Of a DNA stretch of 52,662 nt, positions 1 to 52,662 are shown in pieces. The DNA comes from a virus: positions 1-52,662 of IMG/VR virus record IMGVR_UViG_3300029267_002357; one strand, written 5' to 3'. The stretch's first letter is position 1. Each line of letters opens with the position of its first letter. Made by a program: the position numbers and the translations under genes. The notes under the pieces were generated by a model. The model worked only from the letters and a program-made list of their open reading frames with translations, was not told the origin of the DNA and did not search any database.

Positions 1-1
1 C

Positions 2-3000
2 CTAGAACTTGGCGCAGATGTTGTATTCACAGGTGGAGCAAACGCAGTATCATCTCTTGATGCTATACTAACCCTTGGTACATCTGAGGAATTGTCAGCC
101 ACATCAACTAATGTATCATCTGTGGACGCCTTATTGCTACTAGGAACGGATGAAGTCTTTTCTGCCTCCCCATTGGTCCAATCAAATGTAAACGGTGCTC
201 TGTCGGTTGGTATAGTTGAGATCCTTGCATCAACAGCGGTCACTAGTTCTATCACAACTGCGGATCTAACTATTGGAGTTGTAGAAGTCCTAACATCAAC
301 AGCAGGAGTTGTATCTACAGTAAGTGGTTTTATCATTCTTGGTATTGATACTGTACTCACCGCAACCGCAAATGTAACAACAAGTGTTGATGCATCACCG
401 TCATTAGGTGTAACTGAATGGTTGTATGTAACATCCGGAGTACAATCAAATACCTTATCAGACTTGACATTAGGAACAGATGAGGATTTAGCATCAACAT
501 ATTATATCACAGCTAGTACAGTAGTTGATGGTTTACTAACTATTGGTATCGTTGAGCTTCTAGCATCAACATCTGCTACTAGTTCTGCTCTAGCAGCGGA
601 GTTAACTCTTGGAGTTCAGCATCCAGTTTCATCTACTGGAGATGCAATCTCTAATGTTGTAGGTGATTTAAGTTTAGGAGCAGCAGAGTCTCTATCAGCT
701 ACCATCAATATCATAAGTTATGCTATTGCTGAACCACTGATCGTGGGTGTTGTAGAACTACTTGCATCGACAGCAATTACCACTTCAATTACTACTGCTT
801 CTCTAGACCTTGGACAATCAGAACCAATGTCAGCATCAAGTGATAGTTTATGTGAAGTTGACGCATTCTTGAATCTTGGTGTTGTTGAGGACCTTGCTCA
901 TACGTTAGTTGTCCAATCATTTGTATCTTCGCCAGAAGCTATAGTTGGTGGTCCAGTATCCCTTTCTGTTATTGTTCTTGCTCAATCTAATGTAGTTCCC
1001 GATTTAGTGATAGGAACTTCGGAGGAACTAACAGCCACCTTTGATATAGGGCATAATCTTGAAGGAGTATGGATTCGTTCTAATGTAGAAGCTGGAATTC
1101 TAGAATTGATATTAGATGGTTCTGCTGATACTCAATCTAATGTGAATAACGCTGATCTTACAATCGGAGTTGGTGAGTTCTTCTCTACGTATAACCCAGT
1201 TGTATCAGTAGTTTCAACTGCTAACTTACAGATAGGTCTCATACCTACAGAACTATCTGCTAATATCTTCCCAACGTCAACTGCATTTGCAACATTATTT
1301 ACTGGCGCCCCAATCACATTAGAAGCAACTACAGATGTTGTTTCTGATGTACAAAATGTAATTGAACTGAGCGTTGGTAATATGGGGTTTGCTTCTGCTC
1401 TAATTCAAAGTGATTTACCAATGGCGTACTTAGTCCTTGGTGTTGCTGAACACTTTGAGAGTGGTACAATTAATATTGTCAGTTCTGTTACTACAGATGG
1501 GTTGAACATCAGTGTTGTAGAACTATCCGCATCAACTAGTTGTGAATCAGAAGTTGATGGATGGGCGTATGCATTCTACTTTCCCACAGCTATATCAACC
1601 TGGCAGTCAAATGTAACAGCAGATCTTACTAAGGGCGACATTGTTGACCTTAGTGGTACTGCTGGAGCAGAAACTGACGCAGGTGCAGACCCACCCGCCA
1701 TTGGAGCAGACGTTGTACTCACAGCTGATTGTTTTGTAGAGTCATTCTGTGATGGATTTATATACTTCGGTCTATTCCCAGAATTCATGACTACAGACTG
1801 TAATGCTAGGTCCAATGTAACTGCAGAACATCTAATCTTAGAGCTTGTGGATTTAAGTGGAAGCGCCGACTCTGTCGCATTCCTACAAGCTACTATGGTA
1901 ATGGGTGTATCTGAGGTACTAGAAGGTAGTACTTCAGTTGTCGCTGTTGTTAATGGTGAACTTCTACTGGGTCTTACACAACTTGTTGGTTCCTCTGTAA
2001 CAGTTACCTCCAGTTTTCCACCAGCTTATTTGTATGTATATGTTGGACTTACAAGCAGCATTACATCTCAGTCTTACTTCCCAACACCGTACCTAACATT
2101 AGGTCTTATCACAGAGGACTTGGAAGGCTCATCAGACTCTGTATCAGAAATTGATGGCGCTATCATAATTGGTTATGTGGAGCTTCTATCTAGTACGATA
2201 GTATCAACTGTTAGTTTCCCACCCGCTGGTCTGGATATTGGTGCTGCTGAGGAACTTACTGGTTCTGCAGATGTAGAAACAAACTGCAGTGGTTTTATAG
2301 TAGAAGGTCTTATCATTGTTCTCACAGCTCTCAATAACATAATCTCCACTACTTCAAGTTCAGACCTGGCGCTTGGAATTGCAGAAGTTCTAACAGCTAC
2401 TACTATAACAACTACAACAACCATTTCAGATCTAGATGTTGGTGAAGTTGAGGTACTTGAAGGGTCTTGTAACGTTACAAGTTCTGTAACTTCAACAATG
2501 ATCCTTGGCGTTGTTGAACTACTATCTTCTACAACCGCAACAATTTCTATAACTAGTGCGATTATATTTGTTGGTGGTGCAGAATACATTACTGCAACCA
2601 CAAGTCCAAGTACAGAAGTAGATGGAACTATAACTATTGGTGGCATTGAATCTCTATCGAGTACTGTTGGTGGTCAGGTTTATATTTCAGGATTCCCAAC
2701 AATGGGTGTTGCTGAGCAGATCAAATCCACATTAGCAATCACCTCTGCAGTTGGTCCTGCAGATATGGATTCTGGTGAAATTGAGCAGGTTTCAGGTACT
2801 GCTTTAATCACTTCATTTGTAGAAGCACCATTTAGCATTGATATTCCATTTGATGCTACCATCGGTTGTACATCTGAAGTTTCTATACCAGACCTTGTGA
2901 TTGGTCTGGAAACAGATCTCTCAAGTGCTATATCAGTGTTGTCCACGGTAATAGGTGGTACTGTAGACATTGGACAATTCGAAGTACTGGACGCAACATC

Positions 3001-3703
3001 ATCAGTTGTTTGCTCAATAGTGGCTGACCTGACTATGGGTCATGTTGATGAACTCTTATCAGGTATCATTACAGTTGAATCTTATGCGGAAGCTAGTGAA
3101 TTAGATAGTGACTTTCTCAAGGGATCTCTCAGACTTACACCTGATTTACAGTTCTGGTTCGATTACTTTCTAGAGAAAGAGAGTGTTGTAACTAAATATC
3201 AGATACCACATCCAGCAGCTGATATCCAACAGCAAACTGAGAAGTCATTCTTAGAATTATTATTTAATGATGAGTATGACCAACAGGGTTATAGATATCT
3301 CTATAGAAAGGTAGACAATCCTCTTCAGTGGCCAGCATCTATTAGAAGAAGAAAGATGTTAAATCCATATACAGCTAATTACTATGTAGCTGACAGTGAT
3401 TCTACTGGAGTTTGTACGATCAATATCTATGATCTACAAAACGACGATTTGCTTATGATGGATAGGTTATTAGTTTATAGATTAGAGCCTCATAATGCAA
3501 CATTGGTTGGAATTGATTACAATACCTTGAGTACCAACTTATCAAAAATGATCTACATTTACTTAGATCTTAAACTAAATGATAACTATACAGAATACGA
3601 CCATGGAGCTCTAATGTCCGGATCAGTTGATGTATTAGAGTCTTGTTTTGAAACATATTTGCTAGATAACGTCTTCAAACACGTATCAGAAAAAGGAACA
3701 TAA
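2..3703 (+). CDS. Giant 22-residue-repeat virion protein (5' end outside window)
   Basis: The reading frame is open to the left window edge, so the gene is truncated here; the first in-window start-like codon (TTG at 92) lies inside a repeat and is not the true start. About 1000 residues consist of tandem 22-residue repeats of the form L-x-L-G-x-x-E-x-L-x-x-T-x(4)-S-x-V-x-x-x, with the glycine recurring every 22 positions, rich in Val, Thr, Ser and Ala and almost free of Lys. Such regular short beta-rich repeats suggest a beta-solenoid or stacked beta-hairpin shaft. The last 190 residues are non-repetitive, charged and aromatic, a likely attachment or folding domain. Its place before a baseplate gene suggests a tail fibre or other virion appendage, but the function is inferred. 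The stop codon lies within the promoter of the next gene. Confidence 0.75.
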   Translation, partial: LELGADVVFTGGANAVSSLDAILTLGTSEELSATSTNVSSVDALLLLGTDEVFSASPLVQSNVNGALSVGIVEILASTAVTSSITTADLTIGVVEVLTSTAGVVSTVSGFIILGIDTVLTATANVTTSVDASPSLGVTEWLYVTSGVQSNTLSDLTLGTDEDLASTYYITASTVVDGLLTIGIVELLASTSATSSALAAELTLGVQHPVSSTGDAISNVVGDLSLGAAESLSATINIISYAIAEPLIVGVVELLASTAITTSITTASLDLGQSEPMSASSDSLCEVDAFLNLGVVEDLAHTLVVQSFVSSPEAIVGGPVSLSVIVLAQSNVVPDLVIGTSEELTATFDIGHNLEGVWIRSNVEAGILELILDGSADTQSNVNNADLTIGVGEFFSTYNPVVSVVSTANLQIGLIPTELSANIFPTSTAFATLFTGAPITLEATTDVVSDVQNVIELSVGNMGFASALIQSDLPMAYLVLGVAEHFESGTINIVSSVTTDGLNISVVELSASTSCESEVDGWAYAFYFPTAISTWQSNVTADLTKGDIVDLSGTAGAETDAGADPPAIGADVVLTADCFVESFCDGFIYFGLFPEFMTTDCNARSNVTAEHLILELVDLSGSADSVAFLQATMVMGVSEVLEGSTSVVAVVNGELLLGLTQLVGSSVTVTSSFPPAYLYVYVGLTSSITSQSYFPTPYLTLGLITEDLEGSSDSVSEIDGAIIIGYVELLSSTIVSTVSFPPAGLDIGAAEELTGSADVETNCSGFIVEGLIIVLTALNNIISTTSSSDLALGIAEVLTATTITTTTTISDLDVGEVEVLEGSCNVTSSVTSTMILGVVELLSSTTATISITSAIIFVGGAEYITATTSPSTEVDGTITIGGIESLSSTVGGQVYISGFPTMGVAEQIKSTLAITSAVGPADMDSGEIEQVSGTALITSFVEAPFSIDIPFDATIGCTSEVSIPDLVIGLETDLSSAISVLSTVIGGTVDIGQFEVLDATSSVVCSIVADLTMGHVDELLSGIITVESYAEASELDSDFLKGSLRLTPDLQFWFDYFLEKESVVTKYQIPHPAADIQQQTEKSFLELLFNDEYDQQGYRYLYRKVDNPLQWPASIRRRKMLNPYTANYYVADSDSTGVCTINIYDLQNDDLLMMDRLLVYRLEPHNATLVGIDYNTLSTNLSKMIYIYLDLKLNDNYTEYDHGALMSGSVDVLESCFETYLLDNVFKHVSEKGT

Positions 3704-3710
3704 TATAAAT
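3696..3710 (+). promoter_or_regulatory. Late-type phage promoter GAACATAATATAAAT
   Basis: Copy of a motif found upstream of six + strand units (GAACAWAATATAAA). It ends about 30 bp before the start of the 3739 gene and overlaps the stop codon of the preceding gene. The TATAAAT core resembles T4 late promoters; there is no -35 box. Confidence 0.6.
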
Positions 3711-3738
3711 AGACCAAATTAAGTAAAGGAGATAGATA

Positions 3739-5505
3739 GTGTTCTCAATAGACGATTATTGGAAGATCCTGGAGTACTTGAAAAGCGGTACGGAAGATCC
3801 AGATCTTAGCGAATTAACTCGGAATTTAGCGACTTCTGAGAAGGAGAAGACTAATCAATACTTTGAAAATATTGTAGACCAGGCTTCATTTGCTGCAGAA
3901 GATTATAGACGTCTTCGCTCCTACCTCATCGATTGGTACGCTGCATTTCGTACTATCACTACGACACAAAAAGATGCTAATGATGTGCACTCTCTCCCTG
4001 ATGAGCATCTTAGTGAATTATTCAGGAGTTTTGGTTACCCTGTAGGTCTAAAGTTAGTTCCTCTATCAGCTAAAGCAAATCTATTCCTTGATCTAGTTAA
4101 CTTCTATAAGAAGAAGGGTACGCCAGAAACTATGGCTGACGTACTTGACTACTATGGATTTACTGATGCTGACTTAATTGAATATTGGTTGAGGAAAGAC
4201 GAGTTTGGTAACATTGTATTTCGTGGGGTTCCTGTAAGATTAGCTGCTACAGGTAGTACAGCACTAATTGATACAGATATTTCATTTGACAGAATGACTG
4301 AAAATGATCCCCACTGGTTATTAGAAGAAGCAAAAATACTTCAACTATTTGATGAGAATAAGATTAATCTTCCATCAAAAACTCCATATTTCTCTCTAAG
4401 CTCTACATTTTATCTACATAAACTGACTGGTAATCTTGCTATTATGAACAGGATTATTCAAGATCAGTATGCCAGATATTTGAGTAGTTTGCCTCTGCCA
4501 CAAGATGTGCAGATAAGAAATATTGGAGAAGTTACATCTTTATTAGAAGCATACTTAGCAACTATTTATGCGTTTGAAGTTATATATGGTGTTGTTCCTT
4601 CAAGTTTGTACAACCTACATGCTTGCTACGATGGTACTATAAATTACACTGCAACAAATCCGCCAATACCACAAAATCTTCCAGACCTATCAGAAGAGTA
4701 TGAAAATTTAGTTTCTCAAGTCCCAACTGATAGAGATGATGTCAAGACTAAGTTAGAAACTCTTTGGGATGATTGGTCTAGAGATGTTAGTACCAACTTT
4801 TTAGGAGCTGCGTCAGGTACTGCTGGTCCACTGTTACAAACTATGAACCCTGTGTTAAAAGATGTTTGTGACGACTGGATTGTTTCTGGTGAAGAAGTTA
4901 CATTGATGACTAACCTGTTGGGAACTCTAGACAACTGGATCAAATTAAATGTTGATACTAGAAACCCAAGTATGATCATGACAACTCTAGGTCTAAACTT
5001 TAGAGATGACCTTGAGCAAATCATAAACTTCTTCAAACCATATAGAGCAAGATTAGCATTTGTTGATACAGCTTTCTCAATGCAAAATAGATTAACTGAG
5101 TCTATTTTGTTAGATGATGCTCTTATTGATGAAATACAACAGAGTCATAGCGATGATGTAGACGTAACAGACGATCTAGAACAAGACATTGAACACACAA
5201 TTGAAGATCAAGTTCTTGTATCTGGTGATGGTTGCCCAAATCCAGGATTTTACTATTATGACTCTGGTGGTTATTATGATGAAACTGTGGCTCTCTGTGA
5301 ATACTTTGAAGTATTAGTTACGCCAGTTCTTAGAGATGATATCTTCATTGATTCTTCCGCAGATATGATGATCATGTTTGATTCTGATCCTGAGTATCCT
5401 AGAGGTACTCAAGGTCCGATGATGTATGATATTGGAAATGAATATGATGTTGAGGTTCAGGCTCCAATAGTAGATGATCATGTCGAGATTGTAACTATTC
5501 CTTAG
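3739..5505 (+). CDS. Baseplate protein with tail-protein-I-like region
   Basis: 588 residues from a GTG start preceded by AAAGGAGA. Around residues 110-150 the pattern F-x-D-L-V-N-F-Y-K-K-K-G-T-P-E-T-M-x-x-V-L-x-Y-Y-G-F resembles the segment of P2 gpI-type baseplate proteins (helix, then K-x-K-G-T, then a helix ending in GF). The rest is mostly helical, and the C-terminal 100 residues are very acidic (runs of D and E). Position after the repeat protein and behind a late-type promoter fits a baseplate or fibre-attachment part. The family resemblance is weak and from memory; virion structural protein is the safe call. Confidence 0.55.
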   Translation: MFSIDDYWKILEYLKSGTEDPDLSELTRNLATSEKEKTNQYFENIVDQASFAAEDYRRLRSYLIDWYAAFRTITTTQKDANDVHSLPDEHLSELFRSFGYPVGLKLVPLSAKANLFLDLVNFYKKKGTPETMADVLDYYGFTDADLIEYWLRKDEFGNIVFRGVPVRLAATGSTALIDTDISFDRMTENDPHWLLEEAKILQLFDENKINLPSKTPYFSLSSTFYLHKLTGNLAIMNRIIQDQYARYLSSLPLPQDVQIRNIGEVTSLLEAYLATIYAFEVIYGVVPSSLYNLHACYDGTINYTATNPPIPQNLPDLSEEYENLVSQVPTDRDDVKTKLETLWDDWSRDVSTNFLGAASGTAGPLLQTMNPVLKDVCDDWIVSGEEVTLMTNLLGTLDNWIKLNVDTRNPSMIMTTLGLNFRDDLEQIINFFKPYRARLAFVDTAFSMQNRLTESILLDDALIDEIQQSHSDDVDVTDDLEQDIEHTIEDQVLVSGDGCPNPGFYYYDSGGYYDETVALCEYFEVLVTPVLRDDIFIDSSADMMIMFDSDPEYPRGTQGPMMYDIGNEYDVEVQAPIVDDHVEIVTIP

Positions 5506-5577
5506 AATACCACTCCTAAAACTCTTATACCATAATTATAATTATGATATTAACGGGTTAGAAACTCCATAATTGTA

Positions 5578-5591
5578 GAACATAATATAAA
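5578..5591 (+). promoter_or_regulatory. Late-type phage promoter GAACATAATATAAA
   Basis: Exact copy of the repeated motif, 43 bp before the ATG at 5634, in the 128-bp gap after the baseplate gene. Confidence 0.6.
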
Positions 5592-5633
5592 GGCGTGAGT
5601 TCGTTGAGTTTCTCTTAAAGAGAGGTATTTTTT

Positions 5634-6869
5634 ATGAACAATGGCTCTTCAGTAAAGTATCCAGGTCTCCAGGAATGGGTGATCAAAAGACTTAAGGCTG
5701 GAAAGACACCACCCTCGCTTTACGAAACTGCAGTCAAGAGATATGGGTATGAAAGCTCTAAGGACCAGTTTTGTAAGTATTGTAACACAGTCAAGACAAG
5801 ACATGTAGTAAAACTCCCTCGAAAAGAACCAACCACAAATCCCCAAGAAATGGTCGGAGACGACGTTTCTATTGTCCTCAAAAAATTGAAAAAAGAAAAA
5901 GAGGTTGATGTAGTTGAGCTATGTAATCAACTAAATTGTCCTCCAAGAAGAATCAATGAGATTGTCGAACATTTGAGGTCGAAGGGATCTGAAATTTCCG
6001 TTACAAATGGTACAGTATTTTTAAATACTGACATTGTAGCTGATGTTGATGGAGTTGATCGAATATCAGAAACTGAAATTGTTTTTGGTGTTGCATCGGA
6101 TTTACATTTTGGTTCTAAGTCTTGTCAGATCACTGCTCTTAATGAATTTGCAGAAATATGTAGAAAAAAAGGGGTACAACATATATTCTGCCCAGGTGAC
6201 GTTGTAGCAGGATATAACGTCTACCCTGGTCAACAATTTGATTTATACGGATTGTCAGCAGAAGAGCAGGAATCATCTACGGTAAGAAATTTACCCCAAG
6301 GATTTACGTGGTACATGCTAGGTGGGAATCATGACTACGCATTTATCAAAAAAGGAGGAGGACACAACCCACTATTATCTATCTCAAGCCAAAGAGAAGA
6401 TGTACAATATGTAGGGTTTGATGAAGCTAATATTCCCATACTCCACGGAGTTGAAATGAAACTCTGGCACCCGTCGGGAGGAGTTCCATATTCTATATCC
6501 TATCGACTACAAAAGGGCGTGGAGCAAGTAGCTTACCACGAATTAACAAGAATTGTTAGAGGTGCAACAGACAGACCTACAATTAGATTTATCTTATCTG
6601 GTCATTTGCATATTCAAATGCAAGCTCTATTTGGAAGTATTTTCGGATGTCAATGCGGGACATTCGAAGGACAAACTAATTATTTAAAACGCAAAGGACT
6701 CACGCCAAATATTGGAGGATATATTGTACAAGCCTCGTTAGGACAAAATGGTTTGTTAAAGAACTTCGACGCGAAATTTTATGTATTCGAAGAAATAGAA
6801 GACGACTGGCGACAATATAATCATTCAGTTGAACAACAAAAAATAGAGAGACCAGTATTTGCAGCATAG
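5634..6869 (+). CDS. Calcineurin-like metallophosphoesterase with N-terminal helical/winged-helix region
   Basis: 411 residues. The metal-binding signature of the family is complete and in order: D-L-H (D156, H158), G-D-V (G188, D189), G-N-H-D (N232-H233-D234) and S-G-H-L-H near residue 320. Family members hydrolyse phosphomono- or diesters with two metal ions; the substrate cannot be told from sequence. Residues 1-130 lack the motif and look like a small alpha-helical region (E-V-D-V-V-E-L-C-N-Q-L-N-C-P-P-R-R-I), resembling a winged-helix, so a nucleic-acid substrate is plausible. It has its own late-type promoter, and the start follows GAGAGG. It ends 5 bp before a bidirectional terminator. 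Confidence 0.85.
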   Translation: MNNGSSVKYPGLQEWVIKRLKAGKTPPSLYETAVKRYGYESSKDQFCKYCNTVKTRHVVKLPRKEPTTNPQEMVGDDVSIVLKKLKKEKEVDVVELCNQLNCPPRRINEIVEHLRSKGSEISVTNGTVFLNTDIVADVDGVDRISETEIVFGVASDLHFGSKSCQITALNEFAEICRKKGVQHIFCPGDVVAGYNVYPGQQFDLYGLSAEEQESSTVRNLPQGFTWYMLGGNHDYAFIKKGGGHNPLLSISSQREDVQYVGFDEANIPILHGVEMKLWHPSGGVPYSISYRLQKGVEQVAYHELTRIVRGATDRPTIRFILSGHLHIQMQALFGSIFGCQCGTFEGQTNYLKRKGLTPNIGGYIVQASLGQNGLLKNFDAKFYVFEEIEDDWRQYNHSVEQQKIERPVFAA

Positions 6870-6873
6870 ACTG

Positions 6874-6894
6874 GAGGGGGACGATGTCCCCCTC
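6874..6894. terminator. Bidirectional hairpin terminator between convergent genes
   Basis: Perfect 9-bp stem GAGGGGGAC / GTCCCCCTC with a 3-nt loop. It fills the gap between the convergent metallophosphoesterase gene and the 6894 gene; the stem runs into the - strand stop codon. Only a weak T-rich tail follows on the + side. Confidence 0.6.
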
Positions 6895-7136
6895 TACTTT
6901 CTCTTTGCTGTCCTTAACTCACGTTTAAGGATCGTAACTGCAGTGGAAATCAGGTATAATCCCATCAAGACTGAAAATAATGTTACCGCTCCCATGTACT
7001 GTACTTCATGTCCCATATATGAAAAAGTAACACCTTTGAAGTATAGCATTGAAAATAGGGTTATGATAACACCTCCAATCGCTGCGTTCATCGCGCCGAT
7101 AAAGATGAAGTGTATATCTAAATCTTTCTTTTCCAT
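6894..7136 (-). CDS. Small two-helix membrane protein
   Basis: 80 residues. Two hydrophobic segments, about residues 8-33 and 46-67, are separated by a short loop and followed by a basic tail (K-R-E-L-R-T-A-K-R-K), consistent with a hairpin membrane protein with its C terminus inside. It overlaps the 3' end of the 7118 gene by 19 bp, so the two are probably translationally coupled. It is the last gene of a three-gene - strand unit starting at 7548. No family recognised. Confidence 0.65.
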   Translation of the reverse strand: MEKKDLDIHFIFIGAMNAAIGGVIITLFSMLYFKGVTFSYMGHEVQYMGAVTLFSVLMGLYLISTAVTILKRELRTAKRK

Positions 7137-7324
7137 AATCGTTCCGCCCTTTCATAACCAAATGCTCGGATGGCGAGCGTTGCAATCGCCCCTTGTATAA
7201 ATCTTGATGCCGCCATAGCTACCACATCACCCTTAAACATTGACGTATACTCCAGAACTTCCCACAGTTTCTTGATCTGTTCATCTGGTCCAATGATTGG
7301 TCCCTTTGAAATTCTATTTTTCAT
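7118..7324 (-). CDS. Small hypothetical protein
   Basis: 68 residues, with a clear GAGGAGG ribosome binding site 8 bp upstream of the ATG. The C-terminal half is amphipathic and helical, ending in a basic cluster (Y-E-R-A-E-R-L-W-K-R-K-I). Middle gene of the 7548-6894 unit. Function unknown. Confidence 0.65.
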   Translation of the reverse strand: MKNRISKGPIIGPDEQIKKLWEVLEYTSMFKGDVVAMAASRFIQGAIATLAIRAFGYERAERLWKRKI

Positions 7325-7365
7325 CTTTAACTTCCTCCTCTATCATATACGTATTTTTGTCAATT

Positions 7366-7548
7366 TCATTTAGTTATGGAACCAAAACACTGCAACTCAA
7401 GATCATCTAGTTCCTTTAAAAGTACGTCGTGTTCATCCAATACTTTTTGACGTTCCTCTTCTGTCTTTGCTCGCCAAAATTCGCTTATCAACTCCGCACC
7501 CCGTCTTTTTATCTTCAGGAGTTCTGAGCGACCTTGTATCTTATCCAT
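7366..7548 (-). CDS. Small charged helical protein
   Basis: 60 residues starting at the ATG at 7548, which is preceded by AGGAGG at the ideal distance. An upstream in-frame ATG at 7575 exists but has no such site. The protein is rich in Glu, Lys and Arg with heptad-like Leu spacing, so one long helix or a short coiled coil is likely. First gene of a three-gene unit, 37 bp downstream of an AT-rich promoter-like element. Function unknown. Confidence 0.65.
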   Translation of the reverse strand: MDKIQGRSELLKIKRRGAELISEFWRAKTEEERQKVLDEHDVLLKELDDLELQCFGSITK

Positions 7549-7584
7549 TGTACCTCCTGACAAATAGAGATTCATTCCTTCTGT

Positions 7585-7599
7585 TAATTAATATATATA
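7585..7599 (-). promoter_or_regulatory. AT-rich promoter-like element for the 7548 unit
   Basis: Reads TATATATATTAATTA on the - strand. The same element, with TATATATAWWAAT as the shared core, occurs before - strand genes or RNAs at 11931, 12167, 16516 and 34098, each time just upstream of a start. It is back to back with the late-type promoter at 7604. Confidence 0.5.
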
Positions 7600-7603
7600 C
7601 CAA

Positions 7604-7617
7604 GAACATAATATAAA
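7604..7617 (+). promoter_or_regulatory. Late-type phage promoter GAACATAATATAAA
   Basis: Exact motif copy, 74 bp before the ATG at 7691. Its last three bases begin the left arm of a 15-bp inverted repeat, so the transcript should start inside that arm. Confidence 0.6.
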
Positions 7618-7629
7618 TGGCTCGTTACC
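7615..7629 (+). repeat. Left arm of 15-bp inverted repeat around the 7691 gene
   Basis: AAATGGCTCGTTACC; its exact reverse complement lies at 8561-8575. The arms lie 61 bp before the start codon and 6 bp after the stop codon of the single gene between them. Confidence 0.85.
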
Positions 7630-7690
7630 ATTTAACCAACTGACTTTAAATAAACATAAGATCTTAGTCAGTGATCTTTAGGAGGAACAA

Positions 7691-8554
7691 ATGGTGTATA
7701 ACAATCGTTTCGTAGCTGTTGTAAAATGTAATGGTAAAGTCCTTCGTGAGAGGGGTGATCTCGTAACCCTTCCTTTTGGTTCTGAATACTCTCTCCTTTT
7801 AAAGAATCTTGAGTCCAGACGTTGTAGTGTCAATATTACGATAGATGGTCAAGATGTCCTCGATGGTTATTCTCTAGTTCTGGAACCAAATTCCGAAACC
7901 GAATTACAAGGATTCCTTCGCGGGAGTACAGTCCGTAATCGGTTTAAGTTTATCCAGAAAACAAAACAAATTCAAGACCATAGAGGTGATCGCGTAGACG
8001 ATGGAATGATAAGGATTGAGTACGCATTTGAGGTACGCAAACCAGAAGTCAGAAAAAAGACCATCATCACAGAACGTAAAGAACGTCGTAGAAGATATTA
8101 CTACGATTATAACCCTCCTCTATTTGATAAGGATTGGGGATGGGAAGACAGTGGTAATATTTATGGCGCTTCTACTCACAGACTCATTGGATCATCTTCT
8201 GATACATTTACTTGTAATTCTAGTGATTCTCCAAAGATGTCAAGGGATATGAACGTATCAAACTTCTGTTATCAGAGTGATATTTGCGAGGATTCTCTTG
8301 ATGATGCCCCAATGGAAGATGAAGGAATCACAGTCCAAGGATCTCAGACTTATCAAGGCTTTCATTCAACAACTCTTGGTGCATTAGATCCTGCTGAGAC
8401 CATCATCATTCGATTGAGGGGGACTAAGTCTACTGGTGGTAAGGTAACTGCTCCACTCACCGTCAAAACGAAATTGACTTGTCCTACATGTGGTAGAAGG
8501 TCAGGTTCTCGCGCACGGTTTTGTGCTCAATGTGGAACTAATTTAGAAATTTAA
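7691..8554 (+). CDS. Conserved phage protein with C-terminal zinc ribbon
   Basis: 287 residues behind a strong AGGAGG site. The N-terminal 120 residues are beta-rich and include the stretch V-T-L-P-F-G-S-E-Y-S-L-L-L-K-N-L, which I recall from a conserved family in many tailed phages. The middle (130-215) is Arg/Tyr-rich then Ser-rich and probably disordered. The end carries a C-P-T-C ... C-A-Q-C zinc ribbon. Expression from a late-type promoter suggests a virion or late assembly role, but no function is established. It is monocistronic, and a 15-bp inverted repeat brackets it. Confidence 0.7.
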   Translation: MVYNNRFVAVVKCNGKVLRERGDLVTLPFGSEYSLLLKNLESRRCSVNITIDGQDVLDGYSLVLEPNSETELQGFLRGSTVRNRFKFIQKTKQIQDHRGDRVDDGMIRIEYAFEVRKPEVRKKTIITERKERRRRYYYDYNPPLFDKDWGWEDSGNIYGASTHRLIGSSSDTFTCNSSDSPKMSRDMNVSNFCYQSDICEDSLDDAPMEDEGITVQGSQTYQGFHSTTLGALDPAETIIIRLRGTKSTGGKVTAPLTVKTKLTCPTCGRRSGSRARFCAQCGTNLEI

Positions 8555-8560
8555 TCTACA

Positions 8561-8575
8561 GGTAACGAGCCATTT
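8561..8575 (+). repeat. Right arm of 15-bp inverted repeat around the 7691 gene
   Basis: GGTAACGAGCCATTT, the exact reverse complement of 7615-7629. It lies in the 3' untranslated region, 10 bp before the terminator. Confidence 0.85.
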
Positions 8576-8584
8576 TCAAACAAA

Positions 8585-8616
8585 AAAATAGGCGGACCAC
8601 TAGATCCGCCTATTTT
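8585..8616. terminator. Bidirectional intrinsic terminator
   Basis: Perfect 12-bp stem AAAATAGGCGGA / TCCGCCTATTTT with an 8-nt loop, giving a U-rich 3' side on both strands. The - strand stop codon of the 8600 gene starts in the loop. Confidence 0.8.
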
Positions 8617-9295
8617 CTGTTATACTAATGTTGTCAGGATCATGAGATTTCTTGACAAACATTAATACACCCATCAGGTTATGACCCCTCCCTGTACCGT
8701 ATGAGTACGCTTGAGGAACCATTCTCCAATGATCCGGGAAGTAGTAATCCCCAAACAACATCCCAATGGTATCATCAATTGAAAACACTAAATCAGGATT
8801 ATGTGTATACGGGTTGATTAGTAAAAAGTTGGCGACTAAAAGTAGCTCACCTTCAACATTAAAGTCAACAAACTTCATAATTGATTTTAAGTATCTGCTG
8901 CCAAACTTTGGTTGCATAACACCATCATAATTGATGACAGCGGGGTTAAAGTTTTCATAATCTTCCATTGTACTAAGGAAGTCTCCGTGATGCCATTCTG
9001 CGTCTGGATAGATTTGTTGGTTACGTTGAATGATAACTTCCTCTCTATCCACACCATGGAATTGACTGGGTTGGATAAATCCGGACTTAAGTAGATGTCC
9101 AAACTCTCCTTTCAGAGCTCCATGTTTATCAAAATGAGCACCACACATTGTCCAATACTGTTTTTCTTCTGGTATCGAACTTACCCCAAACGTATCTCGA
9201 AATAGATTGATGATAGTTATGGAGCGGGACTCCACCTTTTCAGGGGAGTCCCATCTCGCGTTCGATACGTAGTGTGGTTGTAAACTACGTGGCAT
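8600..9295 (-). CDS. SAM-dependent methyltransferase-like protein
   Basis: 231 residues. The middle part fits the class I methyltransferase pattern: a strand ending in H-G-V-D-R-E-E (acidic residue that would bind the adenosine ribose), then a helix, then Y-P-D-A-E-W-H-H-G-D-F (adenine-binding acidic loop), and later A-V-I-N-Y-D-G. A glycine-rich motif I is not obvious, so activity is uncertain. The start follows AGGAGG, which overlaps the stop of the helicase gene 4 bp upstream; the two form one operon. Substrate unknown. Confidence 0.5.
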   Translation of the reverse strand: MPRSLQPHYVSNARWDSPEKVESRSITIINLFRDTFGVSSIPEEKQYWTMCGAHFDKHGALKGEFGHLLKSGFIQPSQFHGVDREEVIIQRNQQIYPDAEWHHGDFLSTMEDYENFNPAVINYDGVMQPKFGSRYLKSIMKFVDFNVEGELLLVANFLLINPYTHNPDLVFSIDDTIGMLFGDYYFPDHWRMVPQAYSYGTGRGHNLMGVLMFVKKSHDPDNISITENRRI

Positions 9296-9298
9296 CTG

Positions 9299-11893
9299 TT
9301 ACCTCCTATACTCTCGCGGAATGTGTTTAAATGCCTCTGGATTGTGATTTATACAACCAGCAAGTCTTTTGTGGCCATTTTCAATTAACCACGTGTACGT
9401 TGGTAATTTACCTCCATTTTTACTAGCCAAGTCTTCTGCAATCTTTACCGACTCTGTAAGCGGTCTTGCTCTGGAATCCTGGATGATATGTTTAAATAAA
9501 TCTGGCTTCTTTTGCTTACACCTGACTACATTTGAATAGCCGTTTTTCACCAACCACGCAATATGTTGTAATTTTCCCCCGTTATTTTTTGCTAGATCTT
9601 CAGCAATTGCGACTATTTCATTGGGAGATTTTCTAGTGTCTTGTGGGATGTGTTTAAACAGTTCTGGGTGTTTATATTTGCACATATGTAGACCACCATA
9701 CCCGTTGTGACATAACCACCAGTCATTGGGTAGTACACCACTATGTTCCTCTGCTATCTCCTCTGCTATCTTAACCCACTCAAGTTTGTCATCAATTCGA
9801 AGTTTTCGTTCCCTCGGAATGTGCTCAAAAAGATGAGGATACTTGTACATACATTGGAGAAGCGGTTTAAAACCATTCTTCCTCAACCATGCGTGAGTCT
9901 GTAACTTACCATCATTCTCTTGAGCTAGTTTCTCCGCTGTTTCTACATGTTCATTTCGTGTTGTGAGGTCACGTTCTTGTTCCTGAGGTATGTGAGCAAA
10001 CAAATGAGGTGATGCAATCTTAGCTTGAGCAAGCGCTTTATATCCATTTTCTTTTAACCACTTTATTGATTGTAGAACACCGTCATTTTTCTCTGCAAGA
10101 ACCTCAGCAATTTTTACCCACTCGTAGACAGACTTTCTAGAATCGAATGTATTTCTAAACTCACTGAACAACTTGATTCCAGAAACGTCAGTACCAAACA
10201 TAAGAAGACCATCATAAATATCATTTTGCCAGATCTTATCAAATCCAGCCTCTAACATGAACGATAAATCTACACTTTCGGCTGTCCATCCAGGTCTTCG
10301 CTGTCCAGTTGACTGTCTGAGTATTTTTGCTATGTGTAAAGTTATATCGTCTAGTTTATCCTCCTGTATGTTGTAAGATTCAAGAGTCTCCCTAATACAT
10401 TGTCTTGCTTCTTCCGCCGTTGGTTCCTCTTTGATATTCCTGAGAAACATTAGATTTTTAGTGACCATCTCAAGGATCTCTTGTCTCTGTGATTCATAAG
10501 GAACTTCTTCTGTAAATGGATCAGGTGTGAACTCATACTTACTTGAGTCATCTCCAGGTTTAGCGTTACTAAGTTTCGGATAAGGAACTGGATCAATGAT
10601 CTGTCTGAGAAGTAACGCGCCAACAAACGCGTTAAAACTTTTACTCAGGTGTTCCCGCCTCTCCTCCTCGTCTTCAAAATCTGCTCGGAACGGAAGGAAT
10701 GCGTTATAAATCAAATGATACTTTCCAAAACAATCTCTCCACAACCTGCCATTTCGTTGAGCAGATACTCTCAATGAATCAGAAGGAACCAAATCAAGAA
10801 TCTGCTCAGCGTATACCCAATCAGAACCTTCATCAAAAACTTTCAAAGAGAGTATAACGTCAATGTCCTTAGCAAAGTTATCGTCAAAGAGAATATCCTT
10901 TCTTTTTTCCCTTCCATTAGGATCAATCAAGTCCATGATATTACAACCTGGCCACACACTCTTAATAGTCTCAATAAGTCTATCCCTGAAGATGAACTTA
11001 TCAATTCCTCGAATGAGGTTACCTGTGAATGGACAATAAATGATTGACTTCTTCTTGTTCTTCATTACTTCCTTAACTTCTTTTAGTATATCCTCCTTAT
11101 AGATCACGAAGTTAAATTCAAATGACCTGATGTGTTTAATGTTATACTTCCAGTGTTGGTCAAGAGGGAGAAAATGATAAGCAAACTTCTCAAGGATTTC
11201 TGGTGGGATAATACAACCTTTATCACCCCTGAAGAAGGTCCCTGTGGTTAGCCAGATGGAAGATGTTGGATCGTCTGCTTCGATAACCTCTGCGATAACA
11301 CTACCGATCCGATTACAAACCCTTGCGTTTCCGTTTTCGGGATATAGCAAATGGTGAGCTTCATCAAGAACGATTGTTGTGTTATGGAATAGATTCTCAC
11401 CATTCGTTTGTACCTTAGCCAGTGTCATGTGAGTAGTTAACATTATCCTATTATGAATTCCCTTCGGATATCGATGTTTTTTCAAGAATCTTTTTAATAC
11501 TTTCATTTTGGTAGTGTACATAACTTGCTTTGTTAGGTCCTTGTCAATATCCCACTCAATTTGAGTACCATCCTCATATTCAAGAATCACATGTCCAAAG
11601 GATTTTGCGATCCAAGTCTGAGGGATACAGATAATAAGTTTATGGTTAGGGTCTTTTACCAAACGATCAGCCATAACAAACTTAACGGCTGCACTCTTAC
11701 CAGCACCCGGAGGTTCGGACATTACCAAAAAAGGATCATCTCTATATGTATCAAAGATGTATTGTTGGTTTGGTCTAATCTGGTGTATCAAGATACCAGT
11801 ATTAGTAACTGTATTAACGTCAACTACATGTCCGCTCGCACCAAGTTCAGCAACAGATTTTTCTACTGATTTCTTGAACATTGGATAGATCAT
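9299..11893 (-). CDS. SF2 helicase with five C-terminal DNA-binding-like repeats
   Basis: 864 residues. Helicase motifs are in order: Walker A P-P-G-A-G-K-S (about residue 65), DEAH box V-L-D-E-A-H-H, T-T-G-T-F, and motif VI S-A-Q-R-N-G-R-L-W-R. From about residue 590 to the end there are five tandem repeats of roughly 52 residues with the pattern I-A-E-x-L-A-x-x-N-x-G-x-L-x-x-x-x-W-L-x-x-N-G-x(6)-C-x(4)-P-x-L-F-x-H-I-P. Each looks like a small helical bundle and may bind DNA. It probably unwinds or remodels phage DNA; a restriction-like or replication role cannot be separated. Start ATG follows GGAG, 38 bp downstream of an AT-rich promoter-like element. Confidence 0.85.
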   Translation of the reverse strand: MIYPMFKKSVEKSVAELGASGHVVDVNTVTNTGILIHQIRPNQQYIFDTYRDDPFLVMSEPPGAGKSAAVKFVMADRLVKDPNHKLIICIPQTWIAKSFGHVILEYEDGTQIEWDIDKDLTKQVMYTTKMKVLKRFLKKHRYPKGIHNRIMLTTHMTLAKVQTNGENLFHNTTIVLDEAHHLLYPENGNARVCNRIGSVIAEVIEADDPTSSIWLTTGTFFRGDKGCIIPPEILEKFAYHFLPLDQHWKYNIKHIRSFEFNFVIYKEDILKEVKEVMKNKKKSIIYCPFTGNLIRGIDKFIFRDRLIETIKSVWPGCNIMDLIDPNGREKRKDILFDDNFAKDIDVILSLKVFDEGSDWVYAEQILDLVPSDSLRVSAQRNGRLWRDCFGKYHLIYNAFLPFRADFEDEEERREHLSKSFNAFVGALLLRQIIDPVPYPKLSNAKPGDDSSKYEFTPDPFTEEVPYESQRQEILEMVTKNLMFLRNIKEEPTAEEARQCIRETLESYNIQEDKLDDITLHIAKILRQSTGQRRPGWTAESVDLSFMLEAGFDKIWQNDIYDGLLMFGTDVSGIKLFSEFRNTFDSRKSVYEWVKIAEVLAEKNDGVLQSIKWLKENGYKALAQAKIASPHLFAHIPQEQERDLTTRNEHVETAEKLAQENDGKLQTHAWLRKNGFKPLLQCMYKYPHLFEHIPRERKLRIDDKLEWVKIAEEIAEEHSGVLPNDWWLCHNGYGGLHMCKYKHPELFKHIPQDTRKSPNEIVAIAEDLAKNNGGKLQHIAWLVKNGYSNVVRCKQKKPDLFKHIIQDSRARPLTESVKIAEDLASKNGGKLPTYTWLIENGHKRLAGCINHNPEAFKHIPREYRR

Positions 11894-11930
11894 TCAACTA
11901 ATCTCCTTTCGTAAGAATAAGTTCTTTCTA

Positions 11931-11947
11931 CTCATTTATATATATAG
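11931..11947 (-). promoter_or_regulatory. AT-rich promoter-like element for the helicase operon
   Basis: Reads CTATATATATAAATGAG on the - strand, 38 bp before the helicase ATG, just after the terminator of the upstream noncoding RNA. Confidence 0.5.
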
Positions 11948-11955
11948 TAAATTGA

Positions 11956-12165
11956 TCCAAAAAAAGACCGGTGACCACCTTTACTCGCTGAAGCGCAAGT
12001 TGCTGGTGAGGCGGATGAGCCACCGGTCTTTTTAGGGTGAGGGGAGCACAGCTCCGCTCTTTCTCATGCCTCCCTAGCCGGAGGCTGGGCTGACGGTCCA
12101 TGTCGGCGCGATATCCAATAGGATTCTCTTCTAAGGAGGAAGGCGAGCCGACAAATCCGTCTGTC
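11956..12165 (-). ncRNA. Structured noncoding RNA candidate with anti-Shine-Dalgarno segment
   Basis: About 205 nt between an AT-rich promoter-like element and a strong terminator, in a 387-bp gap without a convincing gene. In transcript order: a helix TGTCGGC / GCCGACA (12147-12153 with 12101-12107) enclosing CCTCCTTAG (12131-12139), which matches the anti-Shine-Dalgarno tail of 16S rRNA; a hairpin GCCTCC / GGAGGC; a hairpin around GGAG / CTCC; then the terminator. It has no start codon with a ribosome binding site. Function unknown; binding of mRNA leaders or of 30S subunits is conceivable. Confidence 0.55.
11959..12033. terminator. Terminator with long structured loop
   Basis: 13-bp stem AAAAAGACCGGTG (11961-11973) / CACCGGTCTTTTT (12021-12033). 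The - strand ends in seven U, the + strand in five U, so it can work both ways. The 47-nt loop contains further short pairings (CACC / GGTG). Confidence 0.75.
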
Positions 12166-12166
12166 A

Positions 12167-12183
12167 CTAATTAATATATATAG
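12167..12183 (-). promoter_or_regulatory. AT-rich promoter-like element for the 11956-12165 RNA
   Basis: Reads CTATATATATTAATTAG on the - strand, the same element as before the - strand genes at 7548 and 16500. No gene follows directly, which is why a noncoding transcript is proposed. Confidence 0.5.
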
Positions 12184-12224
12184 ACATCCATTCTTTTCTT
12201 GATTCCTTTCTAATGTCCTTTCCA

Positions 12225-12238
12225 GAACAAAATATAAA
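12225..12238 (+). promoter_or_regulatory. Late-type phage promoter GAACAAAATATAAA
   Basis: Motif copy 43 bp before the ATG of the 12281 gene; it probably drives this gene and the sheath. Confidence 0.6.
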
Positions 12239-12280
12239 GTACGAGTAGTTGATCCAATAGTATCTAAAAGGAGATCTTCA

Positions 12281-12943
12281 ATGGAAGATAAAGTCAAAAC
12301 AATCCATGTTAAAGTCGATGATAAATATGGAGATTCTTGTGTTGGCGACTCAGCGTGTCCAATATCCAAAACAAGAAAACCTGAAGGTTATGTTGAAATT
12401 TATGATGTACTAGAGGATGGTAATAAACAACTTATCGGAAAACATAACCTTGTTCTTTACGTGGGTAGAGAATGGATTTGTTCAAGAATCTTCAATCAAG
12501 TTAATGTAAATATTACACCAGAAGAGGACGAATGGATCAACTGGTTAGGAGTTGGTACTGGTGGTGCTCCAGTCGGAGACCCTCTAAATCCAACTACACC
12601 GGTAAGTACTGACACAGGTCTTTCGACAGAAGTGTCAATTCACACAACCGACACCAATCTCGCCGATTTTAGAGCAGGCGCGTATTGGAAACATCCATTC
12701 GACTCTGTCGAGTTTCAACAAGATTCTGCTAACAACAACCAATGGTTGATTGCAAAAGTTACAACAACACTTGGAACAGATGATGCAAACGGTAATAATT
12801 TGAATGAAGCCGCATTGTTTACTTCCGACAGTGACGCAGGTGGTCATACGGGACCTTTCAATATATTTAGTCTAGTTACTTTCCCAACCATCGTAAAAGA
12901 TTCTAGCAGACAAATTATGTTCATGTGGTATCTTTACTGTTAA
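12281..12943 (+). CDS. Virion structural protein, tail-fibre or decoration type
   Basis: 220 residues behind AAAGGAGA. It is beta-rich with conserved-looking segments: L-V-L-Y-V-G-R-E-W near residue 60, W-L-G-V-G-T-G-G near 88, then N-E-A-A-L-F-T-S and F-S-L-V-T-F-P-T-I-V-K near the C terminus. I recall this combination from a widespread phage structural family, but not its exact role. The first 35 residues contain two Cys and look like an added tail. It precedes the sheath gene in the same transcript; the 112-bp gap between them holds no further gene. Confidence 0.6.
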   Translation: MEDKVKTIHVKVDDKYGDSCVGDSACPISKTRKPEGYVEIYDVLEDGNKQLIGKHNLVLYVGREWICSRIFNQVNVNITPEEDEWINWLGVGTGGAPVGDPLNPTTPVSTDTGLSTEVSIHTTDTNLADFRAGAYWKHPFDSVEFQQDSANNNQWLIAKVTTTLGTDDANGNNLNEAALFTSDSDAGGHTGPFNIFSLVTFPTIVKDSSRQIMFMWYLYC

Positions 12944-13055
12944 GAGAACTGAATTTTTATAGAGTTTCCTCCAAAGGGTTTCTAAAGAGAGTAGAGAAGA
13001 GAACCGCATTCACAGTTAGATTACAAAGAAATCCAAATCTTAGGAGGGTATGATT

Positions 13056-15044
13056 ATGGCTACACCAATTTCACCGGGTGTTTATACCACAATTACAGAC
13101 CTTTCCACTTTTGTTGGAGCAGTTCCATCAACAGTGGGATTGATCTGCGCCATTACCAAGAAAGGTGAAGATAACGTCCTGAAATTCATCGGGTCGAGAT
13201 CTGAATTTATTGGTGAGTTTGGCGAACCGAATATCACAGAATTCGGGAAGTACTATGGACAAGGTCCTTACTGCGCATACAATTATTTAGGAGAATCTGG
13301 TTCCCTTTATTTCACACGTTGTATGCCTGACGATGCATCATTTGCTAATATGAGAATTGATGCTAATATGGGAGCTGCTGACGCAACAGCTTCTATCGAA
13401 GTTACATACATTGATTCTACAAATGGAAATTCAATGGACGAGCTTCGAACAAACCTAGCCGCATCTGGCGACGTATATCCAATTTGTGTTCTCTATCCTA
13501 TCGGTAGAGGTGAATACTACAATGGATTGAGTGTTAGATTAACAGCGCACTCAAACCCAATGATGGATGGTATTTACGTTTTGGATGTATATGAAAAACA
13601 AGAAGTTGATGATAGTGAAGTGATTATTGAATCCTTCGAAGTATCTTTCAATCCAAACGCAATTGATGCGACAGGGGACTCTGTCTGGATCCAATACATC
13701 TTAAATACGTATTCAAGTGTCTTAAGATGTGAAATGACAACAGACGGGGAAGATACTTTCACCGAAGGTTATGACCTTGCTATCAAAGAGTACGACAAAG
13801 ACATTGGTACAGTTTCTGTAGATATGACTGCAGGCGCTGCAACTATTACAGACTCCAAACAAGAATTTACCGACTGGGAAAGTGCTGCAGCTACATATGA
13901 ATATGTACTAGAAGCTATTGACCAGAGAGGATATAAAATTTGGGGTTGGTTGGGAGCAGCAAGCGGAAGTAATAACGAAACTATTGCTGTATATGATGGT
14001 CGTCTTGCTGGAGCAACACAAAATTGGAATGGCGAGACTACAGACTTTGACGACACGGGTGAAATTACTTATGTTGTGAAGAAGTCTAATACTCCTGTTT
14101 CTGACGCATTTACTTCTGCAGATCCTATGCCTCTAAGGAGAGGCTCTGATGGAAGTCTCCTAAATGCAGACGGTTCATTAAATACAACTAATGCTAATCA
14201 ACTTCTATCTCAAGGTTATCTCGGACAATTAACAAGTAAGGAAGATGGTTCTACTCTAGTAGAAGATATACTAGATTCAGAAAATATTTATTTCTCACTC
14301 GTATTTGATTGCGGTTATCCAACAGACGTCAAGACAAGTATTAGCACATTGGTACAAACCAGACGTGACTGTGTTGCTCTAATGGACAACGGAGACAACG
14401 CAAGTGTTAATGCTGCACTAGACAAGAGATTGAATAATCACACATTTAATAACTACTTCTGTGCTCTTTATGAGTCTTACAATAAGGTATATGATACCTT
14501 CACCGGACAAGACGTATGGTTCTCACCAATTTACCATATGTCATATCTAGCTCCAAGAAACGATAACGTTTCTGAAGTTTGGTATGCAATTGCAGGTTTT
14601 AACAGAGCTGCTATTGACACCATTAAAGAGCTTAGATACAATCCGAGACTTGGGCAACGAGATCAGATGTACTTGAAGCAGCTAAATCCAATCGTAAAAT
14701 TCAATCCTGGGTATACGGTGTGGGGGCAGCTTACATCTCAAGCGAAAGTTAGCGCCCTGCAGGACTTGAACATTGTTAGGTTGGTTCTCTACTGCAAGAG
14801 AGCTATTGAGCAGTTCTGTCGATTCTTCATCTTTGAATTAAACGACGAAATTACTTGGAGTCAAGTAAGTGGTGACGTAAGTGAATTCCTAGAAGACATT
14901 AAGAATCGTAGAGGTCTTTATAGTTACTCAGTAGAAGTTGGTGCATCTGACTACGAAAAGAAAACAAAAACATTTCATGTTAATATTATTCTTGAACCAA
15001 CAAGAGTTGCAGAAAAAATTGCTCTCAACTTCTTCATCAAATAA
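13056..15044 (+). CDS. Tail sheath protein (T4 gp18-like)
   Basis: 662 residues. The N terminus S-P-G-V-Y-T-T-I-T-D-L-S followed by V-G-A-V-P-S-T-V-G-L is the hallmark of contractile-tail sheath proteins, and the C-terminal 170 residues (Y-L-A-P-R-N-D-N, then T-x-Q-A-K-V-S-A-L-Q-D-L-N-I-V-R) match the conserved inner domain that binds the tube. Length is close to T4 gp18 (659 residues). The ATG at 13056 is chosen over the in-frame ATG at 13050 because AGGAGG at 13042 is only 2 bp from the latter. The protein surrounds the tail tube and contracts on infection. A terminator follows at once. Confidence 0.95.
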   Translation: MATPISPGVYTTITDLSTFVGAVPSTVGLICAITKKGEDNVLKFIGSRSEFIGEFGEPNITEFGKYYGQGPYCAYNYLGESGSLYFTRCMPDDASFANMRIDANMGAADATASIEVTYIDSTNGNSMDELRTNLAASGDVYPICVLYPIGRGEYYNGLSVRLTAHSNPMMDGIYVLDVYEKQEVDDSEVIIESFEVSFNPNAIDATGDSVWIQYILNTYSSVLRCEMTTDGEDTFTEGYDLAIKEYDKDIGTVSVDMTAGAATITDSKQEFTDWESAAATYEYVLEAIDQRGYKIWGWLGAASGSNNETIAVYDGRLAGATQNWNGETTDFDDTGEITYVVKKSNTPVSDAFTSADPMPLRRGSDGSLLNADGSLNTTNANQLLSQGYLGQLTSKEDGSTLVEDILDSENIYFSLVFDCGYPTDVKTSISTLVQTRRDCVALMDNGDNASVNAALDKRLNNHTFNNYFCALYESYNKVYDTFTGQDVWFSPIYHMSYLAPRNDNVSEVWYAIAGFNRAAIDTIKELRYNPRLGQRDQMYLKQLNPIVKFNPGYTVWGQLTSQAKVSALQDLNIVRLVLYCKRAIEQFCRFFIFELNDEITWSQVSGDVSEFLEDIKNRRGLYSYSVEVGASDYEKKTKTFHVNIILEPTRVAEKIALNFFIK

Positions 15045-15070
15045 TAGCGGAGCGGATCATTACTCTATCC

Positions 15071-15100
15071 TGTCCCCTCTCTTCGGAGGGGGGACATTTT
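15071..15100 (+). terminator. Intrinsic terminator after the sheath gene
   Basis: 11-bp stem TGTCCCCTCTC / GAGGGGGGACA closed by a UUCG tetraloop and followed by TTTT. The segment GGGGACATTTTCCGT recurs in the terminator at 15443. Confidence 0.85.
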
Positions 15101-15153
15101 CCGTTACAAAAAAAGAGAAACAAACGTAAACAACTGATATGAATCTTTAACTA

Positions 15154-15167
15154 GAACATAATACAAA
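15154..15167 (+). promoter_or_regulatory. Late-type phage promoter GAACATAATACAAA
   Basis: Motif copy with one change (ATACAAA for ATATAAA), 23 bp before the ATG of the 15190 gene. Confidence 0.55.
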
Positions 15168-15189
15168 TAACTGCGAAAGGAGAAATTCA

Positions 15190-15390
15190 ATGGCAGCATT
15201 ACCTGAATATGAAAGTCTGGTAGAGACGCTAAAGACTACGGTTGATGAATTTTTTGATGCAGCTGAAGGCGGAAAGGAAGGTAGAGGGAGTAAGACCAAG
15301 GCTCTCGCCGCTAGAAAGCTAAGTATGAAGTTAACCAATGATCTTAAGGAGTTCCGCGCCCTGTCCATTTCCAATGATAAGGCGAAATAA
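15190..15390 (+). CDS. Histone H1-like (Hc1-type) small DNA-binding protein
   Basis: 66 residues behind AAAGGAG. The pattern of an acidic N-terminal helix (E-x-L-V-E-T-L-K-T-T-V-D-E-F-F), a Gly/Ser/Lys linker (G-G-K-E-G-R-G-S-K-T-K) and a basic helix A-A-R-K-L-S-M-K-L-T-N-D-L-K-E-F-R resembles the bacterial Hc1 family of histone-H1-like nucleoid proteins. It may coat or condense phage or host DNA late in infection. It forms its own cassette with promoter and terminators between the sheath and the divergent 16500 gene. Family call is from pattern only. Confidence 0.55.
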   Translation: MAALPEYESLVETLKTTVDEFFDAAEGGKEGRGSKTKALAARKLSMKLTNDLKEFRALSISNDKAK

Positions 15391-15399
15391 CTCATAAAC

Positions 15400-15426
15400 G
15401 GTCAGAAAAATTTTCTGGTCATTTTT
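15400..15426 (+). terminator. Weak terminator after the Hc1-like gene
   Basis: 10-bp imperfect stem GGTCAGAAAA / TTTTCTGGTC with two G-U pairs, followed by ATTTTT. Confidence 0.5.
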
Positions 15427-15442
15427 CACCTCCTTCTGTAGA

Positions 15443-15477
15443 TGTCCCCACCTGCTGGTCACAGGTGGGGACATTTT
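15443..15477 (+). terminator. Strong intrinsic terminator
   Basis: Perfect 12-bp stem TGTCCCCACCTG / CAGGTGGGGACA with a 7-nt loop and TTTT. It lies 7 bp before the end of the convergent 15484 gene. Confidence 0.85.
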
Positions 15478-15483
15478 CCGTCG

Positions 15484-16500
15484 TTAAAGATGGAATCGAA
15501 ATACAGTTGTTTCGAGTTGTTCACTCTTTGTCTTTTTGATCTCGATGTCGCGAATTCTCTCCGGAGTAAGAATTCCCAATTTCATCAGATCTTGGACCTC
15601 ACCTGTAGTGCTACATTCCACCGTAGCCGCGCCAGATAAATCAACTTCTTCAGCGGACACTTCTTCTACCACCGGCGATTCAGGAAGTTCTGCGATGGTC
15701 TTATCACTTCTATCCCTAAAAGCCTCGATAACAGGGATGGTATTCTTTCCTTGTGAAGCTGTCAGCGCGATAGCTTGACCAAGGTTTAACCTGAGAAAAT
15801 CAGGATGTACCGAGTATCCCCACTTGGAACGCTTACCCTTCTTTGGTTTAAAATCATGTCTGTATAGGAACTGTAGAGGTGTTTTTTCACGATACTTATT
15901 CTCCTCTATTTTATCATACACAGACTTGATGCCCCAAGAGATATTACCCGACCTTAACCTCTTTTCCTGTTCCGGAAACATCTCAATGAGTGAGAGCAAC
16001 ATATCGTTTGAGGATATATACTGTCTATCCTCTCGATTGAATAGAACTGCTCCCCTTGCTTTGCATTTTTCAAGAATATCCCTGAACCCCAGAAACGCCA
16101 TCAGTATAAACTGTGATACTGGCGCTGTTGTGGGATCAAATTGAACATCTTCGATGTCCTTCAATTTAGCCATTGTATCATACCTCCGAAGGTCAAATAT
16201 ACTAGCTGACCTTTTAGTTGTGACAGTCCGACGATCTCGTTTACTAACCGTACTTTGAAATTTCGGTCTAACTGGGATCGCTCCCTTAACAATGCGGATA
16301 GTAGACTGTCTGTGTTCATCTTGTACCTCTTCAGTTTTCTTTCTTTCCAGAAAGTCCTGAATCTCTTCACCCAATTTTTCTTCGATTTCTGGGTCTCCCC
16401 TCGGTTCGGGAAAGCCAAATTTTTCGCATATCTTTTTGGCTTTCCTAAAAGGTAAAACTTTGGTCACATCTCTAGCCTCCTTCCTCCTTATTTTAGACAT
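15484..16500 (-). CDS. Hypothetical phage protein, possible DNA-binding regulator
   Basis: 338 residues. The first 110 residues are strongly basic and repeatedly charged (S-K-R-D-R-R-T-V-T-T-K-R), probably flexible. The middle is alpha-helical (D-I-L-E-K-C-K-A-R-G and D-M-L-L-S-L-I-E-M-F-P-E-Q-E), followed by the basic stretch F-K-P-K-K-G-K-R-S-K-W-G-Y-S-V-H-P, and the C-terminal 90 residues are acidic. The charge layout suggests nucleic-acid contact, but no family is recognised. Monocistronic behind an AT-rich promoter-like element 16 bp upstream; ATG follows AAGGA. Confidence 0.65.
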   Translation of the reverse strand: MSKIRRKEARDVTKVLPFRKAKKICEKFGFPEPRGDPEIEEKLGEEIQDFLERKKTEEVQDEHRQSTIRIVKGAIPVRPKFQSTVSKRDRRTVTTKRSASIFDLRRYDTMAKLKDIEDVQFDPTTAPVSQFILMAFLGFRDILEKCKARGAVLFNREDRQYISSNDMLLSLIEMFPEQEKRLRSGNISWGIKSVYDKIEENKYREKTPLQFLYRHDFKPKKGKRSKWGYSVHPDFLRLNLGQAIALTASQGKNTIPVIEAFRDRSDKTIAELPESPVVEEVSAEEVDLSGAATVECSTTGEVQDLMKLGILTPERIRDIEIKKTKSEQLETTVFRFHL

Positions 16501-16515
16501 GAGAATCCTTACTCA

Positions 16516-16535
16516 CTTATTTATATATATAATTA
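16516..16535 (-). promoter_or_regulatory. AT-rich promoter-like element for the 15484 gene
   Basis: Contains TTATATATATAAATAAG on the - strand, 16 bp before the ATG at 16500, and is divergent from the late-type promoter at 16575. Confidence 0.5.
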
Positions 16536-16574
16536 GTACATCCTTATATGACTACTAATTGACCCTAAGAATCA

Positions 16575-16588
16575 GAACAAAATATAAA
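16575..16588 (+). promoter_or_regulatory. Late-type phage promoter GAACAAAATATAAA
   Basis: Exact copy of the 12225 version, including the following AGT. It starts the long tube-to-baseplate transcript. Confidence 0.6.
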
Positions 16589-16622
16589 GTTCGGGTATGT
16601 ACATATTAGGATATTAAAAAAA

Positions 16623-16769
16623 ATGAAGTTGGACGAATATTTAGAAAAGTTGCAATCACAGGAGTCGATCTTTCCGATCGATAACCTACATGATAAACGT
16701 GAACCTATCAGGACTCCTTACCCTCCACAACTTAGAAAGAAGAGGGAGGAAGATGAAGGCGAAGACTAG
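16623..16769 (+). CDS. 48-residue protein upstream of the tail tube
   Basis: A short ORF starting ATG-AAG-TTG with TAGGA 11 bp upstream and ending 24 bp before the tube gene. The N-terminal helix M-K-L-D-E-Y-L-E-K-L-Q-S-Q is followed by F-P-I, a Pro/Arg stretch and an acidic end (E-E-D-E-G-E-D). Its place as first gene of the tube transcript and good codon use support it as real. Function unknown. Confidence 0.6.
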   Translation: MKLDEYLEKLQSQESIFPIDNLHDKREPIRTPYPPQLRKKREEDEGED

Positions 16770-16793
16770 ACGCTTCAGATAAAGGAGGATACA

Positions 16794-17498
16794 ATGGCTT
16801 TCAAAAGCTCATTTGCGGAAACAAACCAGTACACCAAACGCTTTGGTGGACACAGCACAGGTGTTGCTGAGCCTTACGTAACTGGTTATCATTTTATTTG
16901 GTTCGATCGCATTCCGCCCGACTTGAAAACATATTTAGCAAACGAACCAACTGGACAATTGACTCCAGATCAAGTAAGTTCTATCTTAGCAGCAACATGT
17001 ACTGGCGTTACACCACCTGGCGGAACACTAAATAAAATCGAGTTTACAGGACTTGGTGGCATTAAGTGGGCGGTACCTGGTAACATTGATTATGGCAACA
17101 CCGTTTCAATTAAGTTTATTGAAATGCAGAATCTTCCAATCACAAGTATCATGCATGCTTGGATCAAGATGATTCGCGACTACAGAACAGGTGTCTCAAA
17201 TATTACAGCTGATAACTACACAAAACAAAATTATTCAACTGTAATTTACTACTGGACAACGAAACCAGACGGACATGACATTGAATACTACGCCTGTTAT
17301 GATGGTTGTTTCCCATCAAAAGATCCTCAAGATCTTTTGACAAGCGATGTTGAAACAGTGGGGCGTTTAGATGTTGAAATTGAATTCAACGTTGACTACG
17401 CGTGGCATGAACCTTGGGTCAAAAAGAAAATTGAAGACAACTTCAGAACTAAGTTTGACACCGACAGAAGTACAATTGAAGGTATTAGTTACACATAA
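16794..17498 (+). CDS. Tail tube protein (T4 gp19-like)
   Basis: 234 residues behind AAAGGAGG. The central part (N-I-D-Y-G-N-T-V-S-I-K-F-I-E-M, then I-x-S-I-M-H-A-W-I-K-M-I-R-D-Y-R-T-G) matches the conserved core of gp19-type tube proteins, and the C-terminal I-E-F-N-V-D-Y-A-W-H is also typical. Rings of this protein form the DNA channel inside the sheath. Slightly longer than T4 gp19 (163 residues), with an extra loop after residue 50. Confidence 0.9.
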   Translation: MAFKSSFAETNQYTKRFGGHSTGVAEPYVTGYHFIWFDRIPPDLKTYLANEPTGQLTPDQVSSILAATCTGVTPPGGTLNKIEFTGLGGIKWAVPGNIDYGNTVSIKFIEMQNLPITSIMHAWIKMIRDYRTGVSNITADNYTKQNYSTVIYYWTTKPDGHDIEYYACYDGCFPSKDPQDLLTSDVETVGRLDVEIEFNVDYAWHEPWVKKKIEDNFRTKFDTDRSTIEGISYT

Positions 17499-17548
17499 TA
17501 GGTAATGATTTGCCTGTAAAACAAATAATAGATTGGAGGACAAAAACA

Positions 17549-18352
17549 ATGTTACATTCAATTAACGATTCCTTGACATTTCTAGCAATTTCAAGAATGG
17601 CGATCTGCGAAGCAATCGACCAAAGTGATGTTGCTGAAAAAGAGAGTCTCAAAAACTACATCACCAACGAAGCTTCTGACTACGAAGTGATGCATCTTAT
17701 GGTGCTTGACGAAATGCCAGAAAATAAATTTGACATAGAAGATGAAGCTGTTGTATGGGAGATCTTCAGACGAACTCTCGTAAGAAACCTAGACATCTTC
17801 ACAGAAGACGAAGCACCTGTTGTTGACGAACTACTTTTTGAGCTTGGTCCTGTATATGAACTTGGTCTTTCTTCTGCTAAACCAATCATGGAACACCAAG
17901 CAAAAACTGGCGCTCTAGAAGCGTTGGAAGAGAAGTGGTATAAACCAATGATTGGCGATAAACCTGACAAACACGCCGAAAGAAGAAAAGAAACCCAGAA
18001 AAAGCACGGCGGAAAGGGCGGCGGAACTGATAGACTAACCAAACCCGGTAAGTGGGTTAGAGATCTCGGTAAGAAAATCAGGAAGAAACTTGGCACTGGC
18101 GAATTCCAAGACCAGGGCGCAGAGGGTATGTCTAAGACTCAAATGGTCGGCGCAGCAGCAGTAGCAGCTGCAGCAATCTATGCTTCCTATAAGATCTACA
18201 AGAAGTATAAAGCTGATCGTCCGAAAGCTATCAAGGCTCAAATTGCATCCTTGAAGCAAAGCATCGGCGGCTGTGCAAAGACCAACAACGCAGCGAAATG
18301 TAAATCCATCATCAACGCAAAGATCTCGAAACTTCAAAGTAAACTTGCATAG
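17549..18352 (+). CDS. Membrane-spanning virion-associated protein, paralogue A
   Basis: 267 residues from the ATG at 17549, chosen because GGAGG lies 9 bp upstream; a longer TTG frame from 17510 has no such site. The N-terminal 130 residues are acidic and helical and share their layout with the next protein (E-A-S-D-Y-E-V-M-H-L-M-V, F-E-L-G-P-V-Y-E-L-G-L-S-S-A). A Lys/Gly-rich linker follows, then an Ala-rich hydrophobic helix (V-G-A-A-A-V-A-A-A-A-I-Y-A), then a C-terminal helix pair around the cysteines of C-A-K-T-N-N-A-A-K-C. No named family. Position after the tube fits a tail component or an injected protein. Confidence 0.65.
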   Translation: MLHSINDSLTFLAISRMAICEAIDQSDVAEKESLKNYITNEASDYEVMHLMVLDEMPENKFDIEDEAVVWEIFRRTLVRNLDIFTEDEAPVVDELLFELGPVYELGLSSAKPIMEHQAKTGALEALEEKWYKPMIGDKPDKHAERRKETQKKHGGKGGGTDRLTKPGKWVRDLGKKIRKKLGTGEFQDQGAEGMSKTQMVGAAAVAAAAIYASYKIYKKYKADRPKAIKAQIASLKQSIGGCAKTNNAAKCKSIINAKISKLQSKLA

Positions 18353-18373
18353 TATTGAACCGGAGGTTTCATC

Positions 18374-19483
18374 ATGAACAATCCTGTATTGGATTCGTTG
18401 CTATTCCTCACGGTTGCTAGAAGTACTCTTTGTGAGTACTTTGAAACATTTGAAGTTGATCATTTAAGCGATATCAGGAGATTTATCAAGAAGGAAGCCA
18501 CTGACTATCAGGTCATGGAACTTATGGTTACCGGCAACCTTCCTGATGATCGCCATAATCCTGACAGAGAGCATAGACTTTGGGAGGCCCTCAAACAATC
18601 CATCATAATGGAGAATGAGGGCCTCTTAGAGGCTCTAGATGATGACCTCGTTCAATCGTTTCTTTTTGAGATGGGACCGGTCTATGAATATGGTTTGTCC
18701 TCTGCATCTCCTATCCTAGAATTCCACATCAAATCTGGTGTAATTGAAAAAATTGGTTGGCAAATTGGTGATGTGAGACGAGACCGTAAGACTGGCAAGA
18801 GACTCGATGCTCCAAAACAAACCCCAAAGAATACCGCTAGTAAGAAAAAGGTTAGCGCAAATAAAGATGCTGCCAAAGGTCTTGTTAAAACTGCTGGGGA
18901 TTATTGGAAGAAACAACTCGCGAAGGTTGGTATTAAATCCAAACCAAAGAAACAAGTTGTTAGAAAGAAAATAGAAGAACCACCAAAAAAGAAAGAGGTT
19001 GTTGCTAAAACTGCTCCACCAGCCAAAAAGAAAGGTGACAAAAAACCTGCGCCTAAACCTGTAGCATCTAACAAAGCGCCAGAAGGTAAGGTTACTCCTG
19101 CTGCATCTGATGATAGTAGTCCTCCACCAAAGAAGGACACTGAAAAAAGAACTCCTGTTACGCAGGCAGTTAAAGATGCGATCAAAGATCGGTGGAATAA
19201 ATTGTCACCTCAAGGCAAAGGTGCTGCTAAAGCAACTGCAGCAATTGGTGCAGCAGCTCTTATCGGTATTGCAGCGAATAAGATTTATCAAAAACATTTT
19301 AGTAAAGCTGCTAAAGCGTGCAAAGGAAGTGATGATAAAACCGCTTGTATGGCTAAATTTAAGGCTGACGCAAGATCTGCGAAAATTGCGAAATTGAAGG
19401 CGGGACTTGGTAAGTGTAAGAATTATCAATGTAAAGCAACCGTGCAACGAAAAATTGACAAAGAAGTAGCAAAAGGAATCTAG
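18374..19483 (+). CDS. Membrane-spanning virion-associated protein, paralogue B
   Basis: 369 residues behind GGAGG. The N-terminal domain is homologous to that of the preceding protein (E-A-T-D-Y-Q-V-M-E-L-M-V, F-E-M-G-P-V-Y-E-Y-G-L-S-S-A-S). The middle 130 residues are a low-complexity Lys/Pro/Ala linker. An Ala-rich hydrophobic helix (A-A-I-G-A-A-A-L-I-G-I-A-A) follows, then two Cys-containing hairpins (C-K-G-S-D-D-K-T-A-C and C-K-N-Y-Q-C). The pair arose by duplication. The basic linker could contact DNA inside the tail. Function unknown. Confidence 0.65.
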   Translation: MNNPVLDSLLFLTVARSTLCEYFETFEVDHLSDIRRFIKKEATDYQVMELMVTGNLPDDRHNPDREHRLWEALKQSIIMENEGLLEALDDDLVQSFLFEMGPVYEYGLSSASPILEFHIKSGVIEKIGWQIGDVRRDRKTGKRLDAPKQTPKNTASKKKVSANKDAAKGLVKTAGDYWKKQLAKVGIKSKPKKQVVRKKIEEPPKKKEVVAKTAPPAKKKGDKKPAPKPVASNKAPEGKVTPAASDDSSPPPKKDTEKRTPVTQAVKDAIKDRWNKLSPQGKGAAKATAAIGAAALIGIAANKIYQKHFSKAAKACKGSDDKTACMAKFKADARSAKIAKLKAGLGKCKNYQCKATVQRKIDKEVAKGI

Positions 19484-19503
19484 TTCCTTCAACATACAAT
19501 ATA

Positions 19504-19543
19504 GCTGCTGGTGTATCTTATGGTGCACCAGCAGCGTTTTTTT
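19504..19543 (+). terminator. Strong terminator directly before the 19553 gene
   Basis: Perfect 10-bp stem GCTGCTGGTG / CACCAGCAGC with a 12-nt loop, then GTTTTTTT. The ribosome binding site GAGGAC of the next gene starts at once, so downstream expression must come from read-through or antitermination. Confidence 0.8.
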
Positions 19544-19552
19544 GAGGACAAT

Positions 19553-19975
19553 ATGAGACATGAAGATCGTGTAAGAGCCTTAGTTGACCAACATATGGAA
19601 AAAGTTGGTACTGCCATCAATAAACAAGTTATTGATGAGGCTAATGCGATCTGGAATCATATTGCAATATTTTTAGTTGGACAAAATGTGTGGTTGTTAT
19701 GGAGGGCAATTAAATCATTAACAGACAAAGCTCATAAAAAATGTGGAACTCTTGAGATATCTGATAAAAGAGATATCTGCATTCAAAAAGCCAAATTAAA
19801 AGATACAGAAAAAAGATTAAAATTTATTCAGAAAAGACAAAAAGATTGCAAAGACAAAAAAGATCCAGATAAGTGTAAAGAAGCTGGTAAAACAATTATT
19901 AAAAACTTGAAAGCGAGAAAAAAAGAGATTAAGAAAAAGCTAAAGAAGCTAGAAAAACGGCTAGATAAAGAATAA
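19553..19975 (+). CDS. Small membrane/coiled-coil protein with cysteine hairpins
   Basis: 140 residues from the ATG at 19553 (GAGGAC upstream); a longer GTG frame from 19511 runs through the terminator and is rejected. A hydrophobic helix (I-A-I-F-L-V-G-Q-N-V-W-L-L) near residue 45 is followed by a long, very basic coiled coil with two Cys pairs (C-G-T-L-E-I-S-D-K-R-D-I-C and C-K-D-K-K-D-P-D-K-C). The order of hydrophobic helix then Cys hairpin on a Lys-rich helix is shared with the two proteins upstream, so it is probably a shortened relative. Confidence 0.6.
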   Translation: MRHEDRVRALVDQHMEKVGTAINKQVIDEANAIWNHIAIFLVGQNVWLLWRAIKSLTDKAHKKCGTLEISDKRDICIQKAKLKDTEKRLKFIQKRQKDCKDKKDPDKCKEAGKTIIKNLKARKKEIKKKLKKLEKRLDKE

Positions 19976-19989
19976 GAAAGGAGATTCAA

Positions 19990-20781
19990 ATGCCATTTAC
20001 AGGATTCAACCTCAAGTACCCTGAGTACGAGGTTAAGACACCACAAACCAATTTGTCGTTCAGTGTAAGGAGTTTAAGTGTTCAAGAAGAAGAGAGATTA
20101 AAAGGTAGCTTGATTTCTCCGACGAAGATAACAGAGCACTTAAACAAGTGTATCTTCGAAGCAATTGTTAAGAAACCCGCAACTATCAAGGACTTCAAAG
20201 GGTTCTTAAAAAATTGTACCCTCAAAGACAGAGATGCCCTCCTCTATGGTTTGTACCACATCACGTATGAGGAAATACGTAATTATGATGTAACTTGTTC
20301 CTCTTGCAGAAAAGATTATCCAGTTACGGTACAAGCATCAAGTACATTCAATTTCAATAATTATCCAAATAAAGACATCTTAAAAGTAAGAATTCCAGTT
20401 GAACTTCCAATGTCTAAGGGTGTTGTGGCTATTGTAAAACAACCATCTTTAGAAGATGAATATAATGCTCTTACTAGTCTTGGTGGAAGACCGGGATCTT
20501 CTGTAGATGTTGTTTCTGAAACTTTAATTATTGATGAGTTTCAACAAGATCAAAAAGATTCAAAAGAACCGATGAAATACACTCAAAGTGTGGACATACT
20601 TGATGCGTATCTATCTCTACCAGCAAGAGATAAACGAGCAATACATAAAAAATATCAAGAAGAGCTGGGTCAATATGGTGTTGACTTAAAGATGAGGACC
20701 TTCTGCATCCATTGCGGGTTCGAGGAGGTGGTCGACATTGATTTAGTCGGCCAATTTTTTCGCATGGTATACTCAGCCTAA
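19990..20781 (+). CDS. Baseplate hub assembly protein (T4 gp26-like)
   Basis: 263 residues behind AAAGGAGA. The start (L-K-Y-P-E-Y-E-V-K-T-P-Q-T), the run C-T-L-K-D-R-D-A-L-L-Y-G-L-Y-H-I-T-Y and the following C-S-S-C pair match the T4 gp26-type hub chaperone family; a second pair C-I-H-C lies near the end, so a zinc site is likely. It is needed for hub assembly in T4. The last 12 codons contain a T6 run where a +1 shift would give a longer product (see 20747-20962). Confidence 0.7.
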   Translation: MPFTGFNLKYPEYEVKTPQTNLSFSVRSLSVQEEERLKGSLISPTKITEHLNKCIFEAIVKKPATIKDFKGFLKNCTLKDRDALLYGLYHITYEEIRNYDVTCSSCRKDYPVTVQASSTFNFNNYPNKDILKVRIPVELPMSKGVVAIVKQPSLEDEYNALTSLGGRPGSSVDVVSETLIIDEFQQDQKDSKEPMKYTQSVDILDAYLSLPARDKRAIHKKYQEELGQYGVDLKMRTFCIHCGFEEVVDIDLVGQFFRMVYSA

Positions 20782-20962
20782 TACTGTTGAGGAATATAGA
20801 AAAACCCTAAACGAGAGTATCTTTGCTTGTATAGAGATGTTGAAACAACAATATTACAGTGTCATGATGATGCCTGTACAAAAGTTCTATGATCTTCTGA
20901 AGTGGAAGTCTGACTTAGAAGAACAAAGACTTAAACTAATAGATGAGAAGAGGAAAAAATAA
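20747..20962 (+). CDS. Frameshift extension of the gp26-like protein
   Basis: A 71-codon reading frame, +1 relative to the gp26-like gene, that opens after the TAG at 20744-20746 and runs to TAA at 20960-20962, which overlaps the ATG of the gp25-like gene. Its product (A-W-Y-T-Q-P-N-T-V-E-E-Y-R-K-T-L, then helical and charged to E-K-R-K-K) is clearly coding-like, yet it lacks a good own start: the first ATG, 20837, has no ribosome binding site. A +1 (or -2) shift at T6 (20755-20760) would fuse it to the upstream protein, similar in layout to frameshifted tail chaperones of other phages. Confidence 0.6.
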   Translation, partial: SANFFAWYTQPNTVEEYRKTLNESIFACIEMLKQQYYSVMMMPVQKFYDLLKWKSDLEEQRLKLIDEKRKK

Positions 20963-21387
20963 TGTCATCTCTACTAGAAAGATTTCAAAAGAACGTAGTT
21001 GGCTCTCAAGGAAAGATTGCTGACTATCTTCCTGTGATCTCATCTAGTGGTGATTTTGCTAGAGTAAATGATCTTGAGGTTATTTTGTCATCATGGAATA
21101 ATATTCTTTTGACTCCTCTTAGAACATATCTGTATAATCCTGCTTACGGAAGCGAATTATATAAGTATGTATTTGAACCTGCAGATGACAGGACTGTTCA
21201 AAGAATCCAAGCTGAGGTTTTGAATAGAATATCTAAATATGATGATCGAGCTACAATTACATCCATTAATGTAAAATTTATGCATGATCGACACGGATTT
21301 GTTGTAGACATTGAAGTAGAATATGAAGACAAAACAGGTACTCTTTCGATTGCAATTGATGAAAATAAGTACCTTAACGTTCTCTAA
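20962..21387 (+). CDS. Baseplate wedge protein (T4 gp25 / P2 gpW-like)
   Basis: 141 residues. The conserved core L-L-T-P-L-R-T-Y-L-Y-N-P-A-Y-G-S-E-L-Y-K followed by I-Q-A-E-V-L-N-R-I and the strand pair I-x-S-I-N-V-K-F ... V-V-D-I-E-V-E-Y is the lysozyme-like fold of gp25, the wedge piece that starts sheath assembly. Start ATG overlaps the stop of the frameshift frame (TAATG). Confidence 0.85.
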   Translation: MSSLLERFQKNVVGSQGKIADYLPVISSSGDFARVNDLEVILSSWNNILLTPLRTYLYNPAYGSELYKYVFEPADDRTVQRIQAEVLNRISKYDDRATITSINVKFMHDRHGFVVDIEVEYEDKTGTLSIAIDENKYLNVL

Positions 21388-21469
21388 GAAACAAACAGAA
21401 AATTGTGTCCTTGTATATACAAAGAACGCGATTTTTTGGATATTTAAAAAATAATAAAATCAATATCTT

Positions 21470-21492
21470 AGAACTTGAATTTTTTCAGTTCT
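21470..21492 (+). other. Hairpin in the gp25-21518 gap
   Basis: AGAAC-T-TGAA / TTCA-GTTCT, 9 pairs with one bulge and a 4-nt T loop, in an AT-rich 130-bp gap that also holds the palindrome TTGTATATACAA. No U tract follows. It may be an RNA processing site; no role shown. Confidence 0.3.
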
Positions 21493-21517
21493 GAACATAA
21501 CTTCATAAGGAAAAACC

Positions 21518-22024
21518 ATGCAGACTCTGACTTATGGCGTTCTAAAGACGTACAAAGGATTATTAAAAAAGACGCATATTGGTAATGAGCAAATTCTGGT
21601 TGTTCCTTTGTCGAAGACATTTATGGTACTAAATTTAATCGGCTCTATGAAGGATGGTAGATCTGCATCACAACTCATTCTTCGAATGGGTATTGAAATG
21701 CTTCCATCTTTTCTTCAGCATTATAGTAAGGTGGAAAAATTTATACCAGTTGAAATACTTCCTTGTGTAGCCAGACAGACGTCAATTAACGATTACAAAG
21801 TGGAATTAAAGAAACCAGGGAGACATATAAAGTCTAACCTGGACATTTCTTTTGATCCAAATTATAGCACAGGTAATGTAAAGATTTACATGATTGATGG
21901 AAAGTTTGATTTTAATCAAGATGAATACCTTGATAATCCGACTCATTTAAAAATGTCAGCTCAAAGACATAAAGCTTACACAGATGGTATTTTAAGTAAA
22001 TTTCTTTCAAAATTCATGAGGTAG
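21518..22024 (+). CDS. Hypothetical structural protein
   Basis: 168 residues, with AAGGA upstream of the ATG. Mixed alpha/beta, slightly basic, with the strand-turn pattern L-D-I-S-F-D-P-N-Y-S-T-G-N-V-K-I-Y-M. Located between gp25- and gp6-like genes, where other myoviruses keep small baseplate parts. No family recognised. Confidence 0.6.
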   Translation: MQTLTYGVLKTYKGLLKKTHIGNEQILVVPLSKTFMVLNLIGSMKDGRSASQLILRMGIEMLPSFLQHYSKVEKFIPVEILPCVARQTSINDYKVELKKPGRHIKSNLDISFDPNYSTGNVKIYMIDGKFDFNQDEYLDNPTHLKMSAQRHKAYTDGILSKFLSKFMR

Positions 22025-22028
22025 AATT

Positions 22029-22673
22029 ATGCAAAATTGGACAAGGTTGTACCACTACATTCATGAATACCAAAATCTCGTCTACGAGTATTATAGTAAA
22101 GTTGGTGTTGCATTTCTAACAACTTATTATAACTTAAATAAGGACGAAACAATTTGGGATGACACCCAAATGTTTGGTGGCGCATATGAAAGAACAGGAT
22201 CACTTACAGGAATTAAATTCGACAAATACTTGCTTCTTCCCGTTTATTTCACAGAAGAGATCAATACAGGGTTTGATGGTTCAGAAATCGGACATATAAA
22301 AGAACAAGAAACAACAATGGTATTTCCCTCCACTTATGGGATAACACCATACGCAGGAGATATTGTAAAACTAGAGCAACAATTTTTAAGACCTACAAAT
22401 AATGTATATCCGCTTTTTATGGTAAAGGGAGTAGAAATTCATCCAAATACAGATAGACGTTTTTGGAGAATGAAAATCAAAGTTTATCAAAGTAAAAATT
22501 TAGCAGATGTAGATGACCAAGTAATAGACCAATATGTATTCTTTGATTACGATAAGAAAGTACATACCTTGGAGGATGCAACAACGTTAGCAAGAATGTT
22601 GTCCAAAAATGAATCATTAAAGGGTCGATTAAAAAATATGTGGGATGAAAATACTGGCTTCTACACTGTTTAA
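22029..22673 (+). CDS. Putative baseplate wedge component
   Basis: 214 residues; GAGG lies at the upstream gene's stop, 4 bp away, so translation is probably coupled. The central part has alternating strands (L-L-P-V-Y-F-T-E-E-I, T-M-V-F-P-S-T-Y-G-I-T-P-Y-A-G-D-I-V), then F-W-R-M-K-I-K-V-Y-Q, a layout typical of ring-forming phage baseplate or neck proteins. Gene position next to gp6 suggests a role like T4 gp53 or gp8, but I see no decisive motif. Confidence 0.5.
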   Translation: MQNWTRLYHYIHEYQNLVYEYYSKVGVAFLTTYYNLNKDETIWDDTQMFGGAYERTGSLTGIKFDKYLLLPVYFTEEINTGFDGSEIGHIKEQETTMVFPSTYGITPYAGDIVKLEQQFLRPTNNVYPLFMVKGVEIHPNTDRRFWRMKIKVYQSKNLADVDDQVIDQYVFFDYDKKVHTLEDATTLARMLSKNESLKGRLKNMWDENTGFYTV

Positions 22674-22682
22674 GAGGGACTT

Positions 22683-25214
22683 ATGGCTGATACACCTATT
22701 TCTTCACAAGTATATGCATCTAGAGACTCGATAAGAAATCAGATTATTGAGTACACTAAGCAGTATATGGAGCTCGATAATGTTGATCTTACTCAGTCAT
22801 CATTCCTATCATACGTCATAGACGTAATTTCTGCTCTAACATCAAACTTGATGTTCTATCAGGACAATGTATATCGTGAGTTCTTCTTAACAAAAGCACA
22901 ACTCCCAGAATCTATTCATAATCTAAGTTCGTTCCTTGGGTACAGACCTTCAGAAGCAACTTACGCAACAGCAAATGTCCTAATGACAGTCCCTCTTCCA
23001 TTTACAGATCCTAATACAACTTTTACAATTCCTGATGAGTTCGAGTTTTCCACAAGCGATGGAATTACTTTTATTACTTACTATGAAACTACAGTTGCCA
23101 TCACAAATAACACGGGTGTAAGTATTTCTGCAGATCAGGACGGTCGTGTATACAACGTTCCTGTTGGAATTGACACAACATCTGAAGATCAAACTTTCAC
23201 ATTTGTACTCCCAGTTAGACAGTATAAACCAACTGAACAAGAATTCCAAATTGACGAAGACCTACAACCCTTTCAGTTTACAACAGTTGACGTCCCAATT
23301 GAAGGAAAAGTAGCTAACATTACAGTATATGTAAGAGATCCTGATGAAGGTGGTGGTGCGACTGGTAGGTTGTATACTGAATTTACAAGTTTATATTTGA
23401 TGGGGAGTGACGACTACGGGTACGTTGTTAGAACATCCTCCGAAGGTAAGCGATTATATTTTGGAAATGGTTTGATTGGTCAACAACCACTTCCAGGATC
23501 TACGGTTATTGTAAGTATAGACGAAACTGAAGGTGCTGATGGTAATGTTATTGCTGGATCTATTGTAACTGGTGATAGAATATATAGTCAACAGAGTGGC
23601 ATCACAACTATAGTCGACTATACTGTAACCAATCCTTCATCAGCTACAGGTGGAGCAGACGAGGAATCATTAGAAGATATTCGATCAAACTCTATAACAA
23701 ACCTTACAGCTCTAAATCGTCTTGTTACCGAGGGTGACTATGAAGGAATTGCATCTATTGTGGATGACGCTCCTGTTGCACAAAATTCCATTCCAGTTTT
23801 AAAGAGATCTGATTTAAAAGTAAATGAAATCCAACTCTTTACAGTACTTCTATTTGGTGATGAAATTGTTCCTACTAGAAATGTAAAGTATACATTACCT
23901 TCAGTAATTACATATATACCACGAGGAACAATTATATCTGTAAATGGTATAAATTATGTTACCCTATTTGAAATGACATTGGATAGCATGAACGAAGCAG
24001 CTTACTATCATTATATTATGTATGAGCTTCAGTTGACTCCATTGTTGATTCAAAGTTGGAGGCATGACTTACAAGACCCATACCATTTCCATGCGAATGA
24101 ATTAACCGTAAGTGTTAGTGACTCCACAAACGAAGCAACTTTTGAACTCACATACTATTCTAATGAACTGGATTTTGCAGATGTTGAATGTGAGATGCAA
24201 ATATTGTCAAATAGCGCAACTTATACAATGACAAATGTTCCTGGTGCACAAGCTGGAACATTTAGATATACGTTCCCAAATTATATGACAATTCCAGAAG
24301 GGGAGCAAACTTACTATTTTACATTTAGTAATCCCAACTTAGTTCATGAGCAGCTTATAAGCCAATATTCCGTTGCATTCACGTTTCGAGATGACCTTTC
24401 AGATTATATGATGTCAAATACATCCGACGACGGAACAACTACAGTAATTTATGATATTCCTGTAATTAAGAAGAGTTATTATGATGGGGTTACGAAACAA
24501 GATTTTGAACTACAAGTTCTTCAAGCATTACTCTCATCAATGGATTTAAAGAGCTATAGAATGTTGACAGACTTCACCAATGTTAAGTTTTGTAATGCGA
24601 CAGGGGTTATGACTAATATGCTAAGAAACGACGTTACAAGACCCGACGTGAAAGACATTGGTTTGACATCCATTCCTACGTCGCCAAGTATCTCTGATAG
24701 GTACATTATCAGTGGTAATGAAGGAGGAGAGTGGGAAGGAAAAAGAGATCAGATTGCTTTATGTACAGATTCAACAAGTATCACATGGACCTATATCGAA
24801 CCGACTGCAAATGACATTGTTAATATTGATTCTAAACCTTATAAGTACATTTATACGCAGTATGGATGGGCGCCACCAATATATGACATCCCATTACAAA
24901 TTGAACTAGAAGTGTTTAGAGATCCGACCGCTGATACATCAGATGCAGGTCTCTCAGCAGATATAAAAACTGCATTAGTATCGGCGTTTAGTGACAGGTT
25001 TGGTCCTAACATTGCCATTTATAGAACAGAAATGATTGATGTAATACAAGGAGTTACTGGCGTATCACACTGTAGGTTAATAAAACCTGAGAGTAGCATT
25101 TTCTTTAATTTCAATATATCAGACTTCTCACAACAAGAGCTTCTAGAATATGGTCCTGAGTGGGTATATTTCACAGAAGATGATATTGTTGTAAGGATTC
25201 TTACACAAGAATAA
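22683..25214 (+). CDS. Baseplate wedge protein (T4 gp6 / P2 gpJ-like)
   Basis: 843 residues. The N-terminal third contains the J-family layout: an early helical region (F-L-S-Y-V-I-D-V-I-S-A-L), then P-S-E-A-T-Y-A-T-A-N-V, R-L-Y-F-G-N-G-L-I-G-Q-Q-P, then G-G-A-D-E-E-S-L-E-D-I-R-S-N-S and a segment like L-V-T-E-G-D-Y-E. The C-terminal part has a beta-rich insert (residues 430-590) and ends with the dimer-type domain seen in gp6 proteins (V-F-R-D-P-T-A-D then I-A-I-Y-R-T-E-M-I-D). Two copies per wedge tie neighbouring wedges in T4. Longer than T4 gp6 (660 residues). Confidence 0.85.
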   Translation: MADTPISSQVYASRDSIRNQIIEYTKQYMELDNVDLTQSSFLSYVIDVISALTSNLMFYQDNVYREFFLTKAQLPESIHNLSSFLGYRPSEATYATANVLMTVPLPFTDPNTTFTIPDEFEFSTSDGITFITYYETTVAITNNTGVSISADQDGRVYNVPVGIDTTSEDQTFTFVLPVRQYKPTEQEFQIDEDLQPFQFTTVDVPIEGKVANITVYVRDPDEGGGATGRLYTEFTSLYLMGSDDYGYVVRTSSEGKRLYFGNGLIGQQPLPGSTVIVSIDETEGADGNVIAGSIVTGDRIYSQQSGITTIVDYTVTNPSSATGGADEESLEDIRSNSITNLTALNRLVTEGDYEGIASIVDDAPVAQNSIPVLKRSDLKVNEIQLFTVLLFGDEIVPTRNVKYTLPSVITYIPRGTIISVNGINYVTLFEMTLDSMNEAAYYHYIMYELQLTPLLIQSWRHDLQDPYHFHANELTVSVSDSTNEATFELTYYSNELDFADVECEMQILSNSATYTMTNVPGAQAGTFRYTFPNYMTIPEGEQTYYFTFSNPNLVHEQLISQYSVAFTFRDDLSDYMMSNTSDDGTTTVIYDIPVIKKSYYDGVTKQDFELQVLQALLSSMDLKSYRMLTDFTNVKFCNATGVMTNMLRNDVTRPDVKDIGLTSIPTSPSISDRYIISGNEGGEWEGKRDQIALCTDSTSITWTYIEPTANDIVNIDSKPYKYIYTQYGWAPPIYDIPLQIELEVFRDPTADTSDAGLSADIKTALVSAFSDRFGPNIAIYRTEMIDVIQGVTGVSHCRLIKPESSIFFNFNISDFSQQELLEYGPEWVYFTEDDIVVRILTQE

Positions 25215-25216
25215 AA

Positions 25217-26323
25217 ATGGATATATTACTTGAACAATCAAATATAGATTATCCAGCATTAAAAAAGAGAATTCATCAAATTGCTGCGTTTGAACTATCT
25301 AGTTTGTCAGAACCTTGCTACTACCCTTCCCTTAAAAAGTACTATTTCATTTTACTCCATTTGTGCAAGTTAAAAGAAAAAGATATGCGTGAGTTTGTGA
25401 AAAGGTTTTACAAGGGTACTCCTGCCGCAAAATGGAAGTTAGAAACAGACCCAATCTCAAATTTCTATCTATTCATAATGTACGCAATGTTAAAACGTCG
25501 TGAGGTGAGTGCTTATACGTCAACCCTTACTTTGTATATCACGAGAGTATTTACAAACTTAATATACAAGCAAATTCAGTATTGTAACAAAGATGTATTT
25601 AAGTATACTCTAGAGAATCTTGCAAAGACTCATCTTTTTGTCAGAGAAAAAACTATCCCGAATGCGCTTCTTTTTATGACAAGGGAAATGGATAAAAAAC
25701 ACAGAAAAAATTTTATTTCCCCAACTGTAGATGGAAATGTTACATTCATTAGAGAAGCTAGAACAAGAGTATCTCAAAGTATTAAGAGTTTTGCAGAACT
25801 ATATTATAGAGCTTCGAAGGAAGGGCTTGCGATTAGAGAACCATATGAAGGTGAAGAGGGTGATGAACAACAATATCAACAATTAGAGAGAACTTCAAGA
25901 GTTGTTACTGATGTTGTTAAAAAGATAACGGTCTACAAAATTACAGATCGTAAAGCTGTTGATGAAGCTAGGGCGTTGACAAAAATTAGAATATCATTAG
26001 CAACACTGATTTCAAATAATATCCGCGACGTGAAATACGCAGACAATATAAGAACAATCTTAGAATTGTTTTTGAAAGGTGTAACTTCAATTGACTCGAT
26101 TTGCGGAAAGTCTTATTACGGATATGTCAGTGGGTTGATGGCTGTAAAGAGGACTAAAGCCAGGGTCTACTTTAAACAACAAGTTACTTTACTTTTAAAT
26201 CAAGTTATCAAAACTTTGAATTACCAAAAGCAGTACGATGCTTTAACAAAGCAAACCCAAGCTCTAATCAATAAATATCTCGCCTATTATATCACAATGG
26301 TCTTTAGAAATACTGCATGTTAG
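25217..26323 (+). CDS. Hypothetical tail/virion protein, last gene of the + tail operon
   Basis: 368 residues, nearly all alpha-helical, basic, with many Tyr and Lys and an acidic insert (E-P-Y-E-G-E-E-G-D-E) in the middle. The start lies 2 bp after the gp6-like stop with no clear ribosome binding site, so it depends on coupling. The stop codon overlaps that of the convergent 26320 gene by 4 bp, with no terminator between. No family recognised. Confidence 0.6.
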   Translation: MDILLEQSNIDYPALKKRIHQIAAFELSSLSEPCYYPSLKKYYFILLHLCKLKEKDMREFVKRFYKGTPAAKWKLETDPISNFYLFIMYAMLKRREVSAYTSTLTLYITRVFTNLIYKQIQYCNKDVFKYTLENLAKTHLFVREKTIPNALLFMTREMDKKHRKNFISPTVDGNVTFIREARTRVSQSIKSFAELYYRASKEGLAIREPYEGEEGDEQQYQQLERTSRVVTDVVKKITVYKITDRKAVDEARALTKIRISLATLISNNIRDVKYADNIRTILELFLKGVTSIDSICGKSYYGYVSGLMAVKRTKARVYFKQQVTLLLNQVIKTLNYQKQYDALTKQTQALINKYLAYYITMVFRNTAC

Positions 26324-27585
26324 GGCCACACAAAATTATTTTCAGCATCCTTCTGTTCTTGTGTAACCCTTGTTGAAGTCGGATCACTTGCAGTTTCAGT
26401 TTGTTTATTCTGGGTATTTACAGAGTTGACTGTTTTCTGATTTGTCTTTGTTGGTATTGCTTTACCATGATTATATTCTCTCGATTCCCAAAGAATCTCT
26501 TCTAGGGACTTTCTTATTCCTTCCTCCCCAAACAATGATTCCTGAGTTGCTATAAAAGGATTGTATAAACCCTTCCCTTGTCGATTAGGGAGACCAGGAC
26601 CGCCAATTCCTTCAAGATAATTTCGAAGAGTCGGACGACTATCTTTGAGTACACTTCCTGTAGTTTCTGTCAAGACACTGTTAAAAAGACTTCCAAAGTC
26701 TATTCTTACATCAACTACACCAAGATTTTGATTCCATGCAATACTTTGTTGGTCGCCACCTTTTATCACAGCTACACTACTTACGTAAGCAGCGCTCAAA
26801 TGAAATATTCCGGGTGCTCTTACTTTACATAGATAAGGCCACTTGTATGCAGATCCAACGTCCTTATCTGATTGAGGTAGTGTAAGAAGTAGTAGAGATG
26901 CTATCGGACCTACAATAAATTTTCTCGTGGACTCTGCATTTCCTGGTGATGGGTTCCATAATCTAATTGTCATTGTATAAGACGGAGAAAATGTACTATT
27001 CTTCCATACTTGAGGAAAGTCAAAACGACCACCTGTTGCTACTGCTTTTGTTACATTCAATATATTCTGAGCAACTTGTTTAGCTCTACTTCCTTTTATT
27101 TCTCCAGCTTTTTTCGTCAGGGCAGTTTCTGCGGCTCCAGCTTTTCCCTGTACCCAACCTATAAGATCTGCGAACTTTCCTTCTCCAGCAATCTCCTGCA
27201 TCACATCAGCTGTTTCACCTGCACTGCGTGTTCCAAGAATTTGCATAACATCAGAAACTCCACCTGAGGCTACCTTCGCAAATCTATCTAGAAAGGTTTC
27301 ACCAAACTCATTTGTAAACGTATCCGTTGGAAAGGAATCCGCTAAAAATGCAACTTGAATATCACCGCTCTTTTTTGTAAAACCATGATCTTCTAACAAC
27401 TTTAAATAAGATGGCGGTTCTTCTTCCAATCTAAATAGTGAATGTCCTTGTTCAAACTTGGGAACACAAGGTGTAATAGTAGCTTGTGGCATTGTATTAT
27501 GTATAATGGGTGCTGTAGTCTCTGTCGTAGGTGGCAAACCATATGTAAACTCAATGTCAGTTAAATTTCCTGTTTCTTTAGCCAT
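26320..27585 (-). CDS. Tail tube initiator / baseplate tube-cap protein (gp48-like)
   Basis: 421 residues behind AAGGAGA. The segment F-P-Q-V-W-K-N-S-T-F-S-P-S-Y-T-M-T-I-R-L followed by V-G-P-I-A-S-L-L-L-L-T-L-P-Q and, further on, G-V-V-D-V-R-I-D-F-G-S-L-F-N-S-V resembles the family that forms the first tube ring on the baseplate hub in several myovirus groups. The C-terminal 70 residues are polar and probably disordered. Downstream of the tape measure in the same operon, which fits a hub-tube junction role. Confidence 0.6.
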   Translation of the reverse strand: MAKETGNLTDIEFTYGLPPTTETTAPIIHNTMPQATITPCVPKFEQGHSLFRLEEEPPSYLKLLEDHGFTKKSGDIQVAFLADSFPTDTFTNEFGETFLDRFAKVASGGVSDVMQILGTRSAGETADVMQEIAGEGKFADLIGWVQGKAGAAETALTKKAGEIKGSRAKQVAQNILNVTKAVATGGRFDFPQVWKNSTFSPSYTMTIRLWNPSPGNAESTRKFIVGPIASLLLLTLPQSDKDVGSAYKWPYLCKVRAPGIFHLSAAYVSSVAVIKGGDQQSIAWNQNLGVVDVRIDFGSLFNSVLTETTGSVLKDSRPTLRNYLEGIGGPGLPNRQGKGLYNPFIATQESLFGEEGIRKSLEEILWESREYNHGKAIPTKTNQKTVNSVNTQNKQTETASDPTSTRVTQEQKDAENNFVWP

Positions 27586-27595
27586 CTCAATCTCC

Positions 27596-30500
27596 TTACG
27601 TTAAGTTCCCAGAAAGTACTGCATTTAATTCATTGCCATAAAATACAGTTCCTCCTGGACCAGAAGCTCCTCCACCACCGCCATTTACATTAGTAACTTG
27701 TGTAGACTGTGTAGAGTTATCTATAAACGATGACATCATAGCAGCTTGTGACTTAGTTCCTGATTCCACAGCGCCACGTATTCCATTTATACCGCTAATC
27801 ATATCTGAAGTCATATTGGCTCTCATTATATCTCTTCCAGCGCCAAGTGCTGCAACTTGATCTCTCGAAACACCTTGTCTTCTAAGAGCTTCATTAACTT
27901 CCCCTGCTGGAGTAATCTCAATGAACTCACCAGCTTCCGTTCTTATGAGTGGCGTACCTTTTGTAGCCATTCCTTTGAAGCCTCTATGAGCGACTACTTC
28001 TTTTGGAAGTTGTCCAATTTCATGTTCATATCTTGCTTTAGCAATTTCCCATACTCCAGTCATTCTATCGCTAATATTTGCTACATATCCTTTCAGTACA
28101 TCAATGCCATCAAATACTCGTTCTTTTAACATTCTATAATATACAGTTGGATTTTTAACAGCATCAGCTGCAAAATCTTTCGCTTTTATTGCAGATTCTT
28201 TTACAGTTGCAACTGCTTTATCTGTTGCTTTTCTAGCTGATTTTCCAAATTCTGCAGCAGCTACAAGAGTTCCTTCCCCAGCGGTTTCTATAGCTGTATC
28301 CATAGCAGTACCGGTTGGCTTTCGTCTTTCTGCTATCAATTCTTTTGCAAACGCTTCATCTTCAACAACTGTATAATTTACTGCACCGATTTTACTACCT
28401 TTAGCTTGTTCTAGAACTTGTTTTCTGGCGTGGGCTTTAGCTATTTTAAGAGCCTGGACGTATCCACGATGTCCAATGCCCATTGCGCCACCGTATCCTA
28501 TAAGTTGCTGTCCATTTTCTTTTAATGTTGCCCAAGCCTGTACCGCAACATATCTCTTTGTTGTCTCTGCTTTCACCTTTTGTTTCGCACCTTCTACTTT
28601 TTCAGTGACGGTTGCCTTTGCTTGTTGAACAATGGCATCTCCTTTTTCTAGAGCACCTAACGCATCAGGATTTGATTTAATGAACTCAGCTGCGGCTATA
28701 ATATTTGGGTCTATTTGATCCCTTTTCATTTTCAAAATAGAATCAGCTACTTTAACTAGAGCTTCTGGGTTATTCTCAAGATATTTTGCGGCTGCTTGTG
28801 AACCAACGCCTAAAATAGTACTCCCTGCAAATTGAGAAATGATTGGTAAGTAATCAGCAAGACCTTTTTGGAACTTTCTAGTTTTTGCTGCTGTACCTCT
28901 AGAGAGTAAGTATTTCTCCCCTGTCAATGCTCCTCTGGCTTGAGTCTCTAATTTTTCTTTTGATAATTTTTTGCCTTTTGATTCAACATATTTTAAGAAA
29001 GCTTCTTCTCTTCGTCTACCATACTTAGTTGCATTTTCAGTCCAACCTTTACCACCAAACCCACCTTTTTCTAACCACTCTGCACGAAGTCTAGTTAACT
29101 GAGCAGAACCATAACCAGCATATCGGTCAAAATTTTCTACGAAGTAAGCATCTTGAGCAGATTCAATTTCATCAAACAATGTACTTCTTGTAAGAGAACC
29201 AAAGTCTTTTCGTCTTTTAGCTTTCATTCCTTGCATCTGAGCTGATGCAGAAATCATTGTTCTGGCTTTTATAACTTTCTCTTTGTCGACTTCTTCTCCA
29301 AGTTGGTATCGTGAAATAAGATCTTGTGCTTCCCTAATACCTGTCACATGCTGTTTAGTACTTCGCTTAGCCCTCTCTTCCGAACCCTTGACAAGTGGCT
29401 TGACAATGTATGGTTCGATAATCAGTTTATTTAGGAGAGTCCCAACACCATATCCTGCTGCACCAGCCGCTGCAATTCCACCACCAACTCCAAGGATAGC
29501 TTTCAAAGGTCCAACTTTACTAACAAGATTAAAGAAACTTGTCATACTTTTAAGACCCTTTGCGATTCCCCAAAATTTACCTAACAATTTTGGGATGCCC
29601 ATAATACCCATTCCAATTTTTGTAAACAGGTTCATGAACCAATCTTTTCCGCTTTTTAATCTGGTTGCAACAGATCCTAATTTTTTAGATGATGCTCTGG
29701 CAACTCTAAGTTGCTTTCTTTGTCTTAAGTATTGATCTTTTTGAAGATTTAAACTTCGTTTTTGAGTCTTATGCAAGTCTTCAAATTCATATAATTGTTT
29801 TTCAAGTGTTCTTACATTTTTCTTTCTTTTCTTTCGTTCGTCCCACCATTTACCAACTCTCCCCCAAGTCTTCTCTTTTAACCAATCTCTAGTACCTTCA
29901 AGTCCACCTTTTACAGTTCGTTGTTTTGAAATATAATCAACCCATGCTTTGTCACCATATTTTTCTCTTAATTTCTCTTCTGTTCTTCTACCACCCCATT
30001 TCACTGCTTCACCAGCTTTTCTTCCCATCCATTTAGCGCCGCCACCAACAGATCTTTCTTTGGTCATAAATTTTACAAACGGTGAATCTTCACCAAACAT
30101 CCAACCGAGACCTGAACCAATCTGTTTACCTAACCACTTTATTCCCTTTCCCGCCCATGTATAAGTAGCCGAAGCTTTTCTAGCTTGAGTTCTTTCAATT
30201 TTAATTCCTTCTTTCTGAGCCATTGCTGTTGTTGCTTCAGCAATGTCATTTAGATGGCGAGTTTGAGTGTCTAATTCAGTGTATAAAATTCCATGAATTG
30301 CACCCATCAGAGAACCCATATCAACAAATGGATTTCCCGTTAGCCGTAATCCTGACGTTCTTCGTTTAAAAAGAGAAGTTATTGGAAGTGCTACGACCTT
30401 TAATGCAGCAACTCCAATTCTATTAAATGCTCGAATGAACGGACTTCTTGATAAGAAGTTCTGCCAAATTGTAGAGATAAGACGGAATGGATTTACAATA

Positions 30501-31444
30501 GTAGCGATACGAGCAGTGGCTTCAGCAATTCGCTCTAACGGAGCTCCTCGTCCTTGTTTTTCTGCGAGCGCGTCTTTGACAGCATCTCCAAGAATATTCT
30601 TTTGGACATGTGGTTGCATCGCCAACTTTTGCTCAATATCAAGCGACTTTTTCTGGAAGATTTTAAATCCAGAAGCGATAACAGTTGCCAGCCGTTTAAA
30701 ACCAGCAACGTCCTGCTTACTCTGCACCACTTCTCCAGAATGAATTTCTGCGAGTCCGCCTTTTTTGACGTACCCACCCCTTTGCATCTTAGGAGCTGCA
30801 CGTTTGGCTTTTTCTATTGCTTCTTTTTCTCGCTTTGCCGCTTCAGTTACACGCGCTGCTCCCCTCTTTCGAGAAAAGAAATCACGAATTCCCGCTACAA
30901 ACTCCTTTCCTTTTTCCCAACCAACCATCGCAATTTGCTTAAATTTGAATGCGACCGCGCCAAGAGCCTTGTTAATACCAGCTTTCATTTTTGCGATCAT
31001 ATTTCTGAATACTGTGGTTTCCATCATTTTAGCCACAGCATAACCAAGGAGGGGAGTAATTCTTCCAAGGGTAGTGGTTACAAATGCGCCCTTATTCCAG
31101 TTGATGTCTTCACCAACAGCTTTTGCATATTCTCCAACAGCGCCAGCTGCTCCTACTGAGATTTGTTTAACACCTCTTGCGGTTTCAGCTGTTATGTTTT
31201 TAACACCTATTGCTAAGGCTTCGGTGGCACTTCCTAAATTTTTAAGTACACGGTCGATTGATGATACTGCTTGTCGAGCACCTTTCGCCGTACCGTACCT
31301 CTCTTGGACTTCTAAATCCTGGGCACGTTTTGCGGCTGCTTCTGCTCTTGCAGCAACGGACGACGTAACATTACTTATATTTTGTATCCGTTTGTCAGCT
31401 TCCCTTTCTAAGGCGTCTTGCCTTTTTTTGTTTTCATCAACCAT
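27596..31444 (-). CDS. Tape-measure-like tail protein
   Basis: 1282 residues, the longest complete gene in the window. Long helical, Ala/Lys-rich regions alternate with hydrophobic helices (for example G-G-G-I-A-A-A-G-A-A-G-Y-G-V near residue 660 and G-V-A-A-L-K-V-V-A-L-P-I-T-S-L-F near 345). A segment M-Q-R-G-G-Y-V-K-K-G-G-L-A-E-I-H-S-G-E-V-V-Q-S is of the kind often seen in tape measure proteins. Ends in a Gly-rich tail. Such proteins set tail length and are ejected first. Operon order terminase - HExxH protein - this gene - tube initiator is unusual. Start follows AGAGGA. Confidence 0.7.
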   Translation of the reverse strand: MVDENKKRQDALEREADKRIQNISNVTSSVAARAEAAAKRAQDLEVQERYGTAKGARQAVSSIDRVLKNLGSATEALAIGVKNITAETARGVKQISVGAAGAVGEYAKAVGEDINWNKGAFVTTTLGRITPLLGYAVAKMMETTVFRNMIAKMKAGINKALGAVAFKFKQIAMVGWEKGKEFVAGIRDFFSRKRGAARVTEAAKREKEAIEKAKRAAPKMQRGGYVKKGGLAEIHSGEVVQSKQDVAGFKRLATVIASGFKIFQKKSLDIEQKLAMQPHVQKNILGDAVKDALAEKQGRGAPLERIAEATARIATIVNPFRLISTIWQNFLSRSPFIRAFNRIGVAALKVVALPITSLFKRRTSGLRLTGNPFVDMGSLMGAIHGILYTELDTQTRHLNDIAEATTAMAQKEGIKIERTQARKASATYTWAGKGIKWLGKQIGSGLGWMFGEDSPFVKFMTKERSVGGGAKWMGRKAGEAVKWGGRRTEEKLREKYGDKAWVDYISKQRTVKGGLEGTRDWLKEKTWGRVGKWWDERKKRKKNVRTLEKQLYEFEDLHKTQKRSLNLQKDQYLRQRKQLRVARASSKKLGSVATRLKSGKDWFMNLFTKIGMGIMGIPKLLGKFWGIAKGLKSMTSFFNLVSKVGPLKAILGVGGGIAAAGAAGYGVGTLLNKLIIEPYIVKPLVKGSEERAKRSTKQHVTGIREAQDLISRYQLGEEVDKEKVIKARTMISASAQMQGMKAKRRKDFGSLTRSTLFDEIESAQDAYFVENFDRYAGYGSAQLTRLRAEWLEKGGFGGKGWTENATKYGRRREEAFLKYVESKGKKLSKEKLETQARGALTGEKYLLSRGTAAKTRKFQKGLADYLPIISQFAGSTILGVGSQAAAKYLENNPEALVKVADSILKMKRDQIDPNIIAAAEFIKSNPDALGALEKGDAIVQQAKATVTEKVEGAKQKVKAETTKRYVAVQAWATLKENGQQLIGYGGAMGIGHRGYVQALKIAKAHARKQVLEQAKGSKIGAVNYTVVEDEAFAKELIAERRKPTGTAMDTAIETAGEGTLVAAAEFGKSARKATDKAVATVKESAIKAKDFAADAVKNPTVYYRMLKERVFDGIDVLKGYVANISDRMTGVWEIAKARYEHEIGQLPKEVVAHRGFKGMATKGTPLIRTEAGEFIEITPAGEVNEALRRQGVSRDQVAALGAGRDIMRANMTSDMISGINGIRGAVESGTKSQAAMMSSFIDNSTQSTQVTNVNGGGGGASGPGGTVFYGNELNAVLSGNLT

Positions 31445-31456
31445 CTCGAAATCCTC

Positions 31457-32401
31457 TTATATTTTATGAAATGCTCTATAAACTTTGGACATTCTTTGTG
31501 TAAGCTCAGCGTAAATGCAAATAATCTCTGAAGGATAAAACATCTCTTGGACCATCAGACTTGTATTTCCCTTCACACCTAGTCCTCTTTCATATCCTTT
31601 TCTTAATCCTTGATAAATATGGGCATAGTCTCTTATTGACTTATAGAATCTCTCTCCATGGAAAAAATATAATCGAATATAATCAATATAATCTTTTAGG
31701 GATTGGTCAAATTTCTCCATAGATAATGTAGAAAAAGGTCTTAACTCTTCATCCATCAATCTTAAATACTTTTTAATTAGCGGCGCAGGCGATGGATTCA
31801 CAGGAAATTCAAATGATTTAAAAAGAAACGAAATAATTTTTTGGCTCGCTTTAGATATATCCCCTTTTGTCTGGAATATAAATTCAAACATTGTATTATA
31901 ATATGTTATTAATTCTTCTCGAAATAGAGACACAAATGATCCTCTTTGATTACTACAAGCCATGTGCATGGATTCATGAACTGTAAGACTTGCTAGTAGA
32001 TTATTCGATGCAAAACCAAATGACATGTTATTATCAATTAGAAGATAAATTTGGTTCTCTCTATTTGTAAAGAATCCAGCTATACTTTGTGCACCTCTAG
32101 GAGCGAAAATTTTAAATGTTATGAGTCGAAAAATTCCCTTATTGATCCAACATGGTATGATTTTTTTGTCATCCACCATTCTGCCAATATCATCAGCTAT
32201 ATTTTTTGTACGGGACATTTTATACATTGACTCTTTGTATCTTCTTTTCAGAGCATCAGACGAATACAATTTCCATCCATCTAAATTCGCTACAAGGTAT
32301 GTATTAAATGGAAGAGCAAAAATCTCCTGTTGTAGTTGTTTATTACACTCTTCTATATATTCTGGAGGAACATCTCCTGGAAATAATGCATCTTCAAACA
32401 T
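31457..32401 (-). CDS. Putative zinc metallopeptidase (HExxH) in the terminase-tail operon
   Basis: 314 residues from the ATG at 32401, which has AAGGAG 6 bp upstream; a longer frame from a TTG at 32431 overlaps the terminase gene and is less likely. H142-E143-S-M-H146 within L-T-V-H-E-S-M-H-M-A is a zincin HExxH motif in a hydrophobic helix, preceded by a strand-like segment (I-Y-L-L-I-D). A third zinc ligand cannot be fixed. The remainder is helical. It may process a virion protein or act on the cell envelope; catalytic activity is inferred from the motif only. Confidence 0.55.
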   Translation of the reverse strand: MFEDALFPGDVPPEYIEECNKQLQQEIFALPFNTYLVANLDGWKLYSSDALKRRYKESMYKMSRTKNIADDIGRMVDDKKIIPCWINKGIFRLITFKIFAPRGAQSIAGFFTNRENQIYLLIDNNMSFGFASNNLLASLTVHESMHMACSNQRGSFVSLFREELITYYNTMFEFIFQTKGDISKASQKIISFLFKSFEFPVNPSPAPLIKKYLRLMDEELRPFSTLSMEKFDQSLKDYIDYIRLYFFHGERFYKSIRDYAHIYQGLRKGYERGLGVKGNTSLMVQEMFYPSEIICIYAELTQRMSKVYRAFHKI

Positions 32402-32411
32402 TGGTAGCTCC

Positions 32412-34049
32412 TTAATCTCGATCAACTCCAACTAAAAAGTCAAATGTATTTATGTTGCCTTGATATTTATCTTTCCCTAAGTTGTTTTTAATATCATGTA
32501 TGATTGAAGCGTTTGATGGTTCCCCAACATGTATATCATTCATCCCAAGCACATTTTTCAACAGCGCGGAATTTACAGGATTTGCATAGTCAACATAAGG
32601 TGGATCATATTTCCTCACATAAAATGCTAACGCTGTAGCGAGTGCTAAGTCGTCGTGACACCCCGTATCAGCTTCAACACGACCACTAGGTTTCGTGATT
32701 AATCCGACGAGTTCTAAGGCGAGTCTAGTAGATTGAATGCACTCTGGAAACTCAGTAACTGTAGAATATAAAGCATCTATCATTAATGGTCTTGACTTAC
32801 CTGTCGTTTGTAATCCTGGTAATTTTTTGTTACCTCTGGACTCACTATAAACCATCGTCATGTATTCACTGTTGTTCATCTCTTCAACAACTTGGTTTCC
32901 GTACGAGTTCGATTCTATAACTAATGTACCAGGATATTGTGCAGCTACAACCTTAACAACTTTAACAAAATCAAGTACCTTACACTTTCCCTGATACTCA
33001 AATACTTGTTCTAGGGTCTGGTTGTTCCATACAGTAATAGCAGACTTATCAGCACCATGTTCTGGCGCCGTATCAATTCCACTTATATAATGAGTTTTTG
33101 GTTCTGGTTCTTTAAATCGCCAAGCTTCCCCACCAAATAACTTGAGTTTTTCTATTGGATTAATCTTGATCTCTTGAAGTTGTTGTGTTACAGATTCGTC
33201 AAAAAATGATCCAATAGATGATAAGAATTTTAACTCCAACTCCTGTTGAATTTTACGAGGATCATTATCAAACAATTTACATTGTGTGTCATACCAACCC
33301 TCATCATCAGCTAATTCTTCTACGTCACGCCAATGGATAACAAAAGGATGAAAGATATCATCCCCGGATACAGCATTTTGATATCTCTCAAAGAACCATT
33401 TTCCAGGACCTACGGTTTTATTTGGCGTGGATAATATAATCGTACCATAGGGAACGTTTTGCTTTTTCGCATGCATCTGATTAGTTGATAACGCAGATAC
33501 CATACTTGTCCAAGCCTCATCAAGAAACTTGATAAATGCAGCTTCGTCAATTACCAAAAATGTAATAGCTTTACCACGAAGAGTTTTTTCTGGAGCATTT
33601 GGGTTTACTGGAGATGCGTATACTTTTGCACCATTTGTAAGAATAAAAGATTGTTCCGTCTTCTTATCAAAGTTAGCACCCATCCACTTTGGAAGTTTCT
33701 CCATCATAGCTCGAATTGCACGAGCAAAATCTGTTGCTTCTTTTCCATCTTTTGAAATAATACCTACTACTGCATTATCAAAGAAACAACACAACCAAAC
33801 AATATAAGCCTGTGTAATTGTAGAGATTCCAATCTGTCTAGATTTAAGAACTAGTACGTAATGTTTATTGTTTATCAGTCGAATTAGTTTAGATTGGGGT
33901 TTGTAAGGATGGAGAAGAACGTCTCCGCCAGGCATTTCAATTAAAATATATCTACTACAAAAATAGTCGAAGGAAGATTTACAACGTATGAACTCCGCAA
34001 CATATTCTTCTGCATCTTTCCTTAACTTAACAATTTGCTCTTCTATCAT
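32412..34049 (-). CDS. terL: Terminase large subunit (T4 gp17-like)
   Basis: 545 residues. ATPase part: Walker A-like S-R-Q-I-G-I-S-T near residue 70 and Walker B F-L-V-I-D-E-A-A near 170. Nuclease part: G-I-D-T-A-P-E-H-G-A-D-K-S-A near 330, V-I-E-S-N-S-Y-G near 385 and H-D-D-L-A-L-A near 470, giving the acidic triad of RNase H-type terminases. It cuts and pumps DNA into the prohead. Start ATG follows AGGGGG. No small-subunit gene is visible nearby. Confidence 0.95.
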   Translation of the reverse strand: MIEEQIVKLRKDAEEYVAEFIRCKSSFDYFCSRYILIEMPGGDVLLHPYKPQSKLIRLINNKHYVLVLKSRQIGISTITQAYIVWLCCFFDNAVVGIISKDGKEATDFARAIRAMMEKLPKWMGANFDKKTEQSFILTNGAKVYASPVNPNAPEKTLRGKAITFLVIDEAAFIKFLDEAWTSMVSALSTNQMHAKKQNVPYGTIILSTPNKTVGPGKWFFERYQNAVSGDDIFHPFVIHWRDVEELADDEGWYDTQCKLFDNDPRKIQQELELKFLSSIGSFFDESVTQQLQEIKINPIEKLKLFGGEAWRFKEPEPKTHYISGIDTAPEHGADKSAITVWNNQTLEQVFEYQGKCKVLDFVKVVKVVAAQYPGTLVIESNSYGNQVVEEMNNSEYMTMVYSESRGNKKLPGLQTTGKSRPLMIDALYSTVTEFPECIQSTRLALELVGLITKPSGRVEADTGCHDDLALATALAFYVRKYDPPYVDYANPVNSALLKNVLGMNDIHVGEPSNASIIHDIKNNLGKDKYQGNINTFDFLVGVDRD

Positions 34050-34097
34050 ACGAACCCCCTTTTTTATTTGTTCTCAACAGGATCATATATAGAAGAT

Positions 34098-34117
34098 AGA
34101 TTTATATATATTAATAA
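34098..34117 (-). promoter_or_regulatory. AT-rich promoter-like element before the terminase operon
   Basis: Reads TTATTAATATATATAAATC on the - strand, about 50 bp before the terminase ATG. The element is near-symmetric and could also serve the + strand unit at 34246. Confidence 0.45.
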
Positions 34118-34119
34118 CT

Positions 34120-34245
34120 GAGAAAACATATTGTTTTCTCTTCTGCTGACCTATAACTAAAGGAGGTTTCGGTTGGCTTAGGCACGCCTCGTTTGTCGCA
34201 AGGAGGAGTATTACTAACCTAAACTGCGCAGAGGAAGGAAATGTG
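34120..34245 (+). other. Structured, Shine-Dalgarno-rich leader of the 34246 gene
   Basis: Part of a 396-bp gap between terminase and hub genes. It holds a 9-bp hairpin GAGAAAACA / TGTTTTCTC, two good Shine-Dalgarno sequences not followed by a normal start (AAAGGAGG near 34163, AAGGAGG near 34200), and CTCGTTTGT near 34188, whose complement ACAAACGAG forms codons 2-4 of the downstream ORF. Pairing would place the true ribosome binding site in a loop, suggesting translational control. Confidence 0.4.
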
Positions 34246-34380
34246 ATGTACAAACGAGAAATTGTTAACAAAGGTCATGATGGAGGACAATTGAACATTC
34301 ACCAAAAATTTGATTTGAAAGGAGGTACCATGATTTATTTACAAGAGGCTAAAATCTACCGGACTCTAACCCTTACGTAG
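34246..34380 (+). CDS. 44-residue protein on the strand opposite its neighbours
   Basis: ATG-TAC-AAA preceded by GAGGAAGG at 7 bp. A second in-frame ATG at 34330 has an even better AAAGGAGG, which would give a 16-residue form. The product is polar (M-Y-K-R-E-I-V-N-K-G-H-D-G-G) and has no recognised family. A + strand terminator follows at 34395-34440. Evidence is ribosome binding sites and layout only. Confidence 0.4.
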   Translation: MYKREIVNKGHDGGQLNIHQKFDLKGGTMIYLQEAKIYRTLTLT

Positions 34381-34394
34381 TCTATTGTACCACC

Positions 34395-34440
34395 CCCATC
34401 TTTTTATAGAAAAAGGTGGGATTGTCCCCGAAAGGGGACA
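34395..34440. terminator. Double hairpin terminator between convergent units
   Basis: First hairpin CCCATCTTTTT / AAAAAGGTGGG with loop ATAG; second TGTCCCC / GGGGACA closed by a GAAA tetraloop. It serves the + strand small gene and, in the other direction, the hub gene ending at 34446. Confidence 0.7.
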
Positions 34441-34445
34441 GTCCT

Positions 34446-35747
34446 TTATTGTCCGATTGTTCGATTAGTTCTTGCAAGCTGTAGTCTTGCGGTCGACGTC
34501 CAAATTCCACCATCTCGAATTAGAACAACATCAGTCGAGAATAATATATAATTTCCACTTAATCCCTTATGTTCTAATGTTGTAGTTTTCAGCTTAACTG
34601 GGCGACCGATATTCATTAAGTATGTTAATTTAATATTTCGATCTAGTTGAAAGCTTATTCTTGACAAATCAAATATCTTCTTAGCCACCATCGCATTTGC
34701 GAAAGTATCTTGTGTTTCAACACCGCCATGTAAGATGTAATATTTTTTTCTATGATCTATTTCTGCTCCAACCGGTATGTCTTTTCGTTGATCTATAATC
34801 CCGAATCTTCCACAAATATTTGTGAGATCTTGTTGAACAACCGCATATAGTGAGTCGCTTGGCAAAACAATATGATTGATATCATTTCCTATTACAGCAA
34901 ATTTTGTGTTACCTACGTAGGTTGTTTGGAGGTTATCATATGTATAATAAGTTCGATCTTTTAGATTCTTAAAAATAGCATCTTCTGGGTTTGCACTTGT
35001 GGACAAATGATAAATTGTTAGTCTGTCTTTTGAACTTTTAATTCGATAGGATAAGTTCATTACTTGTAATTCATTATCATGTTTACAAAACACAGCACAT
35101 GCTCCATCAAATAATCCATAGGTATCATCTAGATAATTAATAGCGCTATATAATGTAGTTGGTGGCACACACAACTGTGGTACCTTATTTTTGTTTTGAT
35201 TTGCAGAATCATATTTAATTGTTGTATTAGAAGAAAACTCAGACACCAGACTCTCAATAACCTCTTTTGGAGTTTTTGGATCTTCTACAACACCAAATAC
35301 TTCATTTACAGTTGTAGTCATTGATATGTATGGTTTTCTTGGTACGGTTAGTAATCTTACTGTAGTTCTATCAAGAGTATGTTCAAGACCTGGTGCAGCC
35401 ATTGCATCCGTGACAGGCATCTCAAATTCAACTGAAATTAACATCAAATCAAATTCTAATGTATCCTGCGGTTGAGATCTTACAGGCTCTGAAGCAGTAT
35501 TTTGTTGGAGAAGTTCTATCTTTAATTTGATTGGATCTTCACCAGATAGAGATGGGATGATTGCATCTTTTGCTGCGATATTTAAAATGATCTCTATGTT
35601 CGGATATGCTGACGCAAGAGAGGAAGCAATTCTAACTCCCGCCAAATCATTTGTATATGTTAAATCCTTAATTCGAAGATCAAGAAAGAAATTTACAGCG
35701 GGTTGGTTTATAACTCCTTGAGCTTCACTAGAAATTTTTTCAGGCAA
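34446..35747 (-). CDS. Baseplate hub protein (T4 gp27 / gpD-like)
   Basis: 433 residues starting with TTG at 35747, justified by AGGAGA 6 bp upstream and the lack of a nearby ATG. Segments typical of hub proteins: an N-terminal barrel-like region, C-V-P-P-T-T-L-Y-S-A-I-N-Y-L-D-D-T-Y-G-L-F near residue 195, and the C-terminal G-L-S-G-N-Y-I-L-F-S-T-D-V-V followed by S-T-A-R-L-Q-L-A-R-T-N. Hub trimers sit under the tube and carry the spike. Monocistronic, with its own late-type promoter and terminator. Confidence 0.7.
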   Translation of the reverse strand: MPEKISSEAQGVINQPAVNFFLDLRIKDLTYTNDLAGVRIASSLASAYPNIEIILNIAAKDAIIPSLSGEDPIKLKIELLQQNTASEPVRSQPQDTLEFDLMLISVEFEMPVTDAMAAPGLEHTLDRTTVRLLTVPRKPYISMTTTVNEVFGVVEDPKTPKEVIESLVSEFSSNTTIKYDSANQNKNKVPQLCVPPTTLYSAINYLDDTYGLFDGACAVFCKHDNELQVMNLSYRIKSSKDRLTIYHLSTSANPEDAIFKNLKDRTYYTYDNLQTTYVGNTKFAVIGNDINHIVLPSDSLYAVVQQDLTNICGRFGIIDQRKDIPVGAEIDHRKKYYILHGGVETQDTFANAMVAKKIFDLSRISFQLDRNIKLTYLMNIGRPVKLKTTTLEHKGLSGNYILFSTDVVLIRDGGIWTSTARLQLARTNRTIGQ

Positions 35748-35763
35748 CTTAGATCTCCTTTGA

Positions 35764-35778
35764 CTTTATTTTTTGTTC
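35764..35778 (-). promoter_or_regulatory. Late-type promoter variant GAACAAAAAATAAAG
   Basis: One change from the + strand motif GAACAAAATATAAAG. It lies 17 bp upstream of the hub start, on the - strand. Confidence 0.5.
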
Positions 35779-35792
35779 AAAAAATATAACAA

Positions 35793-35831
35793 CAAAAAAA
35801 TGGACCCCTCAGATATATTCCGAGGGGTCCA
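35793..35831 (-). terminator. Strong terminator of the right-hand - strand operon
   Basis: Perfect 10-bp stem TGGACCCCTC / GAGGGGTCCA with an 11-nt loop, followed on the - strand by T7. Confidence 0.85.
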
Positions 35832-35836
35832 ATTTC

Positions 35837-35983
35837 CTAATCGTCATCGAAGTCGAAGTCGCTAACATCATCGGCGATATCACCTATCGCGTCGAGTATT
35901 GACCGACCTGTTCTTTCTTTGACTCTTTTATTGACATACCATACGATCGCGCACAGTATACCAATTCCAATCAACCATTTCAT
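35837..35983 (-). CDS. 48-residue single-pass membrane protein
   Basis: ATG with AGGTGA upstream, in a GGGTAGGTGAAAC context that contains the stop of the preceding gene. One N-terminal hydrophobic helix (W-L-I-G-I-G-I-L-C-A-I-V-W-Y), then K-R-V-K-E-R, then an acidic tail of alternating D and F. Topology N-out, C-in is likely. Last gene before the operon terminator. Function unknown. Confidence 0.6.
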   Translation of the reverse strand: MKWLIGIGILCAIVWYVNKRVKERTGRSILDAIGDIADDVSDFDFDDD

Positions 35984-35990
35984 GTTTCAC

Positions 35991-37061
35991 CTACCCTTGG
36001 AGTTCGGACAGAACCTCCAACATTTGTGGAGGAACTACCAGAACTCTCTCAGCCATATTCTCCAGAAGGAGCTTGGCGTTGAGGTTTTTCTCCATCGTGC
36101 TAAACCGGGTAATCGCATGGAACATTTTCCAGCTTGTCATGGGCGTATCACCCTCTTCCCCGTCGTGCATCTCTTCGAGGATTGCGGACAAAGCTTCCCG
36201 CCTTTTCTTACCAGCAGACCGTTCAATCACATCCAGCGTAGCGAGCATCTCTTGTTCGGTCAGTTCATTATCCAAATTCGTCTGAACCAAGTCGGCGATG
36301 TTCTCGCTAAACGCAGTGACGTATCCACCAAGAGGACCGCTTAGATCTGCTTGTGCTCCCTCAAGATGAACCTGGCGAATGTTTCCCCAGTTTTGCTTGG
36401 AACCGAACATAACATCCAGATCGTCGGAGTCATTGAAGAACAACCCGAAACTGATGTTTGCTGCCATCGTCCCATCGTAGCTATTCTTGATGACGATCAA
36501 CGGATACACATCACCCACGGAGGGAATATTAGTCTCGTTCTGGACAATGATCTCATGACGAATCTGGGTTTTGTTTGCGGTAAGGTAGGAAGCTTCCCTG
36601 AAGATGGGAGAACCGGCGTCGACGATGGAGGCCTTGATCGCCTCAATGAGAGCACCATTTCCAGTAAACCTGTAGGCGTCGGAAACCAAACCAGCTCTCT
36701 TCCAGTCATCATCTTCCTCAAGACCCTTGGTGAACAGGGACAAATGCGGAACAGCGACATTGTCCATAATCTCTGCACCACCTCCGGTATAAAGAGACCT
36801 GTAAGCCACCTCACAATGCTCGTCAGCGTAGTGGTAGCACCCGTCTCCCATTTCGGTCAACCCCATATCCTCAATACGATCTGCGAAGGTCTGACGACGA
36901 TTTACGACTTCATCTTCTTCCTCAACCGTTTCAATCTCATCATCATCACCAACAGGAAAACCGTGATTCTCCAGATCTCCGGAAGCTTCCACTTCGTTCT
37001 CCTCGGTTGTTGCTTCCAACTCTTCCGTGTTCTCTACAACTTCTTGTGCTGCGTCTGCCAT
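35991..37061 (-). CDS. DUF932-like phage/plasmid protein
   Basis: 356 residues behind AAAGGAGA. The first 65 residues are extremely acidic. The following part resembles the phage/plasmid DUF932 family in layout: V-G-D-V-Y-P-L-I-V-I-K-N-S-Y-D-G-T-M-A-A (compare the N-S-x-D-G-S motif) and a late helix with M-F-H-A-I-T-R-F-S-T. Function of that family is not established; some members are linked to DNA metabolism. Family call is tentative. Confidence 0.4.
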   Translation of the reverse strand: MADAAQEVVENTEELEATTEENEVEASGDLENHGFPVGDDDEIETVEEEDEVVNRRQTFADRIEDMGLTEMGDGCYHYADEHCEVAYRSLYTGGGAEIMDNVAVPHLSLFTKGLEEDDDWKRAGLVSDAYRFTGNGALIEAIKASIVDAGSPIFREASYLTANKTQIRHEIIVQNETNIPSVGDVYPLIVIKNSYDGTMAANISFGLFFNDSDDLDVMFGSKQNWGNIRQVHLEGAQADLSGPLGGYVTAFSENIADLVQTNLDNELTEQEMLATLDVIERSAGKKRREALSAILEEMHDGEEGDTPMTSWKMFHAITRFSTMEKNLNAKLLLENMAERVLVVPPQMLEVLSELQG

Positions 37062-37088
37062 TTTAAATCTCCTTTCATGTTGGGTATT

Positions 37089-37370
37089 CTATACACCCAG
37101 TTTTTTATTGACTTTTGATAATGCTTTCATTTCTTTCTCAAGCTCAGTTGTAACTGCTCTAAGCTCTTTTGTGACCTCTACCTCTTGCCTCATTGCTTTC
37201 AGTTGTTCTTGAGCGATCTTCAATTGCTCAATCCTCTCTTGGAGTCGCGTCTTCACCTCCTCCGGCGATTCACCTCCAAAGAATAACATTATTTTGTCAC
37301 CAAACTTCTTCCAGATTAACCACGCTACTATAACAATACATGTTATTTGAATGAGGAAACCTGCATACAT
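37089..37370 (-). CDS. Small membrane-anchored coiled-coil protein
   Basis: 93 residues behind GGAGA. An N-terminal hydrophobic helix (I-T-C-I-V-I-V-A-W-L-I-W) is followed from residue 32 by a Glu/Lys/Leu coiled coil (R-L-Q-E-R-I-E-Q-L-K-I-A-Q-E-Q-L). The adjacent SPFH protein ends in a similar coiled coil, so the two may act together at the membrane; that is inference. Confidence 0.6.
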   Translation of the reverse strand: MYAGFLIQITCIVIVAWLIWKKFGDKIMLFFGGESPEEVKTRLQERIEQLKIAQEQLKAMRQEVEVTKELRAVTTELEKEMKALSKVNKKLGV

Positions 37371-37379
37371 AGAATTCTC

Positions 37380-38810
37380 CTATTTCTGACGTCCCTTCTG
37401 AATGTCAATATTCAATCCCAACGACTGAAGGGTTAGCGCGTTGAGATTCGCCATAAACTGGGCGGTCTGGGCGTCAGGATGATTACCACCTGTTCCTCCC
37501 GCTCCACCACTAATCATCATATAAGCTGGCACTTTTCTGTTTTCGAAAGCATCTGCCCACTTAGCCATGACCGTTTGATAGGTATCCAGCTTTTGTTGGA
37601 GCGCACCATCAGCATCGAGGATGAGCTGTTTCTTCTTTGCGATACCTTCACCATCAAGGATATTCTTTTTCTTGTTTAACTCAGCAGCAGCTTTGTCCAG
37701 AGCAGCAACCTCTTTTCTCTGCTCCCCAGCAATCACCGCTACGTTCTTATCCCTCGCTGCGTTCAGCTCACGAACTTCTTTGTCCCTCTCAGCAACAACA
37801 ACTGCTCGAACCTTGATTTGTTCTTCCTCATATTTGGCTCGGGCAACCTTTGTTTTACCTTCAGCCTCAATCTGGAGTTTCTTCTGCTCAGCCTCTTGTT
37901 TCTTTGCCTTCGCAGTAGCAACCGCCATAAAGGCCTCCTGTTGTGTAGCAATCTGTTCTTTCACCTTAGTTGCGTACTCGAAGGATTTCACTTCAAAGTT
38001 CTTCAGTGTGATTCCGGTTCCCTCAAGTGGATTTGCTTGATGTAGCGCTTCACCCCACATGAGTTTACCATTTTCATCTTTCATTTGTTTTCCGGTTTTC
38101 TCGTCAATGATTGGTCTATGTTTGATGACCTTGAACGTCTTCGAAACCCTCTCGCCAGAAACTACATCCTCAATAACTCGGACCTCATCTCTGGTCTGAT
38201 ATAGACCTTGTTCTATTTGTGTCCTTGCCCACTCATTAAAATTGATCCGGTGTGACGAATAACTCTCTTGAGCAGTCATCATGTTAGCAGTCATCCTCAA
38301 TGCGTTACGGACAGTAGGACGAATTAGTTTTTCTCGTACATCCTTCCAGTCCTCGTAACCATGCTCAGTTACAAGATTAATTGCCTGATCTTTAATGGAT
38401 GGCATAACAACACGAGCAGTCCCTGAGATTTCACATTTTGATCCATCTACGAACCGAACCTCCATTGCCATGTTTCCAGCAACATCATCATCGGTGTCCT
38501 TGTCATGTGTAAAGAAGAATGTAAACGCCTTAGGCCAGGTATCAATATCAGCCCACAGTTGCCACCAGATACCAGGAGTCATTTTCGCATCCATTGTACC
38601 AGTAATGGCAACCTGTTTGATTTGATATGTCCCTTTCTTTACCGTGGTACAAATAAACGGTGCTACAAAGAATGCGAGGATTACACACGCTGTAATTGTG
38701 AGATATCTCTTCGCTTTTGATTTGGTTTTTGAGAGCACTTTGTCCTTAATTTCCTTTGCCTTCTTGATCTGTTCCATTGGATCGTCATCAAAACCTGGAA
38801 TCATTCCCAT
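37380..38810 (-). CDS. SPFH/band-7 (stomatin/prohibitin-like) membrane protein
   Basis: 476 residues. A basic, helical N terminus leads into a transmembrane helix (I-T-A-C-V-I-L-A-F-F-V-A-P-F-I) near residues 38-55. The SPFH-type domain (about 60-260) shows the typical strand I-K-Q-V-A-I-T-G and a region V-R-E-K-L-I-R-P-T-V-R-N-A-L-R. A long Ala/Glu/Lys coiled coil follows (A-F-M-A-V-A-T-A-K-A-K-K-Q-E-A-E-Q-K-K), then a Gly-rich tail. Such proteins form ring-like oligomers on membranes and regulate proteases or scaffold partners. A phage version may protect or remodel the host membrane. Confidence 0.8.
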   Translation of the reverse strand: MGMIPGFDDDPMEQIKKAKEIKDKVLSKTKSKAKRYLTITACVILAFFVAPFICTTVKKGTYQIKQVAITGTMDAKMTPGIWWQLWADIDTWPKAFTFFFTHDKDTDDDVAGNMAMEVRFVDGSKCEISGTARVVMPSIKDQAINLVTEHGYEDWKDVREKLIRPTVRNALRMTANMMTAQESYSSHRINFNEWARTQIEQGLYQTRDEVRVIEDVVSGERVSKTFKVIKHRPIIDEKTGKQMKDENGKLMWGEALHQANPLEGTGITLKNFEVKSFEYATKVKEQIATQQEAFMAVATAKAKKQEAEQKKLQIEAEGKTKVARAKYEEEQIKVRAVVVAERDKEVRELNAARDKNVAVIAGEQRKEVAALDKAAAELNKKKNILDGEGIAKKKQLILDADGALQQKLDTYQTVMAKWADAFENRKVPAYMMISGGAGGTGGNHPDAQTAQFMANLNALTLQSLGLNIDIQKGRQK

Positions 38811-38812
38811 TG

Positions 38813-39001
38813 TTACATTTCTCCTTTCTCGAGTTGATCTTTATAATGTTTCGCTGAATTCCTAGATAGCCCAGACATTAGTGGTTTTGCATCACCATAA
38901 AAGATTTGATGTCCCATTCTTTTTACATCCTTGGTTCGAAATACAGCCCAAGAATATTCATCATCTCCATCATACTTTCTAATTGTGAATTTTTTCGCCA
39001 C
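38813..39001 (-). CDS. Small hypothetical protein
   Basis: 62 residues from GTG, whose first base pair overlaps the stop of the upstream tagged gene (TAGTG); GGAGG lies 7 bp before. Basic, with R-K-Y-D-G-D-D-E-Y-S-W-A-V-F-R. Function unknown. Confidence 0.55.
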   Translation of the reverse strand: MAKKFTIRKYDGDDEYSWAVFRTKDVKRMGHQIFYGDAKPLMSGLSRNSAKHYKDQLEKGEM

Positions 39002-39375
39002 TAATATCCTCCTTCACCACGTACTACGACAATGTTATCAGGAAGTTTTACATCTTTAAGACCTTCATAACATAACATTGTTTCCATTGGATCTGATGGA
39101 TCCTCATCACTCACATGAAGAATATATATTGTAGCGCCTTCTGCTATGAGTTTTGCGCATTTCTTATATTCTTCCTCTTCTGGGTCTACTTCCCCATACC
39201 ACTCATCCCAATAGTTATTTAATTCATCCAGATTGGTTGCGGTATGGCGAACGTAGTCGCCAAGATTTACAGTAAATGACATCTCGATAACTGTATCACC
39301 CAGATTTCCATTCTTATCTCCAACAATGAATGATGTTGAAGATGAGTTCGTTACAAAATCACTTTTCTTTTTCAT
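39001..39375 (-). CDS. DFVTNSSS-tagged protein 1
   Basis: 124 residues from the ATG at 39375, which overlaps the stop of the upstream HD-domain gene (ATGA) and has GGAAGGAG before it. The N terminus M-K-K-K-S-D-F-V-T-N-S-S-S-T-S-F is shared with five other proteins in the window. The rest is acidic (D-P-E-E-E-E-Y) and resembles none of the other five. The order basic cap - DFVTN - Ser run - Phe followed by unrelated bodies suggests a tag recognised by a common partner. I recall this motif in hypothetical proteins of other phages and bacteria but know no assigned function. Confidence 0.7.
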   Translation of the reverse strand: MKKKSDFVTNSSSTSFIVGDKNGNLGDTVIEMSFTVNLGDYVRHTATNLDELNNYWDEWYGEVDPEEEEYKKCAKLIAEGATIYILHVSDEDPSDPMETMLCYEGLKDVKLPDNIVVVRGEGGY

Positions 39376-39869
39376 CCGGCGATTACTCCTTCCCTGAATG
39401 TCCACAATTCCAGCCACATTTTATGGTACATTTTAAGGCGATTAATGTCCTTCTTTTCTAACATTCTTTTAAATCTTATCACCTCCATATTGTGACTTAG
39501 ATCTTCCATCTTAATTCTTACTGCTCTTTCATCTCCTTTTAATCTGTCATAATACTCCCTTACAGTTTCACCTTCTCGTCTTGTCAACGCATCTACCGTG
39601 TTTACGACCTGTATTCCAAATCCAAATCTCCATAAATCATCAAGAGTATAGGATGTATCTTCTATGAGATCGTGTAGTACAGCTGCCATTTGATCAATAG
39701 GATCAGTAAATCGAAACATAACTGTAAGTGGGTGGAGTATATATGGTCGTCCTCCTTTGTCAAGTGTATACTTATGAGCTTCAGCTGCTATCGCTATTGC
39801 GTGTGACAATCGCAACTCTTCTGATTGTTCAGCTAGAACTATGGGATCATTCCAGTTAATTTCATCCAT
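39372..39869 (-). CDS. SpoT/MESH1-like HD-domain (p)ppGpp hydrolase
   Basis: 165 residues from the ATG at 39869 (GAGAGGA upstream); a longer TTG frame overlaps the preceding gene. Hydrolase motifs in order: I-A-A-E-A-H-K-Y-T-L-D-K-G-G-R-P-Y-I-L-H-P, then A-A-V-L-H-D-L-I-E-D-T (HD..ED) and later R-A-V-R-I-K-M-E-D-L-S-H-N-M. This is the small stand-alone hydrolase layout without synthetase domain. It would remove the alarmone (p)ppGpp, or a related nucleotide, and so keep host transcription and translation active during infection. Substrate is inferred from family. Confidence 0.8.
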   Translation of the reverse strand: MDEINWNDPIVLAEQSEELRLSHAIAIAAEAHKYTLDKGGRPYILHPLTVMFRFTDPIDQMAAVLHDLIEDTSYTLDDLWRFGFGIQVVNTVDALTRREGETVREYYDRLKGDERAVRIKMEDLSHNMEVIRFKRMLEKKDINRLKMYHKMWLELWTFREGVIAG

Positions 39870-39870
39870 T

Positions 39871-40017
39871 CTACCATCCTCTCTTACATCCAATACATTT
39901 CCAGTGAACTTCTGGATCTGCAACCATCAACATATCACAACCACAATCTGGACACATCAGTGGCGGATCATATATAGATGGTTTTTTCTTAAACAATTTC
40001 TTTAACCATTTAAACAT
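39871..40017 (-). CDS. 48-residue zinc-ribbon protein
   Basis: Starts at the ATG at 40017, with AAAGGAG 7 bp upstream; a longer frame reaching 40092 runs into the structured leader and is rejected. Basic amphipathic N terminus (F-K-W-L-K-K-L-F-K-K-K), then C-P-D-C ... C-I-G-C. Translation probably depends on the long structured leader upstream. Function unknown. Confidence 0.6.
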   Translation of the reverse strand: MFKWLKKLFKKKPSIYDPPLMCPDCGCDMLMVADPEVHWKCIGCKRGW

Positions 40018-40028
40018 ATTCACTCCTT

Positions 40029-40216
40029 TCATAGAAGTTAGGGGGTTACTAGCTATTGTTAAAGGATTAGACCCCCCGAGCATCTTTCCCAAAGGACGTC
40101 ACAGTAGCAAAACAACTTTACGCACGGGACTATCTGTGACTCACGCATAGCTAGCAGACGTGGCATGAAACCCCCATGCAACCTACCTGCAGAGGCCGTG
40201 TACAGGTAGGATCCCA
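40029..40216 (-). ncRNA. Highly structured RNA or leader between the 40223 and 39871 genes
   Basis: A 205-bp gap with no gene. In - strand order: hairpin CCTACCTG / CAGGTAGG; hairpin GCATG / CATGC whose loop GGGGGTT can instead pair with AACCCCC about 120 nt later; nested inside that, CTAGCTAT with ATAGCTAG; inside again, GTCACAG with CTGTGAC and a small CTTT-GGG-AAAG hairpin. Nested long-range helices plus the alternative pairing look like a folded regulatory RNA. It ends 12 nt before the AAAGGAG of the zinc-ribbon gene. No known riboswitch or ribozyme class is recognised. Confidence 0.5.
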
Positions 40217-40222
40217 GCTAAC

Positions 40223-40549
40223 CTATGCAGCAATCGCTCCGCTGTAAATCTGACCAAGATGTGTAATGCACTTCTTACAGAATTTTCTCGGCATTCCATT
40301 TCCGATCCACTTCATTTTAACCTTATGAATCTTTTCACACTTGGGACATTTGCATGCAACCCATGATTTCCCATTTTTAAAGTCCATATAGTTTTTCTTT
40401 TTGTATTTATTTCTTTCCTTTTTGTGGTTGTCACGAAACCAAATTTGGGAGCATCTATCTGAACAGAATACCAGTCGATTTGTGTTTCGTATATCTGCTC
40501 CACAACGTTTACAAACGTCTTGCTTCTTAGGCTGCTTCTTTTTCGCCAT
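40223..40549 (-). CDS. Small protein with two Cys4 zinc fingers
   Basis: 108 residues. C-K-R-C ... F-C-S-D-R-C, then C-K-C-P-K-C ... F-C-K-K-C, in a very basic background (K-K-K-Q-P-K-K-Q; K-E-R-N-K-Y-K-K-K). The first finger looks like a treble-clef or HNH-associated finger, but no nuclease motif follows. Nucleic-acid binding is likely. It overlaps the upstream gene by 23 bp and has its own GGGAG site. Confidence 0.6.
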   Translation of the reverse strand: MAKKKQPKKQDVCKRCGADIRNTNRLVFCSDRCSQIWFRDNHKKERNKYKKKNYMDFKNGKSWVACKCPKCEKIHKVKMKWIGNGMPRKFCKKCITHLGQIYSGAIAA

Positions 40550-40727
40550 TTGAACTCCCTTCAGGAAAGTATTCTAATGTGCATTCCCACGTCCGCAATT
40601 CTTCAACTCTAACTAACCCACAGTCGAAGCAGGTAATTGTTCTTTTCGTTGGACTTACATATACTCGTTCCGCCATTCCATTACATCTACTGCAAGTGGG
40701 ATCGATAATCCAATGTGATTGTTCCAT
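40527..40727 (-). CDS. 66-residue zinc-ribbon protein
   Basis: C-S-R-C ... C-F-D-C-G with Y-V-S-P-T-K-R between, then an acidic tail. ATG overlaps the stop of the upstream methyltransferase gene (TAATG), so translation is coupled; GGAGG is upstream. Function unknown. Confidence 0.6.
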   Translation of the reverse strand: MEQSHWIIDPTCSRCNGMAERVYVSPTKRTITCFDCGLVRVEELRTWECTLEYFPEGSSNGEKEAA

Positions 40728-41338
40728 TATCGAATCCTCCTCGCTTGAAATCTGAGATAGATATCTCGTCCATCATATTCGAAACTCTCTGTAATTGTCT
40801 CATTGATTACTTCAAATCTCCCCTCGAGATGGAAGAAATATTTTGCTCGAAGGGCTGTCCATATTGACGCATGAGGACATCCGGGCTCATTGAGTAACTC
40901 GGTAGTCAGTAATATGTTGTCCGCTTCAAAATTCGGACCACCAGGTACCTCATTAATAACCATTCTCGCCAACGTTGTATAATTCGGAACAATGATGTCC
41001 ACAATTCCGCCTATCTTAAGACATGTCGACATAAGATAGATGAAATATGGAACTTGTGTAAAACTCACATGTTCAAGAAATCGATAGCAAGTAATGACGT
41101 CAAATTGAAGTTTAGTTCGTTCCATAAACCTGAACGCATCCTCATTACAATGTACTATCTTTTTCCTGTCAATATGTGGAACTTGACGTATCCATAAACT
41201 GTAGATACTTTCAACATCTTCTGGAGAAGATGCTCTATAATACATCGTGTCAAGATTTACCACATAGTGGGCTGGGGGCGACTTCAATCCCAACGGGTCC
41301 ATTTTTCCAGCTGCGATATTTAATACTACTGGTTCCAT
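40727..41338 (-). CDS. Class I SAM-dependent methyltransferase (type 11-like)
   Basis: 203 residues. V-L-N-I-A-A-G-K stands at the SAM-binding glycine loop (weakened compared with GxGxG), H-Y-V-V-N-L-D gives the acidic ribose-binding end, F-D-V-I-T-C-Y-R-F-L-E-H-V is the typical post-III segment of type 11 methyltransferases, and L-K-I-G-G-I-V-D-I-I-V-P follows. Small phage versions often modify nucleotides, glycans or quinone-like molecules; the substrate is open. Confidence 0.7.
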   Translation of the reverse strand: MEPVVLNIAAGKMDPLGLKSPPAHYVVNLDTMYYRASSPEDVESIYSLWIRQVPHIDRKKIVHCNEDAFRFMERTKLQFDVITCYRFLEHVSFTQVPYFIYLMSTCLKIGGIVDIIVPNYTTLARMVINEVPGGPNFEADNILLTTELLNEPGCPHASIWTALRAKYFFHLEGRFEVINETITESFEYDGRDIYLRFQARRIR

Positions 41339-41350
41339 GCTATTCTCCTT

Positions 41351-41758
41351 TTATCCATCCCATCTACAATCTTCCAACCAACCAATGTCCTCCATTGTAA
41401 ATTTTCCAAACTGGTTAAGAAGATCAAGAATTCGTTGTTTGAATTCACGTAGTGTTTCGTCATCATTCATTTTTTGCGGGTGCATTCCTACGAACAATTC
41501 CCTATCACCATACGGGTCGGAATCACATTCAAGACCCAACTCTTCGAGCATCGACCTAACTGCTTCAATTCCTTCGTAATCAGATTCAAAGAGTTCATCT
41601 ACAGACTTATAGTCAAAGCTATATCCCTTTTCTTTATGCCACGCAACTGCTCTGTCAAACGCAGTTTGTTTCATTTCGTCAGGGATATTAAATTCAACCC
41701 CCATCGCAATAAAAGAAGTACTACTTGAGTTTGTAACAAAATCAGCTTTCCTTTTCAT
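41351..41758 (-). CDS. DFVTNSSS-tagged protein 2
   Basis: 135 residues from the ATG at 41758 (GGAGGGAAGG directly upstream); a 6-codon longer frame exists but would bury the tag. N terminus M-K-R-K-A-D-F-V-T-N-S-S-S-T-S-F, followed by an acidic helical body (S-V-D-E-L-F-E-S-D-Y-E-G-I-E-A-V-R-S). No similarity to the other tagged proteins beyond residue 17. Confidence 0.7.
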   Translation of the reverse strand: MKRKADFVTNSSSTSFIAMGVEFNIPDEMKQTAFDRAVAWHKEKGYSFDYKSVDELFESDYEGIEAVRSMLEELGLECDSDPYGDRELFVGMHPQKMNDDETLREFKQRILDLLNQFGKFTMEDIGWLEDCRWDG

Positions 41759-41769
41759 CCTTCCCTCCC

Positions 41770-42024
41770 CTAACATTCTTGTCCGATAAAGATTGATCCA
41801 CTTGTTCCTTCAGAAACTGTCTCAAAGTCGTTAAGTGTAATGTTATCTGGTGTAAGTCCTTTTAGTCTATCGAGATGTAAGGCATTACGAACTATGTATG
41901 TTTCCTCAGCATATATCACTAAGCCACAATGAGTACATACAATATATTTACAATCACCCACTCTATAGATATCTGAAGCTTCCTCGCTACATTCAGGACA
42001 TTCAGTTGTTATTCTACCCCACAT
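41770..42024 (-). CDS. 84-residue zinc-ribbon protein
   Basis: C-P-E-C at residues 9-12 and C-T-H-C-G near 30 form one zinc ribbon; the second half is a short alpha/beta tail. One of several zinc-ribbon proteins in this arm. Function unknown. Confidence 0.55.
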   Translation of the reverse strand: MWGRITTECPECSEEASDIYRVGDCKYIVCTHCGLVIYAEETYIVRNALHLDRLKGLTPDNITLNDFETVSEGTSGSIFIGQEC

Positions 42025-42026
42025 CT

Positions 42027-42401
42027 TTAACCACCTCCAATCTTTCCATCCATGAGTTTCTTAAGAGTTCCATCTGACACATTCGCAGCTTGTACAAAGA
42101 TATCAAAATCCTCTCTAGTCATTTCAAAGTTTGTTACAAATTTGTGAATTGTCATCATATTTGAACTGGCTCTGATTTTGGAAGCCCAAAGTGCAGCATC
42201 CAACTCTTGTAAACCCACCGCTTCAATCGCTTCTCGGTAAGTGGTTTTCCATAACTTGTTTTTGTACATTGATTCAGCAAGGCGGGATTTAGTAATTTGG
42301 TCTGGCGTAATTGTGATTACAAAGTCGCATGATAACTTTGGTCTTCCGCTATCAGCGCGTACAGTTCTAACACCAATGATATGGTGGTATTCTTCTTCCA
42401 T
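42027..42401 (-). CDS. Hypothetical protein
   Basis: 124 residues from the ATG at 42401 with GGAGGGAAT upstream. A strand-rich N-terminal third (S-C-D-F-V-I-T-I-T-P-D-Q-I) is followed by helices. It lies directly downstream of the terminator of the permuted-tRNA transcript. No family recognised. Confidence 0.55.
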   Translation of the reverse strand: MEEEYHHIIGVRTVRADSGRPKLSCDFVITITPDQITKSRLAESMYKNKLWKTTYREAIEAVGLQELDAALWASKIRASSNMMTIHKFVTNFEMTREDFDIFVQAANVSDGTLKKLMDGKIGGG

Positions 42402-42423
42402 AAGATTCCCTCCGACGGAAAAT

Positions 42424-42455
42424 GGGGGAGTAGAGATCACCTTCTCTACTCCCCC
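42424..42455 (-). terminator. Intrinsic terminator of the 42943-42424 transcript
   Basis: Perfect 13-bp stem GGGGGAGTAGAGA / TCTCTACTCCCCC with a 6-nt loop, followed on the - strand by ATTTTCC. It lies 119 bp downstream of the permuted tRNA 5' half. Confidence 0.85.
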
Positions 42456-42573
42456 TGTCGTTTATATTCATCATCCATTTATATGTTTCAAGCATATAAT
42501 GCAAGTGGGTGCGAACACCCGAATATCCACCCAACTATCGCATCTATGAATACTGGACTTCAGTAGGACACTG

Positions 42574-42672
42574 ACCTCTCCTCTTCCATTGAGGTACTGG
42601 GCGTTCATAATAATACCAACATTTTGATACTATTATGGCCGCCCAGGTCGGACTTGAACCGACAACCGAGGT
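42574..42672 (-). tRNA. Circularly permuted tRNA or tRNA-like element (3' half before 5' half)
   Basis: In transcript order the first piece (42672-42636) is ACCTC - GGTT - T arm GTCGG/TTCAAGT/CCGAC - CTGGGCG - G - CCA. After a 32-nt spacer comes the second piece (42603-42574): CGCCCAG - TA - D arm CCTC/AATGGAA/GAGG - A - GAGGT. Joined as a tRNA, all four stems close perfectly: acceptor 7/7, D 4/4, anticodon 5/5 (GAGGT with ACCTC), T 5/5, with U8, A14, G18-G19, A21 and the T-loop consensus in place. The break is in the anticodon loop. The bases beside the break do not give a normal loop (no U33), so the anticodon and amino acid cannot be read. The spacer forms CATAATA / TATTATG. No tmRNA G3-U70 pair. 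Confidence 0.65.
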
Positions 42673-42900
42673 AAATTGTTTGAGTCACAGCACCATGTGT
42701 CAACAGTTGAATGCGTGATAAGTTTGGCTGGTGCAATAAGATAAGTATAAGCGGCTGCTCAAGGGCCCGTTTATAAACTCTCCGGGGGTTTCATCTAATT
42801 TTTATAACCCCCTTCTCTGAGTATTTATCATATTTAATGTGAGCCTCATGCCGCGTAGATGATAAGTATAAGTATAAGCTTAACCAGCAATGTTAAACTG

Positions 42901-42909
42901 TTATTTCAT
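42901..42909 (-). other. Two-codon minigene ATG-AAA-TAA with ribosome binding site
   Basis: Preceded by GAGGAG 7 bp upstream, near the start of the transcript that carries the permuted tRNA. Such minigenes are known in phage lambda (bar sites), where they trap peptidyl-tRNA. Too short to be certain it is used. Confidence 0.35.
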
Positions 42910-42922
42910 AAGTGTTCTCCTC

Positions 42923-42974
42923 TACAGGTTAGTCGATTATAAACTCTTCCATTTATAATATGTTCTAACCTGTA
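42923..42974. repeat. Imperfect inverted repeat containing a promoter
   Basis: Arms TACAGGTTAG (42923-42932) and CTAACCTGTA (42965-42974), with inner arms ATTATAAA and TTTATAAT. The - strand late-type promoter lies inside the right half. It could be a protein-binding operator or a hairpin ending the 42992 transcript. Confidence 0.6.
42949..42965 (-). promoter_or_regulatory. Late-type promoter for the permuted tRNA transcript
   Basis: Reads GAACATATTATAAATGG on the - strand, one change from the version at 7604. No protein gene follows for about 540 bp, so it should make the noncoding transcript ending at 42424. The gap 42673-42942 otherwise holds only repeated ATAAGTATAAG runs and short hairpins. 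Confidence 0.55.
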
Positions 42975-42991
42975 AAAATGGTTTCACGACT

Positions 42992-43126
42992 TTATCTGTA
43001 ACCCTTCATTCTCTGCTCTTTCTCAAACCTGATGTTGGCTCGACGAATGAGCTCGTCGGAATAAAGATCCGTATTGAATGTTACAAAGCTCTTGATGATC
43101 CACCAAATCGCTTCAAAGAATCCCAT
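42992..43126 (-). CDS. 44-residue protein
   Basis: ATG with AAAGGAGA at good spacing. Amphipathic, aromatic N terminus (M-G-F-F-E-A-I-W-W-I-I-K-S-F), then a charged helix with R-R-A-N-I-R-F-E-K-E-Q-R. It probably associates with the membrane. It lies 14 bp downstream of the 43141 gene. Function unknown. Confidence 0.6.
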   Translation of the reverse strand: MGFFEAIWWIIKSFVTFNTDLYSDELIRRANIRFEKEQRMKGYR

Positions 43127-43140
43127 GTTCTATCTCCTTT

Positions 43141-43902
43141 CTATTCACCCAGAATGTATTTGAACAAGACTGCTCCAATGTTCCCCTTGACAACTTCTTG
43201 TGTATTTGCTCGCTGTCTCGCTTTCTTAACAGCGCGGTATAGTTTGTCAAGTCTTGCGATCAATGCAGATTTCTCAGCAGAAGACATCATTCCACTCCAC
43301 TGGTCAGCCACATAACGACCAACAGGAACATCCTCAGTCCATTCGCGGACCTGAGCAGGGTGATGTTCGGTAGCAGGTACCATCACATTGTGCTGATATC
43401 TCTTTTCAGTCTTCATTGTGATGGTAGAATCCTGAGCTTTATAAACCCCAGCTCGTTCCGTAGGATCCTCGATCCAGGTAGGTCCCTGAGCCAGAGTAGG
43501 AATAGCATCAAGAACTCGTCTCAGTTCTTTCAACTCCGTCTCGAGTTCCAAAAGAAAATACACAGGAATATTTGTTGCTAGGGTTTCCCCATCAACAACA
43601 ATGTCAGCTTGCGCCAACTGTGCAGTTCCTTCTTTCTGGACCTTGGCGTCCCAGAACTTAATGAAGGATTTCTTCATGTAAGTCAGCTTCTCCATTACCG
43701 TAGTGGTAAGGGATTTGGACTCAGACATTTCCTCCTGTTTCCTGGAGTCCTCGAACATTTCGAGTCGTCTGGAAGATCCTTGGAAAAGAGAAACATTCTT
43801 TCTGAATGTGTTCTCAGTTTCAATCTTAATTTTATCCTTGGCTCCCTTGAGGTCACCAACAACAGCCAGTACTTCATGTAACGCGGGTTTTTTGTTCGCC
43901 AT
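43141..43902 (-). CDS. Conserved phage/bacterial protein of unknown function
   Basis: 253 residues behind GGAGGAG. Helical. The central stretch A-D-I-V-V-D-G-E-T-L-A-T-N-I-P-V-Y-F-L-L-E-L-E, then L-D-A-I-P-T-L, H-H-P-A-Q-V-R-E-W-T-E-D-V-P-V-G-R-Y and a final R-A-V-K-K-A-R-Q-R-A-N are conserved in a family I recall from phages and actinobacteria without a known role. Complete at both ends. Confidence 0.65.
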   Translation of the reverse strand: MANKKPALHEVLAVVGDLKGAKDKIKIETENTFRKNVSLFQGSSRRLEMFEDSRKQEEMSESKSLTTTVMEKLTYMKKSFIKFWDAKVQKEGTAQLAQADIVVDGETLATNIPVYFLLELETELKELRRVLDAIPTLAQGPTWIEDPTERAGVYKAQDSTITMKTEKRYQHNVMVPATEHHPAQVREWTEDVPVGRYVADQWSGMMSSAEKSALIARLDKLYRAVKKARQRANTQEVVKGNIGAVLFKYILGE

Positions 43903-43913
43903 TTTCTCCTCCT

Positions 43914-44279
43914 TTAACTGTCTCGTTCGACTGAAAAGTCAATTAGTTTAAACCCGTAATCCAAAAATCCGCCAATGTGATGTCTCACTAACATATCCCT
44001 CATGTACCTTGGAATGTCATCTTGACAATTGTACATTGACGTACCATCTAACACCTTGAAAACACCAGGAACTGCTCCAGCATGAACCTGGAGTGCTTCC
44101 CAAAAGTGCATGTTGTTCTTACCTTCTCTTGAGTACGTAGTTTCTTTCATATAGTGTTCTAAGTACTCGTTAAAGTTCTTTCGAAAGTCCTCAACATCAA
44201 TATTCTCATTTGTAGCTTGCAAGATCATCACAAATGACGCTGAGGAACTATTAGTTACGAAATCTGCTTTCTTTTTCAT
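43914..44279 (-). CDS. DFVTNSSS-tagged protein 3
   Basis: 121 residues. N terminus M-K-K-K-A-D-F-V-T-N-S-S-S-A-S-F; body helical with F-R-K-N-F-N-E-Y-L-E-H-Y and two His-rich spots. First codon 4 bp after the stop of tagged protein 4, within AGGTGATTC-ATG. Confidence 0.7.
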   Translation of the reverse strand: MKKKADFVTNSSSASFVMILQATNENIDVEDFRKNFNEYLEHYMKETTYSREGKNNMHFWEALQVHAGAVPGVFKVLDGTSMYNCQDDIPRYMRDMLVRHHIGGFLDYGFKLIDFSVERDS

Positions 44280-44282
44280 GAA

Positions 44283-44834
44283 TCACCTATTTTGTTCTGT
44301 AAATATGACGAGATCGTCGTCATTCACAAATATCCCCCTTCCTTTATAATCCATTACGACTCCGAGTCCATCGCCCCAAACTTCGCCGTGGTTATCTCCA
44401 AAACCCATTTGAACGACTGAGAGAAGACCTCGATCTTTAGCGCCCTTAATTAATCCGATGATTTGTTTTATCTCAGAGATACTATCAGTAATCCACTTCT
44501 GCTCCCAATCCTCCACATCATCCTCATACATTTCTTCCCAAGATCGAATATCTGCAGTCCTCCTAGCTAGAAGGTCATTGATATATTCAACCTTTCCACT
44601 AAAGTCCAGACTGGAGAGTCTGCCACTCAAGAACTTGTCAAGTGCAGCAATCACATCCTCTACGGTGCATTCATGAACTGTTCCTTCATCATCCCACTCA
44701 GACTCGTAATGTAGATCAAATAGTTGTTTTCTGGCTAGGAGAAGATCAAAGAGATGTTTCTTATCAGTTCCTTTGAATATAAATGTAAATGATGTACTCG
44801 AACTATTAGTTACGAAATCGGCTTTTCGTTTCAT
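44283..44834 (-). CDS. DFVTNSSS-tagged protein 4
   Basis: 183 residues, the longest of the six. N terminus M-K-R-K-A-D-F-V-T-N-S-S-S-T-S-F; body acidic and helical (E-E-M-Y-E-D-D-V-E-D-W-E-Q-K-W), ending in strands (G-R-G-I-F-V-N-D-D-D-L-V-I-F). Start lies 1 bp after the stop of tagged protein 5 (TAACATG). Confidence 0.7.
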   Translation of the reverse strand: MKRKADFVTNSSSTSFTFIFKGTDKKHLFDLLLARKQLFDLHYESEWDDEGTVHECTVEDVIAALDKFLSGRLSSLDFSGKVEYINDLLARRTADIRSWEEMYEDDVEDWEQKWITDSISEIKQIIGLIKGAKDRGLLSVVQMGFGDNHGEVWGDGLGVVMDYKGRGIFVNDDDLVIFTEQNR

Positions 44835-44835
44835 G

Positions 44836-45204
44836 TTAACACATCCTTATTCCGAAAAATACAGACGCATCTACGCCGTTTGGAATCCCAAAAAGTTCTC
44901 TGATTTCACCATTGTTTTGGACTTCAAGGAGATCTTTCATAGCGATTTCTTTGGTATCATCTTCAATATCTCCACCACCCCAGTCAACACCAACAATCAT
45001 ATGGTCGTCATCTTTGGCGCCCATCTCACGACCTAACATAACCTCAATATGTAATCTCTCCTGGTCATCCATTGTCCGTTCCCAATCGAAGTAACCATCT
45101 TCGTCTTTATATTTGTCCGGAAGTTGACTTTTATGCAACTCCCATCCAACGATTAGAAAACTACAAGTTGAGCTGTTGGTAACAAAGTCTAATCTCTTTC
45201 TCAT
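44836..45204 (-). CDS. DFVTNSSS-tagged protein 5
   Basis: 122 residues from the ATG at 45204, which overlaps the stop of tagged protein 6 (ATGA) and follows GAGGTGGAG. N terminus M-R-K-R-L-D-F-V-T-N-S-S-T-C-S-F, the only copy with Cys in the Ser run. Body acidic (D-E-D-G-Y-F-D-W-E-R-T-M-D-D). Confidence 0.7.
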   Translation of the reverse strand: MRKRLDFVTNSSTCSFLIVGWELHKSQLPDKYKDEDGYFDWERTMDDQERLHIEVMLGREMGAKDDDHMIVGVDWGGGDIEDDTKEIAMKDLLEVQNNGEIRELFGIPNGVDASVFFGIRMC

Positions 45205-45479
45205 GAACTCCACCTCACTTTCTCCATGTCAATTCCAAGTCTCTCGAAGAACTGGTACATATCAAAATTGTCCATGAAAGTAGTACCCTTTATTTCGGAT
45301 ACGCCAGATACGATGTTCCAGTTGTCGTCGCCAGCCATATAGAAATCATCCCAACCCAAACATTCACAAAAATCTTTATAATTCATGATAGCAAATTGCT
45401 GGACTGGAGATAGATCACATAAACTTATTACGAAACTGGATGACGAACTGTTGGTAACAAAGTCTAGTTTTTTCTTCAT
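45201..45479 (-). CDS. DFVTNSSS-tagged protein 6
   Basis: 92 residues. N terminus M-K-K-K-L-D-F-V-T-N-S-S-S-S-S-F; AAAGGAA upstream. Body short and acidic with W-D-D-F-Y-M-A-G-D-D-N-W. It heads the run of four tagged genes (45479 to 43914), two genes downstream of the radical SAM gene. Confidence 0.7.
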   Translation of the reverse strand: MKKKLDFVTNSSSSSFVISLCDLSPVQQFAIMNYKDFCECLGWDDFYMAGDDNWNIVSGVSEIKGTTFMDNFDMYQFFERLGIDMEKVRWSS

Positions 45480-45491
45480 TTTTCTTTCCTT

Positions 45492-45764
45492 TTAAAATAT
45501 CCCTCCATTCCAATCCCAATCAAACTTCCAAATGCCCGCGATAAGACCACCTCCCATCACCGCTGTCCAAAATAGACTTATATCTTCATAATGATATTTG
45601 ATGACATATAGTGCTACTGCGCAAATACCAAGGGAAGCTAATCCTTTTCCAAGACCAATCAACCCATGACCAATTGCTCTAACGCCAACCGTCCGTTTCA
45701 AAAGGGCATTGATTTGGTCTTGATCTAAGAGTCTTTCTGAATCCTTTGAATGCAAGTCCGTCAT
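45492..45764 (-). CDS. Small membrane protein overlapping the radical SAM gene
   Basis: 90 residues. ATG at 45764 with AAGGAG upstream lies inside the 3' end of the radical SAM gene (86-bp overlap in another frame). Two hydrophobic segments (G-L-A-S-L-G-I-C-A-V-A-L-Y-V-I and F-W-T-A-V-M-G-G-G-L-I-A-G-I) after a charged N terminus. Between the radical SAM gene and the tagged genes. Function unknown. Confidence 0.6.
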   Translation of the reverse strand: MTDLHSKDSERLLDQDQINALLKRTVGVRAIGHGLIGLGKGLASLGICAVALYVIKYHYEDISLFWTAVMGGGLIAGIWKFDWDWNGGIF

Positions 45765-46674
45765 TCCATACTCTCCTTATTCCGTGATGTTTAATATCAC
45801 TTCCATATTCATCATGGTTTCCAAATGAACAAGGAACAAGTCTCCCATCTGGTGTAATGTAACAACTCATCCTTGCACCCTCACAAGTGTCAACGTACTC
45901 CTGTTCCAACTTGTTGAGTTTTCTAAACCTCATGATATGGTTTACTAAGCAGCTATCCATCCCAACTTTAAATTTCGTTTTTGGAAGTGCAATTCCATAG
46001 CTGAATAATTCCAGCATGAGATCAGTTGGAATCCATTTCTCCAAATCTCTACCACGACCTTGTGGCTTAAACAAGAGAAATATCACAGCATTTAACTTCT
46101 CTATATTGACACGACCACTCCATGCATCTTGACCATCTAAAATGGCTATCGACTTCATGAAGTTTGGCGCAGAAAAGACTAGATGAATATTTGTTTTGAC
46201 TTCTGCATCCATCAGTCTGTTTAAAGCTGAGAATGTGAACTCCTTTCCATAGTCGCTAACAGCAACAGCTCCGCAATACTTTTTGGATGATTCTATTTGT
46301 TCATCTGTAAGACCATTACCGCTGGTAGTGTAGTTTGGAATCACACCATTTTCACATGCGTATTTAATGATCTCCTCGAATTGCGGATGAAGATTTGGAT
46401 CTCCACGACCACCCAACGCACATTGACATGTACCATCTTTTGCTTCGTCAATGATTTGTTTGAACAGATCCAGAGTCATATGTGGCTCCACCTTATCTCC
46501 TTGGTAACACATCTTACATTTATTCGGACAGCTACCCATAATTCCAATGTCCAGCATACTCGGAAATTCCAGAGAAAAGGGATCGTCGTTTCCATTAATC
46601 CCTTCCAATTCTTCTTCCCCGGTTTCTGTGTTGAATGCTATCCGGTATGTACTTGTTTTGATTTCCTTAATCAT
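45679..46674 (-). CDS. Radical SAM enzyme with SPASM-like C terminus
   Basis: 331 residues behind AAAGGAC. C49-P-N-K-C53-K-M-C56 is the CX3CX2C iron-sulfur/SAM motif; A-L-G-G-R-G-D-P replaces the usual GGEP near residue 92. The C terminus (C-E-G-A-R-M-S-C-Y-I-T-P-D-G-R-L-V-P-C-S-F, later W-N-D-G, then Q-C-P-F) has the spacing of SPASM or twitch domains that bind an extra cluster, common in peptide- and protein-modifying enzymes. The CX3CX2C motif, first residues and length are complete. The neighbouring tagged proteins are the obvious candidate substrates, but that is inference from position. Confidence 0.85.
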   Translation of the reverse strand: MIKEIKTSTYRIAFNTETGEEELEGINGNDDPFSLEFPSMLDIGIMGSCPNKCKMCYQGDKVEPHMTLDLFKQIIDEAKDGTCQCALGGRGDPNLHPQFEEIIKYACENGVIPNYTTSGNGLTDEQIESSKKYCGAVAVSDYGKEFTFSALNRLMDAEVKTNIHLVFSAPNFMKSIAILDGQDAWSGRVNIEKLNAVIFLLFKPQGRGRDLEKWIPTDLMLELFSYGIALPKTKFKVGMDSCLVNHIMRFRKLNKLEQEYVDTCEGARMSCYITPDGRLVPCSFGNHDEYGSDIKHHGIRRVWNDGLAFKGFRKTLRSRPNQCPFETDGWR

Positions 46675-46686
46675 GTTAAGTCCTTT

Positions 46687-47430
46687 CTATTCCACAAATG
46701 CATTGTTAAGTGCAACACTCTTACAGTAGAGTGCCTTTTCGACCATAACATCACGATCTTTCAACGTGATGGGTCTGCCACTTCTAACAACTTTTGACAG
46801 GTAATCCTTTGCTAGAGGACATTTAGAAATCTGGAGTTTTAAATCTAGATACTCATCCTCTGGAAGAAGATCGTTAAGATCATATTGAACATCTTCCTCA
46901 AATTCCTCTGGTTTCGGGGGTGGTGAAGATACTTTGAAAGAATCTACATACATTGGTTCCGATACTGGCGCCGGCTCCTGTCTGACAGGCTTATAAGATT
47001 GTTTCTTCCAAGGATCATCTTCCTCTCCACCCCGAGCTAAAGTTAGCACTTTATCATACCACCTACCATCAATCTCACTAAATTTGTTTGCACGTCTTTT
47101 CTTTCTCGTGTCACCTGTCCACGACTCTTCAATTGTCATTGTAACATCGTTTGTGGAGACAATGATTTTAGGAATATCTCCAAACGGAATAGCTGACTCA
47201 TCAGGTTTGTATGTTCGTTTCCTGGTAGCAGCTCTAATAAACTTGAGATATTGTTGACCCCAAGCATTTTGGACTTTGCTGTAATACGCCTTCTCTTGTT
47301 CTGTCATTTTATTAAAAGCTTGCTGCGCTGCTTCGTCACCTTCATCATAAGAGTCACAAGCAGTACACATCACACTCAATAGAACAATGCAGAGAAGAGC
47401 TAGAAGTTGGTCCTTCAAACATGACCACAT
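46687..47430 (-). CDS. Secreted or lipoprotein-like phage protein
   Basis: 247 residues behind AAAGGAGG. N-terminal K-D-Q followed by a hydrophobic stretch (L-L-A-L-L-C-I-V-L-L-S-V-M) ending in C-T-A-C-D-S; Ala before the second Cys fits a lipobox, although Cys at -3 is unusual. The mature part is charged, with a Pro/Glu-rich middle and two late Cys. Probably exported to the envelope of the infected cell; could affect superinfection or lysis timing. Confidence 0.6.
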   Translation of the reverse strand: MWSCLKDQLLALLCIVLLSVMCTACDSYDEGDEAAQQAFNKMTEQEKAYYSKVQNAWGQQYLKFIRAATRKRTYKPDESAIPFGDIPKIIVSTNDVTMTIEESWTGDTRKKRRANKFSEIDGRWYDKVLTLARGGEEDDPWKKQSYKPVRQEPAPVSEPMYVDSFKVSSPPPKPEEFEEDVQYDLNDLLPEDEYLDLKLQISKCPLAKDYLSKVVRSGRPITLKDRDVMVEKALYCKSVALNNAFVE

Positions 47431-47442
47431 CTTAACCTCCTT

Positions 47443-48165
47443 TCACGCTTCCTCTAATACAATCGACTCACAAAATGGTCGAAGATAGAAGTCATAATAT
47501 CGTTGTTTGTCAATATCAGATATGTCAATTAAATTGACTAATGACTCTGAGATCTCAGTTTCCCCATAACCCTTTAAGAAGATGATAAACTTCTTATTTT
47601 TTATTGGAATGCAAAATAGAGCTTTATCATCTCCAATTACGACTTCGTCTTTGATCTTTTGAAGTCTTGTAAATGTTGCTTCTTTGTCCGTGTTTCTAAG
47701 AAGTAGGAGTTTTGTAAACATCTTATCCATCGCCTCATATCTATGGGGAACCCCTTTGATGATAGATTCACCTCCCCATGCTATAAACTTCTGGCGATTA
47801 GATGCTATAACCATGTACTCAAATACATGACGTAACTCTAGTGGGATATATTGTGAAGTTGTTTTTTCCAACAGTTTACTAGAAACAAACCCATCATATG
47901 CTCGCAATATTAGATCGTCCTCACTAATCCCATTCAATGTAAGATACGAACTAATCGTTGACTCTGTCGTGTTCCTAAGAGCTGCGGTCAACCTAGGATT
48001 GTCTCTCATTAACTTTCCAATTTGTGTGTTTCTTTCTTGCTTATCATCCTTTGGAATTTGTGACATATCAAATCCTAGCCTCTCCATAATTACATAATGA
48101 CAAGAAGATATATCATATGAGTACACATTCCGAAGGACGAGGCGACATGATTTGTTTATGTCCAT
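47443..48165 (-). CDS. Possible DNA-polymerase-palm-like protein
   Basis: 240 residues. The order N-V-Y-S-Y-D-I-S-S-C-H-Y-V-I-M near residue 14, then a helix R-N-T-Q-I-G-K-L-M-R-D-N-P-R-L, then L-I-L-R-A-Y-D-G-F-V near 85 recalls polymerase motifs A (DxxSxxY), B and C (YxD), in a much shortened form. The remainder is mixed alpha/beta. If related, it has lost exonuclease and thumb domains and may be a primase-like or inactive remnant. The link is tentative. Confidence 0.35.
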   Translation of the reverse strand: MDINKSCRLVLRNVYSYDISSCHYVIMERLGFDMSQIPKDDKQERNTQIGKLMRDNPRLTAALRNTTESTISSYLTLNGISEDDLILRAYDGFVSSKLLEKTTSQYIPLELRHVFEYMVIASNRQKFIAWGGESIIKGVPHRYEAMDKMFTKLLLLRNTDKEATFTRLQKIKDEVVIGDDKALFCIPIKNKKFIIFLKGYGETEISESLVNLIDISDIDKQRYYDFYLRPFCESIVLEEA

Positions 48166-48183
48166 ATTTCACCTTTTGGAGTC

Positions 48184-48212
48184 GGGCGGGTAGGTGACTA
48201 GTCTACCCGCCC
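48184..48212. terminator. GC-rich hairpin between the 48235 and 47443 genes
   Basis: Perfect 10-bp stem GGGCGGGTAG / CTACCCGCCC with a 9-nt loop. No U tract follows on either strand, so it may stabilise or punctuate mRNA rather than terminate. Confidence 0.5.
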
Positions 48213-48234
48213 TTATGGGAGGAGGTGTCGACGT

Positions 48235-48975
48235 CTAGGATGACGCCAACCACATCAACACATCGTCGATCTGCATCAAATGGTTAATATCAGTGACTTC
48301 CTTCGCTTTGTCAGTCATCCATTTAATTGCATCCGCCTTTGTGGTAATGTCATCAATTGACTTTTGTACTTGCTTATACTGGATTTGCAAACCTTCTGCA
48401 TCCAGTTCGTTTCCAAGACTCTCTTGAATAGCAGTCATATCTGGTTCGACCATATCAAGACCAGTATCTTTCTTTTTCAATTTGGTCTTGGAATATGGAA
48501 TCAAACTTCCATCAACACTGATACAATACTGTGTAATCAAACCTGTCTTGACGCCATAACACTTCAAGAATCTTCCCTGTCCGCAATCATACACAATTAC
48601 GAACCCGTTATTGAAGACATTCATTGTATGACCTGGAAGATTCAGTACAGGAAATGTCTTCGCCTTCTTAAAGATTTCAATCTCTCTCACCAGACGACCC
48701 TCATCATTCTTTATATCTTTTGTATTCTCCACAGAGAATATCAAAGTGGCATCTGGATCAACATCTCGAATTGAAACCTTGACCGGATTCACATTCGGAA
48801 AGTTCTGATGATTTTTAGAAAACCATTCAGACAACGGGACCGTGCTAATCTCATGTCGATCTTCTTCTTCCTCAGTATCCTGCTCAGAGGGAGCTGTATC
48901 CTCTAAATCAAGAGCTGTTTCTTCTTGCACAGGAACGTCGGTCTCGTCGATCATTTGAGCCAAATTATCGTTCAT
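48235..48975 (-). CDS. Hypothetical acidic protein
   Basis: 246 residues behind GGAGGGAA. The first 45 residues are nearly all acidic and disordered-looking; the middle (P-V-K-V-S-I-R-D-V-D-P-D-A-T-L-I-F-S-V) is beta-rich; the C terminus is helical. No family recognised. Confidence 0.6.
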   Translation of the reverse strand: MNDNLAQMIDETDVPVQEETALDLEDTAPSEQDTEEEEDRHEISTVPLSEWFSKNHQNFPNVNPVKVSIRDVDPDATLIFSVENTKDIKNDEGRLVREIEIFKKAKTFPVLNLPGHTMNVFNNGFVIVYDCGQGRFLKCYGVKTGLITQYCISVDGSLIPYSKTKLKKKDTGLDMVEPDMTAIQESLGNELDAEGLQIQYKQVQKSIDDITTKADAIKWMTDKAKEVTDINHLMQIDDVLMWLASS

Positions 48976-48993
48976 TTCTTCTATTCCCTCCTT

Positions 48994-49299
48994 CTAGTAC
49001 ACCCCCTTGCAAGGTACGCAAGAGAATCTTCGCTTACCCTCATTAATATATACCACCTTATACTCGTGACCGTTCAGCATGAATTTGTCACCAATAGAAG
49101 GTAGCGGAGTTTCTTGTTTCTCCTCCTTCTCCTCTGGTTCGGGTTCCTCAACTTTCTTCGCATCAGACCCTAGGTCTACACTGTTGCTATTCTCAACAGT
49201 AAGATCACCTTCACCTGTGAGTCTTGGCACTTCAATAGAACTCTTGATTTGTTCTACTACTTCTTCGGGAACTTCATTCCCGTCTTGGTCCTTGATCAT
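48994..49299 (-). CDS. Hypothetical acidic protein with small C-terminal domain
   Basis: 101 residues from the ATG at 49299 (GAGGAGG upstream), overlapping the stop of the upstream gene (ATGA). Acidic linker (E-E-P-E-P-E-E-K-E-E-K), then a compact beta domain (I-G-D-K-F-M-L-N-G-H-E-Y-K-V-V-Y) and C-V-P-C. Function unknown. Confidence 0.6.
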   Translation of the reverse strand: MIKDQDGNEVPEEVVEQIKSSIEVPRLTGEGDLTVENSNSVDLGSDAKKVEEPEPEEKEEKQETPLPSIGDKFMLNGHEYKVVYINEGKRRFSCVPCKGVY

Positions 49300-49658
49300 G
49301 TAATATCCTCCTCTTGCCACTTTGGATTAACTTCGAATAAACGGCGCCACTCATCAACATTCACTACTGCATATGCTTCAAGAGCAGCGCCTGCTAAAGC
49401 CATAATTTTTATGAGATATTCATATGTGAGGACAGGTGCAGCCGTATTATTTTTTGCTTCTCTACACCCGATTAACCACGGAGGGAGACTATTTTCCCAT
49501 TTGTTCGCGTATGACGACTTTGCTTTCTCTAATGTCTCTTCAATGAACTGAAGGAAACTTGCTACGTTGAGGTTTGGATTGTCCTCATACGATCCAAACA
49601 CTCTTTTCTCATACTCCCTCTCTTTTAGATACAACTGGATCAACGTCTGTTTATCCAT
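49296..49658 (-). CDS. Hypothetical phage protein
   Basis: 120 residues from the ATG at 49658 behind AAGGGGG; a much longer frame to 49949 lies wholly inside the next gene and is rejected. Helical, with S-F-L-Q-F-I-E-E-T-L-E-K-A and L-P-P-W-L-I-G-C-R-E-A. Overlaps its upstream neighbour by 8 bp and its downstream one by 4 bp. Function unknown. Confidence 0.6.
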   Translation of the reverse strand: MDKQTLIQLYLKEREYEKRVFGSYEDNPNLNVASFLQFIEETLEKAKSSYANKWENSLPPWLIGCREAKNNTAAPVLTYEYLIKIMALAGAALEAYAVVNVDEWRRLFEVNPKWQEEDIT

Positions 49659-50802
49659 TGATTCCCCCTTGGTAATCCATAGCCATAATTTCTGACTTTT
49701 CACGAATCCGTTTCCGGATCGCGACTGCTCTTTCACCAACACTAGGTTGGAGCAGTACAAGTCGATCCCACTTGGTTCTTTTGCCTTTTGGTACATAATC
49801 CTTCTCCCACTTTGTTCCTCCAGCGATCCATGCGGGTTTTCTTTCAACACCGTCTTGTATACCATGGAGGAAGAAAGCCAACTCTGTCGCCCTGGTTGCA
49901 AACCTGAGATTAGGAATAATGGAGTTATTGAGAAGTCTTCTCCATCCATCTAACCTGACCAAATCTTCCTGGGTATCCTTAAACACTGGATATTCTCCCT
50001 CGTACGGCGGGATGTCAACCTCGACTTGTAGAGATCGAAACTTAACTGACTTACCTTGTTCCCGATCTTGCTTTGGCCACTTGGTCGGCGCACCATCACC
50101 AGTTTCTGGGAATTGGATTCCTGCCTTTTGCATTCTCTTCATCTGAGCGAAATAATCCTTCGCTTGATCGGTAAGCCTCTCAATGAGAGCTTTAGTAATA
50201 AAATAATGCTTACCGTAAAGACTTGTCCATCTGTTGGGATGCACAAAGTTCTTAAAGACAACGCGGTTTCCTGTCCACAATGAATTCTCAAACAGGAATT
50301 TGTTTTCTTCTGCAGAAGGATCCCACTCAATCCGGTTCCATCCACTATACCATGTCCCTGACGGATCGGTAAGTGAGTAGGTTCTATAATCTCCTACACT
50401 GTCAGTTGTCATAACATTGGCGTCCTTGATCCTGATTCCAAATGAGAAAACGTCTTTGTTGGACGTCAGATTCACAATCGGACCATGACGATTGGTAGAA
50501 GACGAAACTCTCTGACCTTCCTTAATCGTCTTTGGACGCATCGACTTATACGTAGGGATATTGATCACAGCGCCTCGTTCCGCAATCGTCATCAGGAAAC
50601 ATGCGAGATCCAGATCGGTACCTTTGAAAATCCCATCTACTATTGCTGGTCCGGGTTTCCTTGAGTACATATCAAAACTCCACCAACCTTCCACTGCCTT
50701 CACAATCTCAAATGGAGGGACTGCCTTGTCCAATACCATTTTCATAACTGGGTGATCTAAAACTTCCTTCAACGTCTTTGCTACATGCTTTCTTTCCGTC
50801 AT
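49651..50802 (-). CDS. Hypothetical phage protein
   Basis: 383 residues from the ATG at 50802; an in-frame ATG at 50808 sits only 3 bp from the AGGAGG site and is less likely. Mixed alpha/beta with many Trp (N-K-D-V-F-S-F-G-I-R-I-K-D and W-Y-S-G-W-N-R-I-E-W-D). Start overlaps the stop region of the phosphoribosyltransferase gene. No family recognised. Confidence 0.6.
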   Translation of the reverse strand: MTERKHVAKTLKEVLDHPVMKMVLDKAVPPFEIVKAVEGWWSFDMYSRKPGPAIVDGIFKGTDLDLACFLMTIAERGAVINIPTYKSMRPKTIKEGQRVSSSTNRHGPIVNLTSNKDVFSFGIRIKDANVMTTDSVGDYRTYSLTDPSGTWYSGWNRIEWDPSAEENKFLFENSLWTGNRVVFKNFVHPNRWTSLYGKHYFITKALIERLTDQAKDYFAQMKRMQKAGIQFPETGDGAPTKWPKQDREQGKSVKFRSLQVEVDIPPYEGEYPVFKDTQEDLVRLDGWRRLLNNSIIPNLRFATRATELAFFLHGIQDGVERKPAWIAGGTKWEKDYVPKGKRTKWDRLVLLQPSVGERAVAIRKRIREKSEIMAMDYQGGING

Positions 50803-50804
50803 TT

Positions 50805-51296
50805 TCATTCTCCTCCTAAGTGCTCATACATTTCCCTATTAGGTTTTTCATCAACTTTTTCCCAAGGAAATACAATCCAATCACTTGTTTCTTCACAGTA
50901 CATCGTTGGAAAGTATTTCGTGTGGGGTTTCACGTATAAAGTAAAGGTAAGAAATCTTTTGTGGTTCATACATTCAAAGAACTCAAGAAATGTCTTACCG
51001 GTGTCAGATACATCATCCACAACAAGGAGGTATTTCTTATCCTCTTCTGTAAGAGTATAAATAACACCATCTCTATGCGTATATAGAATATCTGCAAACT
51101 TTTCTACATACTCAAGACCAAGAGCATGGGATAGATGAAGAGCGATAGCAACTCCACCTCTTGGTATACCGTGGACGAATTTTGGTTTCGGATAAATCCC
51201 CCACGCTGTAACTTCCTTTTCATATTTTCTCCTCAGAAACTCAAATAACATAGAGTAATACTGAGGATAACCCAAGTAGATTTTTTTGACTTCCAT
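50805..51296 (-). CDS. Phosphoribosyltransferase
   Basis: 163 residues. L-L-V-V-D-D-V-S-D-T-G-K-T-F is the PRPP-binding signature (residues about 90-103); earlier I-P-R-G-G-V-A-I-A matches the hood-side loop, and D-W-I-V-F-P-W-E near residue 140 is typical of xanthine/hypoxanthine-type enzymes. It would salvage a purine base to its nucleotide during infection. Start ATG follows AGGAGGAATTG. Substrate not certain. Confidence 0.8.
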   Translation of the reverse strand: MEVKKIYLGYPQYYSMLFEFLRRKYEKEVTAWGIYPKPKFVHGIPRGGVAIALHLSHALGLEYVEKFADILYTHRDGVIYTLTEEDKKYLLVVDDVSDTGKTFLEFFECMNHKRFLTFTLYVKPHTKYFPTMYCEETSDWIVFPWEKVDEKPNREMYEHLGGE

Positions 51297-51306
51297 TCAA
51301 TTCCTC

Positions 51307-51705
51307 CTAGAAGACAGTCTTCTCAATTTTCCCACCTTTGCTAGCAGGAAATCTGAATGCGTGTCCCTTGTTAGGACCTGAAATCAACATGATTACAAAA
51401 CAGTGATCTCGATAAGTAGTACCTTTGTATTTCTCTCGTACGTATCTATCAATGATCACACCATATTGTCCCTGTGCGTATCGTGGTTTATCCAAATGTC
51501 TAGATATTTTAATGATATCACCTTGCTGGATATTTAGATTAGGATGTGAATTTGGTTCAACCCATTTGTATTGAAATCTATACTCGTACGGTTCTGGATT
51601 CCATTTTAACATCCTATTTCCATAAGGTTGACAAACATCCCATTGATCAGACCCTATTGGGATTCCATAATTTTCTAATCGCAGTACATTTTTTATCTCG
51701 ACCAC
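51307..51705 (-). CDS. Hypothetical protein with SH3-like features
   Basis: 132 residues if GTG at 51705 is used; AGGGA lies directly before it, closer than usual, so the start is uncertain. Contains a small barrel-like run: I-Q-Q-G-D-I-I-K-I-S-R, Y-G-V-I-I-D-R-Y, H-C-F-V-I-M-L-I-S-G-P-N-K-G. Overlaps the upstream gene by 59 bp. Function unknown. Confidence 0.5.
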   Translation of the reverse strand: MVEIKNVLRLENYGIPIGSDQWDVCQPYGNRMLKWNPEPYEYRFQYKWVEPNSHPNLNIQQGDIIKISRHLDKPRYAQGQYGVIIDRYVREKYKGTTYRDHCFVIMLISGPNKGHAFRFPASKGGKIEKTVF

Positions 51706-51967
51706 TCCCTTCAGGCATATGTCTGACCATCAACTCTGTGAATGTTTCTCCAAGATCAACTTTAAAAGCATCCGTAAAGAAGTCAATTCCCAAGTCAATA
51801 CTAAACACATGCATAATCAACTCTACAATGTCATTTGTGTTGAATTTTTCAGTGTGACCCCGACGATTTTTAATAATTCTTGCTTCACCATCTGTAATCT
51901 CAATGAGTAGATCAGCTTTGGTGATTTTGTCCAAGAAAGTGTTATATGTTGGTCTTCCAGTCAACAT
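51647..51967 (-). CDS. Hypothetical protein
   Basis: 106 residues from the ATG at 51967, which overlaps the stop of the small gene upstream (TGATG); GGGAGG lies 12 bp before, and a GTG one codon earlier is an alternative start. Alternating strands and helices (D-L-L-I-E-I-T-D-G-E-A-R-I-I). Function unknown. Confidence 0.55.
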   Translation of the reverse strand: MLTGRPTYNTFLDKITKADLLIEITDGEARIIKNRRGHTEKFNTNDIVELIMHVFSIDLGIDFFTDAFKVDLGETFTELMVRHMPEGSGRDKKCTAIRKLWNPNRV

Positions 51968-52122
51968 CACCGATTACCACCTCCCTTATATAAGAGATAG
52001 GCGCCAACTCCAAAGAGAAGTCCCGAAACTAAATAAATTGGATCTATCTCCAACATACCATATGTCCCAGTTGGAATACTAACAAGCATCAATATCAGAC
52101 CCAAGCGCATCTTTTTGTTCAT
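51967..52122 (-). CDS. 51-residue two-helix membrane protein
   Basis: ATG-AAC-AAA with GGGGGAT 8 bp upstream. Hydrophobic runs L-G-L-I-L-M-L-V-S-I and Y-L-V-S-G-L-L-F-G-V-G-A-Y-L-L-Y, ending K-G-G-G-N-R. Overlaps the 52079 gene by 44 bp. One of three adjacent small membrane proteins; function unknown. Confidence 0.55.
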   Translation of the reverse strand: MNKKMRLGLILMLVSIPTGTYGMLEIDPIYLVSGLLFGVGAYLLYKGGGNR

Positions 52123-52363
52123 TTTTCTGATCCCCCATAAACATTTGGATGCCCAGTCCAGCTACAATACCTGCAAGGAAAGATCCAATCACTCGATTGA
52201 CCAAAAGTATTGAGACCAGAACCCCAAGTACTATGCCCGTTACGATGATTATAGCACCAACTTTTTTGTGTTGCGGCCACCCATTCCATATGTTACCTAC
52301 AGTTCTCCAAGACCATTCCCACGTTTTGATGGTTCCCTTTGACAGTTTATCTACAATGTCCAT
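52079..52363 (-). CDS. Small two-helix membrane protein
   Basis: 94 residues from the ATG at 52363, with AGGAGG at 5 bp. Charged, Trp-rich N terminus (T-W-E-W-S-W-R-T-V-G-N-I-W), then two hydrophobic helices (A-I-I-I-V-T-G-I-V-L-G-V-L-V and F-L-A-G-I-V-A-G-L-G-I) and an acidic tail. Holin-like topology is possible but unproven. Confidence 0.6.
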   Translation of the reverse strand: MDIVDKLSKGTIKTWEWSWRTVGNIWNGWPQHKKVGAIIIVTGIVLGVLVSILLVNRVIGSFLAGIVAGLGIQMFMGDQKNEQKDALGSDIDAC

Positions 52364-52372
52364 TTCCACCTC

Positions 52373-52627
52373 CTATGGTTTGAAAAATTCTTTTGCGACC
52401 AACCAGTAAAACTTCATTCTCTTTTCAAATTGGATCTTGTCCAACCATTTGAAAATTTTTCTCTCAAGTGGCTTCCATACTCCAATATCCATGAGGATTA
52501 TATTTACACCCACACCTACAAGGAGACCAGTGCAGATTCCGCTCCATCTACCCCAGTTATTTACTGACGCAAACAGACCAAGAGAGAATGCATTGACTAT
52601 AAGTATAACTCCCCATAGTTTTATCAT
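52373..52627 (-). CDS. Small membrane protein
   Basis: 84 residues; ATG at 52627 near the window edge with AAGAGGGCAAA before it. Two hydrophobic helices (W-G-V-I-L-I-V-N-A-F-S-L-G-L and C-T-G-L-L-V-G-V-G-V-N-I-I-L), then a basic amphipathic C terminus (R-K-I-F-K-W-L-D-K-I). Similar layout to the next gene but no obvious sequence similarity. Function unknown. Confidence 0.6.
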   Translation of the reverse strand: MIKLWGVILIVNAFSLGLFASVNNWGRWSGICTGLLVGVGVNIILMDIGVWKPLERKIFKWLDKIQFEKRMKFYWLVAKEFFKP

Positions 52628-52662
52628 TTTGCCCTCTTCTTATTTCCAGAGATTCTGGAATA

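Follow-up and report, generated by a model that had tools for sequence, protein, structure and literature searches.

Several bacterial small RNAs expose an unpaired anti-Shine-Dalgarno (anti-SD) or C/CU-rich loop, among them CyaR of E. coli, RNAIII, RsaE and SprD of S. aureus, LhrC of Listeria and FsrA of B. subtilis. CyaR and the UCCC-loop small RNAs are host RNAs with proven targets, on which they form imperfect duplexes over the ribosome-binding site (RBS). To our knowledge, jumbo phages that bring their own RNA polymerases have so far yielded very few noncoding RNAs. Those found by Grad-seq in phiKZ come from the 3′ UTR of PHIKZ298 (about 100 nt) and the 5′ UTR of p40 (about 180 nt) (PMC8545117). 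In phages of the AR9 type, a virion RNA polymerase transcribes the early genes and a second polymerase the late ones (PMC5312081, PMC7598289). The AR9 promoter consensus is AAATATATATTAT-6N-G for early genes and AACA-6N-TA/G for late genes (PMC5312081).

Here we describe a putative noncoding RNA (ncRNA) of about 205 nt, encoded on the minus strand from 12165 to ~11960 of a 52,662-nt viral DNA fragment (the window, by which we mean the whole stretch of DNA analysed). Like the phiKZ RNAs, it is a short, structured RNA of similar size without an ORF, from what is probably a two-polymerase jumbo phage; whereas those RNAs are produced from mRNA UTRs, through processing or premature termination, this one appears to be a stand-alone unit bounded by promoter and terminator. 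With AR9 early units it shares an AT-rich early promoter, a purine start and a terminator-defined end, although the part of the AR9 account available to us describes early promoters upstream of genes and has no stand-alone noncoding early RNA among those described (PMC5312081). With CyaR and its like it shares a loop that is predicted to be exposed, and it may, by prediction, form an imperfect duplex over an RBS as they do; it differs from them in being phage-borne, driven by a phage early promoter, unrelated in sequence and matched to a candidate target only. If anything, the ncRNA would work in the manner of an anti-SD-loop small RNA; none of the described families includes it. An early RNA gene that stands alone and comes with a candidate target is open to direct testing, and looking for early promoters that lack a following ORF offers an approach to further cases.

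The early transcription unit

The window appears to be part of a jumbo-phage genome of the AR9, PBS1 and phiR1-37 kind, a class suggested by its tail sheath and promoters. The best named-phage matches of the sheath are phiR1-37, Staphylococcus jumbo phages and AR9/PBS1 (26–29% identity), and its relatives in IMG/VR lie mostly at 59–70%; for most of the relatives used in the comparisons below, sheath identity is only about 56–70%. Bacterial genomes queried with the sheath or the terminase for a host gave no match. Two motifs recur in the window and its relatives: the early motif CTATATATATTAATAARTGA, which has an ORF downstream in most occurrences, usually about 45–75 nt away, and AGAACAWAATATAAA, which lies ahead of virion genes.

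An early-promoter matrix built from 43 sites in relatives only (training median, 27.4 bits) gives more than 9 bits at just five sites of the 52-kb window, and no site in five shuffled windows scores higher than 14.3 bits. The site at 12183–12164 (minus strand; CTATATATATTAATTAGTGA, or CTATATATATTAATTAGTG when taken to 12165) scores 28.7 bits, above the training median, and matches the AR9 early consensus in the correct orientation. It predicts transcription from G12165 or A12164, which is the end coordinate in the initial annotation. That annotation had a promoter-like element and a strong terminator bounding about 205 nt without a gene, and its coordinates and minus strand prove right almost to the base. 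Its promoter is upheld with a change of class: no sigma-70 promoter was found there, and the site fits an early promoter of the AR9/phiKZ type. On the opposite strand, the late promoter GAACAAAATATAAAG (12224–12240, plus strand) serves the divergent virion gene 12281–12943; it repeats at 3696, 5578, 7604 and 16575 and resembles the AR9 late consensus. Elsewhere in the window, at 34102–34446 (plus strand), an early promoter of 29.8 bits is followed by a stretch that has several strong SD sites and whose ORFs are all very short.

At its 3′ end the ncRNA has a terminator hairpin (12034–11960, minus strand; AAAAAGACCGGTG..CACCGGTCTTTTTTT), whose long helix, AAAAAGACCGGTG..CACCGGTC, runs into U7 and which is terminator-shaped on both strands. 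No ORF follows the ncRNA promoter until the gene of a DEAD-box helicase 287 nt away (9299–11893, minus strand; Pfam PF00270, phrog_16), which has a separate early promoter of 23.5 bits, CTATATATATAAATGAGTA, at 11947–11929 (minus strand), behind the ncRNA terminator. Read from the sequence, the region is a discrete unit with its own promoter and terminator, and it contains no SD-led ORF. One frame is open across it, a GTG-started ORF of 79 aa at 12167–11928, and might be taken for a small protein gene; but its start lies at or before the transcription start site, it has no SD sequence, it crosses the terminator into the helicase promoter, and it matches no family. We regard a protein product as the most improbable of the readings considered.

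Adjacency to the helicase gene on the same strand raises a further reading, in which a longer helicase mRNA begins here, with the region as its 5′ leader, but usually terminates early, read-through being controlled in cis and the short RNA being a by-product. The 5′-UTR RNA of phiKZ p40, with two stem-loops in about 180 nt, is thought to arise by premature termination in this way. Against this, a leader switch would govern helicase expression only in part, given the good early promoter that the gene has beyond the terminator; nor is any alternative anti-terminator pairing evident, the ncRNA having no helix stronger than that of the terminator. We consider a leader or attenuator unlikely, and return to it with the relatives below.

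Composition and folding set the region apart. The segment 11966–12170 has the highest GC content of all 205-nt segments in the 52 kb (0.576 versus 0.392; 0.58 for the ncRNA), and the ncRNA region has the lowest folding energy among them (minimum free energy (MFE) −88.9 kcal/mol for 11956–12170). After correction for GC its folding energy is low but not the lowest, being exceeded by several segments, some with long intergenic hairpins. The minus-strand fold has a z-score of −4.5 against dinucleotide shuffles, of which 1 in 200 is equally stable; folding of the plus strand is similar, as helices would lead one to expect, but no matching promoter accompanies it. Because a phage early promoter, the lack of an ORF, a terminator and outlying GC content and structure coincide, a noncoding RNA gene is well supported, and we conclude that 11960–12165 (minus strand) is very probably a real, well-delimited early RNA gene.

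Predicted fold and the anti-SD loop

The MFE and centroid structures agree on a 5′ domain at 12092–12161 (this and the following hairpins on the minus strand), in which an outer helix, GACGG/CCGTC, leads to the helix TGTCGGC (12153–12147)/GCCGACA (12107–12101) closing a three-way junction. One predicted junction hairpin, CUUC[CUCCUUA]GAAG at 12128–12142, presents the anti-SD octamer CCUCCUUA (12139–12132); the second, AUCC[UAUU]GGAU, lies at 12113–12124. Two more predicted hairpins follow: hairpin 2 (GCCTCC..GGGAGGC, 12065–12087), where a second CCTCC is base-paired, and hairpin 3 (GAGCGGAGC..GCTCCCCTC, 12039–12059). ARAGORN detects no fold that would make the ncRNA a tRNA, a tmRNA or a derivative of either.

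The 7-nt loop CUCCUUA is predicted to be unpaired with a probability of 0.62–0.97 across 12138–12132. The anti-SD sequence had been placed in the loop of the TGTCGGC/GCCGACA helix; both the helix and the loop location hold, but the motif sits in a small hairpin of its own inside that loop. The motif had also been called identical to the anti-SD tail of 16S rRNA. Since the usual 16S tail is ACCUCCUUA, the match extends over 8 nt (CCUCCUUA) and not 9: the G falls outside the tail, and the 5′ neighbour is U, not A. Among dinucleotide shuffles of the ncRNA, 0.5% contain the octamer CCTCCTTA, which is therefore, on its own, suggestive only. With precedents in CyaR, RNAIII and LhrC, it is plausible by analogy that the ncRNA acts through a presented anti-SD loop.

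An exposed CUCCUUA might alternatively act as a general competitor of translation, titrating ribosomes or the SD sequences of all mRNAs. Competition with 16S rRNA, which the initial annotation had entertained, is unlikely on energetic grounds, as the 8-bp loop pairing yields −10.8 kcal/mol less about 3 for opening. Such an RNA would also have to rival the concentration of ribosomes and would strike phage mRNAs with the same kind of SD; we judge general competition very improbable.

A chance of 0.5% per RNA, for one among many motifs that could have been noticed, also leaves room for a coincidental anti-SD match in a structured RNA whose action depends on a protein or which serves as a decoy, for instance against a host defence or RNA-processing factor. 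In favour of this, the ncRNA is mostly tight helices, and the differing small early genes that relatives carry in its slot are typical of fast-changing host-takeover genes. There is, against this, no Rfam match and no decoy target that we could name, and we hold the reading to be rather unlikely.

Candidate target and proposed mechanism

Pairing was computed between nt 18–62 of the ncRNA and 57–58 translation start regions of the window. The top predicted target is the start of early gene 15484–16500, at −38.2 kcal/mol (mean −21.3, s.d. 5.2; next −31.5 to −31.8). The site, at 16479–16509 (minus strand) and first in rank among the start regions, takes in the SD sequence, the spacer, the AUG (16500) and codons 4–8. 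The predicted duplex comprises 23 base pairs in two blocks of 14 and 9 bp, with CCUUCCUCCUUAGAAGAGAAUCCU on the ncRNA side: CCUUCCUCCU would pair with AGGAGGAAGG (codons 4–8), UAGA with UCUA, and GAGAAUCCU with the SD-spacer sequence AGGAUUCUC, the AUG being looped out. After opening costs the pairing is worth −17.7 kcal/mol.

Among 5228 genome windows, too, this start ranks best (−37.0), with a purine-rich stretch inside the helicase gene close to it (−35.7). An equal or better best target was obtained for shuffled versions of the RNA domain with P=0.015, or P=0.125 if the anti-SD octamer was kept. Statistically, the case for gene 15484–16500 as a target is weak, a modelled lead and not proof. 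At its position in the relative closest by tail sheath, reading by eye gave no recognisable homologue. The neighbouring gene 12281 was set aside as a target: it offers the complementarity CUAUUGGAU/AUCCAAUAG but ranks only 11–18 among the start regions.

The leading mechanism, which we advance tentatively, is that of an early phage small RNA acting as an antisense regulator at RBSs. At the onset of infection, the virion RNA polymerase that is injected together with the DNA would start the ncRNA at 12165 (minus strand) and stop at the hairpin terminator, ahead of the helicase promoter. The transcript would fold into a 5′ domain with the three-way junction, followed by two hairpins and then the terminator hairpin. 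Its CU-rich loop, CUUC[CUCCUUA]GAAG, could then start antisense pairing at RBSs and spread into the flanks of selected mRNAs, blocking initiation, with the phage's own early gene 15484–16500 as the strongest candidate target. That such a regulatory RNA, made by an injected polymerase, silences selected host or phage RBSs in the first minutes, before any phage protein is translated, is a bolder proposal that we think distinctly unlikely. If true, a two-polymerase phage would be using RNA for host takeover or for early-to-middle switching.

The locus in related phages

No homologue of the ncRNA was found in 28 related contigs (including contigs of 312, 244, 185, 121 and 94 kb) by nucleotide, profile or 5′-domain covariance-model searches, the window itself being the only match. 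In a sensitivity simulation on a 0.2-Mb set, a smaller database, nhmmer recovered 39–40 of 40 copies that carried up to 40% substitutions. Searched as DNA, collections of phage, plasmid and E. coli sequences returned nothing relevant, and Rfam covariance models assigned no family (top score 15.1 bits, below the gathering cut-off of 60). Pattern scans of IMG/VR, run with the hairpin, with the promoter combined with CCTCCTT and with two 18-mers, gave chance matches, except for the leader in L237 described below. As no homologue was found, the loop is without conservation support, and covariation is available for neither loop nor target.

Conservation of the loop in related phages had been set beforehand as a test of the proposal. 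Its failure in the 28 contigs speaks against the proposal, but weakly, because the relatives are distant, the genes in the slot differ and same-species contigs fall short of the locus. Those contigs (98–100% identical, from IMG/VR) end at about 18 kb of the window or begin beyond, and none covers the ncRNA locus. In relatives, small early genes of other kinds occupy this slot next to the virion genes, which suggests that the slot turns over fast.

Structured early leaders do occur in these phages. In L003, the relative closest by sheath, a leader at 5973–6156 (minus strand), syntenic with the ncRNA, forms a long hairpin with CCTCCCTCCTTT before a 132-aa gene (phrog_26039). The L237 leader (507–640) carries CCTCCTTA between two hairpins and can pair with its own RBS, TAAGGGGG, possibly as a cis switch. 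In L087 (7356–7700, plus strand) the leader is very long and structured, the first SD-led ORF beginning at +345. CCTCC-bearing structured leaders in these three relatives, in L003 at the syntenic place, favour the view of the ncRNA as a helicase leader, and the elements in L003 and L237 keep cis regulation alive as a rival. An apparent enrichment of CCTCC/CTCCT in early leaders (7 versus 2.4 expected) was discarded as inflated, since it includes two motif-selected cases and one tRNA T-arm. Finally, a 244.5-kb relative, the AR9-like jumbo phage G026, has a tmRNA gene (L160, 11025–11399; tag ADNLAFAAADDYATAALAA) right after an early promoter at 10988, with a tRNA cluster nearby.
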